Assembly: GCF_008935075.1 (NCBI RefSeq)
Contig: NZ_CP044545.1
Location: forward strand, 1,391,501-1,455,500
DNA: 64,000 nucleotides
Origin: Pradoshia sp. D12
Lineage (GTDB): Bacteria; Bacillota; Bacilli; Bacillales; Pradoshiaceae
Direction of reading: 5' to 3'
Shown: in pieces, positions 1 to 64,000 of the stretch
Layout: each line of letters begins with the position of its first letter
Numbering within the stretch: position 1 is the stretch's first letter
The notes under the pieces: generated by a model
Database searches by the model: none
What the model was told of the DNA's origin: nothing
The model's input: the letters and a program-made list of their open reading frames with translations, nothing else
Program-made: the position numbers and the translations under genes

Positions 1-118
1 GGCAATGGGTCAGCAGGCAATGGTTATTGATGCTATTCAGGCAGGTGCAAAGGATTTTATTGTAAAACCTTTTGCAGCTGACCGAGTTTTGGAGGCAATC
101 AGCAAAGCTTTATCGTAA
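1..118 (+). CDS. cheY: CheY response regulator, C-terminal end (partial)
   Basis: The frame is open from base 2 and encodes the last 38 residues of a receiver domain before a TAA stop. The stretch AGAKDFIVKPF carries the conserved Lys-Pro of the receiver beta5/alpha5 region. CheY-P binds the flagellar switch and sets rotation direction. Position directly upstream of fliO matches the fliM-fliY-cheY-fliO order of Bacillus fla/che operons, which is why CheY is preferred over another receiver protein. The phosphorylated Asp and the N-terminus lie outside the window. Confidence 0.85.
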   Translation, partial: AMGQQAMVIDAIQAGAKDFIVKPFAADRVLEAISKALS

Positions 119-133
119 AGAGGGGAAGTAAAC

Positions 134-829
134 GTGCAACGGATGCCAAGCTATATAAAGGTTATTCTTTTCTTCATTTTGTGTTTTGCCATTACTGCAC
201 CATTCAAAGAAATTGCAGTAAATGCAGCGCCAGACAATGGCAGCCAAAGTGTGGACAGTTATTACAATACTAAAGATCGTAAGACAGAGACAGGGGATAT
301 CGACCAGACCAATAATAACAGTATCTCTGATTCAGCTGAAAATGAGACAAATGACATTGGAATTACAATTGGAGATATCTTTAGAATGGTATTCGCCCTA
401 CTATTTGTTGCTGGATTAATGTACATTCTTCTGCGCGTCATTAATAAAAAGAATCGTGGATATCAGCACGGCCAAACTATTGAAAACCTGGGAGGGACTC
501 CGTTAGGTGGAAATCGCTCTGTCCAGATGGTAAGGGTTGGGGAGAAAATCTACATTGTAGGTGTTGGAGACTCGGTTCAATTACTCAATGTGATTGATGA
601 TAAGGAAGAATACAGCAAGCTAATTGAAGAACATAATCAGAAATTAGAAACTCAGATTGCCCCAATGGACCTTGCAGGCAAGCTCATTGATAAATGGAAA
701 ATAAAAACTTCCAGGCGAACGGAGAAGTCGTTCAAAAGTCAATTTAATGAACAGTTGAAACAACTAAAGGAAGACCGCAAACAGATTACAAAAGAAATAA
801 GCAAGAAAGGAACACACCGAGATGAATGA
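134..829 (+). CDS. fliO: Flagellar export apparatus protein FliO (FliZ)
   Basis: FliO is a membrane accessory factor for assembly of the FliP/FliQ/FliR export gate. The 231-residue product has an N-terminal hydrophobic signal-like segment (about residues 7-32), a polar low-complexity periplasmic-side region rich in Asn/Asp/Ser, a transmembrane helix (about 76-100) and a basic cytoplasmic tail with an NLGGTPLGG stretch typical of FliO. The start is GTG, chosen because AGGGGAAG lies 6-13 bases upstream. The gene overlaps fliP by 8 bases, so translation is probably coupled. B. subtilis calls it fliZ. Confidence 0.88.
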   Translation: MQRMPSYIKVILFFILCFAITAPFKEIAVNAAPDNGSQSVDSYYNTKDRKTETGDIDQTNNNSISDSAENETNDIGITIGDIFRMVFALLFVAGLMYILLRVINKKNRGYQHGQTIENLGGTPLGGNRSVQMVRVGEKIYIVGVGDSVQLLNVIDDKEEYSKLIEEHNQKLETQIAPMDLAGKLIDKWKIKTSRRTEKSFKSQFNEQLKQLKEDRKQITKEISKKGTHRDE

Positions 830-1487
830 CTTAATGACTCTCTTTAGCAGTGGGGATGCCGATACCGTTTCTACATCAGTTAAGCTGCTCCTGTTATTAA
901 CGGTTCTTTCTCTTGCACCAAGCATTTTAATTTTAATGACCTGTTTTACAAGAATTGTTATTGTTCTGGGCTTTGTAAGGACAGCTTTATCGACACAGCA
1001 AATGCCCCCTACACAAGTGTTGATCGGATTATCGCTCTTCATTACATTTTTTGTAATGGCACCGGTTTTATCTGAAGTGAATGATGAGGCGCTTCAACCG
1101 CTTTTTAAGGATGAAATAAAGCTGGAAGAAGCATATGAAAAGGCAGCAGGGCCCTTTAAGGAGTTTATGAGTAAACATACAAGGCAAAAGGATTTACAGC
1201 TATTCCTGGAATATTCTAAGGCGGATACACCTGAATCAATTGAAGATATTTCTTTAACTACGCTGGTACCTGCATTCGCGATCAGTGAAATGAAAACAGC
1301 CTTTCAAATTGGCTTCATGATTTTTATCCCATTTCTGGTGATAGACATGATTGTGGCGAGTGTTCTAATGTCCATGGGTATGATGATGCTACCGCCGGTC
1401 ATGATCTCATTACCCTTTAAAATCTTACTGTTTGTGATGGTCGATGGATGGTATTTAGTTGTTAAATCTTTATTACAAAGTTTTTAG
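822..1487 (+). CDS. fliP: Flagellar type III export gate protein FliP
   Basis: FliP forms the core ring of the export gate through which rod, hook and filament subunits leave the cytoplasm. At 221 residues it has the usual Bacillus length. An N-terminal hydrophobic stretch is followed by the conserved segment TCFTRIVIVLGFVRTAL and, near the C-terminus, MGMMMLPPVMISLPFKILLF, both hallmarks of the FliP/SctR family. About four membrane helices can be seen. It starts inside fliO and is followed 15 bases later by fliQ. Confidence 0.96.
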   Translation: MNDLMTLFSSGDADTVSTSVKLLLLLTVLSLAPSILILMTCFTRIVIVLGFVRTALSTQQMPPTQVLIGLSLFITFFVMAPVLSEVNDEALQPLFKDEIKLEEAYEKAAGPFKEFMSKHTRQKDLQLFLEYSKADTPESIEDISLTTLVPAFAISEMKTAFQIGFMIFIPFLVIDMIVASVLMSMGMMMLPPVMISLPFKILLFVMVDGWYLVVKSLLQSF

Positions 1488-1502
1488 GCAGGTGAGAGAA
1501 AG

Positions 1503-1772
1503 ATGACATCAGAAGCAGTAATTTCGTTGGCTGAAAAGGGGATTTATACTGTATTAATCATAAGTGCTCCCTTACTGATCCTAGCTCTTGGGATTGGTTT
1601 AATTGTCAGTATTTTTCAGGCGACCACACAAATCCAGGAGCAAACGTTAGCTTTTATTCCGAAAATCGTCGCTGTTTTGTTGGGCATTGTATTTTTTGGG
1701 CCATGGATGCTGAGTAAAATGCTCTCTTACACGGCTGACATTTTTAATAATCTAACGAAGTTTGTAGGATAG
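1503..1772 (+). CDS. fliQ: Flagellar type III export gate protein FliQ
   Basis: An 89-residue protein with two hydrophobic helices (about residues 15-40 and 52-75) and the family segment IFQATTQIQEQTLAFIPK between them. FliQ packs around the FliP/FliR core of the flagellar export gate. The start ATG follows a GGTGAGAG ribosome-binding region. fliR begins 3 bases after the stop. Confidence 0.95.
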   Translation: MTSEAVISLAEKGIYTVLIISAPLLILALGIGLIVSIFQATTQIQEQTLAFIPKIVAVLLGIVFFGPWMLSKMLSYTADIFNNLTKFVG

Positions 1773-1775
1773 GCT

Positions 1776-2552
1776 ATGGAAGAGATTGTTCCCAAATTTA
1801 GTGTATACTTATTGATTTTTGTACGTCTTGCATCCTTTTTTATTACAATGCCTATCTTTTCATATAGAACGATTCCTGCACAGCATCGCTTAGGAATCAG
1901 TGCTCTGCTCGCCTGGATTATGTATTATACGGTATCTTCTCCAGGCTTTGAAATTGACGGTTTATATCTTTTATTGGTGTTAAAAGAAGCCTTAGTCGGA
2001 TTAATGATTGGCTTTTTTGCGTATATGATGTTCTCAGCTGTTCAAACAGCCGGAGGATTCATTGATTTTCAGATGGGCTTTTCAATGGCTAATGTCATTG
2101 ATCCGCAGACAGGGGTTCAAAGTCCCTTAATGGGTCAATATCTTTATACATTTGCACTCCTTTTTTTGCTGGCGATTGACGGACATCATTTGTTATTGGA
2201 CGGAATTTTTTACAGCTATGAATTCATCCCTTTGTCAACAGATTTTCTTCCGTTTGGAAATGAGCAAATCCTCACATTGATGATTCAATTCTTTACACAG
2301 TCATTTATCATTGCTTTTCAAATGTCTATCCCAATTGTTGGAAGTTTATTTTTGGTAGATATAGCACTAGGTATTGTAGCAAGAACGGTGCCGCAAATGA
2401 ATATATTTGTTATTGGTTTTCCAATCAAAATATTTGTCAGTTTAATTTTGTTAACTATTACGATGGGAACCATCTTACTTCTGGTAAAAGGGCTTTTGAA
2501 TACAACATTGGAAGGAATGCGTTCGCTTATGCATCTGCTTGGAGGAAGTTAG
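1776..2552 (+). CDS. fliR: Flagellar type III export gate protein FliR
   Basis: A 258-residue polytopic membrane protein with about six hydrophobic helices and the family segments FFITMPIFSYRTIPAQ, DFQMGFSMANVIDPQ and RTVPQMNIFVIGFP. FliR completes the FliP5-FliQ4-FliR1 export gate. It is tightly packed in the operon, 3 bases after fliQ. The flhB ribosome-binding site GGAGG lies inside the last codons of fliR. Confidence 0.96.
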   Translation: MEEIVPKFSVYLLIFVRLASFFITMPIFSYRTIPAQHRLGISALLAWIMYYTVSSPGFEIDGLYLLLVLKEALVGLMIGFFAYMMFSAVQTAGGFIDFQMGFSMANVIDPQTGVQSPLMGQYLYTFALLFLLAIDGHHLLLDGIFYSYEFIPLSTDFLPFGNEQILTLMIQFFTQSFIIAFQMSIPIVGSLFLVDIALGIVARTVPQMNIFVIGFPIKIFVSLILLTITMGTILLLVKGLLNTTLEGMRSLMHLLGGS

Positions 2553-2553
2553 A

Positions 2554-3636
2554 ATGAGCCTACTAAAACTGGATTTGCAATTTTTTTCAGGGGAGAAAAC
2601 AGAGAAGGCTACTCCTAAAAAAAGACAGGATGCAAGGAAAAAAGGGCAGGTTGCCAAAAGTCAGGATATCAATACAGCAGTTGTTTTGTTAGGGGTATTT
2701 CTCATTTTATATATAGCAGGTGGTTTTTTAAAAGATAGATTACTAGTTATTTTTAAGTATCCAATCAATCTATCTGCTACCTTCTCATATTCAGAAGCGG
2801 ATTTATATTTAATGTTTATTGAACTTCTTAAACAAATGGCTATTATCTTGGGACCTATTATGTTAGCGGCTTTTATAGCCGGAATTATCGCTAATTTTGC
2901 GCAGGTAGGAGCCATGTTTTCAACCGAAACTATACAATTTAAGCTTGAAAAAATTGACCCAATAAAAGGGTTTAAACGGATTTTTTCAATGAGAGCGCTC
3001 GTCGAAATGCTCAAATCTATATTAAAGATTACGGTCATTGGAGTTATAACCTTTTATTCTATTTGGTCGCGGTTGGATGAAATTATGATGCTTTCAACTA
3101 AAACGAAGGGGGCATCCTTAATTACACTTGCAGATATTACAGTCAAAACCGGTTTGTTTGCTTCGGGAGCTTTATTGTTTTTAGCCCTGTTGGACTATCT
3201 TTATCAACGTTTCGATTTTGAAAAGAGCATTCGAATGTCCAAACAGGAAATTAAACAAGAGTATAAAACAATCGAAGGAGATCCGATAATAAAGTCTCGA
3301 ATCAAGCAAAAACAAAGAGAAATGGCCATGTCGAGAATGATGCAGGAGATACCAAAAGCTGATGTAGTAATTACGAATCCGACCCACTATGCGATTGCTT
3401 TAAAATATGACGAAAATCAGCTGGATGCACCATATGTAGTAGGAAAAGGGCTGGATTTTGTTGCCCAGAAAATAAAGCTTGTCGCTAAAGAAAATGATAT
3501 TCCGATGATGGAAAACAGACCATTAGCAAGAGCATTGTACAATCAGGCAGATATCGGTCAGGCAATCCCTGAAGAGTTTTACAAAGGAGTGGCTGAGATT
3601 CTTGCGTACGTCTATAAACTGAAAGGCAAGTCGTAG
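2554..3636 (+). CDS. flhB: Flagellar export switch protein FlhB
   Basis: FlhB controls the change in substrate specificity of flagellar export from rod/hook to filament subunits, after self-cleavage. I choose ATG 2554 (360 residues) because GGAGG lies 8 bases upstream; a TTG five codons earlier would overlap that site. The N-terminal basic region EKTEKATPKKRQDARKKGQ is diagnostic of FlhB/SctU. Four transmembrane helices follow. The autocleavage motif NPTH is intact at about residues 275-278, after a basic linker. Confidence 0.97.
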   Translation: MSLLKLDLQFFSGEKTEKATPKKRQDARKKGQVAKSQDINTAVVLLGVFLILYIAGGFLKDRLLVIFKYPINLSATFSYSEADLYLMFIELLKQMAIILGPIMLAAFIAGIIANFAQVGAMFSTETIQFKLEKIDPIKGFKRIFSMRALVEMLKSILKITVIGVITFYSIWSRLDEIMMLSTKTKGASLITLADITVKTGLFASGALLFLALLDYLYQRFDFEKSIRMSKQEIKQEYKTIEGDPIIKSRIKQKQREMAMSRMMQEIPKADVVITNPTHYAIALKYDENQLDAPYVVGKGLDFVAQKIKLVAKENDIPMMENRPLARALYNQADIGQAIPEEFYKGVAEILAYVYKLKGKS

Positions 3637-3747
3637 GAAATATGATTAGCCTGATATCATTTTTGCCGTTTGATTATAGTTAGCATAATTAATCTAAGAT
3701 ATTGATAGATTCACGTTCTATTAATTACCCGTTAGGAGAGAAGTAGC

Positions 3748-5784
3748 ATGCGAGCAAGAGATTTATCAGTTTTAATAGCCGTCATAATGATTGTAGCCAT
3801 GTTAATTATCCCTTTACCAACATGGTTGATAAGTTTTTTAATCATGGTCAATATTTCTCTTGCCTTATTAGTATTATTGACTTCAATGAATACACAGGAA
3901 CCTTTGCAATTTTCTATTTTCCCTTCCTTACTGTTGCTCCTCACGTTATTTAGACTCGGCCTTAATATTTCTACGACTAGAGCAATCCTGACACACGGGG
4001 ATGCCGGTGGAGTCGTTCATGTATTCGGTGACTTTGTAGTTGGCGGTCAAGTGATTGTTGGATTGGTCGTTTTCCTAATCTTAATCATTATTCAATTCAT
4101 TGTCATTACAAAAGGGGCTGAACGTGTAGCAGAGGTGGCAGCCCGATTTACGCTTGATGCAATGCCAGGTAAACAAATGAGTATTGATGCCGATTTAAAT
4201 GCCGGAATGATTTCTGAACAAGAGGCGAGAACCAGACGTGATAAGGTGTCGAGAGAAGCTGATTTTTTTGGTTCGATGGATGGTGCCAGCAAGTTTGTTA
4301 AAGGTGACGCCATAGCCAGTATTATTATTGTCTTAATCAACCTGATATTCGGAATGATTATCGGTGTTATGCAAATGGATTTATCATTTGGTGAGGCGGC
4401 TGTGAAATTTTCACTTTTATCTGTAGGGGACGGGATTGTCAGTCAGGTGCCAGCCTTACTGATTTCAACTGCGACAGGTATTATCGTGACGAGAGCAGCA
4501 TCAGATGGCAATCTTGCTTCAGATATTACATCTCAGCTTTTTGCTTATCCACAAATGCTGTATATTGCTGCCGGAACTATTCTGTTATTAGGGCTTTTTA
4601 CACCGATTAATAATTTTCTAACATTATTTATTTCTGGTCTATTGGCTTTGGGGGCTTATAAAGCTACATCTATTCAACAAAAAGAAAGCACTGTTTCTGA
4701 ACTGGAACCAGATGATACCGCAGAAGCGGAAGAAATGAAAAGTCCGGAAAGCGTCATTAGTCTTCTCAGTATTGATCCGATTGAGTTTGAATTCGGTTAT
4801 GGGTTAATTCCATTAGCGGATGCCAATCAGGGCGGAGACCTTTTGGACAGGGTGGTTATGATTCGCAGGCAGCTTGCTATTGAATTGGGTCTTGTTATAC
4901 CCGTTGTAAGAATCAGAGATAATATTCAGCTTAAGCCTAATGAATATAGGCTGAAAATTAAAGGTGCTGAAATGGCCAGGGGTGAGCTTTTGTTAGATCA
5001 CTATTTAGCGATGGCTCCAGGAATGGATGATGATTCTATTGAAGGAATTGATACGATAGAACCTTCCTTTGGGCTGCCGGCCAAGTGGATTACGGAAGAG
5101 ACCAAGGAATATGCTGAAATGCTAGGCTATACCGTTGTGGATCCACCATCAGTTGTTTCCACACATATTACTGAAGTCATTAAAACAAATGCAGCTGATT
5201 TGATTGGGCGTCAGGAAACAAAACAATTAATTGAGCATCTCAGAGAGTCTGCACCAATTTTAATAGAAGAAGTTACGCCTAATCCTTTATCTGTAGGTGA
5301 TATACAAAAAGTTCTGGCTAAATTATTGAGAGAAAAGGTCTCAATTAGGAACCTACCAGTTATTTTTGAAACCTTAGCTGATTTTGGAAGGATGACAAAT
5401 GATACTGACATTTTAGCGGAATATGTTAGACAGGCACTTGCCCGTCAAATCACAAACCAATATGTAACGGGTGATAATTTAAAAGTGTTAACTCTTTCTG
5501 GAAGAGTTGAAAAAATCGTTGCCGACAGTGTTCAACAGACAGAACAAGGTAATTATCTATCGCTAGATCCGACTAACTCACAGAAAATCCTTGAATCAGT
5601 AGCAGGAAAGCTGGAGGAGCATGCCTTACTTGATCAGGCACCTGTATTGTTATGTTCACCAGCTGTAAGGATGTATGTGCGCCAGCTGACAGAGAGATAT
5701 TTCCCGCAGCTTCCGGTGCTATCATATAACGAATTGGAAGCAAATATAGAGGTACAAAGTGTAGGGGTGGTGAATGCTGAATGA
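3748..5784 (+). CDS. flhA: Flagellar export component FlhA
   Basis: FlhA is the large export-gate protein whose cytoplasmic ring docks chaperone-substrate complexes and couples export to proton flow. The 678-residue product has about eight N-terminal membrane helices, the conserved cytoplasmic FHIPEP-type loop (seen here as DAMPGKQMSIDADLNAG, about residues 140-160) and a soluble C-terminal domain from about residue 340. It follows a 111-base gap after flhB with a TAGGAGAG ribosome-binding site. Its stop overlaps the flhF start as ATGA. No convincing promoter or terminator was found in the 3637-3747 gap. Confidence 0.97.
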   Translation: MRARDLSVLIAVIMIVAMLIIPLPTWLISFLIMVNISLALLVLLTSMNTQEPLQFSIFPSLLLLLTLFRLGLNISTTRAILTHGDAGGVVHVFGDFVVGGQVIVGLVVFLILIIIQFIVITKGAERVAEVAARFTLDAMPGKQMSIDADLNAGMISEQEARTRRDKVSREADFFGSMDGASKFVKGDAIASIIIVLINLIFGMIIGVMQMDLSFGEAAVKFSLLSVGDGIVSQVPALLISTATGIIVTRAASDGNLASDITSQLFAYPQMLYIAAGTILLLGLFTPINNFLTLFISGLLALGAYKATSIQQKESTVSELEPDDTAEAEEMKSPESVISLLSIDPIEFEFGYGLIPLADANQGGDLLDRVVMIRRQLAIELGLVIPVVRIRDNIQLKPNEYRLKIKGAEMARGELLLDHYLAMAPGMDDDSIEGIDTIEPSFGLPAKWITEETKEYAEMLGYTVVDPPSVVSTHITEVIKTNAADLIGRQETKQLIEHLRESAPILIEEVTPNPLSVGDIQKVLAKLLREKVSIRNLPVIFETLADFGRMTNDTDILAEYVRQALARQITNQYVTGDNLKVLTLSGRVEKIVADSVQQTEQGNYLSLDPTNSQKILESVAGKLEEHALLDQAPVLLCSPAVRMYVRQLTERYFPQLPVLSYNELEANIEVQSVGVVNAE

Positions 5785-6953
5785 ATGTGAAGAAGTTTAC
5801 AGGGATATCCATGCAAGAAGTGATGAGTAAAATACGGGCGGAATTTGGAAATGATGCCGTCATATTAAATTCAAAAGTAGTCAATAGCAATGGTATTCTT
5901 GGTCTATTTAAAAAGAAATCATTTGAAGTGATTGCCGCATTGGATACCGATTCAGTGGAAAGTAAAAAAACAACATTCACGAAGGTAAATAAAGATACGA
6001 TTCCATCCATAAAAAAGGAATCAATTGAACAACCTGTTCAATTTTCCAATTCAACAAAAAAAGATATCGATAACCCATCTAATGAAATACTTAAAAAATT
6101 GCACGATATGAAACAAATGTTATCACTAGAATCCAAATACAATCACTTTCCAGATCCATTAAGAGAATTACACCATCAGCTTGTTGTAATGGAGTTGGAT
6201 AAGCATATAATCGACAAACTGTTGGAGTATCTATTGGGAAAATGGAGGAATAATCAAAGGTCTGCTGAAATGACTAAGGCGGACCTATCAGAGCTGGTCC
6301 ATATCTACTTACTTGAACAATTAAAGAATTTTGCCGTTAATGGTGAGCAATTATTTAAGAGAAAATATATAAATATTGTAGGTCCGACTGGTGTTGGGAA
6401 AACCACTACAATTGCAAAAATTGCAGCTGAATATGTGATTAAGCATAATAAAAAAATTGCGTTCATCACTACGGACACCTATCGAATCGCAGCTATTGAA
6501 CAATTGAAAACATATGCAGAGATATTGAGAGTACCAGTCGAAGTGGCGTATAACAGTGATGATTTTAAACAAGCTGCTGAGCGTTTTGCCCATTACGATC
6601 ATGTATTTATAGATACAGCAGGCAGAAATTTTCGAAATCAGGAATTTGTTGAGGAACTTAAAGGGCTGATTGATTTTAATATCGATATGCTGACATATCT
6701 TGTCCTTTCCGCTACTTCCAAAGAGATTGATATGACAGCGATCTATAACCAGTTTTCCATAATACCCATTCACGGAGCTATTTTTACCAAATTAGATGAA
6801 ACTGCCTATCATGGTTCCGTGGTGAATTTTATTCTTAAACATCATGTTCCAGTTATTTATATGACAAATGGACAAGATGTTCCCGATGATATTATTGCTA
6901 CCACCCCGGACAAAATTGTCAAAATGGTATGTGGAGGTCATTTATATGTATGA
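5781..6953 (+). CDS. flhF: SRP-type GTPase FlhF
   Basis: FlhF is a GTPase related to Ffh/FtsY that sets flagellar number and placement together with FlhG. The 390-residue protein has a variable N-terminal B domain (MNVKKFTGISMQEVMSKIRAEFG), then a G domain with the P-loop GPTGVGKTTT near residues 201-210, the TTDTYRIAAIEQLKTYAEIL motif, DTAGRNFR and TKLDE. The start overlaps the flhA stop by four bases. FlhG begins inside its last codons, as expected for partner proteins. Confidence 0.97.
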   Translation: MNVKKFTGISMQEVMSKIRAEFGNDAVILNSKVVNSNGILGLFKKKSFEVIAALDTDSVESKKTTFTKVNKDTIPSIKKESIEQPVQFSNSTKKDIDNPSNEILKKLHDMKQMLSLESKYNHFPDPLRELHHQLVVMELDKHIIDKLLEYLLGKWRNNQRSAEMTKADLSELVHIYLLEQLKNFAVNGEQLFKRKYINIVGPTGVGKTTTIAKIAAEYVIKHNKKIAFITTDTYRIAAIEQLKTYAEILRVPVEVAYNSDDFKQAAERFAHYDHVFIDTAGRNFRNQEFVEELKGLIDFNIDMLTYLVLSATSKEIDMTAIYNQFSIIPIHGAIFTKLDETAYHGSVVNFILKHHVPVIYMTNGQDVPDDIIATTPDKIVKMVCGGHLYV

Positions 6954-7809
6954 CCAAGCGGAACTGCTTCGACAAAAGATACAATATAAAAAAGAAGAGC
7001 CATCTGCCAAAGTAATTGCAGTTGTAAGTGGAAAAGGCGGAGTCGGTAAATCCAATTTTTCATTAAATTTTTCAATTGGACTCGCTAAGCAAAATAAAAA
7101 AGTATTGATTATAGATATTGATGTAGGAATGGGAAATATCAATATCTTAATAGGCCAAACGGGCAGATATACAATAGCAAATCATTTTAATGAGGGGATC
7201 CCTCTAAGGATGGCTATTTCTGCTGGGCCTGAAGGAATCCATTATATTCCTGGGGGTACAGGTTTAACAAATTTTTTTAAAATGGATCAAAAACAATTTG
7301 CTCACTTTAGCCATCAATTTCAAAGCATTCTGGAAGAATATGATTTTATTATTTTGGATATGGGTGCGGGAATATCAGAACAATCCTTGCAATTTATCGT
7401 TTCTGCGAATGAATTGATTTATATTACAACACCAGAGCCAACGGCAATAACGGATGCTTATTCCATGATGAAATATCTTGTTAGCAGAACGGATGCACCG
7501 TTCTATCTTCTCTGTAACCGGGCTTCAAGCCGGAAAGAAGGCAATGAGGTCATTTTACGTTTAACGAGAGCTGCGCAACAGTTTTTACATAAAGAAATCG
7601 TGGCACTTGGGATTTTGCCAGATGATAAAACGGTACAAAAAGCAGTCATAAGACAAATTCCATTTATCCTCTTGAATTCTCGGGCTCCATCTAGTGAAGC
7701 ACTAAACAAAATCATTGCTCAGTATATGGGAAGCGTGGATAAAGAGGGCAATTCACCTGCTTCGTTTATGAAAAAGATGAAGAATTTTCTTTTCGAAAGG
7801 CAGGCTTAA
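6946..7809 (+). CDS. flhG: MinD-like ATPase FlhG (YlxH)
   Basis: FlhG is a ParA/MinD-family ATPase that partners with FlhF. ATG 6946 is chosen (287 residues): GGAGG lies just upstream, and the N-terminal helix DQAELLRQKIQ matches the DQAxxLR FlhF-activating motif of the family. Deviant Walker A KGGVGKSN spans about residues 30-37, switch I contains IDIDVGMGNINILIG, and the Walker B region reads DFIILDMGAGIS. A longer reading from 6868 is possible, but it would extend far into flhF without a ribosome-binding site. Confidence 0.95.
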   Translation: MYDQAELLRQKIQYKKEEPSAKVIAVVSGKGGVGKSNFSLNFSIGLAKQNKKVLIIDIDVGMGNINILIGQTGRYTIANHFNEGIPLRMAISAGPEGIHYIPGGTGLTNFFKMDQKQFAHFSHQFQSILEEYDFIILDMGAGISEQSLQFIVSANELIYITTPEPTAITDAYSMMKYLVSRTDAPFYLLCNRASSRKEGNEVILRLTRAAQQFLHKEIVALGILPDDKTVQKAVIRQIPFILLNSRAPSSEALNKIIAQYMGSVDKEGNSPASFMKKMKNFLFERQA

Positions 7810-7812
7810 GAT

Positions 7813-8907
7813 TTGGCTGCTATTAAAGTTCTAATCATTGAAGATTCACCTTTTATGAGAAAGTTGATAACTGAATTTTTACAAGAAGATGAACAAATTG
7901 AAGTGGTGGGCATTGCTAGAAATGGAGCAGATGGGCTTTTGAAAATGGAAAAGCTGAAACCTGATGTCATTACACTGGATATAGAAATGCCTGTAATGGA
8001 CGGTATAACGACATTGCAGGTAATCATGGAAAAAAATCCAATGCCTGTGGTTATGCTTTCCGGTACTAACAGATCGGGTGTAGATATGATTATGGAGAGC
8101 ATGAAGCTTGGTGCAGTCAATTTTATCGAAAAGCCCTCTGGTTCATTTTCACAGGATTTACACAGAATTAAGAGTCTAATGATTCAGAAAGTGAAAGAGG
8201 CTGCCAAAGTAAATATGAGCGTGTTTGACCAAAATAATCGCCTGATGAATGTGCCGCCAATCGCTGAAATTTCACAGGAACTGAATCTGACTGAAAATGT
8301 CAATGAAAAAAATACGGATGTTCCCTTCCAAAAAATTATTTGTATCGGAACCTCGACGGGAGGACCGCGAGCACTGTATACCGTATTGCCATTACTTAAA
8401 AAGAATACGGTACCTATTCTCATTGTACAGCATATGCCGGAAGGGTTTACAAAACACTTGGCTGAGAGACTAAATGAGTTGTCAGAAATAACTGTGAAGG
8501 AAGCTGAAGAGGGAGAAATTTTATGTAATGGAACAGCCTATATTGCACCTGGTGGATTTCATTTAAAAGCTTCAGTTCAAGCTGGTGTGCTGATTGCCAA
8601 ATTGGATAAAACTAATTCCGTTAATGGCCACCGTCCATCGGTGGATGTCTTGTTTGATTCAGTTTCCGAACTGCCCCCTGTATACGAATGTGTAGCCGTT
8701 ATTATGACAGGTATGGGATCAGATGGTACGAAGGGAATTATGAATTTAAGAAAGTTTAAAAAGTCCAGAATTATTGCTGAATCTGAAGAAACTTGTGTGG
8801 TCTATGGTATGCCAAAAGCGGCAATCGCTACGGGATTGGTGGATGAAATAATTCCTCTGGGTCATATAGCTGGAGTATTGAATGAAATTTGTAAGGGTGA
8901 GAGGTGA
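7813..8907 (+). CDS. cheB: Chemotaxis protein-glutamate methylesterase CheB
   Basis: CheB removes methyl groups from, and deamidates, chemoreceptors when phosphorylated. An N-terminal receiver domain has the acidic pocket IIED and the phospho-acceptor Asp56 in VITLDIEMPVMDG. The C-terminal esterase domain keeps the catalytic Ser (GTSTGGP), His (QHMPEGF) and Asp (TGMGSDG). The start is TTG, 3 bases after the flhG stop, with GAAAGGCAGG upstream. cheA follows within 6 bases. Confidence 0.96.
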   Translation: MAAIKVLIIEDSPFMRKLITEFLQEDEQIEVVGIARNGADGLLKMEKLKPDVITLDIEMPVMDGITTLQVIMEKNPMPVVMLSGTNRSGVDMIMESMKLGAVNFIEKPSGSFSQDLHRIKSLMIQKVKEAAKVNMSVFDQNNRLMNVPPIAEISQELNLTENVNEKNTDVPFQKIICIGTSTGGPRALYTVLPLLKKNTVPILIVQHMPEGFTKHLAERLNELSEITVKEAEEGEILCNGTAYIAPGGFHLKASVQAGVLIAKLDKTNSVNGHRPSVDVLFDSVSELPPVYECVAVIMTGMGSDGTKGIMNLRKFKKSRIIAESEETCVVYGMPKAAIATGLVDEIIPLGHIAGVLNEICKGER

Positions 8908-8913
8908 AGGTAA

Positions 8914-10959
8914 ATGAGCTTGGATTTAGATCAATATTTAGAGGTTTTTATAGAAGAAAGCAAGGAACACTTACAAACTTGTAATGAACTATTATTGGAG
9001 CTCGAAAAAAATCCTGATGATGTCATGATTGTGCATGAAATTTTTAGGTCAGCCCATACATTAAAAGGAATGTCTGCGACAATGGGTTTTGATGATTTAG
9101 CACGATTAACTCATCAAATGGAAAATGTGTTGGATGAGATCCGAAATCAGCGAATAAAAGTTAATACCGACATTTTAGACATTGTATTTTTAGCTGTTGA
9201 TGATTTGGAAGCAATGGTTTTATCGGTTGCAGATGGTGGAAACGGAAAAAGAGATGTCTCTTTAACAATAGAAAAATTAGAAAACATAGTAGCAGGTCAA
9301 ATCGTTATGATAGGTTCTGCAGATAGAGAACATCCTGGTGCTCCGGTAGAAATGGAATCCCGTGCGGATATTTATGACGAATACGAATGGGCGGTCATGG
9401 AACAATCAATCGACCAAGGCTTTAAAGCTTACTCTGTTAAGGTGATTTTAAATGATGATTGTATCTTAAAAGCAGTCCGTGTTTTTATGGTTTATGAAAT
9501 TTTTGCTGAACTGGGAGAAGTAATTAAGTCGGTTCCTCCCGTCGATGTTCTTGAGGAAGAAGATTTTGGGCAGGAGTTTACGGCAACGATCCTATCAAAA
9601 CAATCTGCAATAGATATCGAACAGAGAATCTTAAAAGTATCAGAGCTTGAGTCTGTACGAGTTTCGCTGGTGCCGAATAAGACATCTAAGGATCAGGAAT
9701 ATAAAGCCACAAAGGATCTGGAAAATGCGAATCAGCTGCAGGTGCATTCAACAAAGCAGGTAAAGGGTAAGGAAGATGAAAAAGCTTCCTCTGTTAATAC
9801 TGCAGTGGCTCATAGTAAGACGATACGGGTCAATATTGAGCGCCTTGACATATTAATGAATCTATTTGAAGAGTTAGTGATTGATCGCGGAAGACTCGAA
9901 CAAATTTCGAAGGATTTAAAAGATGCAGAGCTGTTTGAAACAGTTGAACATATGACAAGAATTTCTGGTGATATGCAAACAATAATCCTAAATATGAGGA
10001 TGGTACCAGTAGAAACAGTTTTTAATCGGTTTCCGCGTATGGTCAGGCAGCTTGCGCGTAATCTGAATAAACACATCCGTCTTGAAATTATTGGTGCGGA
10101 AACGGAGTTAGACCGGACTGTTATTGACGAAATTGGTGATCCTCTGCTGCATCTTTTACGAAACGCTTTGGATCATGGTATTGAAACACCGGAAGCTAGA
10201 CGGGACAAGGGCAAGCCTGAAGAGGGTACAGTCATCCTGAAGGCTTATCATAGTGGCAACCACGTTTTTATAGAAATAGAAGATGATGGCGCTGGTATTA
10301 ATACAGATGTGGTTGTAACAAAAGCAGTGGATAAAGGAATTATTACAGAAGAACAAGCTGAAATCATGACAGAACGTCAAAAAAACGAACTTCTTTTCGC
10401 TTCAGGTTTTTCCACAGCTAAGGAGATTTCTGATATATCAGGCCGGGGGGTTGGCTTAGATGTTGTGAAAAATACCATCGAATCTCTTGGTGGAAGTGTG
10501 TCTATTAATTCACGCCTAGGATATGGATCTATTTTTTCTGTGAAATTGCCACTTACCTTATCAATCATATCAGTCATGCTAGTTGAAGTTCAGGATGAAA
10601 AGTACGCAATTCCCTTATCTTCCATAATTGAAACGTATATCGTCCAAAGAGAAGAAGTATTAAGATCACATAATCAAGATGTCATTGACTTTAGAGGTAA
10701 GATTATCCCGCTCGTGTATCTGCATTCAATTCTTTCTATCCCTGTTTGTCGGGAGGAGGAAGACTTTTTGTCATTAGTAATTGTGCGTAATGGAGACAAG
10801 ATGGCCGGGTTAGTTGTCAATTCATTCATTGGTCAGCAGGAAATCGTTTTAAAATCATTGGGTAATTACTTAAATTCTGTCTTCGCTGTTTCAGGAGCTA
10901 CGATTCTCGGGGATGGTCAAGTTGCATTGATTATAGATTGCAATTCTCTTGTTAAGTAA
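8914..10959 (+). CDS. cheA: Chemotaxis histidine kinase CheA
   Basis: CheA is the receptor-coupled kinase that phosphorylates CheY and CheB. Domains in order: the Hpt/P1 domain with phospho-His48 (SAHTLKGMSATMGF), a P2 response-regulator docking region (about 165-265), a Lys/Asp-rich linker, the P3 dimerisation helix starting at TIRVNIERLDILMNLFEELV, the P4 ATPase with N box HLLRNALDHGIE, G1 EDDGAGI and G2 GRGVGLDVV, and the CheW-like P5 domain to the end. The 681 residues are near normal family length. The ribosome-binding region is GAGGTGAAGG. Confidence 0.97.
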   Translation: MSLDLDQYLEVFIEESKEHLQTCNELLLELEKNPDDVMIVHEIFRSAHTLKGMSATMGFDDLARLTHQMENVLDEIRNQRIKVNTDILDIVFLAVDDLEAMVLSVADGGNGKRDVSLTIEKLENIVAGQIVMIGSADREHPGAPVEMESRADIYDEYEWAVMEQSIDQGFKAYSVKVILNDDCILKAVRVFMVYEIFAELGEVIKSVPPVDVLEEEDFGQEFTATILSKQSAIDIEQRILKVSELESVRVSLVPNKTSKDQEYKATKDLENANQLQVHSTKQVKGKEDEKASSVNTAVAHSKTIRVNIERLDILMNLFEELVIDRGRLEQISKDLKDAELFETVEHMTRISGDMQTIILNMRMVPVETVFNRFPRMVRQLARNLNKHIRLEIIGAETELDRTVIDEIGDPLLHLLRNALDHGIETPEARRDKGKPEEGTVILKAYHSGNHVFIEIEDDGAGINTDVVVTKAVDKGIITEEQAEIMTERQKNELLFASGFSTAKEISDISGRGVGLDVVKNTIESLGGSVSINSRLGYGSIFSVKLPLTLSIISVMLVEVQDEKYAIPLSSIIETYIVQREEVLRSHNQDVIDFRGKIIPLVYLHSILSIPVCREEEDFLSLVIVRNGDKMAGLVVNSFIGQQEIVLKSLGNYLNSVFAVSGATILGDGQVALIIDCNSLVK

Positions 10960-10988
10960 GCAGGGCTGTAAGATAAGGAGGAGTTTAT

Positions 10989-11450
10989 ATGGCTGACAAT
11001 GATAATAGACAGATGCAGAAAGTTATAGTCTTTGAGTTAGTGAATAAAGAATATGCAATACCTGTCGAGTATGTGCTGTCTATCGAAAAAGTATCAACTA
11101 TTACAAGAGTTCCGGGTGTAGAACCCTTTGTGATGGGAGTAATTAATCTTAAAGGGACGATTACACCGATTATTGACCTTCGAATGCGGTTTGGCCTAGA
11201 GCAAAAAGAATATGATGAGTCTTCAAGGATTATCATTATTTCCTTTAATGAATTTGAAGTGGGATTGATTGTTGATTCAGCCAGGGATGTTTTAGAGTTT
11301 CCGGCTGATTTAATTGAACCGCAGCCTAAAGTTATCGGTATGCAGGAGATTGATTTTATAAATGGCGTTGTGAAGGTTGATAAACGTTTGTTGATATTAA
11401 TCAAACTCGAACGAATTTTACAAGTACTTGGAACAACACAATCTATATAG
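10989..11450 (+). CDS. cheW: Chemotaxis coupling protein CheW
   Basis: A 153-residue SH3-like coupling protein that links receptors to CheA. Recognised by QKVIVFELVNKEYAIPVEYV, the central RVPGVEPFVMGVINLKGTI segment and PIIDLRMRFG. It has the same fold as the P5 domain of the CheA encoded immediately upstream. AAGGAGGAG lies upstream of the ATG. cheC follows after 18 bases. Confidence 0.97.
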   Translation: MADNDNRQMQKVIVFELVNKEYAIPVEYVLSIEKVSTITRVPGVEPFVMGVINLKGTITPIIDLRMRFGLEQKEYDESSRIIIISFNEFEVGLIVDSARDVLEFPADLIEPQPKVIGMQEIDFINGVVKVDKRLLILIKLERILQVLGTTQSI

Positions 11451-11468
11451 GAAGAAGGCGGGCAGGAC

Positions 11469-12107
11469 ATGTCATATCTGGATTCCATAACACATCTCCA
11501 ACTGGATACCTTAAAGGAAATTGGTAATATCGGTGCAGGTAATGCTGCGACTGCTTTATCTCTATTAGTGAACAAACCGGTTATGATGAGTGTCCCTTCC
11601 GTGAAAATTGCAACATTTGACGAAACAATGGAGCTTGCAGGAGGAGCGGATAATGTTGTAGCCAGTGTTTACATGAGAATAGAAGGTGACATCACCGGCA
11701 ATATGTATTTTATCCTTTCTTTATCGCAGGCAACCAGATTTATTAACCAAATGACCGGTTCCAATCAATTTTCCTTTGATCATTCATTGGATGATGAAAT
11801 TTCTTTATCTGCCCTGACAGAAATGGGCAATATTCTATCTGGCTCGTATTTATCTTCCTTGTCTGATTTTACTGGTATGAAAATATATCCTTCTGTTCCT
11901 GTGCTGGGGATTGATATGGTGGGAGCCTTGCTCGGGTATGGATTACTGGAATTTTCCCAAGTTGGCGATTATGCGATTATCATTGATACGGATTTTACCG
12001 AGTCTGATAGTAAGGAAGAAAAAGATGTAAATGGGCACTTTTTCTTACTGCCTGATCCTGAATCATTTGATACACTCTTTTCCACATTGGGAGTGAATAT
12101 GGAATGA
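11469..12107 (+). CDS. cheC: CheY-P phosphatase CheC
   Basis: CheC dephosphorylates CheY-P and binds CheD, which is part of the Bacillus adaptation system. The 212-residue protein carries the duplicated family signature: [16 protein letters not shown] with Glu17/Asn20, and [13 protein letters not shown] with Glu118/Asn121. Both catalytic Glu-Asn pairs are present. cheD overlaps the end by four bases (ATGA). Confidence 0.96.
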
Positions 12108-12607
12108 ATCCTCGTCACGAACAGGAAATTATCCGCGTTGGAATTGCAGATATGAATTTTGCTTATAAGGGTTCCATTATTAGAACAGCCGGTCTTGGAT
12201 CTTGTGTTGGTGTTGTCCTTTACTGCCCATCTCAACAGATAGCAGGAATGGTTCATGTTATGCTGCCGGATTCCTCACTTGCCAGAGGTAAAACATTTAA
12301 TAAAGCAAAATATGCAGATACTGCAATACCAGAGCTTATTAAACAATTCAAGAATAAGGGAATAAAAAGTCAATTGCTCAAGGCAAAACTTGCAGGTGGA
12401 GCGCAAATGTTTCAATTCAGTTCAGGAAGTGATCTGATGAGAATCGGACCGCGAAATGTAGATGCTGTGAAAATTCAGCTTATGGAAAATCATATCCAGA
12501 TAATTGCTGAAGATGTTGGCGGAAACAGTGGAAGAACAATTGAATTTAATCCGATTACAAGTATATTGCACATTCGTACGGTTAATCAGGGTTCCTGCTC
12601 TATTTAA
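12104..12607 (+). CDS. cheD: Chemoreceptor glutamine deamidase CheD
   Basis: CheD deamidates receptor glutamines and its activity is controlled by CheC. The 167-residue protein has the active-site Cys34 in [12 protein letters not shown], His51 in MVHVMLPDS and the KLAGGAQMF segment of the family. It overlaps cheC by four bases. A 108-base gap containing no clear terminator separates it from sigD. A TATAAT-like box at 12672-12677 in that gap has no well-spaced -35. Confidence 0.96.
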
Positions 12608-12715
12608 GTTTTCATTCGGTAAAGAGCGAAATTAAGGGAAATTTGTCGGATGTATATCTGTTGTTTTTTGTTATAATTTAATTACCATAATAAACCAACT
12701 AAGGGGAGGGTCAAA

Positions 12716-13489
12716 ATGTCTCAAGTGAGTACCGGTGAAGAACAGACGTATTGGCATAAATGGCTTGAAGGCCGGGACGCGCAGGCTGGAGACATATTGG
12801 CAAAAAAATACTTGCCATTGGTCAGTTATCATGTACAACGAATTTCAGTGAACCTGCCTAAAAATGTGAATAGAGATGATATAAGAAGTTTAGCGAATAT
12901 GGGTCTATTTGATGCTTTAGAAAAATTCGACCCATCCCGTGATTTAAAATTTGAGACCTATGCTTCCTTTCGAATTAGGGGAGCCATTATAGATGGATTG
13001 CGTAAAGAAGATTGGTTGCCAAGAAGTACGAGAGAAAAAGCAAAATTAATAGATTCGACTATAGAAGCGTTAGAGCAGAAGAATATGCGTAATATCACAC
13101 CTGTTGAAATTGCCGAAGAATTAGGGATTACAGAGGATGAGGTTGTCAAAATCACGAATGAGAATTTCTTTTCCAATATTTTATCAATGGATGAACAGCC
13201 GCATGATACTCACTCGGAACAGGAAGCGCAATCGTATACAGTGAAAGACGAGCGCATGCTATCTCCTGAAGAAGCCCTTGTTAAAAAAGAATTGCTCAAA
13301 GAGATGGGAGACCTCATTCATAGGCTAAGTGAAAAAGAACAATTAGTGTTGGACTTATTTTATCGGCAGGAGCTGACTCTTACAGAGATCGGCTACATTT
13401 TGAAGCTATCGACTTCGAGAATTTCACAAATACATTCACGTGCACTATTTAAATTAAAAGAGTTATTAGCAAAAACAATCTACCGCTAA
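12716..13489 (+). CDS. sigD: Flagellar/motility sigma factor SigD
   Basis: SigD (FliA family) directs RNA polymerase to late flagellar, chemotaxis and autolysin genes. The 257-residue protein shows sigma region 2 (GLFDALEKFDPSRDLKFETYASFRIRGAI, split in family style), region 3 (LPRSTREKAK) and region 4 (LTEIGYILKLSTSRISQIHSRAL with its helix-turn-helix). The ribosome-binding site AAGGGGAGG is strong. Placement at the 3' end of the fla/che operon is the standard Bacillus arrangement. Confidence 0.97.
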   Translation: MSQVSTGEEQTYWHKWLEGRDAQAGDILAKKYLPLVSYHVQRISVNLPKNVNRDDIRSLANMGLFDALEKFDPSRDLKFETYASFRIRGAIIDGLRKEDWLPRSTREKAKLIDSTIEALEQKNMRNITPVEIAEELGITEDEVVKITNENFFSNILSMDEQPHDTHSEQEAQSYTVKDERMLSPEEALVKKELLKEMGDLIHRLSEKEQLVLDLFYRQELTLTEIGYILKLSTSRISQIHSRALFKLKELLAKTIYR

Positions 13490-13513
13490 AGCTATTGGTT
13501 TGGGAGTGGAATA

Positions 13514-14846
13514 ATGGATTTTCCATATAAACTAGAGGTTTCCCAAGATAAAATGAAGGCCTGGATTATACCTATAGGGAATCAGGCACAATCGGTTTCT
13601 GATAGACAAATAGATGAATGGCTTGTTTCTTTGCCGATTATCTTTGGCATAAAAAAGGAAACAAAAGTACATTTACTGAATACGGAGCAGGTTGTTTTTC
13701 CTTTATTGATTGCTGAAGGGAAATTACCGGAAAACGGACAGGATGGAGAATTAAAACTCGAATATACAAAGGGAATAGACACAGGGGAGCAACTGTTTAA
13801 CTTCCGAAATGTAATGGATATCCCATCCATCTCTACAGGAGATAAAATTGCGGCTGCATCTCAACCAACTTATGGTCTATTTGGAATGGATATTTTCGGA
13901 AATGAAATCAAACCGAAACCAGGCAAAAGAGCCGTCTATAAATTGGGACCCAATGTCATTGAACATGAATCAAGCCTCTATTCAACGATTAACGGACAAA
14001 TCAGTATAGTAGGTCATACTATACAGGTTAATCCTGTTTTTTATGTAAAAGGAGATTTGAGCCTGGAGGTAGGCAATATTGATTTTTGGAAATGTGTATA
14101 TTGAGGGCAATATACCCGTCGGTTATACGATTTCGTGCGGTGGCGATTTAAAAGTTTTCGGTATGATTGAGGGATCAGACATTAATGTTGGCGGCTCGGT
14201 TATTGTCAAGGGCGGAATTACTGGGGAAAAGAATTGCAGTATTCGAACAGGCGGAGATCTATACGCCTTATACATAAACTATGCAAATGTAATATCAAGC
14301 GGTAATATCATTATTCAACATGCTATTCTCCATAGTTTTGTAACTTCCATGAAATCTGTAACCTGTAAAAAAGGACATCTAATAGGCGGAGTTTTAAGGG
14401 CTGGCAAGAGAGTGGAACTGATGGATGCAGGGAATTTACACTATACACGTACTGAAATACATATCGGAAATAATGATGCAATTGAAATGATTAAGCAGGA
14501 TTTGGATTCTCGTTATCAAAAAATGCAAAAAACACTCTCGAAACTCTCGTATATAGCTGTGAAGCTTGAAGAAAAAACAAGGTTATCGAATGACAAAAAG
14601 GATGCTCTTTTGCTGGAAAAACAAAGGAAAACAAAAGATTTTTTAGTGGATGAAATGAAAAAACTTAAGCAAGAGAGATTAATGTTAGATTATGAGCTGC
14701 AAATCGATGAGGAATTAATTATTAACGGTGCATGCTACCCTAATCTTTATATAAAAATGGGTAAGTATAGCATGCCTCTGAATCAAAATTACCAGTCAGT
14801 GAGATTTACTGATAAGGGAAACGAGATATCTGTTTATCCGCTCTAA
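13514..14846 (+). pseudogene. FapA-like (DUF342) protein, disrupted by a frameshift
   Basis: Two consecutive + strand frames give one continuous FapA/DUF342-type protein. The first (13514-14104) runs through a beta-rich region ending SLEVGNIDF and then meets an early stop. The second, entered near 14083, continues GNVYIEGNIPVGYTISCGG and the right-handed beta-helix repeats, then a coiled coil (about 14490-14690). The break lies at a run of five T (14083-14087). Joining the frames needs one base removed or two added. FapA-family function is poorly defined. The gene sits between sigD and swrB, so a motility-linked role is inferred only from context. It may be a real pseudogene, a sequencing error or recoding. 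Confidence 0.72.
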
Positions 14847-14862
14847 AAGGGGGCAATGAATC

Positions 14863-15177
14863 ATGAGTTTAAAAGCGATTGAATTGCAAGTTGCAATACC
14901 CAGAACGCAGGATGCAGGTAAAATCCAGGAGCTGTTGCAGAATCGTAGTCAACAACTGATTGAGCATGCTTCCAAACAGGAAAAAAAGAGTACAAGAGCA
15001 AAAAATGAAACAGTACTTAGGCAAGAAAAGAATAGCTCGGTTGATTGGAATAATCATTCCAAGGGCCGGCAGCAGGAAAAACGGCGGCAGAATGATGAAT
15101 CTACTAAAAATCATTCTGCCTTTTCGCAAGCAGAAACCCAACCTTATAAGGGAAAGAGAATAGATTTTTCGGGATAA
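14863..15177 (+). CDS. Small conserved-looking protein of unknown function
   Basis: I do not recognise a characterised family. The 104-residue product starts MSLKAIELQVAIPRTQDAGKIQE and then becomes very polar, rich in Gln, Lys, Arg and Asn (about residues 40-95), with no membrane segment. The ordered N-terminus plus disordered basic tail suggests a small cytoplasmic or nucleic-acid-associated protein. It lies 16 bases after the FapA-like gene and 11 bases before swrB, with AAGGGGGC upstream, so it belongs to the distal end of the motility operon. Confidence 0.7.
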   Translation: MSLKAIELQVAIPRTQDAGKIQELLQNRSQQLIEHASKQEKKSTRAKNETVLRQEKNSSVDWNNHSKGRQQEKRRQNDESTKNHSAFSQAETQPYKGKRIDFSG

Positions 15178-15188
15178 GAGGAGACAAA

Positions 15189-15719
15189 ATGACATTTATA
15201 CTCATAGTAAGCATCATGGTCAATATGGTGGCTGTTTTAGCAATTGTTATCCTTTATTTGAGGCAGAATCGTCTTATTCAATTCGAGAAGGAATGTAAAG
15301 AATATCAAAAAGAAGTTGAGGAACTAATCCATACGTTTATAATCGAAATGAAGGAAGAAAACGATGAAATTAAACAGTTGTTTGTGGGTGATACTGGTAA
15401 GATATCACGCACTGAAGGACCTCGAAAGCTATCTGATCAAGAAGAGAAAATAGATCACACTATGACAGGGTTACCAAATGGATATAGACAGCAGAGTGCA
15501 CGGAATGCCTACGAAAATACGAGCCGGCAATCCGTTACGAATCATCTTAAGGAAGAAAAAACGGAATCAGATGTTATCGACCAAGATTTAGAACGAGTCC
15601 CTATATTGGCTGAGGCCCAGAATATGAAGAATCAAGGGAAAACAATTGAGGAAATTGCAAAAAAAATGGGCCGTGGCAAAACAGAAATTGACCTTTTATT
15701 TAAATTAAATCAAAAGTAA
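15189..15719 (+). CDS. swrB: SwrB-like swarming motility protein (YlxL)
   Basis: SwrB promotes assembly of the flagellar export apparatus/hook-basal body and swarming in B. subtilis. The 176-residue product has one N-terminal transmembrane helix (about 3-22), a coiled-coil/polar middle and a C-terminal helix-turn-helix-like segment, ILAEAQNMKNQGKTIEEIAK, typical of the family. Its length is close to the 167 residues known for B. subtilis. It lies directly before rpsB, as in B. subtilis. Sequence conservation is low in the middle, so the name rests on ends plus synteny. Confidence 0.82.
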   Translation: MTFILIVSIMVNMVAVLAIVILYLRQNRLIQFEKECKEYQKEVEELIHTFIIEMKEENDEIKQLFVGDTGKISRTEGPRKLSDQEEKIDHTMTGLPNGYRQQSARNAYENTSRQSVTNHLKEEKTESDVIDQDLERVPILAEAQNMKNQGKTIEEIAKKMGRGKTEIDLLFKLNQK

Positions 15720-15730
15720 AGTAAAAAGAC

Positions 15731-15759
15731 TTGATTGTATGCTGAGATTATGCTATATT
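15731..15759 (+). promoter_or_regulatory. Probable SigA promoter of rpsB
   Basis: TTGATT at 15731-15736, a 17-base spacer and TATATT at 15754-15759, with TGC immediately before the -10 (extended -10). It lies between the swrB stop and the structured rpsB leader, so it separates ribosomal expression from the motility operon. Confidence 0.8.
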
Positions 15760-15780
15760 ATGACATGGTGTTAATACACA

Positions 15781-15844
15781 CGCTTGAGGATTTGGACTGA
15801 TCGTGCTGTAAACCTACAGTTTCAGCCTGAAAATGATTTGAGCG
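15781..15844 (+). promoter_or_regulatory. Structured rpsB mRNA leader (candidate S2 autoregulatory element)
   Basis: Nested complementary segments close a compact fold. CGCTTGA (15781-15787) pairs with TTGAGCG (15838-15844), using two G-U pairs. GGACTGA (15794-15800) pairs with TCAGCC (15822-15827), with one bulge. CTGTA (15806-15810) pairs with TACAG (15815-15819). The fold lies between the promoter and the rpsB ribosome-binding site. Autoregulation by S2 through a leader is known in several bacteria; its application here is inference. Confidence 0.55.
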
Positions 15845-15874
15845 GAGGAAAAACAAAACATAGGAGGAACAAAC

Positions 15875-16639
15875 ATGTCTGTAATTTCAATGAAACAACT
15901 GCTTGAAGCAGGTGTACACTTCGGGCACCAAACTCGTCGTTGGAACCCAAAAATGAAAAAATATATTTTCACGGAGCGTAATGGTATCTACATTATTGAC
16001 CTTCAAAAAACGGTTAAAAAAGTAGAAGAAGCTTATAACTTCGTAAGAGACTTGGCTGCTGATGGCGGTACTATGCTTTTCGTTGGTACTAAAAAGCAAG
16101 CTCAAGATTCTGTAAAAGAAGAAGCTGGCCGTGCTGGTATGTACTATGTTAACCAACGTTGGTTAGGTGGTACATTAACAAACTTCGTAACAATTCAAAA
16201 ACGTATTGCACGTCTTAAAGAAATCGAAAAAATGGAAGAAAACGGAACATTTGAAGTTCTTCCTAAAAAAGAAGTTATTCAATTGAAAAAAGAACAAGAG
16301 CGTCTTGAAAAATTCTTAGGCGGTATCAAGGATATGAAACAAATCCCTGATGCATTGTTCATCATTGACCCACGTAAAGAGCGTATCGCTGTTGCGGAAG
16401 CTCATAAATTGAATATTCCAATCGTAGGTATCGTTGATACAAACTGTGATCCGGATGAAATCGATTATGTAATCCCTGCAAACGATGATGCAATCCGTGC
16501 TGTTAAATTGCTTACTGGTAAAATGGCTGATGCTATCCTTGAAGGTAAACAAGGTGAAGAAACAGCTCCAGTTGCAGAAGAAACAGTAGTTGAAGAAACT
16601 GTTGAAGCAGAAGAAGCAACTACAGTTGAAAATGCTTAA
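15875..16639 (+). CDS. rpsB: 30S ribosomal protein S2
   Basis: S2 is a late-assembling protein of the 30S head. The 254-residue product opens [27 protein letters not shown] and contains [10 protein letters not shown] and [12 protein letters not shown], all classic S2 segments. The C-terminal about 28 residues form a strongly acidic Glu/Val/Thr tail after the globular domain. Codon use is visibly biased toward the highly expressed set (many CGT and GGT codons), unlike the flanking motility genes. AGGAGG lies upstream. Confidence 0.98.
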
Positions 16640-16649
16640 TTGATTTTTT

Positions 16650-16689
16650 AAAGGTGATAAGAGGACAGTGCCTTTTATCACCTTTTTTT
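16650..16689 (+). terminator. Intrinsic terminator after rpsB
   Basis: AAAGGTGATAA (16650-16660) pairs perfectly with TTATCACCTTT (16675-16685), with a 14-base loop, and the T run continues to 16689. It probably only partly separates rpsB from tsf. Confidence 0.85.
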
Positions 16690-16770
16690 GAAATAAAATA
16701 GAGTGGTGTATACGGATTCGCACACTGCTACATACTGATTTTATCGGATGATATAAAGGAGGAAGACCAA

Positions 16771-17655
16771 ATGGCTATTACTGCTCAAATGGTTAAAGAA
16801 TTACGTGAAAAAACTGGTGCAGGTATGATGGACTGCAAAAAAGCACTACAAGAAACAAGCGGTGACATGGATAAAGCAATCGATTACCTTCGTGAAAAAG
16901 GTATTGCGAAAGCGGCTAAAAAAGGCGATCGTATTGCTGCTGAAGGTTTAACTTCTATCGTTGTTGAAGGCGATAAAGCAGTTATCCTTGAAGTAAATGC
17001 TGAAACAGATTTCGTTGCTAAAAATGAAGCATTCCAAACTCTTGTAAAAGAATTGGCTGCACATCTTTTAACAAATGAACCTGCAAATGTTGAGGAAGCT
17101 TTAACTCAAACAATGACTAACGGTGCAACTGTTGCTGACCACATCAATGCTGCTATTGCAAAAATTGGTGAGCGCATCACTCTTCGTCGTTTTGAAATCA
17201 AAACAAAACCTGAAAACGGAGCTTTCGGAGCTTACATCCACCAAGGCGGACGTATCAGCGTATTAACTATCGTTGAAGGTACAACTGAAGAAGCGGTTGC
17301 GAAAGATGTTTCTATGCACATCGCTGCTTTAAACCCTAAATACGTATCACGTGACCAAGTTACTGCTGAAGAAGTTGAACATGAGCGTCAAGTTCTAACA
17401 CAACAAGCATTAAACGAAGGAAAACCTGAAAAAATCGTTGCGAAAATGGTTGAAGGCCGTCTAGGTAAATATTTTGAAGAAATTTGTGTACTGGATCAAA
17501 CATTCGTTAAAAATCCAGATCAAAAAGTTGGTCAATTTGTACAAGCAAATGGCGCTACAATCGTTGAGTTCGTACGTTACGAAGTAGGAGAAGGTATCGA
17601 GAAGAAACAAGATAACTTCGCTGAAGAAGTAATGAGCCAAATTAAAAAAGACTAA
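16771..17655 (+). CDS. tsf: Translation elongation factor Ts
   Basis: EF-Ts exchanges GDP for GTP on EF-Tu. The 294-residue protein begins [26 protein letters not shown], the UBA-like N-terminal domain, followed by [16 protein letters not shown], the EF-Tu contact motif TDFVAKN. Its codon bias is as strong as in rpsB. It has an AAAGGAGGAAG ribosome-binding site and strong terminators on both sides (16650 and 17678). Confidence 0.98.
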
Positions 17656-17677
17656 TCTAATTACATGTGTATAGCAT

Positions 17678-17710
17678 AAAAATAGGGGACACGTTGTGTT
17701 CCCTATTTTT
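17678..17710 (+). terminator. Intrinsic terminator after tsf
   Basis: A 15-base stem, AAAAATAGGGGACAC (17678-17692) with GTGTTCCCTATTTTT (17696-17710), around a GTT loop. It has one G-U pair, and the 3' arm ends in five T. Confidence 0.88.
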
Positions 17711-17807
17711 CAAGAATACATTTCCTTAAAATAAACAGAGTATTAGATGAGGATATCGACTATTAAAGCTTGTGATAGATCGATAACTAATGACGGTGGA
17801 GGTTACT

Positions 17808-18533
17808 ATGAGCAGCGTAAAGTATAAAAGAGTTGTATTAAAGTTAAGTGGAGAGGCACTTGCCGGTGCTCAAGGATTTGGGATTGACCCAACCATAATT
17901 TTTTCAGTTGCTAAACAAGTGAAAGAAGTTGCGGAGCTTGGTGTAGAAGTCGCAGTAGTGGTTGGTGGCGGAAATATTTGGCGCGGTAAAACAGGCAGTG
18001 AACTTGGAATGGACCGTGCAACTGCCGATTATATGGGAATGCTTGCAACAGTCATGAATTCACTTGCGCTTCAGGATAGTTTGGAACAACAAGGGATTGA
18101 GACACGTGTCCAAACATCTATTGAAATGAGACAAGTAGCTGAGCCTTATATCCGTCGCAGAGCAATCCGCCATTTAGAGAAAACACGTGTGGTTATCTTT
18201 GCTGCAGGTACTGGAAATCCGTATTTCTCTACAGATACGACAGCAGCTTTACGGGCTGCCGAAATAGAAGCAGATGTCATTCTCATGGGTAAAAATAATG
18301 TTGATGGTGTATATAGTGCAGACCCTGTATTAGATAGCAGTGCCGTAAAATATGATGAACTTTCTTATCTTGATTTAATTAAGGATGGTTTATCTGTAAT
18401 GGACTCCACAGCATCATCTTTATGTATGGATAATGACATTCCACTAATTGTCTTCTCAATAATGGAAGAAGGAAATATTAAACGTGCCGTTATGGGTGAA
18501 ACTATAGGTACTATTGTTAGGGGGAAAGAATAA
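17808..18533 (+). CDS. pyrH: Uridylate kinase PyrH
   Basis: UMP kinase converts UMP to UDP for pyrimidine nucleotide synthesis. ATG 17808 is chosen (241 residues) because GGTGGAGG lies 5-12 bases upstream; an in-frame ATG at 17790 has no such site. The amino-acid kinase family segments [27 protein letters not shown] and [15 protein letters not shown] are present. It overlaps frr by one base (TAATG). Confidence 0.97.
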
Positions 18534-19090
18534 TGGCAAAACAAGTTATAGACAATACGAAGGAAAAGATGAATAAAGGAATTCAGGCATTCTCCAGAGA
18601 ATTAGCCTCTATCCGTGCAGGTCGTGCTAGTGCATCCCTTTTAGACAGATTGACTGTAAATTATTATGGAGCACCTACACCTGTAAATCAGCTTGGGTCA
18701 ATCAGCGTTCCGGAAGCTCGTATGCTGGTTATTACACCTTATGACAAAACCATTCTTGGTGATATTGAAAAGGCAATTCTGAAATCTGATCTTGGACTTA
18801 ACCCAGTGAACGATGGTAATATTATTCGTTTAAGTGTTCCTGCACTAACTGAAGAACGTCGTCGTGACCTTGTTAAACAAGTGAAGAAGGAAGCTGAAGA
18901 AGCGAAAGTTGCGATTCGTAATGTACGCCGTGATGGTAATGATGACCTTAAAAAGCTTGAGAAAAACGGGGAAATTACAGAAGATGCACTTCGTGGATAT
19001 TCTGATGACGTTCAAAAAATGACGGATGATCATATCGCGAAAATCGATGCTCTTGCTAAAGATAAAGAAAAGGAAATCATGGAAGTTTGA
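18533..19090 (+). CDS. frr: Ribosome recycling factor
   Basis: RRF, with EF-G, splits post-termination ribosomes. The 185-residue protein has the normal family length and the conserved stretches [40 protein letters not shown] and VRNVRRD-type helix segment (here [17 protein letters not shown]). It is translationally coupled to pyrH by a one-base overlap and ends 12 bases before a strong terminator. Confidence 0.98.
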
Positions 19091-19102
19091 TTTTTATATC
19101 AT

Positions 19103-19132
19103 AAAGCCCCTTTTATCTAAAGGGGCTTTTTT
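19103..19132 (+). terminator. Intrinsic terminator after frr
   Basis: AAAGCCCCTTT (19103-19113) pairs perfectly with AAAGGGGCTTT (19119-19129), followed by more T. It ends the pyrH-frr transcript. Confidence 0.92.
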
Positions 19133-19255
19133 GTTACACCTAGTATGTATTAGGTGACGAAATTATATAATAACAGAATCATACAGTGTGTCCAAAAAGG
19201 TTAACTGTTAGAAATCCATAAAACTGCCAGGAAACAAACATACAAACAGAAATGT

Positions 19256-19280
19256 TTGTGACAATTAAATGTGGTATGAT
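19256..19280 (+). promoter_or_regulatory. Probable extended -10 promoter of uppS
   Basis: TGG-TATGAT at 19272-19280 is an extended -10. Possible -35 boxes around 19253-19261 (TGTTTG/TTGTGA) are poor or too close. It lies in the 227-base gap between the frr terminator and uppS. Confidence 0.5.
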
Positions 19281-19359
19281 AGGTTATGGAATTTGTACTA
19301 AGGCTAAATGATCAAATATACATAAGCAGGGAAGATTAATTCCTTTTGGAGGAAATAAC

Positions 19360-20133
19360 ATGTTTGGATGGAAGATAGTTAAGAAAAAAGGGAAACAGTA
19401 TTCTATACCAGAAAGAATAGAAAAGGTAAAACAAAATAAAATACCAGACCATATTGCCATTATTATGGATGGGAATGGCCGGTGGGCAAGAAAAAGAGCA
19501 CTGCCAAGAGTAGCTGGACATCATGAGGGTATGAAGGTCGTGCGTAAAACGACTAAATTAGCTAATGAATTGGGAGTTAAGGTATTAACGGTTTATGCCT
19601 TTTCAACTGAGAATTGGAAACGTCCAAAAGATGAAGTGGATTATTTGTTAAAATTACCCGAAGAATTTCTAGGAACGTTTTTGCCGGAATTAATGAAAGA
19701 AAACGTTAGGGTTCAAATTATGGGTGATCAAAAGAGACTGCCTTTGCATACTGTCAATGCAGTCACTACAGCATTAGATCAAACTAAAGATAATGATGGT
19801 CTAATTTTAAATTTTGCTCTTAATTATGGAAGCCGTGCAGAAATCCTCGAAGGCGTAAAAAAAGCCGCAGCTGATATGAAAGATGGTCGTTTGGAAGAAA
19901 GCGATTTGACAGAAGAACGATTCTCTGAGTATTTGATGACCAATCAGCTGATGGATCCGGATTTATTAATCAGAACGAGCGGCGAAATTCGACTGAGCAA
20001 CTTTATGTTATGGCAATTAGCCTATACGGAGTTTTATTTTACAGATGTATTGTGGCCGGACTTCAATGACCATGAATTGCTCAATGCAATTGAAGAATTT
20101 CAGGGCAGATCGAGAAGATACGGCGGCGTATAA
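19360..20133 (+). CDS. uppS: Undecaprenyl pyrophosphate synthase (cis-prenyltransferase)
   Basis: UppS condenses eight isopentenyl-PP units onto farnesyl-PP to make the C55 lipid carrier for cell-wall polymers. The catalytic Asp37 lies in IAIIMDGNGRWARKR. GHHEGMKVV, YAFSTENWKRP and LLIRTSGEIRLSNF are family motifs. The 257-residue length is normal. TTTTGGAGGAAAT lies upstream. It starts a lipid/envelope run: uppS, cdsA, dxr, rasP. Confidence 0.97.
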   Translation: MFGWKIVKKKGKQYSIPERIEKVKQNKIPDHIAIIMDGNGRWARKRALPRVAGHHEGMKVVRKTTKLANELGVKVLTVYAFSTENWKRPKDEVDYLLKLPEEFLGTFLPELMKENVRVQIMGDQKRLPLHTVNAVTTALDQTKDNDGLILNFALNYGSRAEILEGVKKAAADMKDGRLEESDLTEERFSEYLMTNQLMDPDLLIRTSGEIRLSNFMLWQLAYTEFYFTDVLWPDFNDHELLNAIEEFQGRSRRYGGV

Positions 20134-20155
20134 TGAGGAAGGCAGGGGCTTTAGG

Positions 20156-20947
20156 ATGAAACAAAGAATCATTACTGCGATAGTCGCAATTGCATTATTT
20201 TTACCGATATTAATTTATGGAAATATTCCGTTTCTTATTTTAATCTATGCGATGGCGACAATTGGATTATATGAACTACTTAAGATGAAGAAAATGCCGC
20301 TAATGACGATATCATCGTTACTATCGTTTTTATTAGTATGGGTTTTATTGATACCTGATCGTTACAGTAGTTTCTTTGATATGATTCAATACGATAAAAT
20401 GGATATAGTTATTATCATTGCATTTTTGTTATTAGTGATTACGGTAATTTCTAAAAATGCTTTTACGTTTGATGATGCGGCTTTTCTATTGTTGTCTTCT
20501 CTATACATAGGTGTAGCTTTTTATTACTTTTTTGGGACAAGAGATGTTGAGAATGGCCTCTTAACGATACTTTTTGTATTAATTACGATTTGGGTTACTG
20601 ATTCAGGTGCCTATTTTGTAGGGCGATCTTTAGGAAAACGAAAGCTTTGGCCGGAAATCAGCCCAAATAAAACAGTAGAAGGATTCCTTGGTGGAGTTGG
20701 AAGTGCATTAGTTGTTGCAATTCTGTTCTATTTTTTCTCTAATTTGGACTACAATATAAGTAAGCTGATTATAATGGCATTATTAATTTCGATTTTTGGG
20801 CAGTTGGGTGATCTTGTACAATCTGCATATAAAAGGCATTATGGTGTTAAGGATTCCGGTAATATCTTACCGGGACATGGAGGAATTTTGGACAGATTTG
20901 ATAGTTTGATTTTTATTCTTCCCATATTGCACTTCTTCATTTTTTAA
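20156..20947 (+). CDS. cdsA: Phosphatidate cytidylyltransferase CdsA
   Basis: CdsA makes CDP-diacylglycerol from phosphatidic acid and CTP at the membrane. I choose ATG 20156 (263 residues), starting MKQRIITAIVAIALFLPI; an earlier in-frame start lies far inside uppS. About eight membrane helices are visible. The signature near the C-terminus reads DLVQSAYKRHYGVKDSGNILPGHGGILDRFDS, with Asp, Lys, Asp and Gly residues as in the family pattern (two parts, each within 20 residues). Confidence 0.95.
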   Translation: MKQRIITAIVAIALFLPILIYGNIPFLILIYAMATIGLYELLKMKKMPLMTISSLLSFLLVWVLLIPDRYSSFFDMIQYDKMDIVIIIAFLLLVITVISKNAFTFDDAAFLLLSSLYIGVAFYYFFGTRDVENGLLTILFVLITIWVTDSGAYFVGRSLGKRKLWPEISPNKTVEGFLGGVGSALVVAILFYFFSNLDYNISKLIIMALLISIFGQLGDLVQSAYKRHYGVKDSGNILPGHGGILDRFDSLIFILPILHFFIF

Positions 20948-20983
20948 ACGTAACTATACAATTGCTGGGGGAGGAGCTTTAGT

Positions 20984-22126
20984 TTGAAAAGGATCAATTT
21001 ATTAGGGGCTACAGGGTCTATCGGTATGCAAACGATAGATATTGTACGCAATCATCCAGAGGAATTTAACTTAACAGCTGTTTCAGGCGGAAGAAATGTG
21101 GACGGAATTCGGAAAATCATTCAGGAATTCCAGCCCGAACTGATTTGTGTACAGCTAAAAGAAGATGCGGAAAGACTGAAGACGGAATATCCGGGCAGGA
21201 AAATTGTATACGGACATGAAGGCTTAATAGAGGCAGCTACTTATGTAAACGGAGATATTGTAGTGAATGCCGTAATGGGAAGCATTGGTTTAATTCCTAC
21301 CATGCAGGCGATGGAAGCTGGTAAACAAATTGCCCTTGCTAATAAGGAAACATTGGTGACAGCCGGACATTTAGTTATTGAGGCTGCCAAGAGGTTTCAA
21401 ACGCCTATACTGCCGGTTGACAGTGAGCATTCTGCTATATTCCAGGCATTACAGGGTGAAAAGGCTAAAAATATTGAACGCTTGATTATCACAGCATCTG
21501 GAGGAAGCTTCAGAGACCGAACAAGAGATGAGTTAAAGAATGTTACAGTTAAAGATGCACTCAATCATCCAAATTGGTCTATGGGCGCAAAAATAACAAT
21601 AGATTCTGCCACAATGATGAATAAGGGACTTGAAGTGATTGAAGCCCATTGGCTGTTTAATTTGCCATATGAACAGATTGATGTCCTATTGCACCAGGAA
21701 AGCATTATCCATTCTATGGTGGAATTTCACGATTCAAGTGTGATGGCGCAGCTGGGGACCCCAGATATGCGTGTGCCTATCCAATATGCTCTTTCATATC
21801 CGGATCGGTTACCGCTTATATCTTCAAAGAGACTTAATTTAGCAGAAGCGGCAACTTTACATTTTAAAAAGATGGACTTTGACCGCTATCCATGTTTACA
21901 ATACGCTTATAATGCCGGAAGAATTGGCGGATCAATGCCGACTGTTTTAAATGCTGCCAATGAGGTGGCGGTCGAATTGTTCTTACAGGGCAAGATTCCA
22001 TTCTTGGAAATTGAGGCACTGGTGGAAAAAGCTATGGAGCGTCATCAGCTAATCAAAAAACCTGAACTCGAGACTATTCAGGAAGTCGATCAGGAGACAA
22101 GAAGGTATATCGAGTCACTATATTAA
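20984..22126 (+). CDS. dxr: 1-deoxy-D-xylulose 5-phosphate reductoisomerase
   Basis: Dxr makes 2-C-methyl-D-erythritol 4-phosphate, the committed step of the MEP isoprenoid pathway that feeds UppS. An N-terminal NADPH-binding site is seen as [26 protein letters not shown] and the metal/substrate region [13 protein letters not shown] with [10 protein letters not shown] are intact, as is the [21 protein letters not shown] region (positions about 21560-21620). The TTG start at 20984 has GGGGGAGGAG upstream. The 380-residue length is normal. Confidence 0.97.
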
Positions 22127-22143
22127 AAGGGATGGTCGATTAA

Positions 22144-23403
22144 GTGGAAACAATATTAGCGTTTATACTTATTTTTGGAGGATTAGTGTTTTTTCATGAA
22201 TTAGGCCACTTAATCTTTGCAAAAAGAGCTGGTATACTCTGTCGAGAGTTTGCCATCGGTTTTGGGCCGAAAATCTTTACAATAAAAAAGAATGAAACTG
22301 TCTATACCATTCGTTTACTTCCGCTTGGAGGCTTTGTACGGATGGCTGGTGAAGACGCAGAAACAGTTGAGTTGAAACCAGGCTACCGAATTGGGGTACT
22401 GTTTAACGAAAATCAGGAAATTAACAAAATCATTGTCACTAACAAGGATAAATATCCTGAAGCAAGAATTATTGAGGTGGAACAAGCAGATCTGGATCAT
22501 CAGTTAATCATTCGTGGATATGAAGATGGAAATGATGAAGCTATCCAAACCTTTAAGGTTCATCCAAAAGCGGTAATGGTAGAAGATGGCCTTGAGCTTC
22601 AAATAGCACCATATGACCGCCAGTTTAATTCAAAAACATTACCGCAAAGAGCGATGGCAATCTTTGCCGGACCGATGATGAATTTTGTTTTAGCAGCTGT
22701 GTTATTCATGATTATTGGGATTGCCCAAGGTGTTGTGGTCGATGAGCCGAAACTTGGCAAACTGACAGAAGATGGACCTGCTATTAGCTCTGGACTTAAG
22801 GCAGGAGACATCGTACACTCCATTAATGGCGAAAAAGTTGATTCATGGAGTGATATTCAATCAACTATTCAAAAGAATGCCAATAATGAACTGACTTTTG
22901 AGGTTGAACGTGATGGCCAAAATAAGGAGATAAATGTCACACCTAAATTAGTGGATGATTCAGCCGGCAAACGGGGAATCATAGGGGTCTATGCTCCGAC
23001 GGAAAAATCCTTTATCAAAGCGATCGGTTATGGATTTACGGAAACGTATTTATGGACTAAACAAATTTTCATTGTACTTGGTGATTTAATCACAGGAGGA
23101 TTCTCCATAGATGCATTATCAGGTCCTGTGGGTATATATGTTTCCACAGAAGAGGTGGCAAAATCTGGTATTTTTTACTTGATAAAATGGGCAGGGGTCT
23201 TAAGTATTAACCTTGGGATTATGAATCTCTTGCCGTTGCCCGCGTTGGATGGAGGAAGGCTGTTATTCTTTGCAATTGAAGCAATTAGAGGGAAACCGGT
23301 TGATAAGCAAAAGGAAGGTATGTTCCATTTTATTGGATTTGCCTTATTGATGCTATTAATGATCGTCGTCACCTGGAATGATATACAGCGATTTTTCTTT
23401 TAA
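22144..23403 (+). CDS. rasP: Site-2 intramembrane zinc metalloprotease RasP (RseP)
   Basis: RasP cleaves transmembrane anti-sigma factors and other membrane proteins. Zinc ligands are in HELGH at residues 18-22. The third ligand region NLLPLPALDGGRLLFF is near the C-terminus. A PDZ domain spans about residues 200-275 (GPAISSGLKAGDIVHSINGE). The start is GTG 22144. The 419 residues are close to the 422 known for B. subtilis. It lies between dxr and proS, as in Bacillus generally. Confidence 0.96.
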   Translation: METILAFILIFGGLVFFHELGHLIFAKRAGILCREFAIGFGPKIFTIKKNETVYTIRLLPLGGFVRMAGEDAETVELKPGYRIGVLFNENQEINKIIVTNKDKYPEARIIEVEQADLDHQLIIRGYEDGNDEAIQTFKVHPKAVMVEDGLELQIAPYDRQFNSKTLPQRAMAIFAGPMMNFVLAAVLFMIIGIAQGVVVDEPKLGKLTEDGPAISSGLKAGDIVHSINGEKVDSWSDIQSTIQKNANNELTFEVERDGQNKEINVTPKLVDDSAGKRGIIGVYAPTEKSFIKAIGYGFTETYLWTKQIFIVLGDLITGGFSIDALSGPVGIYVSTEEVAKSGIFYLIKWAGVLSINLGIMNLLPLPALDGGRLLFFAIEAIRGKPVDKQKEGMFHFIGFALLMLLMIVVTWNDIQRFFF

Positions 23404-23412
23404 AATAGTCAG

Positions 23413-23446
23413 TAGCGGGGGCTAAACACGTGTTAAGCTCCTGCTA
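23413..23446 (+). other. Strong hairpin between rasP and proS
   Basis: TAGCGGGGGCT (23413-23423) pairs with AGCTCCTGCTA (23436-23446), with two G-U pairs. The stem can be continued inward around ACACGTGT. There is no T run after it, so it is not a typical intrinsic terminator. It could be an mRNA processing or stability element. Confidence 0.45.
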
Positions 23447-23486
23447 TACATAAAGTAAAGTGATTAGGATAGAAAGGTGAATAGAT

Positions 23487-25187
23487 ATGAGACAAAGTAT
23501 GACGATGATTCCAACATTAAGAGAGGTGCCATCAGACGCTGAAGTAAAAAGTCATCAATTATTGCTTCGTGCCGGATTTATGCGCCAAAATGCAAGTGGA
23601 ATATATAGTTATCTTCCACTTGGTTTAAAAGTAATCCAAAATGTTGAAAAAATTATTCGAGAAGAGATGGAGCGCGCAGGAGCGGTAGAATTACTAATGC
23701 CGACACTGCAGCAGGCAGAGCTATGGCAGGAATCCGGCAGATGGTATTCCTATGGTCCTGAGTTAATGAGAATGCATGACCGCCATAATCGTGAATTTGC
23801 AATGGGACCAACCCATGAAGAAGTCATTACAAGCTTACTTCGTGATGAGGTGAAATCATACAAACGTTTACCTCTAACTCTTTATCAAATTCAAACAAAA
23901 TTCCGCGATGAAAAGCGTCCTCGTTTCGGCTTGCTTCGCGGCCGTGAATTTATTATGAAGGATGCGTATTCTTTCCATTCCAGCCAGGAAAGCCTGGATG
24001 AAGTGTATGATCGTATCTTTACAGCCTATTCCAATATTTTCAGCCGTTGTGGTCTTGATTTCAGAGCGGTTATAGCAGATTCGGGAGCTATGGGCGGAAA
24101 AGATACACATGAATTTATGGTGCTTTCTGAAATAGGTGAGGACACAATCGCTTATTCGGATACATCTGACTTTGCAGCTAATATTGAAATGGCACCTGTT
24201 GTTAACACGGCTGTAAAAACAGGTGAAGAGCTTAAAGAACTGACTAAAGTATCAACACCTGATCAAAAAACAATCGAAGAAGTATCAAGATATTTAAATG
24301 CAACTAATGATAAGTGTATTAAATCACTTCTTTGGAAAGTGGACGATCAGTTTGTGCTTGTATTGATCAGAGGAGATCATGAATTAAATGATATTAAACT
24401 AAAAAATATCTTTAATGCTACAATCGTTGAACCCGCAAGTCCGGAGGAGACAAAGGATCTACTGAATTGCAGCGTTGGTTCTATTGGACCAATTGGAGTG
24501 GACCTAAACCGCGTGACAATTATTGCTGATTTCGCTGTTGAAGTTTTGGAAAATGCGGTTTGTGGAGCTAATGAAGAAGGGGTACATTACATTAATGTAA
24601 ATCCTGACCGTGATTTTACTAATGTGAAATATGAAGATCTTCGTTTTATACAGGCTGGTGATGCTTCTCCAGATGGAAAAGGAACCATTCAGTTTGCTAA
24701 AGGAATAGAAGTGGGTCATGTATTTAAGTTAGGGACACGATACAGTGAAGCAATGAACGGTACGTACTTGGATGAAAATGGTCGCAGTCAGCCGATGATT
24801 ATGGGTTGCTATGGAATTGGAGTATCCAGAACCGTTGCGGCGATTGCTGAGCAATTTAATGATGAAAAAGGTTTAATGTGGCCTGCTAATATAGCTCCAT
24901 ATCAAGTGCATCTTATTCCGGTTAATATGAAGGATGAAAATCAACGGAATCTAGGTGAGAAATTATATGACGAGCTTATGCAAGCTGGATATGATGTATT
25001 AATGGATGACCGAAATGAACGTGCCGGTGTTAAATTTGCTGATTCTGATTTAATAGGACTACCTGTTCGAGTCACAGTTGGTAAAAAAGCTGCCGAAGGA
25101 ATCGTAGAAGTTAAAGTGAGACGAACAGGCGAAAGTTTTGAAGTGCCTGTTACTGATCTTGCTGGTCGATTAAACGAAATCCTGTAA
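23487..25187 (+). CDS. proS: Prolyl-tRNA synthetase (bacterial type with editing insertion)
   Basis: ProRS charges tRNA-Pro. The 566-residue length fits the bacterial form with an INS editing domain between motifs 2 and 3 (about residues 225-400). Class II motifs are visible: [16 protein letters not shown] (motif 1 region), [19 protein letters not shown] (motif 2) and [18 protein letters not shown] (motif 3). A C-terminal anticodon-binding domain follows. No T-box leader can be seen in the 83-base upstream gap. Confidence 0.97.
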
Positions 25188-25200
25188 AATATTAAAGTAC

Positions 25201-25237
25201 AAGCTCTCCCTTTTGCAATGGGGAGAGCTTGTTTTTT
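25201..25237 (+). terminator. Intrinsic terminator after proS
   Basis: AAGCTCTCCC (25201-25210) pairs perfectly with GGGAGAGCTT (25221-25230), followed by GTTTTTT. It separates the envelope/proS unit from polC. Confidence 0.92.
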
Positions 25238-25369
25238 ACGTGCCGATTTTTTTTGATAAGTTGTTTTAAGGTTTGGATAATGCTTTTTACTCCCAACACC
25301 GGTCTTTAATAAGTATGGCTAAAGGTGTTTTCTGAATTGATAAAAGCATTAATCTTTGCAAGAAGGGAT

Positions 25370-25396
25370 TTGAATAAAAAAGAGTTGTGTTATAAT
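25370..25396 (+). promoter_or_regulatory. Probable SigA promoter of polC
   Basis: A consensus TATAAT at 25391-25396 is preceded by TGT (extended -10). The -35 is weak: TTGAAT at 25370-25375 gives a 15-base spacer, and the overlapping ATTTGA gives 17. Confidence 0.65.
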
Positions 25397-25437
25397 TACA
25401 AGACGGAAAAGGAGAATGACGTTTGGGAGAGATAGAA

Positions 25438-28400
25438 ATGGAAGAGAATTCTCGTATTAAACAAGATAAATTCAGAACGTTGCTCCAGCAACTTCAGCTG
25501 ACGGAAGATGCGGTTGTTGTGCATTTTTCCAATGCGGAAATCGATAAAGTAATCATTGAAAAAGTTGCCCGCAAATGGCATTTCTTTTTCAGATTTGAAC
25601 ATATAATTCCTTGCAGTATTTGGACCAGATTTACGACACAATTAATGCAGGTCTTTTCTCCAATAGCCACTGTCGGGTATTCGGTTGAGGTTAGGAATCC
25701 ACTCATCACGAATGAATTGATTACGGATTATTGGAAAAACTGTATTAGCGAAATCGATGGAATTTCTCCGGCAATTCTGGAATTATTGCATGGACAAGCT
25801 CCAAAGGTTGAAGGGAATAAGCTGATTGTAACTGCTCGTAACGATGCAGAGGCTGGCCAGCTTAAACGGAAATATACCGGCTTAATTTCAGAAGTTTATC
25901 AGCGTTTTGGTTTTCCGCCATTGCAGCTCGATGCCATTGTAGATAAAGATGCATACAGTGAGGCAATGGAGACATTCAAAAAGCAAAAGCAAATAGAAGA
26001 TGAAGAAAAAGCTCTGCAGGCAGTTCAGGATATGAAGAAGGCCGCAGAGGCTAAGGATGATGGCGGAATACCAGAAGGCCCACTAGTTATCGGGTACAAA
26101 ATCAAGCCGGATGCTGACTTTAAGACACTTGATGAGATTGTTGAAGAAGAACGTCGTATTGCGGTTGAAGGGTATGTTTTTGATGCTGAAACAAGAGAGT
26201 TAAAGAGCGGACGCACCTTATTAACCTTTAAAATTACGGATTATACAAATAGCATTCTTGTTAAAATGTTCTCACGTGACAGAGAAGACGCAAGCCAATT
26301 GGCACGTGTGAAAAAAGGTATGTGGGTACGTGTACAAGGAAGTGTACAAAATGATACATTCGTCCGTGACTTAGTAATGATTGCAAATGATATTAATGAA
26401 ATAGCAGGTAAAAATCGTAAGGATACAGCACCCGAAGATGAAAAGCGTGTTGAATTACATTTGCATACACCAATGAGCCAAATGGACGCTGTTACACCTG
26501 TCTCTACACTAGTGTCCCAGGCAGCTAAGTGGGGACATAAAGCGATTGCTATAACAGATCATGCGGTCGCACAGTCATTCCCTGAGGCTTACGCTGCCGG
26601 AAAGAAAAATAATATTAAAATCTTATATGGCGTAGAAGTAAATTTAGTGGATGATGGTGTGCCGATTGCTTACAATACGGCAGATTTAAATTTGGAAGAA
26701 AGCACATATGTTGTATTTGACGTGGAAACAACAGGACTTTCTGCCATATATGACACCATTATCGAGCTTGCGGCAGTTAAGATGAGAAATGGTGAGATTA
26801 TTGATCGCTTTGAGTCTTTTGCCAATCCACATCATAAATTATCATCTACAACCATTAATTTAACAGGGATTACCGATGACCTTGTAGAGAATGCTCCTGA
26901 AGTCGATGAAGTTTTGACGAAGTTCAGGGATTGGTCTGAGGATGCAATTTTTGTTGCGCATAACGCGAGCTTTGATATGGGCTTCTTGAATATGGGTTAT
27001 AAAAAGCTTGGGTTTGGTAAAGCCACCAACCCGGTCATAGATACATTGGAGCTGGCTCGTTTCCTCTATCCGGATATGAAAAATCACCGCCTGAATAATT
27101 TGGCGAAAAAATTTGATGTTGAGCTTGTTCAGCATCACCGTGCGATTTATGATGCTGAAACAACCGGTCATTTGTTAATGAAAATGTTAAAGGATGCCAA
27201 TGAAAAAGGCATTACGAATCATAATCAATTAAATGACAATATGGGAAAAGGAAAGGCATTCCAGAGAGCGCGTCCGTATCATTGCACATTACTCGCGCAA
27301 ACACAGGAAGGTTTAAAGAATTTATTTAAGCTTGTTTCCATTGCTCATATTGATTATTTTTACCGTGTCCCAAGGATTCCAAGATCCGTCCTTATGCAAT
27401 ATCGAGAAGGGATTTTGGTTGGATCCGGCTGTGATCGCGGCGAAGTATTTGAAAATATGATGCAAAAATCATTTGAAGAGGCAGAGGATGTCGCTGAATT
27501 CTATGATTATCTTGAGGTGCATCCAAAAGAAGTTTACGCTCCTCTTATCGAAATGGAACTGGTTCAAAGCGATAAGGCTCTTGAATCTATAATCGCCAAT
27601 ATTGTAAAGCTGGGAGAGAAATTAAACAAACCAGTTGTGGCGACAGGCAATGTTCATTACCTGAATCCAAATGATAAAATCTATCGAAAAATATTAATCA
27701 ATTCACAAGGGGGAGCAAACCCTCTAAATCGCCACAGCTTGCCTGATGTACATTTCCGTACAACAGATGAGATGATGAATTGCTTCTCGTTCCTTGGGCA
27801 AGAAAAAGCAAAAGAAATTGTTGTAACAAACACCAATAAAATTGCCGATTTAATTGATGAAATCAAACCGATTAAAGATGATTTATATACACCGAAAATC
27901 GAGGGTGCTGAAGAGGATATTCGGGAAATGAGTTATACAAGAGCACGGATGATCTACGGTGAAAATTTGCCAGAGATCGTGGAAGCTCGTCTTGAAAAAG
28001 AATTGAAGAGTATCATTGGTCATGGATTTGCGGTTATTTACTTAATTTCGCATAAGCTGGTTAAGAAATCACTTGATGATGGATACTTGGTTGGATCCCG
28101 TGGTTCCGTAGGTTCATCCTTTGTGGCAACGATGACTGAAATAACGGAAGTAAATCCATTGCCTCCCCATTATGTATGTCCGAAGTGCAAGAAGTCTGAA
28201 TTCTTTAATGATGGATCGGTCGGGTCAGGTTTTGACCTCCCAGATAAGGATTGTCCGGACTGCGCTGTAAGCTATGTGAAAGATGGACATGATATTCCGT
28301 TTGAAACATTCCTTGGCTTCAAGGGAGACAAAGTTCCAGATATCGACTTAAACTTCTCAGGTGAATATCAGCCGCAGGCTCATAATTACACAAAAGTCCT

Positions 28401-29757
28401 GTTTGGTGAAGATTATGTATATCGAGCAGGAACGATTGGTACGGTAGCTGAAAAAACGGCATATGGATATGTTAGAGGATATGCCCAGGAAAATAATCTT
28501 CATTTCCGTTCAGCAGAAACAGATCGTTTAGTAAGTGGATGTACAGGTGTTAAGCGTACAACCGGGCAGCATCCGGGCGGAATTATTGTAGTTCCTGATT
28601 ATATGGATATTTATGATTTCTCGCCTATCCAGTTCCCGGCTGATGCGAGTGACTCTGAATGGAAAACGACTCACTTCGACTTCCATTCCATCCATGATAA
28701 TATTTTGAAGCTTGATATTCTGGGTCATGATGATCCAACTGTAATCCGGATGCTACAGGATTTAAGCGGAATAGATCCAAAAACGATTCCTACAGACGAT
28801 CCTGAAGTCATGAAGATTTTCAGTACACCGGAAGTACTTGGTGTTACTGCAGAACAAATCAATTGCAAAACAGGTACACTGGGTGTACCGGAATTTGGTA
28901 CTCGTTTTGTAAGGCAAATGCTTGAGGATACTAAGCCAACCACTTTTGCAGAGCTTGTTCAAATATCCGGGCTCTCACACGGTACAGATGTGTGGCTGGG
29001 CAATGCACAGGAATTGATTCAGGATAATATTTGTAATCTAAGCCAGGTAATTGGCTGTCGTGATGATATTATGGTGTATTTAATTTATCAGGGTCTTGAT
29101 CCATCACTTGCCTTCAAAATTATGGAGTCTGTCCGTAAGGGGAAAGGGCTCTCCGAGGAAATGGAAGAAGAAATGCTGAAGAACAATGTACCAGGATGGT
29201 ATATTGGCTCATGTAAAAAGATTAAATATATGTTCCCGAAAGCCCATGCGGCAGCATATGTATTAATGGCTGTCCGAATTGCTTATTTTAAAGTGCACCA
29301 TGCACTCCTGTACTACGCAGCTTATTTCACGGTTCGTGCAGATGATTTTGACCTTGATGCGATGGTGAAAGGATCAGAAATGATTCGTTCCCGCATTGAT
29401 GAAATCAATCAAAAAGGTCTCGAAGCCTCTACTAAAGAGAAAAACTTGATGACTGTTCTTGAAATAGCACTTGAAATGTGTGAGCGAGGATATAGCTTCC
29501 AAAAAGTTGATTTATATCGATCCAGTGCAAATGAATTTATTATTGACGGAAATACTTTAATTCCACCGTTCAATTCAATCCCAGGACTTGGAACGAATGC
29601 GGCTTTCAATATTGTGAAAGCTAGAGAAAACGGCGAATTTTTATCTAAAGAAGATTTGCAGCAAAGAGGCAAAGTTTCCAAAACTATATTAGAATACTTG
29701 GATAATCACGGTTGCTTGGGCGATATGCCTGATCAAAACCAACTTTCTTTATTCTGA
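25438..29757 (+). CDS. polC: DNA polymerase III alpha subunit, PolC type
   Basis: PolC is the replicative polymerase of low-GC Gram-positives. ATG 25438 (1439 residues) is preferred with GGGAGA 7 bases upstream and by agreement with the known B. subtilis start; TTG 25423 is possible. Domains in order: N-terminal domain (1-220), OB fold (about 230-330), PHP start ([13 protein letters not shown]), the inserted 3'-5' exonuclease ([12 protein letters not shown] with the DxE pair near residue 428), the rest of PHP, the zinc-binding pair CPKC/CPDC, palm motif [12 protein letters not shown] and (HhH)2/fingers. It ends PDQNQLSLF, a clamp-binding motif. Confidence 0.98.
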
Positions 29758-29772
29758 TACAGAATCGCTAAT

Positions 29773-29801
29773 TTGCAAAAACCAACTCTTTATGTTATAT
29801 T
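29773..29801 (+). promoter_or_regulatory. Probable SigA promoter of the rimP-nusA-infB operon
   Basis: TTGCAA at 29773-29778, a 17-base spacer and TATATT at 29796-29801, with TGT directly before the -10. Predicted start is near 29808, which gives a leader of about 100 bases that contains the hairpin at 29834. Confidence 0.78.
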
Positions 29802-29833
29802 CAAGTAAGAATTACTGCTGATACGTATGTGCT

Positions 29834-29868
29834 AAAGAGTGGGGAAACCCACTCTTTCGTTTGTATTA
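29834..29868 (+). promoter_or_regulatory. Leader hairpin with weak T tract, candidate NusA-dependent terminator
   Basis: A perfect 10-base stem, AAAGAGTGGG (29834-29843) with CCCACTCTTT (29848-29857), is closed by a GAAA loop. The following tract is interrupted (TTTCGTTTGTATT). B. subtilis autoregulates this same operon by NusA-dependent termination in the rimP (ylxS) leader. A strong stem with a poor U tract is what such a site looks like, so that role is inferred here. Confidence 0.62.
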
Positions 29869-29911
29869 GGATGATATTCAGTCGTTTACATAGACGTAAA
29901 GGAGTGAAAGC

Positions 29912-30385
29912 ATGAGCAAGAAAGTCACTGAGATTGTCGAGGAAATGGCTGCCCCGATCCTCGAAGAATTAAACCTCGAGCTCGTTGAAGTAGAGTATGT
30001 AAAAGAGGGCAGAAACTGGTTCCTTAGAGTGTATATCGATAAGGAAAACGGTGTGGACATTGAAGAATGCGGTATTGTTTCTGAAAGGTTGAGCGAGAAG
30101 CTCGATGAAAAAGATCCAATTTCCAATAACTATTTCCTGGAGGTTTCTTCTCCAGGTGCTGAACGCCCATTAAAAAAAGATAGCGATTTTATGAAGGCAG
30201 TCGGTAAAAATGTACATATTAAAACATATGAACCGATTGATAATGAAAAAGAGTTTGAAGGTATCTTAAAAGATTTTGATGGTGACACCGTTATAATCGA
30301 AATTAAAATTAAAACACGTAAAAAGGAAATAACTATTCCTTATGATAAGATTGCCAAGGCAAGATTAGCGATTAGTTTTTCATAA
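29912..30385 (+). CDS. rimP: Ribosome maturation factor RimP
   Basis: RimP assists maturation of the 30S subunit. The 157-residue protein has the family segments [22 protein letters not shown], split at the conserved Arg-Val-Tyr, and [22 protein letters not shown] lies upstream. It is the first gene of the nusA-infB operon, which couples transcription factors to ribosome assembly and translation initiation. Confidence 0.96.
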
Positions 30386-30417
30386 GGGTTTAAGATTGTA
30401 AGGAGGGGATTAGTAAA

Positions 30418-31554
30418 ATGAGTAATGAATTACTCGATGCACTGACCATTTTAGAAAAGGAAAAAGGAATTTCAAGGGATGTGCTCGTTGAGGCGATTGA
30501 AGCCGCTCTTGTATCAGCCTATAAGAGAAATTTTAACCAGGCTCAAAATGTCCGTGTGGATTTTAATTTGGTAAATGGATCCATGCGTGTATTTGCTCGT
30601 AAAGAAATTGTTGATGAAGTTTTTGATTCCCGCCTTGAGATCTCTTTGGAAGAAGCAAAAAGCATCAATCCAAACTATGAAGTAGAAGATGTTCTGGAGC
30701 TTGAAGTTACACCAAAAAACTTTGGTCGTATCGCAGCTCAAACAGCTAAGCAAGTTGTAACTCAACGTGTCCGTGAAGCTGAAAGAGGCATTGTATACAA
30801 TGAATTTATTGACCGTGAAGAAGACATTATGACTGGAATTGTCCAACGCCGTGATTCTAAATATATATATGTAGCTCTCGGTAAAACAGAAGCATTGCTT
30901 CCAGCCAACGAGCAGATGCCGAATGAATCCTATCAACCGCATGAACGTTATAAAGTATTTCTAACAAAAGTAGAAAAAACTTCAAAAGGGCCGCAAATTT
31001 TCGTTTCACGTACACATCCGGGCCTTTTAAAGAGATTATTTGAACTTGAGGTGCCTGAGATTTTTGACGGCACAGTTGAAATTAAATCTGTTGCCCGTGA
31101 AGCAGGAGACCGCTCAAAAATATCAGTTCACACTGATAATCATGAGGTGGATCCGGTAGGTGCTTGTGTAGGTCCTAAAGGCCAACGTGTTCAGGCGATT
31201 GTAAACGAACTAAAAGGCGAAAAAATCGATATCGTAAAATGGTCGGATGACCCTGTTGTTTTCGTAGCTAATGCTTTAAGTCCTTCAAAAGTACTTGAAG
31301 TAATTGTGAATGAAGAAGAGAAAGCAACAACAGTTATTGTACCTGACTATCAGCTTTCCCTGGCAATTGGTAAACGTGGGCAAAATGCTCGCCTTGCTGC
31401 AAAGCTTACTGGGTGGAAGATAGATATTAAGAGTGAAACAGATGCGCGTGAAGCGGGAATCTATCCTGTTAATCGCCTGACTGAAGAAAGTGATGAAGAC
31501 GAGCTCGAATTTAAAGGCTTTACTTTCGGACTCGATGATGAAACAGAAGAATGA
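30418..31554 (+). CDS. nusA: Transcription termination/antitermination factor NusA
   Basis: NusA binds RNA polymerase and RNA to modulate pausing and termination. The 378-residue protein has an N-terminal polymerase-binding domain (1-125), an S1 domain (about 132-200, [18 protein letters not shown]) and two KH domains ([34 protein letters not shown]). It lacks the C-terminal acidic repeats of enterobacterial NusA, as is normal in Bacillus. AAGGAGGGG precedes the ATG. Its own leader probably carries the site it acts on. Confidence 0.97.
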
Positions 31555-31573
31555 TCCTATTGGTGAGGTGAAA

Positions 31574-31861
31574 ATGGTGAACAACCGAAAGAAAGTACCG
31601 CTGAGAAAATGTATCGGCACCGGTGAAATGAAACCAAAAAAAGAAATGATCCGGATTGTTCGCTCCAAGGAAGGAGAGGTTTCAATAGATCCGACCGGCA
31701 AGAAATCAGGCCGCGGGGCCTATTTGAGCCTATCTGAGGAAGCCATTAACGCTGCCAAAAAGAAGAATAGCCTATCTAATCATCTGGAGGCAGATGTAGA
31801 TTCTTCTATATACGAAGAACTTTTAAAGCTGGCTGCTAAGGAGAACAAATCACGACCATGA
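31574..31861 (+). CDS. rnpM: RNase P modulator RnpM (YlxR)
   Basis: A 95-residue protein of the YlxR family, reported to bind RNase P RNA and modulate its activity. I choose ATG 31574 with GAGGTGAAA upstream. The conserved [20 protein letters not shown] and GRGAYLSLS segments follow directly; an earlier in-frame start would lie inside nusA. The stop overlaps the ylxQ start (ATGA). Confidence 0.93.
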
Positions 31862-32160
31862 TGCAAAAACAATGGATGTCCCTTTTGGGACTCGCATATC
31901 GAGCGAGAAAAGTTATTTCCGGGGAAGAATTGGTTATAAAAGAAATACGCTCTCGTCGAGCGAAAATAGTTTTATTATCAAAAGATGCTTCTTTAAATAC
32001 GGAAAAGAAAATCACCGACAAATGTCATTTTTACAAAGTACCGATATGCCGAGTTGAAAACCGAACCGTGCTTGGTCAAGCAATAGGCAAGGATTCAAGA
32101 GTGGTAGTCGCTGTACTTGATGATGGATTTGCAAAGAAATTAATCTCCTTGCTCGATTAA
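31858..32160 (+). CDS. ylxQ: L7Ae-family RNA-binding protein YlxQ
   Basis: A 100-residue protein of the L7Ae/L30e/Gadd45 superfamily, members of which bind kink-turn RNA. The segment [22 protein letters not shown] and [17 protein letters not shown] match the family. It overlaps ylxR by four bases and lies 19 bases before infB. Its specific RNA target in the cell is not established. Confidence 0.92.
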
Positions 32161-32179
32161 CTAATTCGGGGGTGAAGGA

Positions 32180-34483
32180 ATGGGTAAAGTACGTGTATAT
32201 GAATATGCGAAGAAGAACAATGTTTCTAGTAAAGTGGTAATTAATAAACTTAAAGATATGGGGATTGACGTCAATAATCATATGACGGCTCTAGAGGATC
32301 AGGCAGTAGAAAAATTAGAAAAACTGTTTAATCCTAAATCGGAAAAGGTAAATACCGAGAAACCTCAAAATACTAACCAAACTAGAACTAGTCAAAATCA
32401 GAACCAGAACCAAAACCGAGGAAATATAAACGGGCAACAACAAAAACAGCAAACAAATAGTAACCAGCAAAGAGGTGGCCAGCAAGCTTCAAGGCAATCT
32501 CAAAGTTCCGCAAGACCTAATCCTGGTGTAACAGCAACGAGGAATAACCAGGGAACTAATCAAAATACAAAGAATAAACCGGCATCTAAGGGTAATGAAG
32601 GGAAAAAAAGCGTGCAAGATAATCAAAAAAGAGGTAACTTCAGAAATAATCGAAATAAAAAAAATAACCAACGTCATCAAAGTAAGTCAACTTATCAACC
32701 AATACCTAGAAAAGAAAGAGAATTACCGGAGAAAATCACATTCACCGAATCTCTGTCTGTACAGGAGTTAAGTAAAAAGATTTATCGTGAACCAAGTGAA
32801 ATTATTAAAAAACTATTTATGCTTGGAGTCATGGCAACGATTAATGCAGAATTAGATAAAGATGCAATTGAACTTATTTGTGCTGATTATGGCGTAGAAG
32901 TAGAAGAAATCATTAAAATTGATGTAACAGATCTTGAAGCTGTCATTGCGGATGATGAAAATCCAGATGAAAATACAGTGGAAAGACCGGCAGTAGTTAC
33001 GATTATGGGTCACGTTGACCATGGTAAAACAACATTGCTGGATGCAATCAGAAATACAAAAGTTACTGAAGGCGAAGCAGGCGGAATTACGCAGCATATC
33101 GGTGCTTATCAAGTTGAGGTAGATGGTAAGAAAATCACGTTCCTTGATACACCGGGACATGCTGCCTTCACTACAATGCGTGCGCGTGGTGCTCAAGTAA
33201 CGGATATTACAATTATCGTTGTAGCTGCTGACGATGGAGTAATGCCACAAACAGTTGAAGCGATTAACCATGCTAAAGCAGCAGAGGTTCCAATTATTGT
33301 GGCAGTTAACAAGATGGATAAAGAAGGAGCTAATCCTGATCGCGTAAAACAGGAATTGGTTGAAAATGGCCTGGTACCAGAAGAGTGGGGCGGGGATACT
33401 ATTTTTGTACCAATGTCTGCGAAAAAAGGTGAAGGTATCGAGACATTGCTTGAAATGATTTTACTTGTAAGTGAAGTAAATGAATATAAGGCAAATCCTA
33501 AACGTAAAGCCATTGGTACGGTTATTGAAGCGGAATTGGATAAAGGACGTGGATCTGTCGCTACTTTACTTGTTCAAAATGGAACACTGCGTATAGGAGA
33601 TCCAATTGTTGTTGGAGATACTTTTGGTAAAGTACGTGCGATGGTAAATGATTTAGGCCGCCGTGTTAAAGAAGCGGGTCCATCCACTCCGATTGAAATT
33701 ACCGGATTAAACGAGGTGCCTCAGGCAGGCGATCGCTTCGTTGTATTTGAAGATGAAAAAACAGCACGCCAGGTTGGGGAAGCTCGTGCTCAAAGACATA
33801 TCTTAGCTTCACGTAATGAAAGCTCCCGTGTAACACTTGAAAACTTGTTTGATCAATTAAAACAAGGGGAAGTAAAAGAAATTAATATCATTGTAAAAGG
33901 TGATGTTCAAGGTTCTGTTGAAGCGGTAGCTGCTTCCTTGCAAAAAATTGAGGTTGAAGGCGTAAAAGTTAAAATTATTCATGCGGGTGTTGGTGCAATT
34001 ACTGAATCCGATATTATTTTAGCGACTGCCTCTAATGCAATTGTAATTGGTTTCAACGTGCGTCCGGATGTTAATGCTAAGCGTGCTGCTGAAGCTGAAA
34101 AAGTAGATGTACGTCTGCACAGAATTATCTATAAAGCAATCGAAGAAATCGAAGCAGCGATGAAAGGGATGCTTGATCCTGAGTATGAGGAGAAAGTAAT
34201 CGGTCAGGCTGAAGTTCGTCAAACCATTAAAATTTCCAAAGTAGGAACAATTGCAGGAAGCTATGTAACAGATGGTAAGATTACACGTAACAGTGGAATC
34301 CGTCTAATCCGTGAAGGCATCGTAATCTTTGAAGGTGAACTGGATACACTTAAACGCTTCAAAGATGACGTGAAAGAAGTAGCTCAAGGCTACGAATGCG
34401 GAATAACGATCAAAAACTTTAATGATATTAAAGAAGGCGATGTTATCGAAGCATATGTAATGGAAGAAATTAAAAGAGCATGA
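32180..34483 (+). CDS. infB: Translation initiation factor IF-2
   Basis: IF-2 is the GTPase that brings fMet-tRNA to the 30S subunit. The 767-residue protein opens with a small helical domain ([21 protein letters not shown]), then a long Gln/Asn/Lys-rich disordered linker (about residues 55-175), a second IF2-N domain and the G domain with [14 protein letters not shown] near residue 277, DTPGHAAF and NKMDKEG. C-terminal beta-barrel domains end it. The linker differs strongly from the usual Ala/Pro-type linkers. The stop overlaps ylxP. Confidence 0.98.
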
Positions 34484-34758
34484 TTGCTGCGGCAGAATGT
34501 GAATGTTTGATTCCTAATGCTCAATCCTTAAAGGAAAAAAGAGCGGTTCTGCAGCGCGTTATGACGCGATTAAAACAAAAATTTAATGTTTCTGTCGCAG
34601 AGGTTGACTATCAGGACATGTGGCAACGCACGGTTATCGCAATCGTGGTTGTCTCGTCGTCCAGAACCAGTTCTGAAAGGGAATTGCAAAAAGCATTATC
34701 CTACCTCGATTCTTTTCCTGAATTGGAGAGTATTGCGACAAATATAGAATGGCTTTAA
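34480..34758 (+). CDS. ylxP: DUF503 family protein YlxP
   Basis: A 92-residue DUF503 protein with the family features [19 protein letters not shown], a ferredoxin-like alpha/beta pattern and a C-terminal helix. Its function is not known. It is always placed between infB and rbfA in Bacillus, so a role in translation or ribosome assembly is inferred. It overlaps infB by four bases. Confidence 0.92.
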
Positions 34759-34772
34759 AAGAGGTGAAAAAT

Positions 34773-35132
34773 ATGAGCCTTAGAGCTACCCGTGTGGGAG
34801 AGCAAATGAAGAAAGAACTCAGTGATATACTTGGCAGAAAAATCAAAGATCCACGAGTTGGATTTGTGACTGTCACAGATGTTGAAGTTTCTGGAGACCT
34901 TCAGCAAGCCAAAGTCTATATATCGGTTCTCGGTGATGCCGAAAAAAGAGAAGATACACTTAAAGGTCTTGCTAAAGCTACTGGATTTATTCGTTCTGAG
35001 CTGGGCCAGCGTATTCGATTACGAAAAACTCCGGAAATTATTTTTGAATTTGATGAGTCGATTGACTATGGAAACAGAATTGAAAATCTATTGCATCAAA
35101 TTCATCAGGAAAATAAAGAACCCAATGAATAA
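34773..35132 (+). CDS. rbfA: Ribosome-binding factor A
   Basis: RbfA binds the 30S subunit during 16S rRNA maturation and cold adaptation. ATG 34773 (119 residues) follows AAGAGGTGAAAA. The KH-like domain is seen in [38 protein letters not shown] and [19 protein letters not shown]. It is the last gene of the operon before a terminator-like hairpin. Confidence 0.96.
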
Positions 35133-35138
35133 GGACTA

Positions 35139-35166
35139 GGATAGACGTTATGTCTATCCCCTTTTT
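35139..35166 (+). terminator. Intrinsic terminator after rbfA
   Basis: GGATAGAC (35139-35146) pairs with GTCTATCC (35152-35159), followed by CCTTTTT. It lies inside what is otherwise a continuous gene run, so it may only reduce read-through into truB. Confidence 0.78.
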
Positions 35167-35198
35167 ATATAAAAAATTAGGAGAACAGGGTGATAGTG

Positions 35199-36125
35199 AT
35201 GGAAGAGTTAAATGGAATCCTGATTCTCAATAAACCGGCAGGATTTACTTCTCATGACTGTATTATGAAAGTCAGAAAAATACTGAGGATGAAAAAAGTC
35301 GGACATACAGGAACGTTGGATCCGGATGTCACAGGTGTACTGCCTATATGTCTTGGAAAAGCAACCAGAGTTGCGGAGTACATAACGGATGCTGGTAAAG
35401 AATACATAGGTGAAGTGACTATTGGCTGGTCCACAACCACAGAAGATGCTTCGGGCGACATGGTGGATAAGAAGGTAATTGAGAAGCCGATAAAACGTAC
35501 TGAGATTATCCAGATTTTGAACTCGCTCACAGGAACGATTGTTCAAACACCTCCAATCTACTCAGCTGTTAAAGTAAATGGAAAGCGCTTGTATGAGTAC
35601 GCATTAAAGGGAGAAAAGGTAGACATCCCCTCGCGTAAGGTGAATATTTATGAAATCGAACTTTTGGACGATAGAGAACTATTTGAAGGTGAATCCATTT
35701 CGTTTTCTTTTCGTGTCTCATGTGGGAAAGGAACGTATATCAGAACGCTCTCCTGCATGATAGGTGACCAATTAGGTTATCCAGCCCATATGTCTAAGCT
35801 CATCAGGTCACGCTCAGCGGCTTTCACCCTTGAGGAGGCAATTACACTTGAACAGCTGGCTTTACATGCGGAGAAGGGCACTGTAAGCGACGTACTGAAG
35901 CCTATAGAAGAAGGTGTTCCCAATCTGCCGATTATTAAGGTTTCTAGTGAAATTGCAGAAAAAGTCCGTAATGGTGCTGTACTGACCTCTGACAACCTAT
36001 CTGCTGAAAATACGGAGAGTCCTTTTGCTATTTTTAATGAACAAGAAGAACTAATGGCAATTTATCAGCATCATCCAGAGAAAAAAGGATTGTGTAAACC
36101 GGTTAAAGTTATTCCATTTATATAG
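35199..36125 (+). CDS. truB: tRNA pseudouridine-55 synthase TruB
   Basis: TruB makes pseudouridine 55 in the T loop of tRNAs. The catalytic Asp is in HTGTLDPDVTGVLP. LNKPAGFTSHDCI and the KGTYIRTL segment are also diagnostic. Two starts are possible: ATG 35199 (308 residues, with AGGGTGAT ideally placed) and GTG 35190 (three codons longer, with AGGAG 6 bases upstream). I prefer the ATG. Confidence 0.95.
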   Translation: MEELNGILILNKPAGFTSHDCIMKVRKILRMKKVGHTGTLDPDVTGVLPICLGKATRVAEYITDAGKEYIGEVTIGWSTTTEDASGDMVDKKVIEKPIKRTEIIQILNSLTGTIVQTPPIYSAVKVNGKRLYEYALKGEKVDIPSRKVNIYEIELLDDRELFEGESISFSFRVSCGKGTYIRTLSCMIGDQLGYPAHMSKLIRSRSAAFTLEEAITLEQLALHAEKGTVSDVLKPIEEGVPNLPIIKVSSEIAEKVRNGAVLTSDNLSAENTESPFAIFNEQEELMAIYQHHPEKKGLCKPVKVIPFI

Positions 36126-36164
36126 TATGATATGGATGGAGATTGAAATTAGAGGGGAATAGAG

Positions 36165-37109
36165 ATGAAAATAATCAATATTACACATCCCCATGACTAT
36201 AAGCGGGGGGACTTTCCGCCAATAGCAGTAGCTCTTGGTTATTTTGATGGCGTTCATATTGGCCATCAAAAGGTTATTGAAACGGTAAAACAAATTGGTG
36301 AAGAAAAAGGGCTGGCAACAGCGGTGATGACATTTGATCCTCACCCATCTGTCATTTTGAATAAACATATAAAGCACGTGAGGCTCTTAACACCATTGCA
36401 GGATAAAATTGAATTAATGAAGAACATGGGGTTGGATTATCTTTTTATTGTCCAATTCACACCTGATTTTTCAAGTCTTTCACCACAAAAATTTGTGGAT
36501 GATTATTTGATTTCATTGCATATTCAGCATGTGGTTGCCGGCTTTGATTATTCATATGGACAATACGGAAGAGGAACTATGGAAACTCTTCCGCACCATG
36601 CAAAGGGTATGTTTGATGTAACAACCGTGTCAAAGCAAGATTTTGGAGAGGAAAAAATCAGTTCAACTCGTATTCGAGAGGAATTAATTAACGGCCATAC
36701 TGAAACAATTAATCAATTATTAAGCAGGGATTTCACTGTTAAAGGATGTATTGTAGATGGAGAGAAACGCGGGAGGTTATTAGGGTTTCCTACTGCCAAT
36801 ATAGAAGTGGACCCCGATTATTATCTTCCTGGTACCGGAGTTTATTGCGTACGTATGAAAGTACGCGGTAATTGGTATAATGGTATATGTAATGTAGGCT
36901 ATAAACCTACTTTTCATACGGAAAAAGAAGAGATTCCCACTATAGAAGTACATCTATTAGATTTTGAGGCTGATATCTATCAAGAGAGAGTTGTGGTAGA
37001 GTGGCATAAACGCATACGGAGTGAACAGAAATTCAGCTCTGTGGAACAATTGGTTACTCAGCTTGAAAAAGATAAACAATTCGCAATAGAATATTTTGGA
37101 GTGAATTAA
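36165..37109 (+). CDS. ribF: Bifunctional riboflavin kinase/FAD synthetase
   Basis: This enzyme phosphorylates riboflavin to FMN and adenylates FMN to FAD. The N-terminal FAD-synthetase domain shows VALGYFDGVHIGHQKVI and the ISSTRIRE motif. The C-terminal flavokinase domain shows GRLLGFPTANIEV and GVYCVRMKV. Length is 314 residues. B. subtilis calls the same gene ribC. It follows truB by 39 bases with AGAGGGGA upstream. Confidence 0.96.
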   Translation: MKIINITHPHDYKRGDFPPIAVALGYFDGVHIGHQKVIETVKQIGEEKGLATAVMTFDPHPSVILNKHIKHVRLLTPLQDKIELMKNMGLDYLFIVQFTPDFSSLSPQKFVDDYLISLHIQHVVAGFDYSYGQYGRGTMETLPHHAKGMFDVTTVSKQDFGEEKISSTRIREELINGHTETINQLLSRDFTVKGCIVDGEKRGRLLGFPTANIEVDPDYYLPGTGVYCVRMKVRGNWYNGICNVGYKPTFHTEKEEIPTIEVHLLDFEADIYQERVVVEWHKRIRSEQKFSSVEQLVTQLEKDKQFAIEYFGVN

Positions 37110-37113
37110 GTAC

Positions 37114-37142
37114 TTGCTTTTTTAACCGAGAAGTAGTATTCT
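37114..37142 (+). promoter_or_regulatory. Probable SigA promoter of rpsO
   Basis: TTGCTT at 37114-37119, a 17-base spacer and TATTCT at 37137-37142. It places the start near 37149, ahead of the structured leader. Confidence 0.55.
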
Positions 37143-37161
37143 TAATATCGTATGAAAAGAA

Positions 37162-37206
37162 CCTTTCCTTGGCTAAGCGCATCACCAACGTTCGCTCAGG
37201 AATAGG
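37162..37206 (+). promoter_or_regulatory. Structured rpsO leader (candidate S15 autoregulatory element)
   Basis: CCTTTCCT (37162-37169) pairs with AGGAATAGG (37198-37206), with one bulged T. An inner AGCG (37176-37179) pairs with CGCT (37193-37196). The structure lies 30 bases before the ATG. S15 represses its own mRNA in several bacteria including Bacillus relatives; that this fold is the binding site is inference. Confidence 0.5.
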
Positions 37207-37231
37207 GGATTTTGAAAATTTTAGGAGGTGA

Positions 37232-37507
<276 letters not shown>

Positions 37508-37516
37508 ACTACTCAG

Positions 37517-37543
37517 AAAAAGCGGGATTTTTCCCGCTTTTTT
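37517..37543 (+). terminator. Intrinsic terminator after rpsO
   Basis: AAAAGCGGGA (37517-37526) pairs with TCCCGCTTTT (37532-37541), followed by two more T. Confidence 0.92.
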
Positions 37544-37588
37544 GTTATACATAGAGGAGAAAGAGGAAAGTTAAAGGGTAATGTCGCT

Positions 37589-37616
37589 TTTTAACTCGAC
37601 AACTATGGAGTATACT
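37589..37616 (+). promoter_or_regulatory. Possible SigA promoter of pnp
   Basis: TATACT at 37611-37616 with TTTAAC at 37589-37594, a 16-base spacer. It leaves an untranslated leader of about 90 bases before pnp. Confidence 0.45.
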
Positions 37617-37714
37617 AATATTAATTTGATTGAAATCCAACAGATCTTGTCAAAATGATGAGAAACAGGATAAATTTTGTAAGATTATTGTAAGTAGAGA
37701 GGAGCAATGAAGAA

Positions 37715-39829
37715 ATGGAGCAAACAAAACGCACATTTTCTTTAGATTGGGCAGGACGTCCATTAACGGTTGAAATCGGCCAATTAGCAAAGCAAGCTAA
37801 TGGTGCTGCTTTGATTCGCTATGGCGATTCAGCCGTATTAAGTACAGCTGTAGCTTCAAAGGAACCGAAGAATTTAGATTTCTTCCCATTAACTGTAAGC
37901 TATGAAGAAAAATTATACGCAGTAGGTAAAATCCCTGGAGGGTTCATTAAACGTGAGGGTAGACCAAGTGAAAAAGCGGTACTTACAAGTCGTCTAATCG
38001 ACCGTCCAATTCGCCCGCTGTTCGCAGATGGGTTCCGTAATGATGTACAAGTAGTCAGTATGGTTCTTAGTGTAGATCAAAACTGCCCAACTGAAATGGC
38101 AGCTATGTTCGGATCCTCATTGGCACTTTGTGTTTCTGATATCCCGTTTGAAGGCCCAATTGCCGGTGTTATTGTAGGTCGCGTTGATGGAAAGTTTGTC
38201 ATTAACCCAACGATCGAACAACTTGAAAACAGTGATATTCATTTAACTGTTGCAGGAACAATGGATGCTATTAACATGGTTGAAGCAGGAGCACAGGAAG
38301 TGCCGGAAGAAACCATGCTGGAAGCTATCATGTTTGGACATGATGAAATCAAGAAACTGATTGCATTCCAAAATGAGATTGTGGCTGCAGTTGGTAAAGA
38401 AAAACGTGAAATAACTCTTTATGAGCTAGATGCAGAATTAATCGAGGAAGTTAAAGGTATGTGTTTAGAAGAAATGAACACTGCTGTGCAAGTTCAAGAA
38501 AAACATGCTCGTGAAGATGCAATCAAAGCAGTAAGAGAAAAAGTTGTTGCTGTCTTTGAAGAAAAAGAAGCTGATGAAGAAAAGCTTAAGCAAGTAAATG
38601 AAATCTTGAGTAAATTGGTGAAGGATGAAGTTCGCCGTTTAATTACGGAAGAGAAAATCCGCCCTGATGGAAGAAGTCCTGAAGAAATTCGTCCATTATC
38701 CTCTGAAGTTGGCTTATTGCCTCGTACTCATGGTTCCGGATTATTTACTCGTGGACAAACTCAAGCCCTTTCTATTGCTACACTGGGTGCATTAGGAGAT
38801 GTTCAGATATTGGACGGGCTTGGCCTTGAAGAGTCTAAACGTTTCATGCATCATTATAATTTCCCGCATTTCAGCGTTGGTGAAACTGGACCTATCAGAG
38901 GACCAGGCAGACGTGAAATCGGACATGGTGCATTAGGTGAGAGAGCGCTTGAGCCGGTTATTCCAAATGAAAATGATTTTCCATATACTATTCGTCTTGT
39001 GTCAGAAGTACTTGAATCTAATGGCTCTACGTCTCAGGCAAGTATTTGTGCAAGCACATTGGCATTAATGGATGCGGGTGTTCCAATTAAAGCGCCGGTA
39101 GCAGGAATTGCAATGGGTCTTATTAAAAAGGGAGAACATTATACAGTTCTTTCCGATATTCAAGGAATGGAAGACCACTTGGGAGATATGGACTTTAAAG
39201 TAGCAGGTACAGCAAAAGGTGTAACTGCACTTCAAATGGACATAAAAATTGCAGGTCTGACTCGTGAAATCTTAGAGGAAGCATTAATGCAAGCTCAAAA
39301 GGGCCGGAATCATATTCTGAATCACCTTACAAGCACATTAGAGCAGCCAAGAAAAAATCTTTCTCAATATGCGCCTAAGATTTTAACGATGGCTATTAAA
39401 CCTGACAAAATCAGAGACGTTATTGGACCAAGCGGAAAACAAATCAATAAAATTATTGAAGAAACCGGTGTAAAAATTGATATCGAGCAGGATGGTACAA
39501 TCTACATCGCATCCACTGATCAGGAAATGAATGAAAAGGCTAAAACGATTATTGAAGATTTGGTACGCGAAGTTGAAGTTGGCCAAATTTATCTTGGTAC
39601 GGTTAAACGTATTGAGAAATTTGGATGCTTCGTTGAAATCTTCAAAGGTAAAGATGGTCTTGTCCACATTTCTGAACTGGCAGAAGAACGTGTAGGAAAA
39701 GTCGAGGATGTAGTAAAAATTGGTGATGAGATCCTTGTTAAGGTAACTGAAATAGACAGACAAGGAAGAGTCAACCTTTCTCGTAAAGCAGTTCTAAAAG
39801 AACAAAAAGAAAAAGCAGAACAGAAATAA
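37715..39829 (+). CDS. pnp: Polynucleotide phosphorylase
   Basis: PNPase is the phosphorolytic 3'-5' exoribonuclease of the mRNA decay machinery. The 704-residue protein has two RNase PH domains (first about 10-230, second about 320-540 with [20 protein letters not shown]), a KH domain ([21 protein letters not shown], about 555-615) and a C-terminal S1 domain ([20 protein letters not shown]). AGAGAGGAG lies upstream of the ATG. rnjB, another RNA-decay gene, is also in this window. Confidence 0.98.
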
Positions 39830-39842
39830 ACATGACTTGGTC

Positions 39843-39872
39843 GGCTAGGAGACATTGGTTTCCTAGTCTTTT
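39843..39872 (+). terminator. Intrinsic terminator after pnp
   Basis: GGCTAGGAGAC (39843-39853) pairs with GTTTCCTAGTC (39858-39868), with two G-U pairs and an ATTG loop, then TTTT. Confidence 0.78.
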
Positions 39873-39955
39873 AATCATGTTCATATCTAATTATGGATTC
39901 TTGCGGTTCTAACCTGTCCTACCTGCTCATACATTTTGTGTGAGGAGGAGAAGAG

Positions 39956-40915
39956 ATGGATAAAAAATTGTTGCAATTTCTTGCATTTTGTACCATTTGC
40001 GTTATATCATGGGTGTTGGTGCAAAGCTCATTTATGGACCAATATGTAAAAGGTATTCCAAATGGAACTGTCGCTTATGTTACAAATACAAATGATGAAC
40101 TGTACCAACAAATTGAACAAGCAGCTAAAACATATAATCAAGAGCCTGTAGACGCTGTTATAGATAAGGTGTGGAAGAAAACACCCGGATACAATGGCAT
40201 TCAGGTCAACATTGAGAAATCTTATAAAAAGATGAAAACTAAGGGTAAATTTCAGGAAGCTCAACTCATTTTCAAAGAAAACAGCCCTAATGTTCATTTA
40301 CAAGACTTGTCACCATCGCCAATATACCGTGCGAATCCAAATAAACCCGTTGTATCCTTTATTATTAATGTAGCCTGGGGTAATGAGTATATTGAAGGAA
40401 TGCTGGACACTTTAAAGAGACATAAGATTCATGCTACATTTGTATTGGAAGGACGCTGGGTAAAGAATAATCCGGATCTAGCCAAGCGGATAGCAGCAGC
40501 CGGTCATGAATTAGGGAATCATTCATATACTCATCCAAATATGCAACAATTATCAGCTGCGGCTGCCGAGAAAGAAATCAGCGAAACAAACCGGGTCATC
40601 CAGGAGGTAACAGGATATACTCCTAAGCTATTTGGACCTCCGAGCGGAAGTTTTAATGATCGTACAGTTAAGGTTGCAGCAAGTCTTGGAATGGAAACCA
40701 TATTATGGACAGTTGATACAGTAGATTGGAAAAAACCCACACCGGAAGTCTTAACAAAAAGGGTCCTTGACCACATACATAAAGGTGCGCTTATTCTTAT
40801 GCACCCAACAGAATCAACATCAAAATCAATGGATATATTAATCAAGAACATTGAGAAGGAATATAAAATTGTACCTGTCAGTGAGGCATTCAAAGAAGAA
40901 CGTATAAGTCCCTGA
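39956..40915 (+). CDS. ylxY: Sporulation-associated polysaccharide deacetylase-like protein YlxY
   Basis: A 319-residue protein with an N-terminal membrane anchor/signal (about residues 5-25) and a C-terminal NodB-type domain (about 130-310). The domain keeps HSYTH (189-193) and the late LILMHPT motif. The usual catalytic TFDDG is replaced by NVAWG (138-142), and the RxPxG motif reads GPPSG (226-230). The two Asp residues needed for metal binding and catalysis are therefore absent. Length and position after pnp match ylxY of spore formers. It probably does not act as a standard deacetylase. Confidence 0.9.
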   Translation: MDKKLLQFLAFCTICVISWVLVQSSFMDQYVKGIPNGTVAYVTNTNDELYQQIEQAAKTYNQEPVDAVIDKVWKKTPGYNGIQVNIEKSYKKMKTKGKFQEAQLIFKENSPNVHLQDLSPSPIYRANPNKPVVSFIINVAWGNEYIEGMLDTLKRHKIHATFVLEGRWVKNNPDLAKRIAAAGHELGNHSYTHPNMQQLSAAAAEKEISETNRVIQEVTGYTPKLFGPPSGSFNDRTVKVAASLGMETILWTVDTVDWKKPTPEVLTKRVLDHIHKGALILMHPTESTSKSMDILIKNIEKEYKIVPVSEAFKEERISP

Positions 40916-41022
40916 AGACTTTCCTGCCTTTATTTTGGCGGGAAAGTTTCTCTATGCTATAAAAATGTATACATATTGGGTATGGTAATAAAGAGGGGCA
41001 TCATGAATAGGAGGAACATTTG

Positions 41023-42255
41023 TTGATAAAAAAATATACTTGTCAAAATGGGGTCCGTATCGTATTGGAAACAATCCCTACTGTTCGTTCAGTGGCGATT
41101 GGTATTTGGATTAAAACCGGTTCCCGAAATGAAGATTCCTTAAATAATGGAATTTCGCATTTCTTGGAGCATATGTTTTTTAAAGGAACAACAACAAGAT
41201 CTGCCAAAGAAATAGCCGAATCATTTGATCGGATTGGCGGTCAGGTAAATGCTTTCACCTCAAAAGAATATACGTGCTACTATGCCAAAGTATTGGACGA
41301 TCATGCACCTTATGCGCTGGATGTTCTTGGTGATATGTTCTTTAATTCTACATTTGCTGAAGAGGAATTGAAAAAAGAAAAAAATGTAGTTTGCGAAGAG
41401 ATTAAGATGTATGAAGACACACCTGATGATATTGTTCATGATATTTTAAGCCAGGCTGTTTACGAAAAACACCCGCTTGGTTACCCTATTTTAGGTACAG
41501 ATAAAATTCTTGATACCATTAATTCAGAGACATTGAAACAATATGTCTATAATCACTATACACCTGATAAAGTGGTAATCTCGATTGCAGGAAATGTGGA
41601 TGAGAGTTTTATCAAGCAGGTTGAAGGTTTATTTGGAAGCTATGAAGGCGGTACAGCACGTCCTGAATTGGAAAAACCAACTTTCCATACCAATAAGATT
41701 GTCAGAAAAAAAGATACCGAACAAGCCCATTTATGTCTTGGGTATAACGGTTATGATATAGGCAATGAAAATATTTATAGCTTAATCACTCTGAACAATG
41801 TACTTGGAGGATCTATGAGCAGCCGTTTATTCCAAAATGTGCGAGAAGAAAAAGGGCTTGCTTACAGTGTCTATTCCTATCATACCTCCTATCAGGATAA
41901 TGGTATGGTGGTTATTTATGGTGGAACAGGGGCAAATCAAGTTCATCAGCTTTATGATACAATACAGGAAACTCTTACTGAATTGCGTAATGACGGCATT
42001 ACTGCCAAAGAGCTTGATAACTGTAAAGAGCAGCTGAAAGGAAGTTTGATGCTAAGCTTAGAAAGCACAAACAGCCGAATGAGCCGTAACGGTAAAAATG
42101 AGCTGTTATTGGGTAGACATCGAACTCTTGATGACATAGTTGAATTAATCGATGCTGTTTCGCTTAACAGCGTAAATCAGTGTATAGAAGATATTTTTAC
42201 AGACTCCTATGCAGCAGCTTTATTGGGTCCGCAAGATGAGTGGAACTTAGATTAA
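41023..42255 (+). CDS. mlpA: M16-family zinc protease MlpA (YmxG)
   Basis: A processing-peptidase-like metalloprotease of the pitrilysin family. TTG 41023 is chosen (410 residues) because AGGAGG (41009-41014) is 8 bases upstream and the protein then begins MIKKYTCQNGVRIVLE like its B. subtilis counterpart; TTG 41020 is the alternative. The inverted zinc motif HFLEH is at residues 46-50, with the downstream Glu in EEIKMYEDTPDD. The GLAYSVYSYH segment is the C-terminal domain hallmark. Confidence 0.94.
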   Translation: MIKKYTCQNGVRIVLETIPTVRSVAIGIWIKTGSRNEDSLNNGISHFLEHMFFKGTTTRSAKEIAESFDRIGGQVNAFTSKEYTCYYAKVLDDHAPYALDVLGDMFFNSTFAEEELKKEKNVVCEEIKMYEDTPDDIVHDILSQAVYEKHPLGYPILGTDKILDTINSETLKQYVYNHYTPDKVVISIAGNVDESFIKQVEGLFGSYEGGTARPELEKPTFHTNKIVRKKDTEQAHLCLGYNGYDIGNENIYSLITLNNVLGGSMSSRLFQNVREEKGLAYSVYSYHTSYQDNGMVVIYGGTGANQVHQLYDTIQETLTELRNDGITAKELDNCKEQLKGSLMLSLESTNSRMSRNGKNELLLGRHRTLDDIVELIDAVSLNSVNQCIEDIFTDSYAAALLGPQDEWNLD

Positions 42256-42270
42256 AAAATAAATCTCTGG

Positions 42271-42317
42271 CAAGCTGGCGTGAACATCCATTGGATTTTG
42301 CGCCGGCTTGTTTTTTT
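42271..42317 (+). terminator. Intrinsic terminator after mlpA
   Basis: CAAGCTGGCG (42271-42280) pairs with CGCCGGCTTG (42301-42310), with one G-U pair, followed by seven T. The loop itself holds a small ATCCA/TGGAT hairpin. Confidence 0.88.
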
Positions 42318-42403
42318 GCGTGTTTGGAACAACTTTTTCTTCTAAAAGGATGTCACTCATTCATATAGTGAGATTAAGCAGAATGTGATAGGAGTGTCCT
42401 AAA

Positions 42404-42661
42404 ATGAAGCTGAGCGAATTAAGTGGCAAAGAAATTGTGGATGTAAAAAAAGCAGAACGATTGGGCGTCCTTGGTCAAACTGACCTTGAGATCGATGAGT
42501 TAACCGGACAAATAACCGCCCTTTTAATCCCATCTGGAAAATGGTTTGGTTTTAGAAAGAATGGTGATGAGGTCCGTGTGCCATGGAGTCAAATAAAAAA
42601 GATTGGTACGGATATGGTCATCATTGATATTCCTGATGGAAATTCAATAAAGGAAACTTAA
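42404..42661 (+). CDS. ymxH: YlmC/YmxH family PRC-barrel sporulation protein
   Basis: An 85-residue PRC-barrel-like protein: MKLSELSGKEIVDVKKAERLG, then LEIDELTGQITALLIPSG and VPWSQIKKIGTDMVIID. Family members are common in spore formers and their function is unclear. It lies between mlpA and dipicolinate synthase, as in B. subtilis, and has its own terminator. Confidence 0.92.
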   Translation: MKLSELSGKEIVDVKKAERLGVLGQTDLEIDELTGQITALLIPSGKWFGFRKNGDEVRVPWSQIKKIGTDMVIIDIPDGNSIKET

Positions 42662-42688
42662 AAAACGCCGAAGGGCGTTTTTTTTTTG
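42662..42688 (+). terminator. Intrinsic terminator after ymxH
   Basis: AAAACGCC (42662-42669) and GGCGTTTT (42674-42681) around GAAG, continuing into a long T run to 42688. Confidence 0.9.
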
Positions 42689-42705
42689 TTTACCTCGTTT
42701 TTATC

Positions 42706-42732
42706 ACGTCTGGTTCCTGTATTTCATACTAT
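42706..42732 (+). promoter_or_regulatory. Candidate mother-cell (SigK-type) promoter of dpaA
   Basis: AC at 42706-42707, a 17-base spacer and CATACTAT at 42725-42732. The SigK consensus is AC then CATANNNTA, and this -10 deviates only at the last base. The same box also resembles a SigE -10. In B. subtilis the dpaAB (spoVF) operon is SigK-dependent, which supports but does not prove the assignment. Confidence 0.42.
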
Positions 42733-42780
42733 GGGTTGTATGAATTGATCTTTAAAAAATAAAGAAGGTGAAAATCTTCC

Positions 42781-43680
42781 ATGCTCACAGGAATGAATAT
42801 TGCCGTTCTTGGTGGAGATGCCAGGCAGCTTGAAGTGATTCGAAAATTAACCGAGTTGGACGCAAAGGTATATTTAACAGGTTTTGAACAGTTAGCACAT
42901 GCATACACGGGAGCAGTAAAGGAAAAACTGGAAGATTTGCCGGTAAAAGAGCTGGATGCGATTATTTTGCCTGTTGCTGGCACAAATATGGAAGGTAAGC
43001 TGGATACCATTTTTTCAAATATGCAAGTCATCCTGACAGAAGCTTTTTTAAAGGAGACACCGGAACATTGTACAATCTATTCCGGTATAAGCAATGATTA
43101 TTTAATAAATATAACGAAACAGGCAAACCGTAAACTAGTTCAATTATTTGAACGAGATGATGTAGCTATTTATAATTCTATTCCCACAGTAGAAGGTACC
43201 ATTATGATGGCCATTCAGCATACAGATTTTACGATACACGGATCAAATGTGATTGTTCTTGGATTAGGAAGAGTGGGAATGAGTGTGGCACGTGCTTTCC
43301 ATGGACTCGGGGCCAAAGTTCAAGTTGGTGCCCGTAAATCAGAACATATAGCCAGAATAGAGGAAATGGGGTTAACTCCCTTCCATTTATCTGCGTTGGA
43401 ATCTGTGGTTGAAAATGTGGATATTTGTATTAATACGATTCCTCACAAAATCATTACCGCAGGAATTATTTCAAGGATGCCGTCCCGAACGTTGATTATT
43501 GATTTGGCTTCGAAACCGGGCGGAACAGATTTTAGATATGCAGAAAAACGTGGAGTTAAAGCCATATTAGCACCAGGGTTACCCGGTATAGTGGCCCCAA
43601 AGACAGCCGGTCAAATTATTGCAAATGTGCTGGGACAGTTATTGTTGGATGATTTAGGAAATGGAAGGGAGACACCATGA
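42781..43680 (+). CDS. dpaA: Dipicolinate synthase subunit A
   Basis: DpaA, with DpaB, makes dipicolinic acid, the spore-core chelator. The 299-residue protein starts MLTGMNIAVLGGDARQLEVI and has a second Rossmann motif, VIVLGLGRVGMSVARAF (about residues 155-172). FERDDVAIYNSIPTVEGTIM and APGLPGIVAPKTAGQI are family segments. dpaB overlaps its stop (ATGA). Presence of this pair is direct evidence for an endospore former. Confidence 0.97.
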   Translation: MLTGMNIAVLGGDARQLEVIRKLTELDAKVYLTGFEQLAHAYTGAVKEKLEDLPVKELDAIILPVAGTNMEGKLDTIFSNMQVILTEAFLKETPEHCTIYSGISNDYLINITKQANRKLVQLFERDDVAIYNSIPTVEGTIMMAIQHTDFTIHGSNVIVLGLGRVGMSVARAFHGLGAKVQVGARKSEHIARIEEMGLTPFHLSALESVVENVDICINTIPHKIITAGIISRMPSRTLIIDLASKPGGTDFRYAEKRGVKAILAPGLPGIVAPKTAGQIIANVLGQLLLDDLGNGRETP

Positions 43681-44273
43681 TGGATGTTAAGGGGATGAGA
43701 ATAGGGTTTGGATTGACAGGATCGCACTGTACGTATGATGAAGTATATCCACAAATTGAAAAGCTGGTACATGCAGGAGCCGAGGTTGTCCCTGTTGTCA
43801 GTTATACTGTTAAAAATACCGACACAAGATTTGGCAAGGGAGAGGATTGGATAGCAAGAATAGAAAAACTGACAAACAGAAAAGCGATTGATACCATCGT
43901 CGATGCGGAGCCTTTAGGTCCCAAATATCCGTTGGATTGTATGGTGATTGCACCCCTGACAGGTGTTTCGATGAGTAAATTTGCAAATGCACAAAATGAT
44001 TCACCCGTTTTAATGGCTGCAAAAGCTACACTTCGGAATCATCGCCCAGTTGTTCTCGGTATATCGACAAATGATGCCCTAGGTTTAAATGGTGTGAATT
44101 TAATGAGACTCTTAAGCACTAAGGACATATACTTCATTCCATTTGGCCAGGATGATCCTGAAAAAAAACCAAATTCTATGGTTGCCCGAATGGAAAGTCT
44201 CGTGGAAACGGTGGAATATGCTCTTGAGGCAAAACAAATCCAGCCTATTATCATCGAAAAATACAGAGATTAA
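43677..44273 (+). CDS. dpaB: Dipicolinate synthase subunit B
   Basis: A 198-residue flavoprotein-like (UbiX/Dfp fold) subunit of dipicolinate synthase. It contains GFGLTGSHCTYDEVYPQIEKL, MVIAPLTGVSMSKFANAQND and SPVLMAAKATLRN. ATG 43677 and ATG 43680 are adjacent possible starts. It overlaps dpaA by four bases and is followed by a 181-base AT-rich gap before asd. Confidence 0.97.
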   Translation: MMDVKGMRIGFGLTGSHCTYDEVYPQIEKLVHAGAEVVPVVSYTVKNTDTRFGKGEDWIARIEKLTNRKAIDTIVDAEPLGPKYPLDCMVIAPLTGVSMSKFANAQNDSPVLMAAKATLRNHRPVVLGISTNDALGLNGVNLMRLLSTKDIYFIPFGQDDPEKKPNSMVARMESLVETVEYALEAKQIQPIIIEKYRD

Positions 44274-44454
44274 AGTGCATGATTTAAAAAAAAGATATCT
44301 TATGATATATTTTATAGAAGAATATATTCATTGTTCTGAAAAGAAGGTTGCTCCTTTTATAAAAAATATATAAATAGCTATGACAGCATATCTTATTATT
44401 TCTAGTAGTTTACATGAAAATAAATACCTAATTTTATAGGAAGGGGTAACAAAC

Positions 44455-45498
44455 ATGAATGAAAAAAAATTACACGTAGCTGTAGTCGGGGCTACTGGTG
44501 CAGTTGGACAGCAAATGATTGACACTCTTCAAAAAAGGAATTTCCCTATTGGGAAGATAAGTCTGTTATCCTCTTCTCGTTCAGCAGGTAAACAAATCGA
44601 ATTTAATGGAGAGACCATAACAGTACAGGAAGCAAAGCCAGAGAGCTTTGAAGGGGTAGACATTGCCCTGTTTAGTGCTGGCGGAAGTATATCTAAAGCA
44701 TTAGCTCCTGAGGCTGTTAAAAGGGGTGCTATCGTTGTGGATAATACAAGTGCCTTCCGTATGGACGAAAATGTTCCGCTTGTAGTTCCTGAGGTGAATG
44801 AGGATGATCTTCGTAAGCATCAGGGAATCATAGCTAACCCTAATTGTTCGACAATCCAAATGGTAGTAGCACTTGAACCAATCAGAAAAGCCTATGGACT
44901 TAAAAAAATTATTGTTTCCACTTATCAGGCTGTTTCTGGAGCGGGTGCAGCAGCTGTTGAGGAATTAAATACGCAAGCAAGCGATATTTTAGCCGGTAAG
45001 ACTGTTAATCCATCTATATTACCTGTTAAAGGTGCGGAAAAACATTATCAGATAGCTTTTAATGCTATTCCTCAGATTGATGTTTTCGGTGAGAATGGGT
45101 ATACATTTGAAGAAATGAAAATGGTAAATGAAACGAAGAAAATTATGCATTTGCCGTCACTGCAGGTAGCAGCAACATGCGTTCGCCTTCCAATCGCAGT
45201 TGGTCATTCAGAATCCGTGTATATAGAAATTGAAAATAACGGTGTCAGTGCTGAGCAAGTAAAAGAAATATTTCTAAATGCTCCTGGAATTGTCCTTCAG
45301 GATGATCCCGCCAATCAAGTCTATCCAATGCCGGCAGATTGTGTTGGGAAGAATGAAGTTTTTGTTGGGAGAGTAAGGAAAGATTTGGACGAAGATGCCG
45401 GGTTCCATATGTGGGTTGTTTCCGATAACCTATTAAAAGGGGCCGCCTGGAATTCTGTTCAAATTGCAGAGAGCCTTATTCGATTAGGGCTAGTGTAA
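44455..45498 (+). CDS. asd: Aspartate-semialdehyde dehydrogenase
   Basis: Asd reduces aspartyl phosphate to aspartate semialdehyde, the branch point to lysine/DAP and to methionine/threonine. The NADP-binding motif is [10 protein letters not shown] (residues 13-22). The catalytic Cys131 lies in [11 protein letters not shown], and the substrate-binding [15 protein letters not shown] is present. At 347 residues it is normal. GAAGGGG lies upstream. It sits between dpaAB and dapG/dapA, all of which supply dipicolinate and peptidoglycan. Confidence 0.97.
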
Positions 45499-45521
45499 TT
45501 ATTGAAATGATAGGATATCTT

Positions 45522-45553
45522 GGCCTTCTTATTTTCTCTAAAGTAGGAAGGCT
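45522..45553 (+). terminator. Hairpin after asd, weak terminator
   Basis: GGCCTTCTTA (45522-45531) can pair with TAGGAAGGCT (45544-45553), using G-U pairs, followed by CATTTTGGGG. The T run is short, so it is probably a partial terminator ahead of dapG. Confidence 0.45.
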
Positions 45554-45571
45554 CATTTTGGGGTGTAAAAA

Positions 45572-46825
45572 GTGAAGATCATCATTCAAAAGTTTGGCGG
45601 TACCTCTGTAAAAGATGCAGAGAGCAGAGAGTATGCGTTTCAACATATAAAAAGAGGTATAGGCAAAGGGTACAAAATAGTGGTTGTTGTATCTGCAATG
45701 GGAAGAAAAGGTGATCCATATGCAACGGATTCCTTACTTTCACTTGTTAATGAAAAAGGAATGTACTTGGGGGAACGTGAGCAGGACTTGCTATTATCTT
45801 GCGGAGAGATAATCTCAGCGGTTGTATTTACCAATATGCTCTTAGAAAAAGGAATTCGAGCGACTGCCTTAACTGGCGGACAGGCCGGTTTCAGAACAAA
45901 TAATGACTATACAAATGCAAAAATAATGGAAATGAAGACCGATAGACTGATTGATGAGCTAGGAAAATCAGACGTTATCGTTGTGACTGGTTTTCAGGGT
46001 ATTGCTGAAAATGGCGATATTACAACGATAGGGCGCGGCGGCAGTGATACATCTGCTGCAGCCCTTGGAGCTGCACTGAAGGCAGAGTATGTTGACATTT
46101 TTACGGATGTAGAGGGAATTATGACAGCTGATCCCCGTATTGCGGAACAAGCCAGACCGCTGTCAGTAGTAACCTATACAGAGGTATGTAACATGGCCTA
46201 CCAGGGGGCTAAGGTCATTCATCCACGTGCTGTTGAAATTGCGATGCAGGCAAAGGTGCCGATGCGAATCCGTTCAACCTATGCTGAAGGTGAGGGTACG
46301 CTGGTTACAGGTCATCCGAAACACCGTCGAGGCAGTGATATACAGGAACGTCTTGTTACTGGTATTGCCCATGTAAGCAATATCACTCAGATAAAAGTAA
46401 AGGCTAAGGAAGATCAGTATGATCTGCAGGCGGAAGTCTTTACAGCGATGGCGAATTCAGGCATAAGCGTTGATTTTATTAATATTTATCCAAATGGTGC
46501 TGTGTATACTGTCTCCAACAACGATGCTAATAAGGCAATTTCGGTATTACGTGAATTAGGATATGAGCCTGGTATCCAATCAAACTGTGCCAAAGTGTCT
46601 GTCGTTGGAGCCGGGATAACGGGAGTGCCGGGAGTAACAGCGAAAATTGTTACTCCATTATCAGAACGAGGCATACAGATTCTGCAATCCGCAGATAGCC
46701 ACACAACGATATGGGTATTAGTTAAAGAAGAAGATTTAGTAGAAGCTGTAAATGCTCTTCATAATGCCTTTAATCTCCATTTAATGGACGATGATCTGTT
46801 TGAATGGGAAGAACTTGCGGAATAA
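45572..46825 (+). CDS. dapG: Aspartokinase I (diaminopimelate-sensitive type)
   Basis: This enzyme phosphorylates aspartate, the first step of the aspartate pathway. The 417-residue protein begins with IIIQKFGGTSVKDAE and has GRGGSDTSAAALGAALKAE and DPRIAEQARPLSVVTYTE of the kinase domain. Two ACT-type regulatory domains follow (about residues 270-410). The GTG start has GGGGTG upstream. Naming as dapG, not lysC or thrD, rests on position between asd and dapA. Confidence 0.95.
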   Translation: MKIIIQKFGGTSVKDAESREYAFQHIKRGIGKGYKIVVVVSAMGRKGDPYATDSLLSLVNEKGMYLGEREQDLLLSCGEIISAVVFTNMLLEKGIRATALTGGQAGFRTNNDYTNAKIMEMKTDRLIDELGKSDVIVVTGFQGIAENGDITTIGRGGSDTSAAALGAALKAEYVDIFTDVEGIMTADPRIAEQARPLSVVTYTEVCNMAYQGAKVIHPRAVEIAMQAKVPMRIRSTYAEGEGTLVTGHPKHRRGSDIQERLVTGIAHVSNITQIKVKAKEDQYDLQAEVFTAMANSGISVDFINIYPNGAVYTVSNNDANKAISVLRELGYEPGIQSNCAKVSVVGAGITGVPGVTAKIVTPLSERGIQILQSADSHTTIWVLVKEEDLVEAVNALHNAFNLHLMDDDLFEWEELAE

Positions 46826-46851
46826 TAAAATATAAGATTGGAAGTGGAAAT

Positions 46852-47727
46852 ATGGGTCTTTTTGGACGCGTGTCCACCGCGATGGTTACACCTTTTGATA
46901 ATAAAGGGAATATTGATTTTGGTAAGACTGCAAAACTCATAGATTACTTAATTGAAACAGGCACAGATTCACTGGTGGTTTCAGGAACTACTGGTGAATC
47001 CCCAACCTTGTCAACAGAAGAAAAAGTGGCATTATTTGAATATGTCGTGAAAATTGTAAACAAACGCATCCCTGTGATAGCAGGAACTGGCTCAAATAAT
47101 ACGTATGCGTCCATCCATTTAACAAAGAAGGCGGAAGCGGCCGGTGTAGATGCGATTATGCTTGTAGCGCCTTATTATAATAAACCTAACCAAGAGGGGC
47201 TATATCAACATTTCAAATCTGTGGCGGATGCTACTACTCTGCCGTGCATGATTTATAATGTGCCAGGCAGAACGGTGACGAATATTCATCCGGAAACCGT
47301 TATTCGCCTGTCAGAGATTCCGAATATTGTTGCTGTAAAAGAGGCCAGCGGTAATTTAAATGCAATGACAAAAATTATTGCCAACACACCGGATGATTTC
47401 GATTTATACAGTGGAGATGATGGTTTAACTTTACCTGTACTTTCAATTGGAGGAGCAGGTGTGGTCTCGGTGGCCTCCCATATAATTGGACGTGACATCC
47501 AAAAAATGATTGAACATTTCTACGCTGGTGAAATGGCTGAGGCAGCCCAAATGCACCAGAAATTACTGCCAGTCATTGAGGGGTTATTTTTGACACCAAG
47601 CCCAGCTCCTTTAAAGACAGCCTTGCAAATCAAGGGTATGAGCGTTGGGTCTGTTCGTTTGCCTCTTGTACCAATGAATGAAGTTGAACGGAACACATTG
47701 ATAAATCTATTAAATACATTAAAATAA
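46852..47727 (+). CDS. dapA: 4-hydroxy-tetrahydrodipicolinate synthase
   Basis: DapA condenses pyruvate with aspartate semialdehyde. ATG 46852 (291 residues) gives MGLFGRVSTAMVTPFD, and GGAAGTGG lies upstream. The Schiff-base Lys163 is in IVAVKEASG, Tyr135 in MIYNVPGRT, and the VSGTTGESPTLS phosphate-binding loop is intact. The product feeds both lysine/DAP and, through DpaAB, spore dipicolinate. Confidence 0.97.
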   Translation: MGLFGRVSTAMVTPFDNKGNIDFGKTAKLIDYLIETGTDSLVVSGTTGESPTLSTEEKVALFEYVVKIVNKRIPVIAGTGSNNTYASIHLTKKAEAAGVDAIMLVAPYYNKPNQEGLYQHFKSVADATTLPCMIYNVPGRTVTNIHPETVIRLSEIPNIVAVKEASGNLNAMTKIIANTPDDFDLYSGDDGLTLPVLSIGGAGVVSVASHIIGRDIQKMIEHFYAGEMAEAAQMHQKLLPVIEGLFLTPSPAPLKTALQIKGMSVGSVRLPLVPMNEVERNTLINLLNTLK

Positions 47728-47760
47728 TGCTTAGTTTGTCTGTTTTTAGAGTCTGTTGAG

Positions 47761-47790
47761 GATAAGCCAATCCAATGCGATTGGCTTATC
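47761..47790 (+). terminator. Terminator-like hairpin after dapA
   Basis: GATAAGCCAATC (47761-47772) pairs perfectly with GATTGGCTTATC (47779-47790). The following bases (TATCTATTTAG) are a poor T run, so termination may be partial or bidirectional. Confidence 0.65.
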
Positions 47791-47982
47791 TATCTATTTA
47801 GTACAATTTTATACATATTCTTTTTTATACATGTTTAGTTAGCATTGAAGATGTCTGCTTTTTTTGTTATGCCTATAGCAAACAAACAGCAGTGTATATA
47901 TATTATGAACCTAAAGAAAAGCATATTTTCAAAAAAAGAACGATAGTCGGAATTCATAGATAAATCTAAAAAGATGATGTCA

Positions 47983-48012
47983 GTGGCATGCCGATACACT
48001 ATCGGTTATAAT
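47983..48012 (+). promoter_or_regulatory. Probable rnjB promoter containing a palindrome
   Basis: A consensus TATAAT at 48007-48012 with GTGGCA at 47983-47988 (18-base spacer). The perfect inverted repeat CCGATA-CAC-TATCGG (47991-48005) fills the spacer, an ideal place for a repressor. Which protein might bind is unknown. Confidence 0.55.
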
Positions 48013-48062
48013 GGATTCAACTGGAAAATGGACGAGTAGTTGATAACAGGAGGAACAATAAA

Positions 48063-49730
48063 TTGGTTAAACAAATTAGACAGAAGATCAAAGTAATTGC
48101 ATTAGGCGGAGCAGGAGAGATTGGAAAAAATATGTATCTCGTCGAAGTAGACGAAGATATATTTGTGCTGGATGCCGGGTTAATGTTTCCGGAAACCGAA
48201 ATGCTTGGAATAGATGTAGTAATTCCAGATATCTCTTACCTTATCGAAAATAAAGAAAGAATTCAGGGGATTTTTCTATCCCATGGTCATGAGGATCATA
48301 TTGGTGCACTCCCTTATATTATTGAGGAATTGGATGCACCGGTTTATGGTACAAGATTGAGCATAGAATTAACAAAATCCAAAATCGCAGAAATTAACGA
48401 AAATTTAAATGTTGACTTTGAAGTAATAGATTCAAATACATCCCTGCGTTTTTCTTCTGCAAGAATCACATTTTTCAAAACAAATCACAGCATTCCTGAT
48501 TCTGTTGGAATCTGTATTGAAACAAAAGATGGTGCAATCGTTTATACGGGTGATTTTAAATTTGATCAGGCTGCCCAGGGACTTTACAAAGCGGAAATTG
48601 GCAAAATGGCAGCAATCGGTGAGTCAGGAGTTCTCTGTCTATTATCAGATAGCTCAGGAGCAGAACGGATTGGATTTACACCTTCTGAATCCCTTGTTGC
48701 AAGAAATATGTCTGATGAATTTTACAATGCAAAAGGCAGAATTATTGTAGCATGCTATGCATCTAATCTTAACGGTCTACAGCAAGTGTTCAATGCTGCG
48801 TTTGATAATCATAAAAAAGTAGCGGTTGTCGGTAAATCTATGGAAAAAGTATTGGAAATTGCCTTGGAATTTAATTATTTGGATGTCCATGAGGATGTGT
48901 TGATTCCGATAACTGAGATCGACCAATATGAAGATCGTGAAATAATTATCCTTGCGACTGGATTGCAGGGAGAGCCATTTGAAGCACTGCAAAAAATGGC
49001 TAAGCATGGTCATAAACAAGTTAATATTAAGCAAGGTGATACTGTATTATTGGCGGCTAATGCTGTCCATGGCGGAGAATTGCTTATGTCCAGGACTATC
49101 GATTTATTATTTAGAGCAGGTGCAAAGGTAGTAGCTGGTAAAAATCAAATCCATGTATCGGGCCATGGCAGCCAGGAAGAGCTAAAAATGATGCTTAACC
49201 TCATGAAACCGAAGTATTTTATTCCCATCCAAGGTGACTATAAAATGCTAATTGCTCATATGCGCATTGCAAAATCAATTGGCTTTAACCAAAATCAAAT
49301 CCATATACCAGAAAATGGTGAGGTTATTGAAATAACAAATGACTCGATTGAAAGCGCTGGAAAAGTGACTGCTGGGAATGTTTTGATTGATGGAAGTGGC
49401 GTTGGTGATGTAGGAAATATTGTCTTGCGTGACCGCCGTTTGCTATCTCAGGACGGAATTCTAATTGTAGTTGTGACTTTAAGCCGTGCGGATAAGAGTA
49501 TAGTAGCAGGTCCTGAAATCATTTCACGTGGATTTGTGTATGTTCGAGAATCAGAATCATTAATGGAACAATCAACAAATATTGTGCGTGAGATTGTAAT
49601 CAAAAATACTTCTAAAGACCATTTTGACTGGGCCGGAATGAAACAGGAAGTCCGTGATAGTCTAAATCATTATTTGTTCGATAAAACAAAAAGACGCCCA
49701 ATGATTTTACCAATTATTATGGAAGTGTAA
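48063..49730 (+). CDS. rnjB: Ribonuclease J2-type metallo-beta-lactamase nuclease
   Basis: RNase J enzymes degrade and process RNA from the 5' end and internally. The 555-residue protein begins VKVIALGGAGEIGKNMYLVE-like sequence. It has a metallo-beta-lactamase motif HGHEDH at residues 74-79, TGDFKFDQ, SDSSGAERIGFTPSE and VSGHGSQEELKMM of the beta-CASP region, and ends MILPIIMEV. The TTG start has CAGGAGGAAC upstream. Position after dapA matches rnjB of B. subtilis, but unlike that protein the metal motif here is complete. Confidence 0.92.
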   Translation: MVKQIRQKIKVIALGGAGEIGKNMYLVEVDEDIFVLDAGLMFPETEMLGIDVVIPDISYLIENKERIQGIFLSHGHEDHIGALPYIIEELDAPVYGTRLSIELTKSKIAEINENLNVDFEVIDSNTSLRFSSARITFFKTNHSIPDSVGICIETKDGAIVYTGDFKFDQAAQGLYKAEIGKMAAIGESGVLCLLSDSSGAERIGFTPSESLVARNMSDEFYNAKGRIIVACYASNLNGLQQVFNAAFDNHKKVAVVGKSMEKVLEIALEFNYLDVHEDVLIPITEIDQYEDREIIILATGLQGEPFEALQKMAKHGHKQVNIKQGDTVLLAANAVHGGELLMSRTIDLLFRAGAKVVAGKNQIHVSGHGSQEELKMMLNLMKPKYFIPIQGDYKMLIAHMRIAKSIGFNQNQIHIPENGEVIEITNDSIESAGKVTAGNVLIDGSGVGDVGNIVLRDRRLLSQDGILIVVVTLSRADKSIVAGPEIISRGFVYVRESESLMEQSTNIVREIVIKNTSKDHFDWAGMKQEVRDSLNHYLFDKTKRRPMILPIIMEV

Positions 49731-49740
49731 AAAAGGACGT

Positions 49741-49770
49741 AAATGGCTATCCAGCGGATAGCCATTTTTC
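49741..49770 (+). terminator. Intrinsic terminator after rnjB
   Basis: AAATGGCTATCC (49741-49752) pairs perfectly with GGATAGCCATTT (49756-49767) around AGC, followed by TT and C. Confidence 0.9.
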
Positions 49771-49843
49771 TTATTCGGGTAAGTTCCTGGTGAAAAAGAT
49801 AGGCTAGTTTATGAATTAAAGAAGAATGGGAGAGTGATACATA

Positions 49844-50296
49844 GTGATTACATTTGAACGCGTAACAGAAGAGAATTTATATATAGCAAAAGAAATGATG
49901 GATTCTAATTCTTCCTATTTTGATAATGAGTACGGTATATCGAAAAATAGGGAGGAAGTGTTAAAATTATTAACTCCAAACCAAGGTGATTATTTGATTA
50001 AAGCCGAGGATACGTATATTGGACTAACTGCTTTTATGGAGCATAAAGAGGAGCAGCTCGTTACGATTAATCTGATGATCATTCATGCAGATTACCAGGG
50101 ATTTGGTTATGGTACTACAGCCTACTATGAATTGGAGGATCTATTTATCAAGCGTGGATTTAAAAAAACTACACTGAATGTGAGAAGTGATAACAACAGA
50201 ATCAAATTATTTTGGGAGAGAAATGGGTATACAGCTAGTGAACAAGATACAAGTAATGAGAAAGATAGGGTTCATTACGAAAAGCATCTAGTTTAG
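49844..50296 (+). CDS. GNAT family N-acetyltransferase
   Basis: A 150-residue GNAT protein. The acetyl-CoA loop is visible as HADYQGFGYGTTAYYELED, a Q-x-x-G-x-G type motif A, preceded by the beta4 strand VTINLMII and followed by the NNRIKLFWERNGYTA motif B region. The substrate is unknown. The start is GTG 49844 with GGGAGAGTGA upstream. It has terminators on both sides and, to my knowledge of Bacillus gene order, is not part of the ancestral rnjB-tepA neighbourhood, so it may have been acquired with the adjacent non-coding block. Confidence 0.85.
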   Translation: MITFERVTEENLYIAKEMMDSNSSYFDNEYGISKNREEVLKLLTPNQGDYLIKAEDTYIGLTAFMEHKEEQLVTINLMIIHADYQGFGYGTTAYYELEDLFIKRGFKKTTLNVRSDNNRIKLFWERNGYTASEQDTSNEKDRVHYEKHLV

Positions 50297-50310
50297 TTTT
50301 AAGGTTACAG

Positions 50311-50345
50311 GCGGCTTGTTATAGAAAAGCCGCTCTGTTTTGTTT
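50311..50345 (+). terminator. Intrinsic terminator after the acetyltransferase
   Basis: GCGGCTT (50311-50317) pairs with AAGCCGC (50327-50333), followed by the T-rich TCTGTTTTGTTT. Confidence 0.72.
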
Positions 50346-50412
50346 CTGCTCACATTTAAGACTGATGATATGGAAGTAATTTCACCAATCAAAAAAAATA
50401 AAAAAAATTTAA

Positions 50413-50427
50413 ATGAAAACGGTTTAT
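50413..50427 (+). promoter_or_regulatory. Candidate CcpA (cre) site over the ncRNA promoter
   Basis: The 15-base segment fits the cre consensus WTGNAANCGNWNNCW at 14 of 15 positions; the penultimate C is an A. It overlaps the -35 element of the SigB-like promoter at 50422, so binding would be expected to repress. Confidence 0.4.
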
Positions 50428-50445
50428 TCTCTTAGAAATGGGTAT
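50422..50445 (+). promoter_or_regulatory. SigB-type promoter for the large ncRNA
   Basis: GTTTAT (50422-50427), a 12-base spacer and GGGTAT (50440-50445). The SigB consensus is GTTTAA, 12-15 bases, GGGTAT, so 11 of 12 positions agree. An overlapping TATATA could serve SigA but has only a poor -35. The expected start is near 50452. Confidence 0.68.
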
Positions 50446-50451
50446 TATATA

Positions 50452-51105
50452 AATAAGAAAGGAGGAAACAATAAAGTTTAACACTTCAGGTGACTCAATC
50501 ATATAGTGTTCGTTCCGTAAAAGGAAGCTTAAGTAATAAGAGTGAACGATATATGATCGAAACTATTTCTAAAAGGATTATGTGAATCTTAAACAAATGT
50601 GATAATGTGGTTTAATTCTAATGGTGAATTCTTAGGAAATTAACTCAAATGGGGAAGGATTGAAAGACAGATTTATACTGGATAGTAAGAAGTTTCAGTA
50701 TAAAAAAGTCCAGATATGTTTAACCAAAAGCCTTTCACCGGATATTTTTCAAAAGGGTGGAGTTAATAATAATAGGATTCTTACCAAATGAAAAACCAAA
50801 AAAGGCAAGGTGATGGTCACAATTGGATAAGAGTGGAATGGTTGTTTAGTTCCACATAATCAGGATTGATTGAAATGGAAAATCGGGTATGAGTAACCAA
50901 TAATTGAATATGCAGTGTGTTTTCAAGGTAAACGTAAAAGGTGTAAAGAAACCTTTATAATGCGGAACTAACACACTTCAGCTGAAAAGTTTGTACAGAA
51001 GTACCGGGCAGTAAAAAGTTATAATCAGCTGATGCATGGTTGAGTCTCCTAAGGTGTTAAACGATTGTTTCTCCTCAAGAATCCTAAATAAGGATTCTTT
51101 TTTTT
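50452..51105 (+). ncRNA. Large structured non-coding RNA (about 650 nt), family unassigned
   Basis: No frame of useful length exists in this stretch on either strand. Its ends are complementary. Bases 50476-50502 pair with 51036-51062 over 27 positions with only two mismatches and two G-U pairs. GGAGGAAACAAT (50461-50472) pairs with 51064-51074 with one bulge. Internal helices: 50510-50515/50544-50549, 50574-50579/50585-50590, 50672-50680/50696-50704 (9 perfect pairs), 50720-50724/50762-50766, 50833-50838/50850-50855, 50914-50921/50970-50977 enclosing 50937-50942/50951-50956, and TCAGCTGA 50978-50985/51025-51032. A SigB-like promoter precedes it and a perfect terminator ends it. It may belong to or resemble the OLE/ROOL/GOLLD class of giant RNAs, but I cannot assign it. 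Confidence 0.8.
51077..51105 (+). terminator. Intrinsic terminator of the large ncRNA
   Basis: AAGAATCCT (51077-51085) pairs perfectly with AGGATTCTT (51091-51099) around AAATA, with the T run extending to 51105. It begins three bases after the closing helix of the RNA. Confidence 0.93.
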
Positions 51106-51157
51106 GTATGTACTAAGTGCCCCTCAAATTGAATGGAAATGATTCCGCTGTACATAC
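51106..51157 (+). repeat. Inverted repeat upstream of tepA
   Basis: GTATGTAC (51106-51113) is the inverse of GTACATAC (51150-51157). TTGAAT (51129-51134) and CATACT (51153-51158) with an 18-base spacer inside it could be a weak tepA promoter. Confidence 0.4.
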
Positions 51158-51193
51158 TAAAGGGGAGAGCGTTTTTGTAGAGGGGGATTAAGA

Positions 51194-51931
51194 GTGGATA
51201 AAAAGTTAGAGGTACCTCATGAGGAAAAGCCAGTGGATGATAATAAGGGAGCTCCCAGTGCACTTGTAGATAAGATACAAGCTTTGGGACAAACCAATGT
51301 GCCGCAGTTGCCAAAAGATTCAACCATCCATTGTTTAACGATTATAGGGCAAATAGAGGGTCATGTACAATTACCTCCACAGAATAAAACAACAAAATAT
51401 GAACATGTTATTCCACAGCTGGTGGCAATAGAACAAAATCCTGATATTAAAGGGTTATTGGTTATCTTAAATACCGTTGGGGGTGATGTGGAAGCAGGGC
51501 TTGCTATGTCAGAAATGATTGCTTCTCTATCAAAGCCGACTGTATCTATCGTTTTGGGGGGAGGTCATAGTATCGGCGTCCCTATTGCAACTAGCTGTGA
51601 CTATTCTTTCATAGCAGAAACAGCTACTATGACAATTCACCCTATTCGTCTTACAGGACTTGTAATCGGAGTACCCCAATCATTTGAATATCTTGATAAA
51701 ATGCAGGATCGGGTTGTGAATTTTGTGGTCAAGCACTCAGACATTAATGAAGACACATTTAAGGATTTGATGTTTGCGAGAGGAAATCTTGCGAGAGATA
51801 TTGGAACAAATGTAGTGGGGGAAGATGCTGTGAAAACAGGTTTAATTGATGAGGTTGGCGGAATCGGTGCAGCGATTTCAAAGCTTAACGAGATGATAAG
51901 AGAAAAAAGTGACTCTTCGAAAGGAGATTAA
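51194..51931 (+). CDS. tepA: ClpP-like translocation-enhancing protease TepA
   Basis: TepA is a ClpP-fold protein linked to protein translocation and germination/spore functions in B. subtilis. The 245-residue product has [36 protein letters not shown] and [13 protein letters not shown] with a putative catalytic Ser126, then [11 protein letters not shown] with His149. The start is GTG 51194 with AGAGGGGG upstream. ylzJ follows after 2 bases, as in B. subtilis. Confidence 0.95.
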
Positions 51932-51933
51932 AT

Positions 51934-52143
51934 ATGACTTTTTATACAATTATGCCTTTGGATACTTTGATGTATGAAGAATTATATCAAGCCAGTCATG
52001 AAATGTTTAAGAAGGATGGTATTCCGTTTATTGGTGAAAGATTACCTAATGGAGCAGTAAAGGTTAACCGGATTATCAGTACAGATCCGAATGATTACTT
52101 ATCAGAGACACTTGCGCCAGGAGCGGTAATTAACAACCTGTAA
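51934..52143 (+). CDS. ylzJ: YlzJ-like small protein
   Basis: A 69-residue protein of the YlzJ family, found between tepA and spoIIIE in Bacillus. It begins MTFYTIMPLDTLMYEELYQ and contains ISTDPNDYLSETLAPG. Function is unknown. AAAGGAG lies upstream inside the tepA end, so it is probably co-translated with tepA. Confidence 0.88.
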   Translation: MTFYTIMPLDTLMYEELYQASHEMFKKDGIPFIGERLPNGAVKVNRIISTDPNDYLSETLAPGAVINNL

Positions 52144-52166
52144 TAGCAGTCAGTGTGTATTATTTA

Positions 52167-52175
52167 TGCTATAAT
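52167..52175 (+). promoter_or_regulatory. Probable extended -10 promoter of spoIIIE
   Basis: TGC-TATAAT at 52167-52175; no clear -35 at the expected place. It lies just ahead of the hairpin at 52193. Confidence 0.5.
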
Positions 52176-52192
52176 AAAGGGTGAACGGGGTA

Positions 52193-52215
52193 AAGGCAGC
52201 CAAGTTGGCTGCTTT
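52193..52215 (+). terminator. Terminator-like hairpin before spoIIIE
   Basis: GCAGCCA (52196-52202) pairs with TGGCTGC (52206-52212), extendable by A-T and G-U pairs, followed by TTTCTTTCGTTTTT. It either ends the tepA-ylzJ transcript or attenuates transcription from the promoter at 52167. Confidence 0.7.
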
Positions 52216-52253
52216 CTTTCGTTTTTAATTCTATATGAAATACGGGTGGTCGA

Positions 52254-54587
52254 ATGAGTAAGAAAAAAAAGAAATCTCGCTCCAAAAAAGGTGACCAAAT
52301 AAAGTCAACTTTAAAATATGAAATATCGGGACTTTCTATATTTGGGTTTTCTGCGATTGCGATGGCAAAGCTTGGGGCAGTAGGTACTTCATTCGTGTTT
52401 CTTTCTAGGTTTTTTATGGGTGAGTGGTACATTTTACTTCTGCTTGGCTTAATGGTCTTTGGTGTGTTACTAATGTGGAAAAGAGAGATTCCGTTCTTTT
52501 TTAAACGCCAGCTGGTCGGTATATACTTCATTATTTTAGCAATCTTACTCTCATCACATATTATTTTATTTGAGAATTTGTCCTCTAATAATGGATTTAC
52601 CCAGCCAAGTGTCATTTTAAATACCTGGGAAATCTTTTGGATGGAATTACAGGGAACTGCAAGTACCATTGATCTTGGCGGTGGGATGATAGGTGCAATC
52701 CTTTATGCCGTCTTCCATTTTTTATTTGCAGATGCCGGCAGTAAATTTATTTCATTTTTATTGATTGTTGCAGGTTTAATTCTTATAACCGGTAAAGGCT
52801 TAAGTGATTCAATTGGCAAAGTACTTGGTGCGATTGGAAGATTTATCGTCAGCCAGTGGAAATCGTTTATGGCTGAACTGCGAGAGCCTAAGACTTCAAA
52901 GAATAAAAACAAAAACCAGAAAGCTAAAAGTAAAAGTGAATCGGTACAAGCTTCCTCAGTACTACAAGATGAGGGAAGTAATCCAGAAAAAGAAGATACA
53001 CTTGAAGAAAGAATTATTTCGAATTTTGCTGATCGTGCCTATTTGGATGAGGAAATTGATGATAAGAAAAATGATGATCAGATAAGTAAACCAAATGATA
53101 GCACAGAAGCTCCTGCTGAACCTGTGCCACATATGAATTTTACAGAAGTTGAAAATGTGGACTATAAACTTCCAAAATTATCGCTATTGAAGTCACCAAA
53201 AAAAGCAGATCAAAGTGGAGAATATGAATTAATACATACAAATGCTGAGAAATTAGAGAGTACTTTTAAAAGCTTTGGAGTGAAAGCTAGGGTCACTCAA
53301 GTTCACTTAGGACCTGCAGTTACGAAATATGAAGTACATCCTGATGTAGGTGTAAAGGTTAGTAAGATTGTGTCATTATCAGACGATCTGGCATTAGCGC
53401 TCGCTGCTAAGGATATACGTATTGAAGCACCAATCCCAGGTAAATCAGCGATTGGGATAGAAGTGCCTAATTCAGATGTAGCAGTCGTTTCATTAAGAGA
53501 GGTTCTCGAGGTACAGCCTTCTGAAAAAAGCGGTTCTAAACTATTAATTGCTTTGGGTAGAGACATATCAGGTGAAGCAGTTTCTGCTGAACTGAATAAA
53601 ATGCCTCACTTACTCGTAGCCGGAGCAACCGGAAGCGGGAAAAGTGTCTGTATTAACGGAATCATTACTAGTGTACTCATGAGAGCAAAACCACATGAAG
53701 TTAAAATGATGATGATTGATCCAAAAATGGTGGAGTTAAATGTTTATAATGGAATTCCTCATCTATTAGCTCCAGTTGTAACGGATCCTAAAAAAGCAGC
53801 TCAGGCATTAAAGAAAGTTGTTATGGAAATGGAAAGACGTTATGAGCTGTTTTCCCACTCAGGAACTCGAAATATTGAGGGGTACAATGACTTAGTGACG
53901 AGACAAAATTTAGAAGAAGGCGAAAAAAATCCTTTATTGCCATATATTATTGTCATTGTGGATGAGTTGGCAGACCTTATGATGGTTGCGTCCAGCGAGG
54001 TGGAGGATGCGATAACAAGGCTTGCACAAATGGCAAGGGCTGCAGGCATACATTTGATTATTGCAACCCAGCGGCCATCTGTAGATGTTATAACAGGAGT
54101 TATAAAAGCTAACATACCATCAAGGATTGCCTTTAGTGTTTCCTCCCAAATTGATTCAAGAACCATATTAGATATGGGAGGGGCAGAAAAACTTCTCGGT
54201 CGCGGGGATATGTTATTCCTGCCTGTAGGTGCGTCAAAGCCAGTACGGGTACAAGGTGCCTTTTTATCAGATCAGGAAGTGGAAGATGTAGTAGACTTCG
54301 TGATTTCTCAGCAAAGAGCCCAATATCAAGAGAATATGATTCCGGATGAAGTTCAGGAAACAGTAAGTGAATCAACAGATGACTTATATGATGAAGCCGT
54401 CAAATTAATTGCTGATATGCAAACCGCCTCTGTTTCGATGCTCCAAAGACGATTCAGGATTGGGTATACAAGGGCTGCACGTTTGATCGATGAGATGGAA
54501 GCTCGCGGTGTCGTTGGTCCGTATGAAGGAAGCAAACCAAGAACTGTACTTGTTCCCAAGGACTTCGATCAAGCTAGTAATTCATAA
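52254..54587 (+). CDS. spoIIIE: DNA translocase SpoIIIE/FtsK
   Basis: SpoIIIE pumps the chromosome into the forespore and clears DNA from division septa. The 777-residue protein has a basic N-terminus, four membrane helices (about residues 20-185), a polar linker, and the motor with Walker [14 protein letters not shown] (near residue 456), Walker [14 protein letters not shown] and the FtsK segment [20 protein letters not shown]. The C-terminal winged-helix gamma domain includes [21 protein letters not shown], which reads SRS/KOPS-type sequences. Length is close to the 789 known for B. subtilis. Confidence 0.97.
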
Positions 54588-54606
54588 AAAGAGCAGTATA
54601 GATACC

Positions 54607-54648
54607 AAACCCGAAAGTTAGATTTAAAAACTAACTTTTGGGTTTTTT
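54607..54648 (+). terminator. Intrinsic terminator after spoIIIE
   Basis: A 15-base stem, AAACCCGAAAGTTAG (54607-54621) with CTAACTTTTGGGTTT (54631-54645), with one G-U pair, followed by TTT. Confidence 0.92.
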
Positions 54649-55027
54649 AGTATGTTAAATAACTGAATTTTGAACTGTAAAGAAATTTTATAAGTGAGTA
54701 TTTTTTCAAAAAGTTATCAATAATTTTATATTAGGATAATTTATTTATTTTTACTTAAATTCATGTTAAATTAAAATCGAATTAGCAAACATATATATAT
54801 ATAATTATCAGGAAATAATTTTTCCGGATAAGAAGTACATGCACTTATTTATTGTACATATTTGTATAATACAAAAGCGAAAAATTGTACCCAAGTACAC
54901 AATGCACCATTTAAGTATGGATTTTCTATAATCATTTAACAGATTCATCTAAAACGATGTTATGTGTAAAAGGATAGGGAAAAGCTCATACTATATGGAG
55001 CACCGACTAATTATTTTGGAGGTTGTT
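54649..55027 (+). other. AT-rich regulatory gap upstream of the first BMP lipoprotein gene
   Basis: No gene is seen. The region is very AT-rich. It contains a CodY-like box (54803-54817) inside an 11-position imperfect hairpin (TTATCAGGAAA/TTTCCGGATAA, 54805-54831), TATAAT-like boxes at 54865-54870 and 54927-54932 without good -35 elements, and GTAC-centred inverted repeats (54855-54900). Confidence 0.5.
54803..54817 (+). promoter_or_regulatory. Candidate CodY box
   Basis: The 15 bases agree with the CodY consensus AATTTTCWGAAAATT at 12 of 15 positions. CodY is known to control the nucleoside importer nupNOPQ in B. subtilis, and this site precedes the equivalent locus. The distance to the start codon is long (about 210 bases), which lowers confidence. 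Confidence 0.4.
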
Positions 55028-56116
55028 ATGTTGAAAAAGAGTAAATTTGGACTGGCTTTGTCTCTTGTGCTAGCTGCTAGTACCATTCTTGGTGCTTGCG
55101 GAAGCAAAGAGGAGAGCAATGAAGGCGGCACGGCCAATGAGAAAAATAATTTCACTGTCGCAATGGTTAGTGACACAGGTGGTATTGATGACAAATCCTT
55201 CAATCAATCTGCATGGGAAGGTATTCAAGCTTTTGGTAAAGAGAATGGATTAAAAGAAGGTAAAAACGGCTATACCTACCTGCAATCTGAATCAGATGCT
55301 GATTACACCACAAACTTAAACCAACTTGTACGCCAAAAGTATAATTTAATATATGGTGTCGGATTCACAATGGAGGATGCAATTAAAGAAGCGGCTGATC
55401 AAAATCCGGATGGGAAATTTGCAATTATCGACTCAGTGGTTGAAGCTGATAACGTTGCAAGTATCACATTTAAGGAGCATGAAGGTTCATTTATTGTAGG
55501 TGTTATTGCCGGTATGCAAACAAAATCCAATAAAGTTGGCTTTGTAGGTGGAATAGAGAACCCGCTAATTCAAAAATTTGAAAAGGGCTTTATTGCTGGT
55601 GTTAAAACAGTAAATCCTAATGCTGAAGTACAAGTGAAATATACAGGAAGTTTCAGTGATGCATCTCTTGGTAAAGCAACAGCATCAGCTATGTATAAAT
55701 CAGGTATTGATGTCATTTATCACGCAGCAGGAAATGGTGGTAAAGGAGTCTTCACTGAGGCAAAAAACATTAAGAAAAGCAATCCTGAAAAAGATATATG
55801 GGTAATTGGTGTAGATAAAGACCAAGCTGATGAAGGTGAAATCAGCGGTACAGACATGAACGTAACGCTCACCTCCATGGTTAAGCGTGTTGACTTAGCT
55901 GTACAAGAAGTTTCAAAACAAGCGATGGAAGGATCCTTCCCAGGAGGAAAGAACGTAGAGTTTGGTCTTGAAAATAATGGTGTTGATATTGCACCGACTA
56001 AAGATAACTTATCTGACGATATACTTAAAAAAGTTGATGAATATAAAGGTAAAATTAAGAATGGTGATATAAAAGTACCATCTACTCAAAAAGAACTTGA
56101 TGCATTTTTAAAATAA
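55028..56116 (+). CDS. BMP-family nucleoside-binding lipoprotein (first copy)
   Basis: A substrate-binding lipoprotein of the BMP/PnrA (NupN-like) family, which bind purine nucleosides for ABC import. ATG 55028 is chosen (362 residues) with TTTTGGAGG upstream. The signal peptide ends in the lipobox LGAC with Cys24. [19 protein letters not shown] is the family's N-terminal ligand motif, and [20 protein letters not shown] is also diagnostic. It is closely similar to the product of 57374-58459. It stands alone, followed by a terminator and a GntR regulator. Confidence 0.93.
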
Positions 56117-56119
56117 GAT

Positions 56120-56151
56120 AAAGGGATAAGGGCCTCGGTCCTTATCCCTTT
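56120..56151 (+). terminator. Intrinsic terminator after the first BMP gene
   Basis: AAAGGGATAAGG (56120-56131) pairs perfectly with CCTTATCCCTTT (56140-56151). A related hairpin follows the second BMP gene, which fits duplication of gene plus flank. Confidence 0.82.
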
Positions 56152-56397
56152 AATCTCTAAAGGACCTATTAGGACTTAGCAAAGGGAAAATAGTTTTGAG
56201 GATGGACCACGATGCCAGTCTTTCGTAATTAGGCTAGAAGAATATGAAAGGTATTTTAGAAAAATATTAAAAGTCAGTCACATGGTACAAAAGGGTAGCC
56301 TAGCGATTAGATGGAAAATAGATATTTATTGAATTTTTTTTCAGTTTATGTTTTAACAGAATATTTATAATATATAAACTTTTTTTGTAGGAAAAAA

Positions 56398-56461
56398 GAC
56401 TTACGTGAAAAAAAGTCAGATATACCAGGGTTTTTTCGACATTTCCGTGAAAAAAAACGGA
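56398..56461 (+). repeat. Two hairpin-embedded copies of CGTGAAAAAAA
   Basis: Copy one at 56404-56414 is flanked by GACTT/AAGTC (56398-56417). Copy two at 56446-56456 is flanked by TCCGT/ACGGA (56444-56461). The copies are 42 bases apart, about four helical turns, and could be paired operator half-sites. Confidence 0.4.
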
Positions 56462-56463
56462 TA

Positions 56464-56478
56464 AGGTAACGCTTCCAA
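56464..56478 (-). promoter_or_regulatory. Candidate CcpA (cre) site upstream of the GntR gene
   Basis: Read on the - strand, TTGGAAGCGTTACCT fits the degenerate cre consensus WTGNAANCGNWNNCW at all 15 positions. Cre sites act in either orientation. Confidence 0.5.
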
Positions 56479-56594
56479 AATATGATATTTTTGTGAATAG
56501 CTATTTCTTTCTTTGGAAATACATGATAAATTATGAGTGGTTAGTAGATAACATCAATAGAATGAGAGTGGGAAATTTCCTGGGGGAAAAGAGT

Positions 56595-57320
56595 ATGTCT
56601 ATCAGACACGACAACCGACAATTATATCTGCAAGTAATCGACAAGATTAGACAGGACATAAGAACCGGTATCTATAAGGAGCATGAAAAATTGCCATCTG
56701 AGTCTGAATGGGCCAAAATACTCGGTGTGAGTAGAGCGACATTAAGAGAAGCACTCAGAATTTTGGAAGAGGATAATGTGATTATACGCAGGCATGGGGT
56801 AGGTACTTTTGTGAATTCCACTCCTTTATTCTCTTCGGGAATTGAACAATTAAAGAGTGTGACAGATATGATTTGCGAAGCGAACATGAAACCAGGAACA
56901 ATTTTTTTAAACTCATTCATAGAGGGTGCAACAGAAGAAGATATGCGAAGGTTCGACTGTCAAATTGAGGATCAGTTTTTAGTAATCGAGCGAGTCAGAA
57001 CTGCTAATGGGGAACCTGTCGTTTATTGCTTGGACAAGATACCTGTTCGTGTGTTACCGGAACCATCTCTTTATCAAGAGGAATCATTACTTCATGTCTT
57101 AGAAAGAACTGCCGGTATACAAATTACATACGCTGTGGCTGATATCGAACCACATGGCTATCACGAAAAGATTTCACCTATTTTAAATTGCAAATTGGAC
57201 ACTGCTCTGCTTTTACTAAAACAAACTCACTATGATAGTAAGGACAAACCATATCTATACTCGGCCAACTTCTTTAAAGCGGATACATTTCGCTTTCATA
57301 TTTTGCGTAAAAGAACATAA
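56595..57320 (+). CDS. ymfC: GntR-family (HutC/UTRA) transcriptional regulator, YmfC-like
   Basis: ATG 56595 (241 residues) follows GGGGGAAAAGAG. The winged helix is seen as [40 protein letters not shown] and [11 protein letters not shown] (residues about 8-75). A C-terminal UTRA ligand-binding domain (about 95-240) follows. It lies between two paralogous nucleoside-binding lipoprotein genes, so control of the nucleoside transporter by a nucleoside or related ligand is inferred. ymfC follows spoIIIE in B. subtilis too, supporting orthology. Confidence 0.88.
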
Positions 57321-57373
57321 TTTATGCGCAAAATAAGAGAACTACTGCCAAAAAAATATAGGGGGTTAAGACC

Positions 57374-58459
57374 TTGAAAAAACGCAAATTTGGAATGGCA
57401 TTGTCACTAGTTCTGGCTGCGGGCACAATTTTAGGTGCTTGTGGAAACAAAGAAGAGAAAGGTAACAGCAGTGAAACAGAAGGTAAGGACAATTTCACAG
57501 TTGCCATGGTAACAGATACAGGCGGGGTTGATGACAAATCCTTTAACCAATCCGCTTGGGTAGGTATACAACAGTTTGGTAAAGATAACAATCTTGAAAA
57601 AGGTAAAAACGGTTATGATTACCTCCAGTCCAAATCTGATGCTGATTACACTACTAACTTAAATCAGCTGGTACGACAAAAATTTGACCTTATTTATGGG
57701 GTAGGTTTCTTATTGTCTGACTCCATTACAGAAGTTGCCGAGCAAAATCCTAAGAGCCAATTCGCATTAATTGATTCTGTTGTAGATGTTGATAACGTGG
57801 CAAGTATCACATTCAAAGAGCATGAAGGATCCTTCCTGGTAGGTGTAGTAGCCGCGATGCAAACTAAATCCAATAAAATTGGATTTATTGGTGGAGTTGA
57901 AAGTGAACTTATTAAAAAATTTGAGAGCGGATTTATAGCAGGTGTTAAATCAGTTAAACCTGAGGCAGATGTTCAGGTAAAATATGCAGGTGATTTTAAT
58001 AAAGCTGATATTGGTAAAGCTACAGCACAAGCAATGTATAAATCCGGTATTGATATTATCTACCATGCAGCCGGCGGAACAGGTAAAGGCGTATTTACAG
58101 AAGCAGTTAACATCACTAAAAATGATCCAAGCAAAGAAATCTGGGTTATTGGGGTTGACTCTGACCAAGCAGCATTAGGTGATGTACCTGGTACAGACAA
58201 AAATATCACATTAACATCTATGATTAAACGTGTTGATTTGGCAGTTGTGGAAGTATCCAATCTTGCTAAGGAAGGCAAATTCCCTGGCGGAGAAAATGTT
58301 GAATTTGGTTTAGAAAATGATGCAGTTGATATCGCACCTTCACAAGAAAACTTGTCAGATGAAATTAAAACTAAAGTTGCAGAATATAAAGAAAAGATTA
58401 AGAGTGGAGAAATTAAAGTACCATCTACTCGTGAAGATTTAGATACATTCTTAAAATAA
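57374..58459 (+). CDS. BMP-family nucleoside-binding lipoprotein (second copy)
   Basis: A 361-residue paralogue of the upstream lipoprotein, with the same layout: signal peptide with lipobox LGAC (Cys23), [39 protein letters not shown] and a C-terminal [13 protein letters not shown]. The start is TTG 57374 with AGGGGG upstream. It is followed, past a hairpin and a palindrome, by the transporter ATPase, so it is the best candidate for the binding protein of that importer (NupN role). Confidence 0.92.
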
Positions 58460-58471
58460 GCACTTCCTAGT

Positions 58472-58500
58472 AAGGGATGAGGATGTGATCCTTATCCCTT
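58472..58500 (+). terminator. Terminator-like hairpin after the second BMP gene
   Basis: AAGGGATGAGGAT (58472-58484) pairs with ATCCTTATCCCTT (58488-58500) around GTG, with one G-U pair. There is no T run after it, so it may be a 3' stabiliser that gives more lipoprotein than transporter mRNA. Confidence 0.6.
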
Positions 58501-58513
58501 GCGATTACCTTGG

Positions 58514-58534
58514 CTGATGTCAGTCTGACATCAG
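58514..58534 (+). promoter_or_regulatory. Near-contiguous palindrome upstream of nupO, candidate operator
   Basis: CTGATGTCAG, one base, CTGACATCAG: a perfect 21-base palindrome about 105 bases before the ATPase gene. A dimeric regulator such as the neighbouring GntR protein could bind it; this is inference. Confidence 0.42.
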
Positions 58535-58639
58535 ACCTTTAAGCAATATGGTAAAGGAAAGGTTGCTAAAACTAGATTGGCAACTTTTCTTTTGTCATCT
58601 TACTTATGAATCTTCTCTGGAAAAAGGAGTGAAAAAACT

Positions 58640-60166
58640 GTGGACTATGTTATTGAGATGTTGCACATCCGTAAAGAGTTCCCGGGCATCGTCGCAAATG
58701 ATGATATCACCTTGCAATTAAAAAAAGGTGAGATTCATGCGTTGTTGGGAGAAAATGGTGCAGGAAAATCCACGTTAATGAATGTCTTGTTCGGTCTTTA
58801 CCAGCCAGAACAAGGGGAAATCCGTGTAAATGGTAAGGAAGTAAAAATTACAAGCCCAAATATTGCAAATGACTTGGGCATAGGAATGGTGCATCAGCAT
58901 TTCATGCTTGTTGATACGTTCACAGTAACAGAAAACATTATTCTTGGTAAGGAGCCCACCAAAGGTGGAAAAATTGATTTAAAAGAGGCTGCCCAGGAAG
59001 TTAGGCAGTTATCAGAAAGATATGGATTGAAAATTGATCCGGATGCCAAGATTTCTGATATCTCTGTAGGTATGCAGCAAAGGGTTGAAATCCTTAAAAC
59101 TCTATATCGTGGAGCTGACATTCTTATTTTTGATGAACCTACAGCCGTATTGACACCACAGGAAATCAAAGAGTTAATACAGATCATGCAAAATTTGATC
59201 ACTGAAGGTAAATCCATCATACTGATTACTCACAAACTTAAAGAGATTATGGAAGTCTGTGACCGTTGTACGGTTATTCGTAAAGGAAAAGGAATTGGTA
59301 CTGTAAATGTCAGTGAAACGAATCCTAATGAATTAGCGAGTCTGATGGTAGGGCGAGAAGTGGTTTTTACAACTGTGAAGCAGGATGCAAATCCAAGTGG
59401 AGAGGTATTGAATATACAAGATCTTGTAGTTAAAGACTCCCGTGGTGTTGAAGCAATTCGAAGCCTTAACCTATCCGTTCGTGCAGGAGAAATTGTGGGG
59501 ATTGCAGGTGTCGATGGAAATGGACAATCTGAGCTGATTGAAGCAATCACTGGCCTGAGAAAACCAGAATCCGGTACCATTTCTATAAATGGGACTGAAA
59601 TCCAGAAGAAGAGTCCAAGGAAAATTACAGAAACAGGAATTGGGCATATTCCTCAGGATCGACATAAATATGGTCTTGTACTAGACTATTCAATTGGCGA
59701 GAATATGGTTCTCCAAACATATTATCAAAAACCACTTTCAAAATGGGGAATCTTAAATTATAAAAATATCTTTAATAAAGCTCGTACTTTAATTAAAGAG
59801 TTTGATGTTCGTACTCCAAGTGAGTATACTCCGGCAAGAGCTTTGTCTGGAGGAAACCAGCAAAAGGCGATCATTGCTCGTGAAATAGATCGAAATCCTG
59901 ATTTGTTAATTGCTGCTCAGCCAACACGTGGCCTTGATGTAGGAGCTATTGAGTTCATTCACAAACGTTTAATTGAGCAACGAGATCAGGGGAAAGCAGT
60001 ATTGCTTGTTTCCTTTGAGCTGGATGAAATTTTAAATGTTAGTGACCGTATTGCTGTTATATATGAAGGTTCCATTGTGGCTATTGTTGATCCTAAGAAA
60101 ACGACTGAACAGGAACTCGGATTATTAATGGCAGGAAGTAAGGTTAAGGAAGCGGGGAAAAGCTAA
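58640..60166 (+). CDS. nupO: Nucleoside ABC transporter ATPase (NupO-like)
   Basis: A 508-residue protein with two fused ABC domains. The first has Walker A GENGAGKSTLMNVLFG (from residue 37), a degenerate signature ISVGMQQR and Walker B ILIFDEPTAVL. The second has a degenerate Walker A GVDGNGQSELIEA, signature LSGGNQQK and Walker B-like LLIAAQPTRGLD with Gln in place of catalytic Glu. This pairing is usual for BMP-linked importers. The start is GTG 58640 after AAAGGAGTGA. It overlaps nupP by one base. Confidence 0.94.
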   Translation: MDYVIEMLHIRKEFPGIVANDDITLQLKKGEIHALLGENGAGKSTLMNVLFGLYQPEQGEIRVNGKEVKITSPNIANDLGIGMVHQHFMLVDTFTVTENIILGKEPTKGGKIDLKEAAQEVRQLSERYGLKIDPDAKISDISVGMQQRVEILKTLYRGADILIFDEPTAVLTPQEIKELIQIMQNLITEGKSIILITHKLKEIMEVCDRCTVIRKGKGIGTVNVSETNPNELASLMVGREVVFTTVKQDANPSGEVLNIQDLVVKDSRGVEAIRSLNLSVRAGEIVGIAGVDGNGQSELIEAITGLRKPESGTISINGTEIQKKSPRKITETGIGHIPQDRHKYGLVLDYSIGENMVLQTYYQKPLSKWGILNYKNIFNKARTLIKEFDVRTPSEYTPARALSGGNQQKAIIAREIDRNPDLLIAAQPTRGLDVGAIEFIHKRLIEQRDQGKAVLLVSFELDEILNVSDRIAVIYEGSIVAIVDPKKTTEQELGLLMAGSKVKEAGKS

Positions 60167-61218
60167 TGTATAAAAGATTATCGAACTTATTAATCCCTGT
60201 TATAGCTGTCTTGCTCGGTTTAATCGCAGGTGCTATCGTAATGTGGGTCAGCGGTTATGATCCGATAGCTGGTTATGGAGCTTTATGGGATGGTATATTC
60301 TATGATTCCTATGCAATAGGTGAGACAATCCGTCAAGTGAGCCCTTATATACTTGCAGGTTTAGCCGTTGCCTTTGCATTTAGGACTGGACTTTTTAATA
60401 TTGGTGTTGAGGGTCAGTTTTTAATGGGATGGTTAGGTGCTGTTTGGATTGGAACGTTATTTACTGACCTTCCTAAAATCATCCATTTGCCGCTTGCGGT
60501 CATTGTTGCTGCTTTAGCTGGTGCTTTATGGGCATTCATTCCAGGTCTCTTAAAAGCTAAATTTAGAGTGCATGAAGTTATAACAACCATTATGATGAAC
60601 TACATTTCTCTTCATGTAGTTAACTATATTATCACTTACGTTTTAACAGATAACATGGACAAAACTGAAAAGATTGCTCCATCAGCATCTTTACGTTCTG
60701 ACTTTTTAGCTGAAATGACGATTAACTCTAGATTACACTGGGGATTTGCGATAGCTATTCTTGGAGCAATCATAATGTGGTTTTTATTAGAGAAAACAAC
60801 AAGAGGCTACGAATTAAAAGCTGTCGGTTTTAACCAGCATGCATCTAAATATGCAGGTATCAGTGTAGATCGCAATATAGTTTATGCCATGCTGATCTCT
60901 GGTGCTTTTGCAGGACTTGCTGGTGCTATGGAAGGACTTGGAACATTCGAGTATATTGGTGTAAAAGGGGCGCATACAGGAGTAGGTTTTGACGGAATCG
61001 CAGTTGCATTACTAGGTGCTAATACAGCGATTGGAGTTGTGCTTGCAGCTTTATTATTCGGTGGATTGAAATATGGTTCATTAAATATGCCAATGGAAAC
61101 TGGAATACCAACTGAAATCATTGATGTAGTTATAGCTTTAATCATATTCTTTGTTGCATCCAGTTATGTTATTCGTCTCATGCTGAGAAAGTTTAGCAAG
61201 AAAAAGGGGGTGGAATAA
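60166..61218 (+). CDS. nupP: Nucleoside ABC transporter permease (NupP-like)
   Basis: A 350-residue membrane protein of the BPD_transp_2 type with about nine helices. Segments AFRTGLFNIGVEGQFLMG and GFNQHASKYAGISVDRN are characteristic of this permease family. It overlaps the ATPase gene by one base and abuts the second permease directly. Confidence 0.93.
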   Translation: MYKRLSNLLIPVIAVLLGLIAGAIVMWVSGYDPIAGYGALWDGIFYDSYAIGETIRQVSPYILAGLAVAFAFRTGLFNIGVEGQFLMGWLGAVWIGTLFTDLPKIIHLPLAVIVAALAGALWAFIPGLLKAKFRVHEVITTIMMNYISLHVVNYIITYVLTDNMDKTEKIAPSASLRSDFLAEMTINSRLHWGFAIAILGAIIMWFLLEKTTRGYELKAVGFNQHASKYAGISVDRNIVYAMLISGAFAGLAGAMEGLGTFEYIGVKGAHTGVGFDGIAVALLGANTAIGVVLAALLFGGLKYGSLNMPMETGIPTEIIDVVIALIIFFVASSYVIRLMLRKFSKKKGVE

Positions 61219-62178
61219 GTGAGTTTTTTAGAGATACTAGCGATACTTGTTCCTTCTACACTTGTTTACGCCTCTCCACTTATTCTGACAGCCCTCGGTG
61301 GTGTATTTTCTGAGCGTTCTGGTGTAGTAAATATTGGATTAGAAGGTTTAATGGTAGTTGGTGCTTTTACAAGCATTGTATTCAACTTGACATTTGCAGA
61401 TACATTTCATGAATGGACTCCTTGGATTTCATTAGTTGTAGCTATGGTAGTTGGTGGGATTTTCTCCCTATTGCATGCAGTTGCATCTATAACATTCAGG
61501 GCTGACCAAACAGTCAGTGGGGTAGCCATTAATATGTTGGCGCTTGGAGCTTGTATGTTCCTTGTGAAATTAGTTTACGGAAAAGGACAAACTGATAAAA
61601 TTGCTGAACCATTTTACAGTTTTGATATACCTGGTTTAAGTGATATACCTGTATTGGGTAAAATTTTATTCTCAGATGTATATTTAACCTCGATTCTGGC
61701 GATTGTGATTGCTGTGATTTGCTGGTATGCCATTTATAAAACACCGTTTGGTTTACGCCTTCGTTCAGTTGGTGAACATCCAATGGCCGCTGACACAATG
61801 GGGATAAACGTTAATAAAATGCGTTATATTGGTGTTATTTTAAGTGGAATTCTGGGAGCGTTGGGTGGAGCTATTTATGCTTCGACTATTGCTTTAGACT
61901 TTACTCATGCGACAATATCCGGACAAGGTTTTATGGCGCTTGCAGCTATGATATTCGGTAAATGGCATCCAATTGGTGCAATGGGTGCAGCGTTATTCTT
62001 TGGATTTGCGCAATGTTTAAGTATTGTAAGCTCAATGCTGCCATTCTTTAGTGACATTCCGAATGTATATATGTTAATTTTGCCATATGTATTAACGATT
62101 CTGGCTTTAACAGGATTTATTGGACGTGCAGATGCTCCAAAAGCATCCGGTACGCCATATATCAAAGGAAAACGTTAA
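61219..62178 (+). CDS. nupQ: Nucleoside ABC transporter permease (NupQ-like)
   Basis: A 319-residue permease paralogous to the upstream one, with about eight helices and the family segments SGVVNIGLEGLMVVGAF and VGEHPMAADTMGINVNKMR. GTG 61219 follows the nupP stop without spacer, with AAAAAGGGGG upstream. ATPase, NupP and NupQ together form the membrane part of a purine-nucleoside importer. Confidence 0.93.
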   Translation: MSFLEILAILVPSTLVYASPLILTALGGVFSERSGVVNIGLEGLMVVGAFTSIVFNLTFADTFHEWTPWISLVVAMVVGGIFSLLHAVASITFRADQTVSGVAINMLALGACMFLVKLVYGKGQTDKIAEPFYSFDIPGLSDIPVLGKILFSDVYLTSILAIVIAVICWYAIYKTPFGLRLRSVGEHPMAADTMGINVNKMRYIGVILSGILGALGGAIYASTIALDFTHATISGQGFMALAAMIFGKWHPIGAMGAALFFGFAQCLSIVSSMLPFFSDIPNVYMLILPYVLTILALTGFIGRADAPKASGTPYIKGKR

Positions 62179-62204
62179 AAGGTAAACTCATTCATGATTT
62201 AATC

Positions 62205-62253
62205 AAAGACAAGTGCTGTTCTTATTGCAAGAGCAGTCCTTGTCTTTTTTTTT
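62205..62253 (+). terminator. Intrinsic terminator after nupQ
   Basis: AAAGACAAG (62205-62213) pairs with CTTGTCTTT (62239-62247), with inner CTG/CAG and CTT/AAG pairs, then a long T run to 62253. Confidence 0.93.
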
Positions 62254-62440
62254 CTAACCTAAAGCGTGTCGATTTTAATTAGATCGAATTTAGAAGAAAG
62301 AATGAAAGAAGGTCAGGGTCAGTTCCTTGATTTACATTCCATTTAACCTGTATATTCAAACTAAAGGTTTAAAAAAAATCCTTGAGACGAACAATATGGT
62401 TAAGAACCTGCATAACATTGAGTAAAGGGAGGTCAAAAAT

Positions 62441-63718
62441 ATGGCAGTTATTGATGAGATTAAACTAAAACAAGCTGGCATTACGATTCATTTTGTACCA
62501 ACTAAGAAATTTAAAACAACGACGCTTGTTTGGAAGATGAAAGCACCTTTAAAGGAAGAAACCGTTACATATAGAGCTTTGTTGCCAAATGTCCTGCAAA
62601 GTAATACAGCTGCATATCCAACATCTACAGCTTTCCGTTCCCATCTAGATCAATTATATGGAGCCAGTCTTTTTACAGATGTCAGTAAAAAAGGCGAATA
62701 TCATATTATGAGTTTTCAAATGGAAATGGTAAATGAACGATTTTTATCCAAGCCTGAACCGCTGTTGGAACAAGCGTTTAAGCTTTTACATGATGTTTTG
62801 ATTAATCCTAATGTAAAGGGAGATGCTTTTGATGCGGATACAGTTGCAAAGGAAAAGCGTGCTCTGAAACAAAGGCTGCAGGCTGTATATGATGATAAAA
62901 TGCGTTATTCTTCATTACGCTTAACTCAGGAAATGTGTATGGAAGAAAATTATCGGCTGGAAGCAAACGGGATTATAAGCGAAGTCGATGAAATCACTCC
63001 TGAATCCCTATACAATTATTATAAAAAAGCGTTTGCCGAAGATGAATTGGACCTCTATGTAATTGGGGATTTGGATGAAGCCAGGGTAACGCAAATGTCT
63101 AGTGAATACTTTCAGTTCGCGGAGAGAAAACCTGAACGGGTTATGCATAATAAACATGATATCCTTGAAGTGAAAGAACTGAAAGAAACGCAGGATATCA
63201 AACAGGGTAAGCTGAATATTGGCTACCGAACAAATATCACTTATGGCGATCGAGATTATTTTGCTTTGCAAATGTTTAATGGGATATTTGGAGGGTTTTC
63301 ACACTCTAAACTTTTCATAAACGTTCGTGAAAAAGCAAGTTTGGCGTATTATGCCGCATCACGACTTGAAAGTCATAAAGGTCTTTTAATGGTTATGTCC
63401 GGCATTGATAATAAAAATTATAATCAGGCAGTAACGATCATAAAAGAACAAATGGAAGCTATGAAAAAGGGCGAATTTTCGGATCAAGAAATGGAACAAA
63501 CAAAAGCAATCATTAAAAATCAATTGCTCGAAACGATCGACACCTCCCGTGGTCTAACAGAAGTTCTATATCATAATGTGGTTGCCGCTGTTGATAAACC
63601 ATTGGATGATTGGTTGTCTTCGATTGATAGAGTAACAAAGGATGAAATTGTGGCTTGTGGAGAAAAAATTCAAATGGATACGATCTATTTTTTAAGTGGA
63701 GATGAGGTGACTGAGTAA
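62441..63718 (+). CDS. ymfF: M16-family protein YmfF, non-catalytic subunit type
   Basis: A 425-residue pitrilysin/M16 family protein without an HxxEH zinc motif, so it probably acts as the non-catalytic partner in a heterodimer with YmfH. The C-terminal half has NIGYRTNITYGDRDYFALQ and the INVREKASLAYYAASR motif of the family's second domain. GGGAGGTC lies upstream. It overlaps ymfH by one base (TAATG), consistent with a stoichiometric complex. Confidence 0.9.
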   Translation: MAVIDEIKLKQAGITIHFVPTKKFKTTTLVWKMKAPLKEETVTYRALLPNVLQSNTAAYPTSTAFRSHLDQLYGASLFTDVSKKGEYHIMSFQMEMVNERFLSKPEPLLEQAFKLLHDVLINPNVKGDAFDADTVAKEKRALKQRLQAVYDDKMRYSSLRLTQEMCMEENYRLEANGIISEVDEITPESLYNYYKKAFAEDELDLYVIGDLDEARVTQMSSEYFQFAERKPERVMHNKHDILEVKELKETQDIKQGKLNIGYRTNITYGDRDYFALQMFNGIFGGFSHSKLFINVREKASLAYYAASRLESHKGLLMVMSGIDNKNYNQAVTIIKEQMEAMKKGEFSDQEMEQTKAIIKNQLLETIDTSRGLTEVLYHNVVAAVDKPLDDWLSSIDRVTKDEIVACGEKIQMDTIYFLSGDEVTE

Positions 63719-64000
63719 TGGAGAAAATACTATTTGACCAGCTTCAGGAAGAATTATATTTCGAAAAAATGGATAATGGTTTGTCTGTGTACATCCTTCC
63801 GAAAAAAGGATTTAATAAGACCTATGCCACTTTTACAACTAAATATGGATCAATCGATAATCATTTTAAAGAGCCCGGTGCAGATGAATATTCCAGGGTC
63901 CCGGATGGAATTGCGCACTTCCTAGAGCATAAATTGTTCGAAAAAGAAGATGGTGATGTATTCCAGCAGTTCAGTAAACAAGGTGCAGCGGCCAATGCTT
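63718..64000 (+). CDS. ymfH: M16-family zinc protease YmfH (partial, N-terminal)
   Basis: The first 94 residues are in the window. They begin MEKILFDQLQEELYFEKMDNGLSVYILPKK, which spans two conserved parts, and reach the zinc motif HFLEHKLFEKEDGD. This subunit therefore carries the active site absent from YmfF. The frame is open to the window end. Confidence 0.92.
   Translation, partial: MEKILFDQLQEELYFEKMDNGLSVYILPKKGFNKTYATFTTKYGSIDNHFKEPGADEYSRVPDGIAHFLEHKLFEKEDGDVFQQFSKQGAAANA

Follow-up and report, generated by a model that had tools for sequence, protein, structure and literature searches.

Evidence for a family of large standalone structured RNAs with a conserved paired frame and a variable interior in Bacillaceae

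The interval between a GNAT gene and tepA in the window (the 64,000-nucleotide stretch of Pradoshia sp. D12 DNA analyzed here) almost certainly encodes a member of a real family of standalone structured RNAs, which is unlisted in Rfam 15 and has members in at least 21 genera of a single order. Sequence comparison shows the members to be non-coding, chromosomally encoded units of Bacillaceae with their own promoter and their own terminator; the helices P1 and P3, the independence of the transcription unit and, in most members, a regulated promoter are conserved. The significant structure is an outer P1/P2/P3 frame together with lineage-specific interior helices. To our knowledge, very few classes of large structured RNA have been recognized in bacteria, mostly without a settled function. 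As far as can be seen, this kind of RNA (large, standalone, structured and of unsettled function) is already represented, and the family itself, its proposed bistable frame with a variable interior and its redox promoter are new. A literature search returned no description of the family; preprints and subscription papers lay outside its scope, and a prior description is possible.

The RNA unit of the window comprises ~620 nt from promoter to terminator within positions 50452-51105. It is flanked by the GNAT gene (49844-50296), with rnjB (48063-49730) upstream of both, and by tepA (51194-51931), which begins 95 nt past the RNA terminator. Two statements of the earlier note hold for this interval: it lacks a credible reading frame, and an intrinsic terminator (51077-51099 plus a T run) directly follows the closing helix. 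The parts of the unit, in window coordinates, are as follows.

50422-50448, + strand: sigma-B-like promoter, GTTTAT (50422-50427), 12 nt, GGGTAT (50440-50445); read from sequence, by consensus resemblance
50443-50448, + strand: alternative sigma-A -10 element TATTAT; read from sequence
from ~50414, + strand: cre-like TGAAAACGGTTTAT, overlapping the promoter; by consensus resemblance
50460-50472, + strand: P0 5' strand AGGAGGAAACAAT, pairing with 51064-51075; species-specific, absent from loci L015 and L016
50476-50502, + strand: P1 5' strand of the closing helix, with an inner part, GACUCAAUCAU, that is near-invariant in the family
50506-50519, + strand: P2 5' strand GUGUU-C-GUUCCGUA, whose partner is 50961-50974 or, locally, 50544-50549
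50544-50549, + strand: GAACGA, local alternative partner of UCGUUC (50510-50515); kept in most homologues
50550-50960, + strand: variable interior, with conserved patches common to two sister species
50961-50974, + strand: P2 3' strand UGCGGAAC-U-AACAC
50978-51032, + strand: P3 hairpin, stem 50978-50985 with 51025-51032 (UCAGCUGA/UCAGCUGA); covariation
51036-51062, + strand: P1 3' strand AUGGUUGAGUCUCCUAAGGUGUUAAAC; covariation
51077-51105, + strand: intrinsic terminator, 9-bp stem (stem region 51077-51099) and T run

The closing complementarity of nearly 40 positions described in the earlier note divides into two parts. P1 (50476-50502 with 51036-51062) stands as a helix of 27 positions, two of them mismatched; the segments at its base (50460-50472 and 51064-51075, ~12 pairs) do pair but are specific to the species, since this extension is not common to two sister species. 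Covariation among homologues, which that note had proposed looking for, is present in both P1 and P3. Across 53 copies of P1, 95.2% of cells are paired, and 69 cells carry compensatory changes (double-sided, with pairing kept) versus a mean of 11.8 and a maximum of 23 when the 3' strands are permuted. Sliding the strands by 1-3 positions drops pairing to 27-49%. These changes sit in the basal half of P1; the inner half (GRCUCAACCA/UGGUUGRGUC) hardly varies and retains its G-U wobbles, although members were chosen by their 5' sequence or 3' module, so that the invariance of the chosen stretches, and not the end-to-end pairing, arises partly by construction. In P3, double-sided changes occur in 9 of 10 pairs (30 sequences), a result matched by no shuffle.

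Folding energies place the stable structure in the frame. The whole unit of the window folds far below its shuffles (z -8.1, 20 shuffles), as does the conserved unit (z -6.3). The interior alone reaches z -1.8, close to chance, and the ‘at least seven further helices’ proposed within it are therefore unsupported in this species. Family means follow the same division, at -2.8 for interiors versus -7.7 for whole RNAs, and the interior is weakly structured in many members. Applied to the Neobacillus type, RNAalifold recovers the three frame helices P1, P2 and P3 together with a conserved GGAAUU hairpin and one additional helix.

The P2 5' strand has two conserved and mutually exclusive partners, a pattern that likely constitutes a folding switch. 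This strand (GUGUU-N-GUUCCG) is complementary to CGGAAC-N-AACAC, located close to the 3' end, as well as to a GAACGA-type segment that follows shortly after it, and both partners are kept in most members. CGGAAC occurs in 40 of the 53 homologues, either in the interior or in the 3' region (2.5 expected). Members whose 5' element is GUUGGUU have AACCAAC or AACCAAU as the local partner, a compensatory change that affects the very position left mismatched in P2. In partition functions for the first 120 nt, the local hairpin exceeds a probability of 0.5 in 38 of 49 RNAs; full-length RNAs split between P2 (23) and the local form (15). The RNA of the window is predicted to form the local hairpin at 0.57 when nascent and P2 at 0.92 at full length. 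These predictions are consistent with a hand-over during transcription. Two qualifications apply: the search for P2 and local partners maximizes pairing, and part of the case for the proposed switch comes from thermodynamic predictions and from near-invariant sequence, in which covariation is hardly informative.

Homologues were collected by several routes. With blastn, the RNA was found at rnjB-tepA in both sister species of the genus, and a match was returned in another family. A pattern for the 5' end then gave 33 loci in Neobacillus, Mesobacillus, Robertmurraya and assorted Bacillus, most of which have a matching 3' end 176-668 nt downstream, though the pattern did not require one. A covariance model built solely from the 3' module (R1), which misses divergent copies, detected the RNA within the order in 44 of 397 genomes, representing 21 of 135 genera, and nowhere outside the order in a class-wide sample of 399 genomes. 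Weak R1 matches in seven genomes (L096-L102) were read whole, and all have a matching P1 5' strand, which is not part of the model. Length varies three-fold across the family, from 219 to 710 nt, with the frame kept while interior length and sequence vary; the shortest members measure 219 nt (L032) and 295 nt (L039). A promoter and a terminator of their own accompany the homologues, with a few (including L083) having no obvious terminator.

The genomic setting of the RNA is constant within genera and differs between them. It lies at rnjB-tepA in three species of the window's genus, the only genus with this location, and at YitT-like and related sites in Neobacillus. This shifting of sites, the near-palindromic ends and the tandem copies in genome G329 could be read as marks of a mobile or selfish element with a conserved terminal inverted sequence. 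We regard such an element as very improbable, given the constancy of the site within genera, the conserved promoter and terminator, compensatory changes that act at the RNA level and the low copy number (two in the window genome). A phage, virus or plasmid origin was rejected after two patterns gave 0 matches in viral contigs and blastn against phages and plasmids gave none.

Position and coding content were also considered as explanations of the unit itself. In the window and in two sister species, where it likewise lies at rnjB-tepA, the RNA precedes a co-oriented tepA, the arrangement expected if it were a cis-acting leader or attenuator of the downstream gene. However, the terminator falls 95 nt before tepA in the window, and in other genomes a different gene follows, often on the opposite strand. 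The first neighbours vary between genera and occur on either strand; this diversity refutes the leader for the family and leaves it with hardly any likelihood. An encoded small protein or type I toxin is just as hard to credit. Small open reading frames do occur in the homologues, in the number expected for any 600 nt, but none is kept beyond close relatives, only 11 of 169 are preceded by a ribosome-binding-like site, and a coding function sits poorly with the three-fold variation in length. A conserved small reading frame, which the earlier note had named as grounds for giving up its proposal, was thus looked for across the homologues and none was found. Because no small open reading frame is conserved and the neighbours differ, we consider the unit a standalone non-coding RNA.

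The promoters offer a physiological handle that ROOL and GOLLD do not. In 32 of 53 promoters an extended -10 element is preceded, at a distance of exactly 47 bp, by the sequence TTCACA-N5-GnCACA; in a shuffled control this sequence appears anywhere upstream in ~1 of the 53. Its inverted form, TGTGnC-N5-TGTGAA, is found upstream of the small RNA RoxS (RF01820) in 12 of 13 carrier genomes (null 0.4). Experiments have shown that RoxS depends on ResD and that nitric oxide induces it (PMC4409812). The box before RoxS is likely the ResD site, and we infer that the TTCACA-N5-GnCACA box is what ResD binds; ResD probably controls the RNA in those lineages that have the box. Matches to cre sites occur in 14 of 53 promoters (null 0.3) and Rex-type palindromes in 5 of 53 (null 0.08). 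The RNA is a possible new player in redox adaptation, with most family members apparently switched on by a low-oxygen control system. Across the RoxS loci (L105-L120), the TGTGnC-N5-TGTGAA box keeps a constant place in nearly all genomes tested.

The ResD-type box is absent from the window's genus and from some others. The three promoters of this genus instead have the form GTTTnn-N12/13-GGGTAW (GTTTCA-N13-GGGTAA and GTTTCT-N13-GGGTAA in the sister species), which we take to be that of sigma-B promoters; sigB is present in the window genome. The sigma-B-like promoter and the cre-like site overlap at 50414-50448, a position kept in the three species of the genus and one that replaces the ResD-type box. 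Informative growth conditions suggested by these promoter sites are low oxygen, nitric oxide and poor carbon, and sigma-B stress for the window's genus.

The RoxS-like control of the promoter, shared with a known pairing small RNA, raises the question of whether the RNA itself regulates by base-pairing. Under this explanation the P1/P2 frame is a stability clamp and the variable interior pairs with mRNAs, the targets differing by lineage or paralogue. Variation of the interior in length and sequence within a kept frame, and the presence of several diverged or tandem copies in some genomes, would fit such a regulator. The near-invariant inner P1, however, exceeds what a clamp needs, and among the 53 homologues no interior seed conserved across genera was found. 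Duplexes with RoxS have a mean z of +0.24 and give no sign of pairing. Taken together, we consider base-pairing through the interior unlikely, though the strongest of the alternatives. A role as a sponge of RoxS was rejected on the same duplex value. RoxS shares a 17-bp promoter site (inverted) with the new RNA in genomes that carry both; it differs in being ~115 nt long with C-rich seeds, and there is neither homology nor predicted pairing between the two.

The earlier note left two options, a new family or a known one of which this RNA would be a diverged or relocated member; comparison with known families settles on the first: neither the window nor distant members match Rfam, and a genuine OLE lies elsewhere in the genome. 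No Rfam 15 family exceeds its threshold in the window, and a permissive scan of 49500-52500 (E up to 10) yields chance-level matches, with no OLE, ROOL, GOLLD or raiA. Scans of 13 homologous loci, of the shortest member and of the tandem array return no family match, except a lysine riboswitch (RF00168; L050:7513-7702, + strand) that lies near one of the loci and is unrelated. A diverged or relocated OLE, ROOL or GOLLD was rejected on these grounds; the gathering score of 50 bits for OLE (RF01071) is not reached at the RNA locus, and the only OLE of the window genome scores 464.7 bits at G000:C1:2767698-2768299 (- strand). OLE resembles the new RNA as a large (~610 nt), stress-linked structured RNA that forms its own chromosomal unit in Bacillaceae, whereas the new RNA varies in length and neighbours, sometimes has several copies and shows no sequence or covariance match to OLE. 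OLE occurs in 225 of 397 genomes of the order and, by a hand count, in 31 of 44 carriers of the new RNA (70%) versus 194 of 353 non-carriers (55%), a weak association that is confounded by phylogeny. The raiA-motif RNA and ModT are likewise standalone structured RNAs of Bacillota, and the window has no Rfam match to them.

GOLLD and ROOL approach the new RNA in size, and GOLLD also has one conserved end and a variable rest. An oligomeric architecture of the OLE, ROOL or GOLLD type, in which the conserved frame supplies the contacts, the variable linker lies inside and the assembly forms a cage or platform, would accord with the size, the standalone unit and the conserved ends around a variable interior. 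Against this architecture, the RNA is chromosomal and not phage-linked, has no homology to OLE, ROOL or GOLLD, and has an interior that is weakly structured in many members; neither Rfam nor the phage, viral-contig and plasmid searches connect it to GOLLD or ROOL. We consider this architecture distinctly unlikely.

For the mode of action we favor titration or scaffolding of a partner in trans, followed by base-pairing through the interior and then by an oligomeric architecture. The favored account, which combines the family, ResD control, the folding hand-over and action in trans, has in our estimate a probability of roughly 0.45. In most lineages a ResD-type regulator would activate transcription at low oxygen or with nitric oxide through TTCACA-N5-GnCACA, joined in some by CcpA or Rex sites; in the window's genus the sigma-B/cre-like promoter would substitute for this control. 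During synthesis the 5' GUUCGUUC and GAACGA would form the local hairpin. As the 3' end emerges, P2 and P1 would capture the strands of that hairpin, so that the RNA closes and both ends are shielded from exonucleases. The closed frame, with its hardly changing inner P1 and kept G-U wobbles, may then dock a conserved partner, most likely a protein, which the RNA would titrate or scaffold in trans under stress or low oxygen; lineage-specific contacts could come from the variable interior. Titration or scaffolding of a protein is suggested by analogy. A comparison of working mode only can be made with 6S RNA, a long hairpin-type RNA that titrates a protein; the new RNA does not match it, and its architecture, to the extent tested, differs from that of a promoter mimic. 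A still more specific form is doubtful: a class of bistable frames that pass from the nascent local hairpin to long-range P2/P1 and, under ResD, oligomerize or recruit a dedicated partner around an exchangeable interior. If true, this would be a redox-responsive RNA chassis with lineage-specific payloads. The minimal versions (219 nt L032 and 295 nt L039) suit structural and partner work.

We observed additional copies and one further motif. The second copy in the window genome (L083, G000:C1:3435854-3435958, - strand) spans 324 nt and contains P1 and P2/P3 elements, with no obvious T-run terminator. Tandem or double copies occur in genomes G329, G102 and G006. Locus L099 (G329:C32:91500-97000) contains three complete units within ~3 kb, each with its own promoter and terminator, and the two copies at L098 are 5.5 kb apart. 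A GAGUC-like motif is located ~110-150 nt before the end of the interior (e.g. L017, L027 and L016). Without enrichment in the divergent subset, it is present in 29 of the 53 homologues (10.6 expected), and by its sequence it could rival the P1 3' strand for the P1 5' strand.
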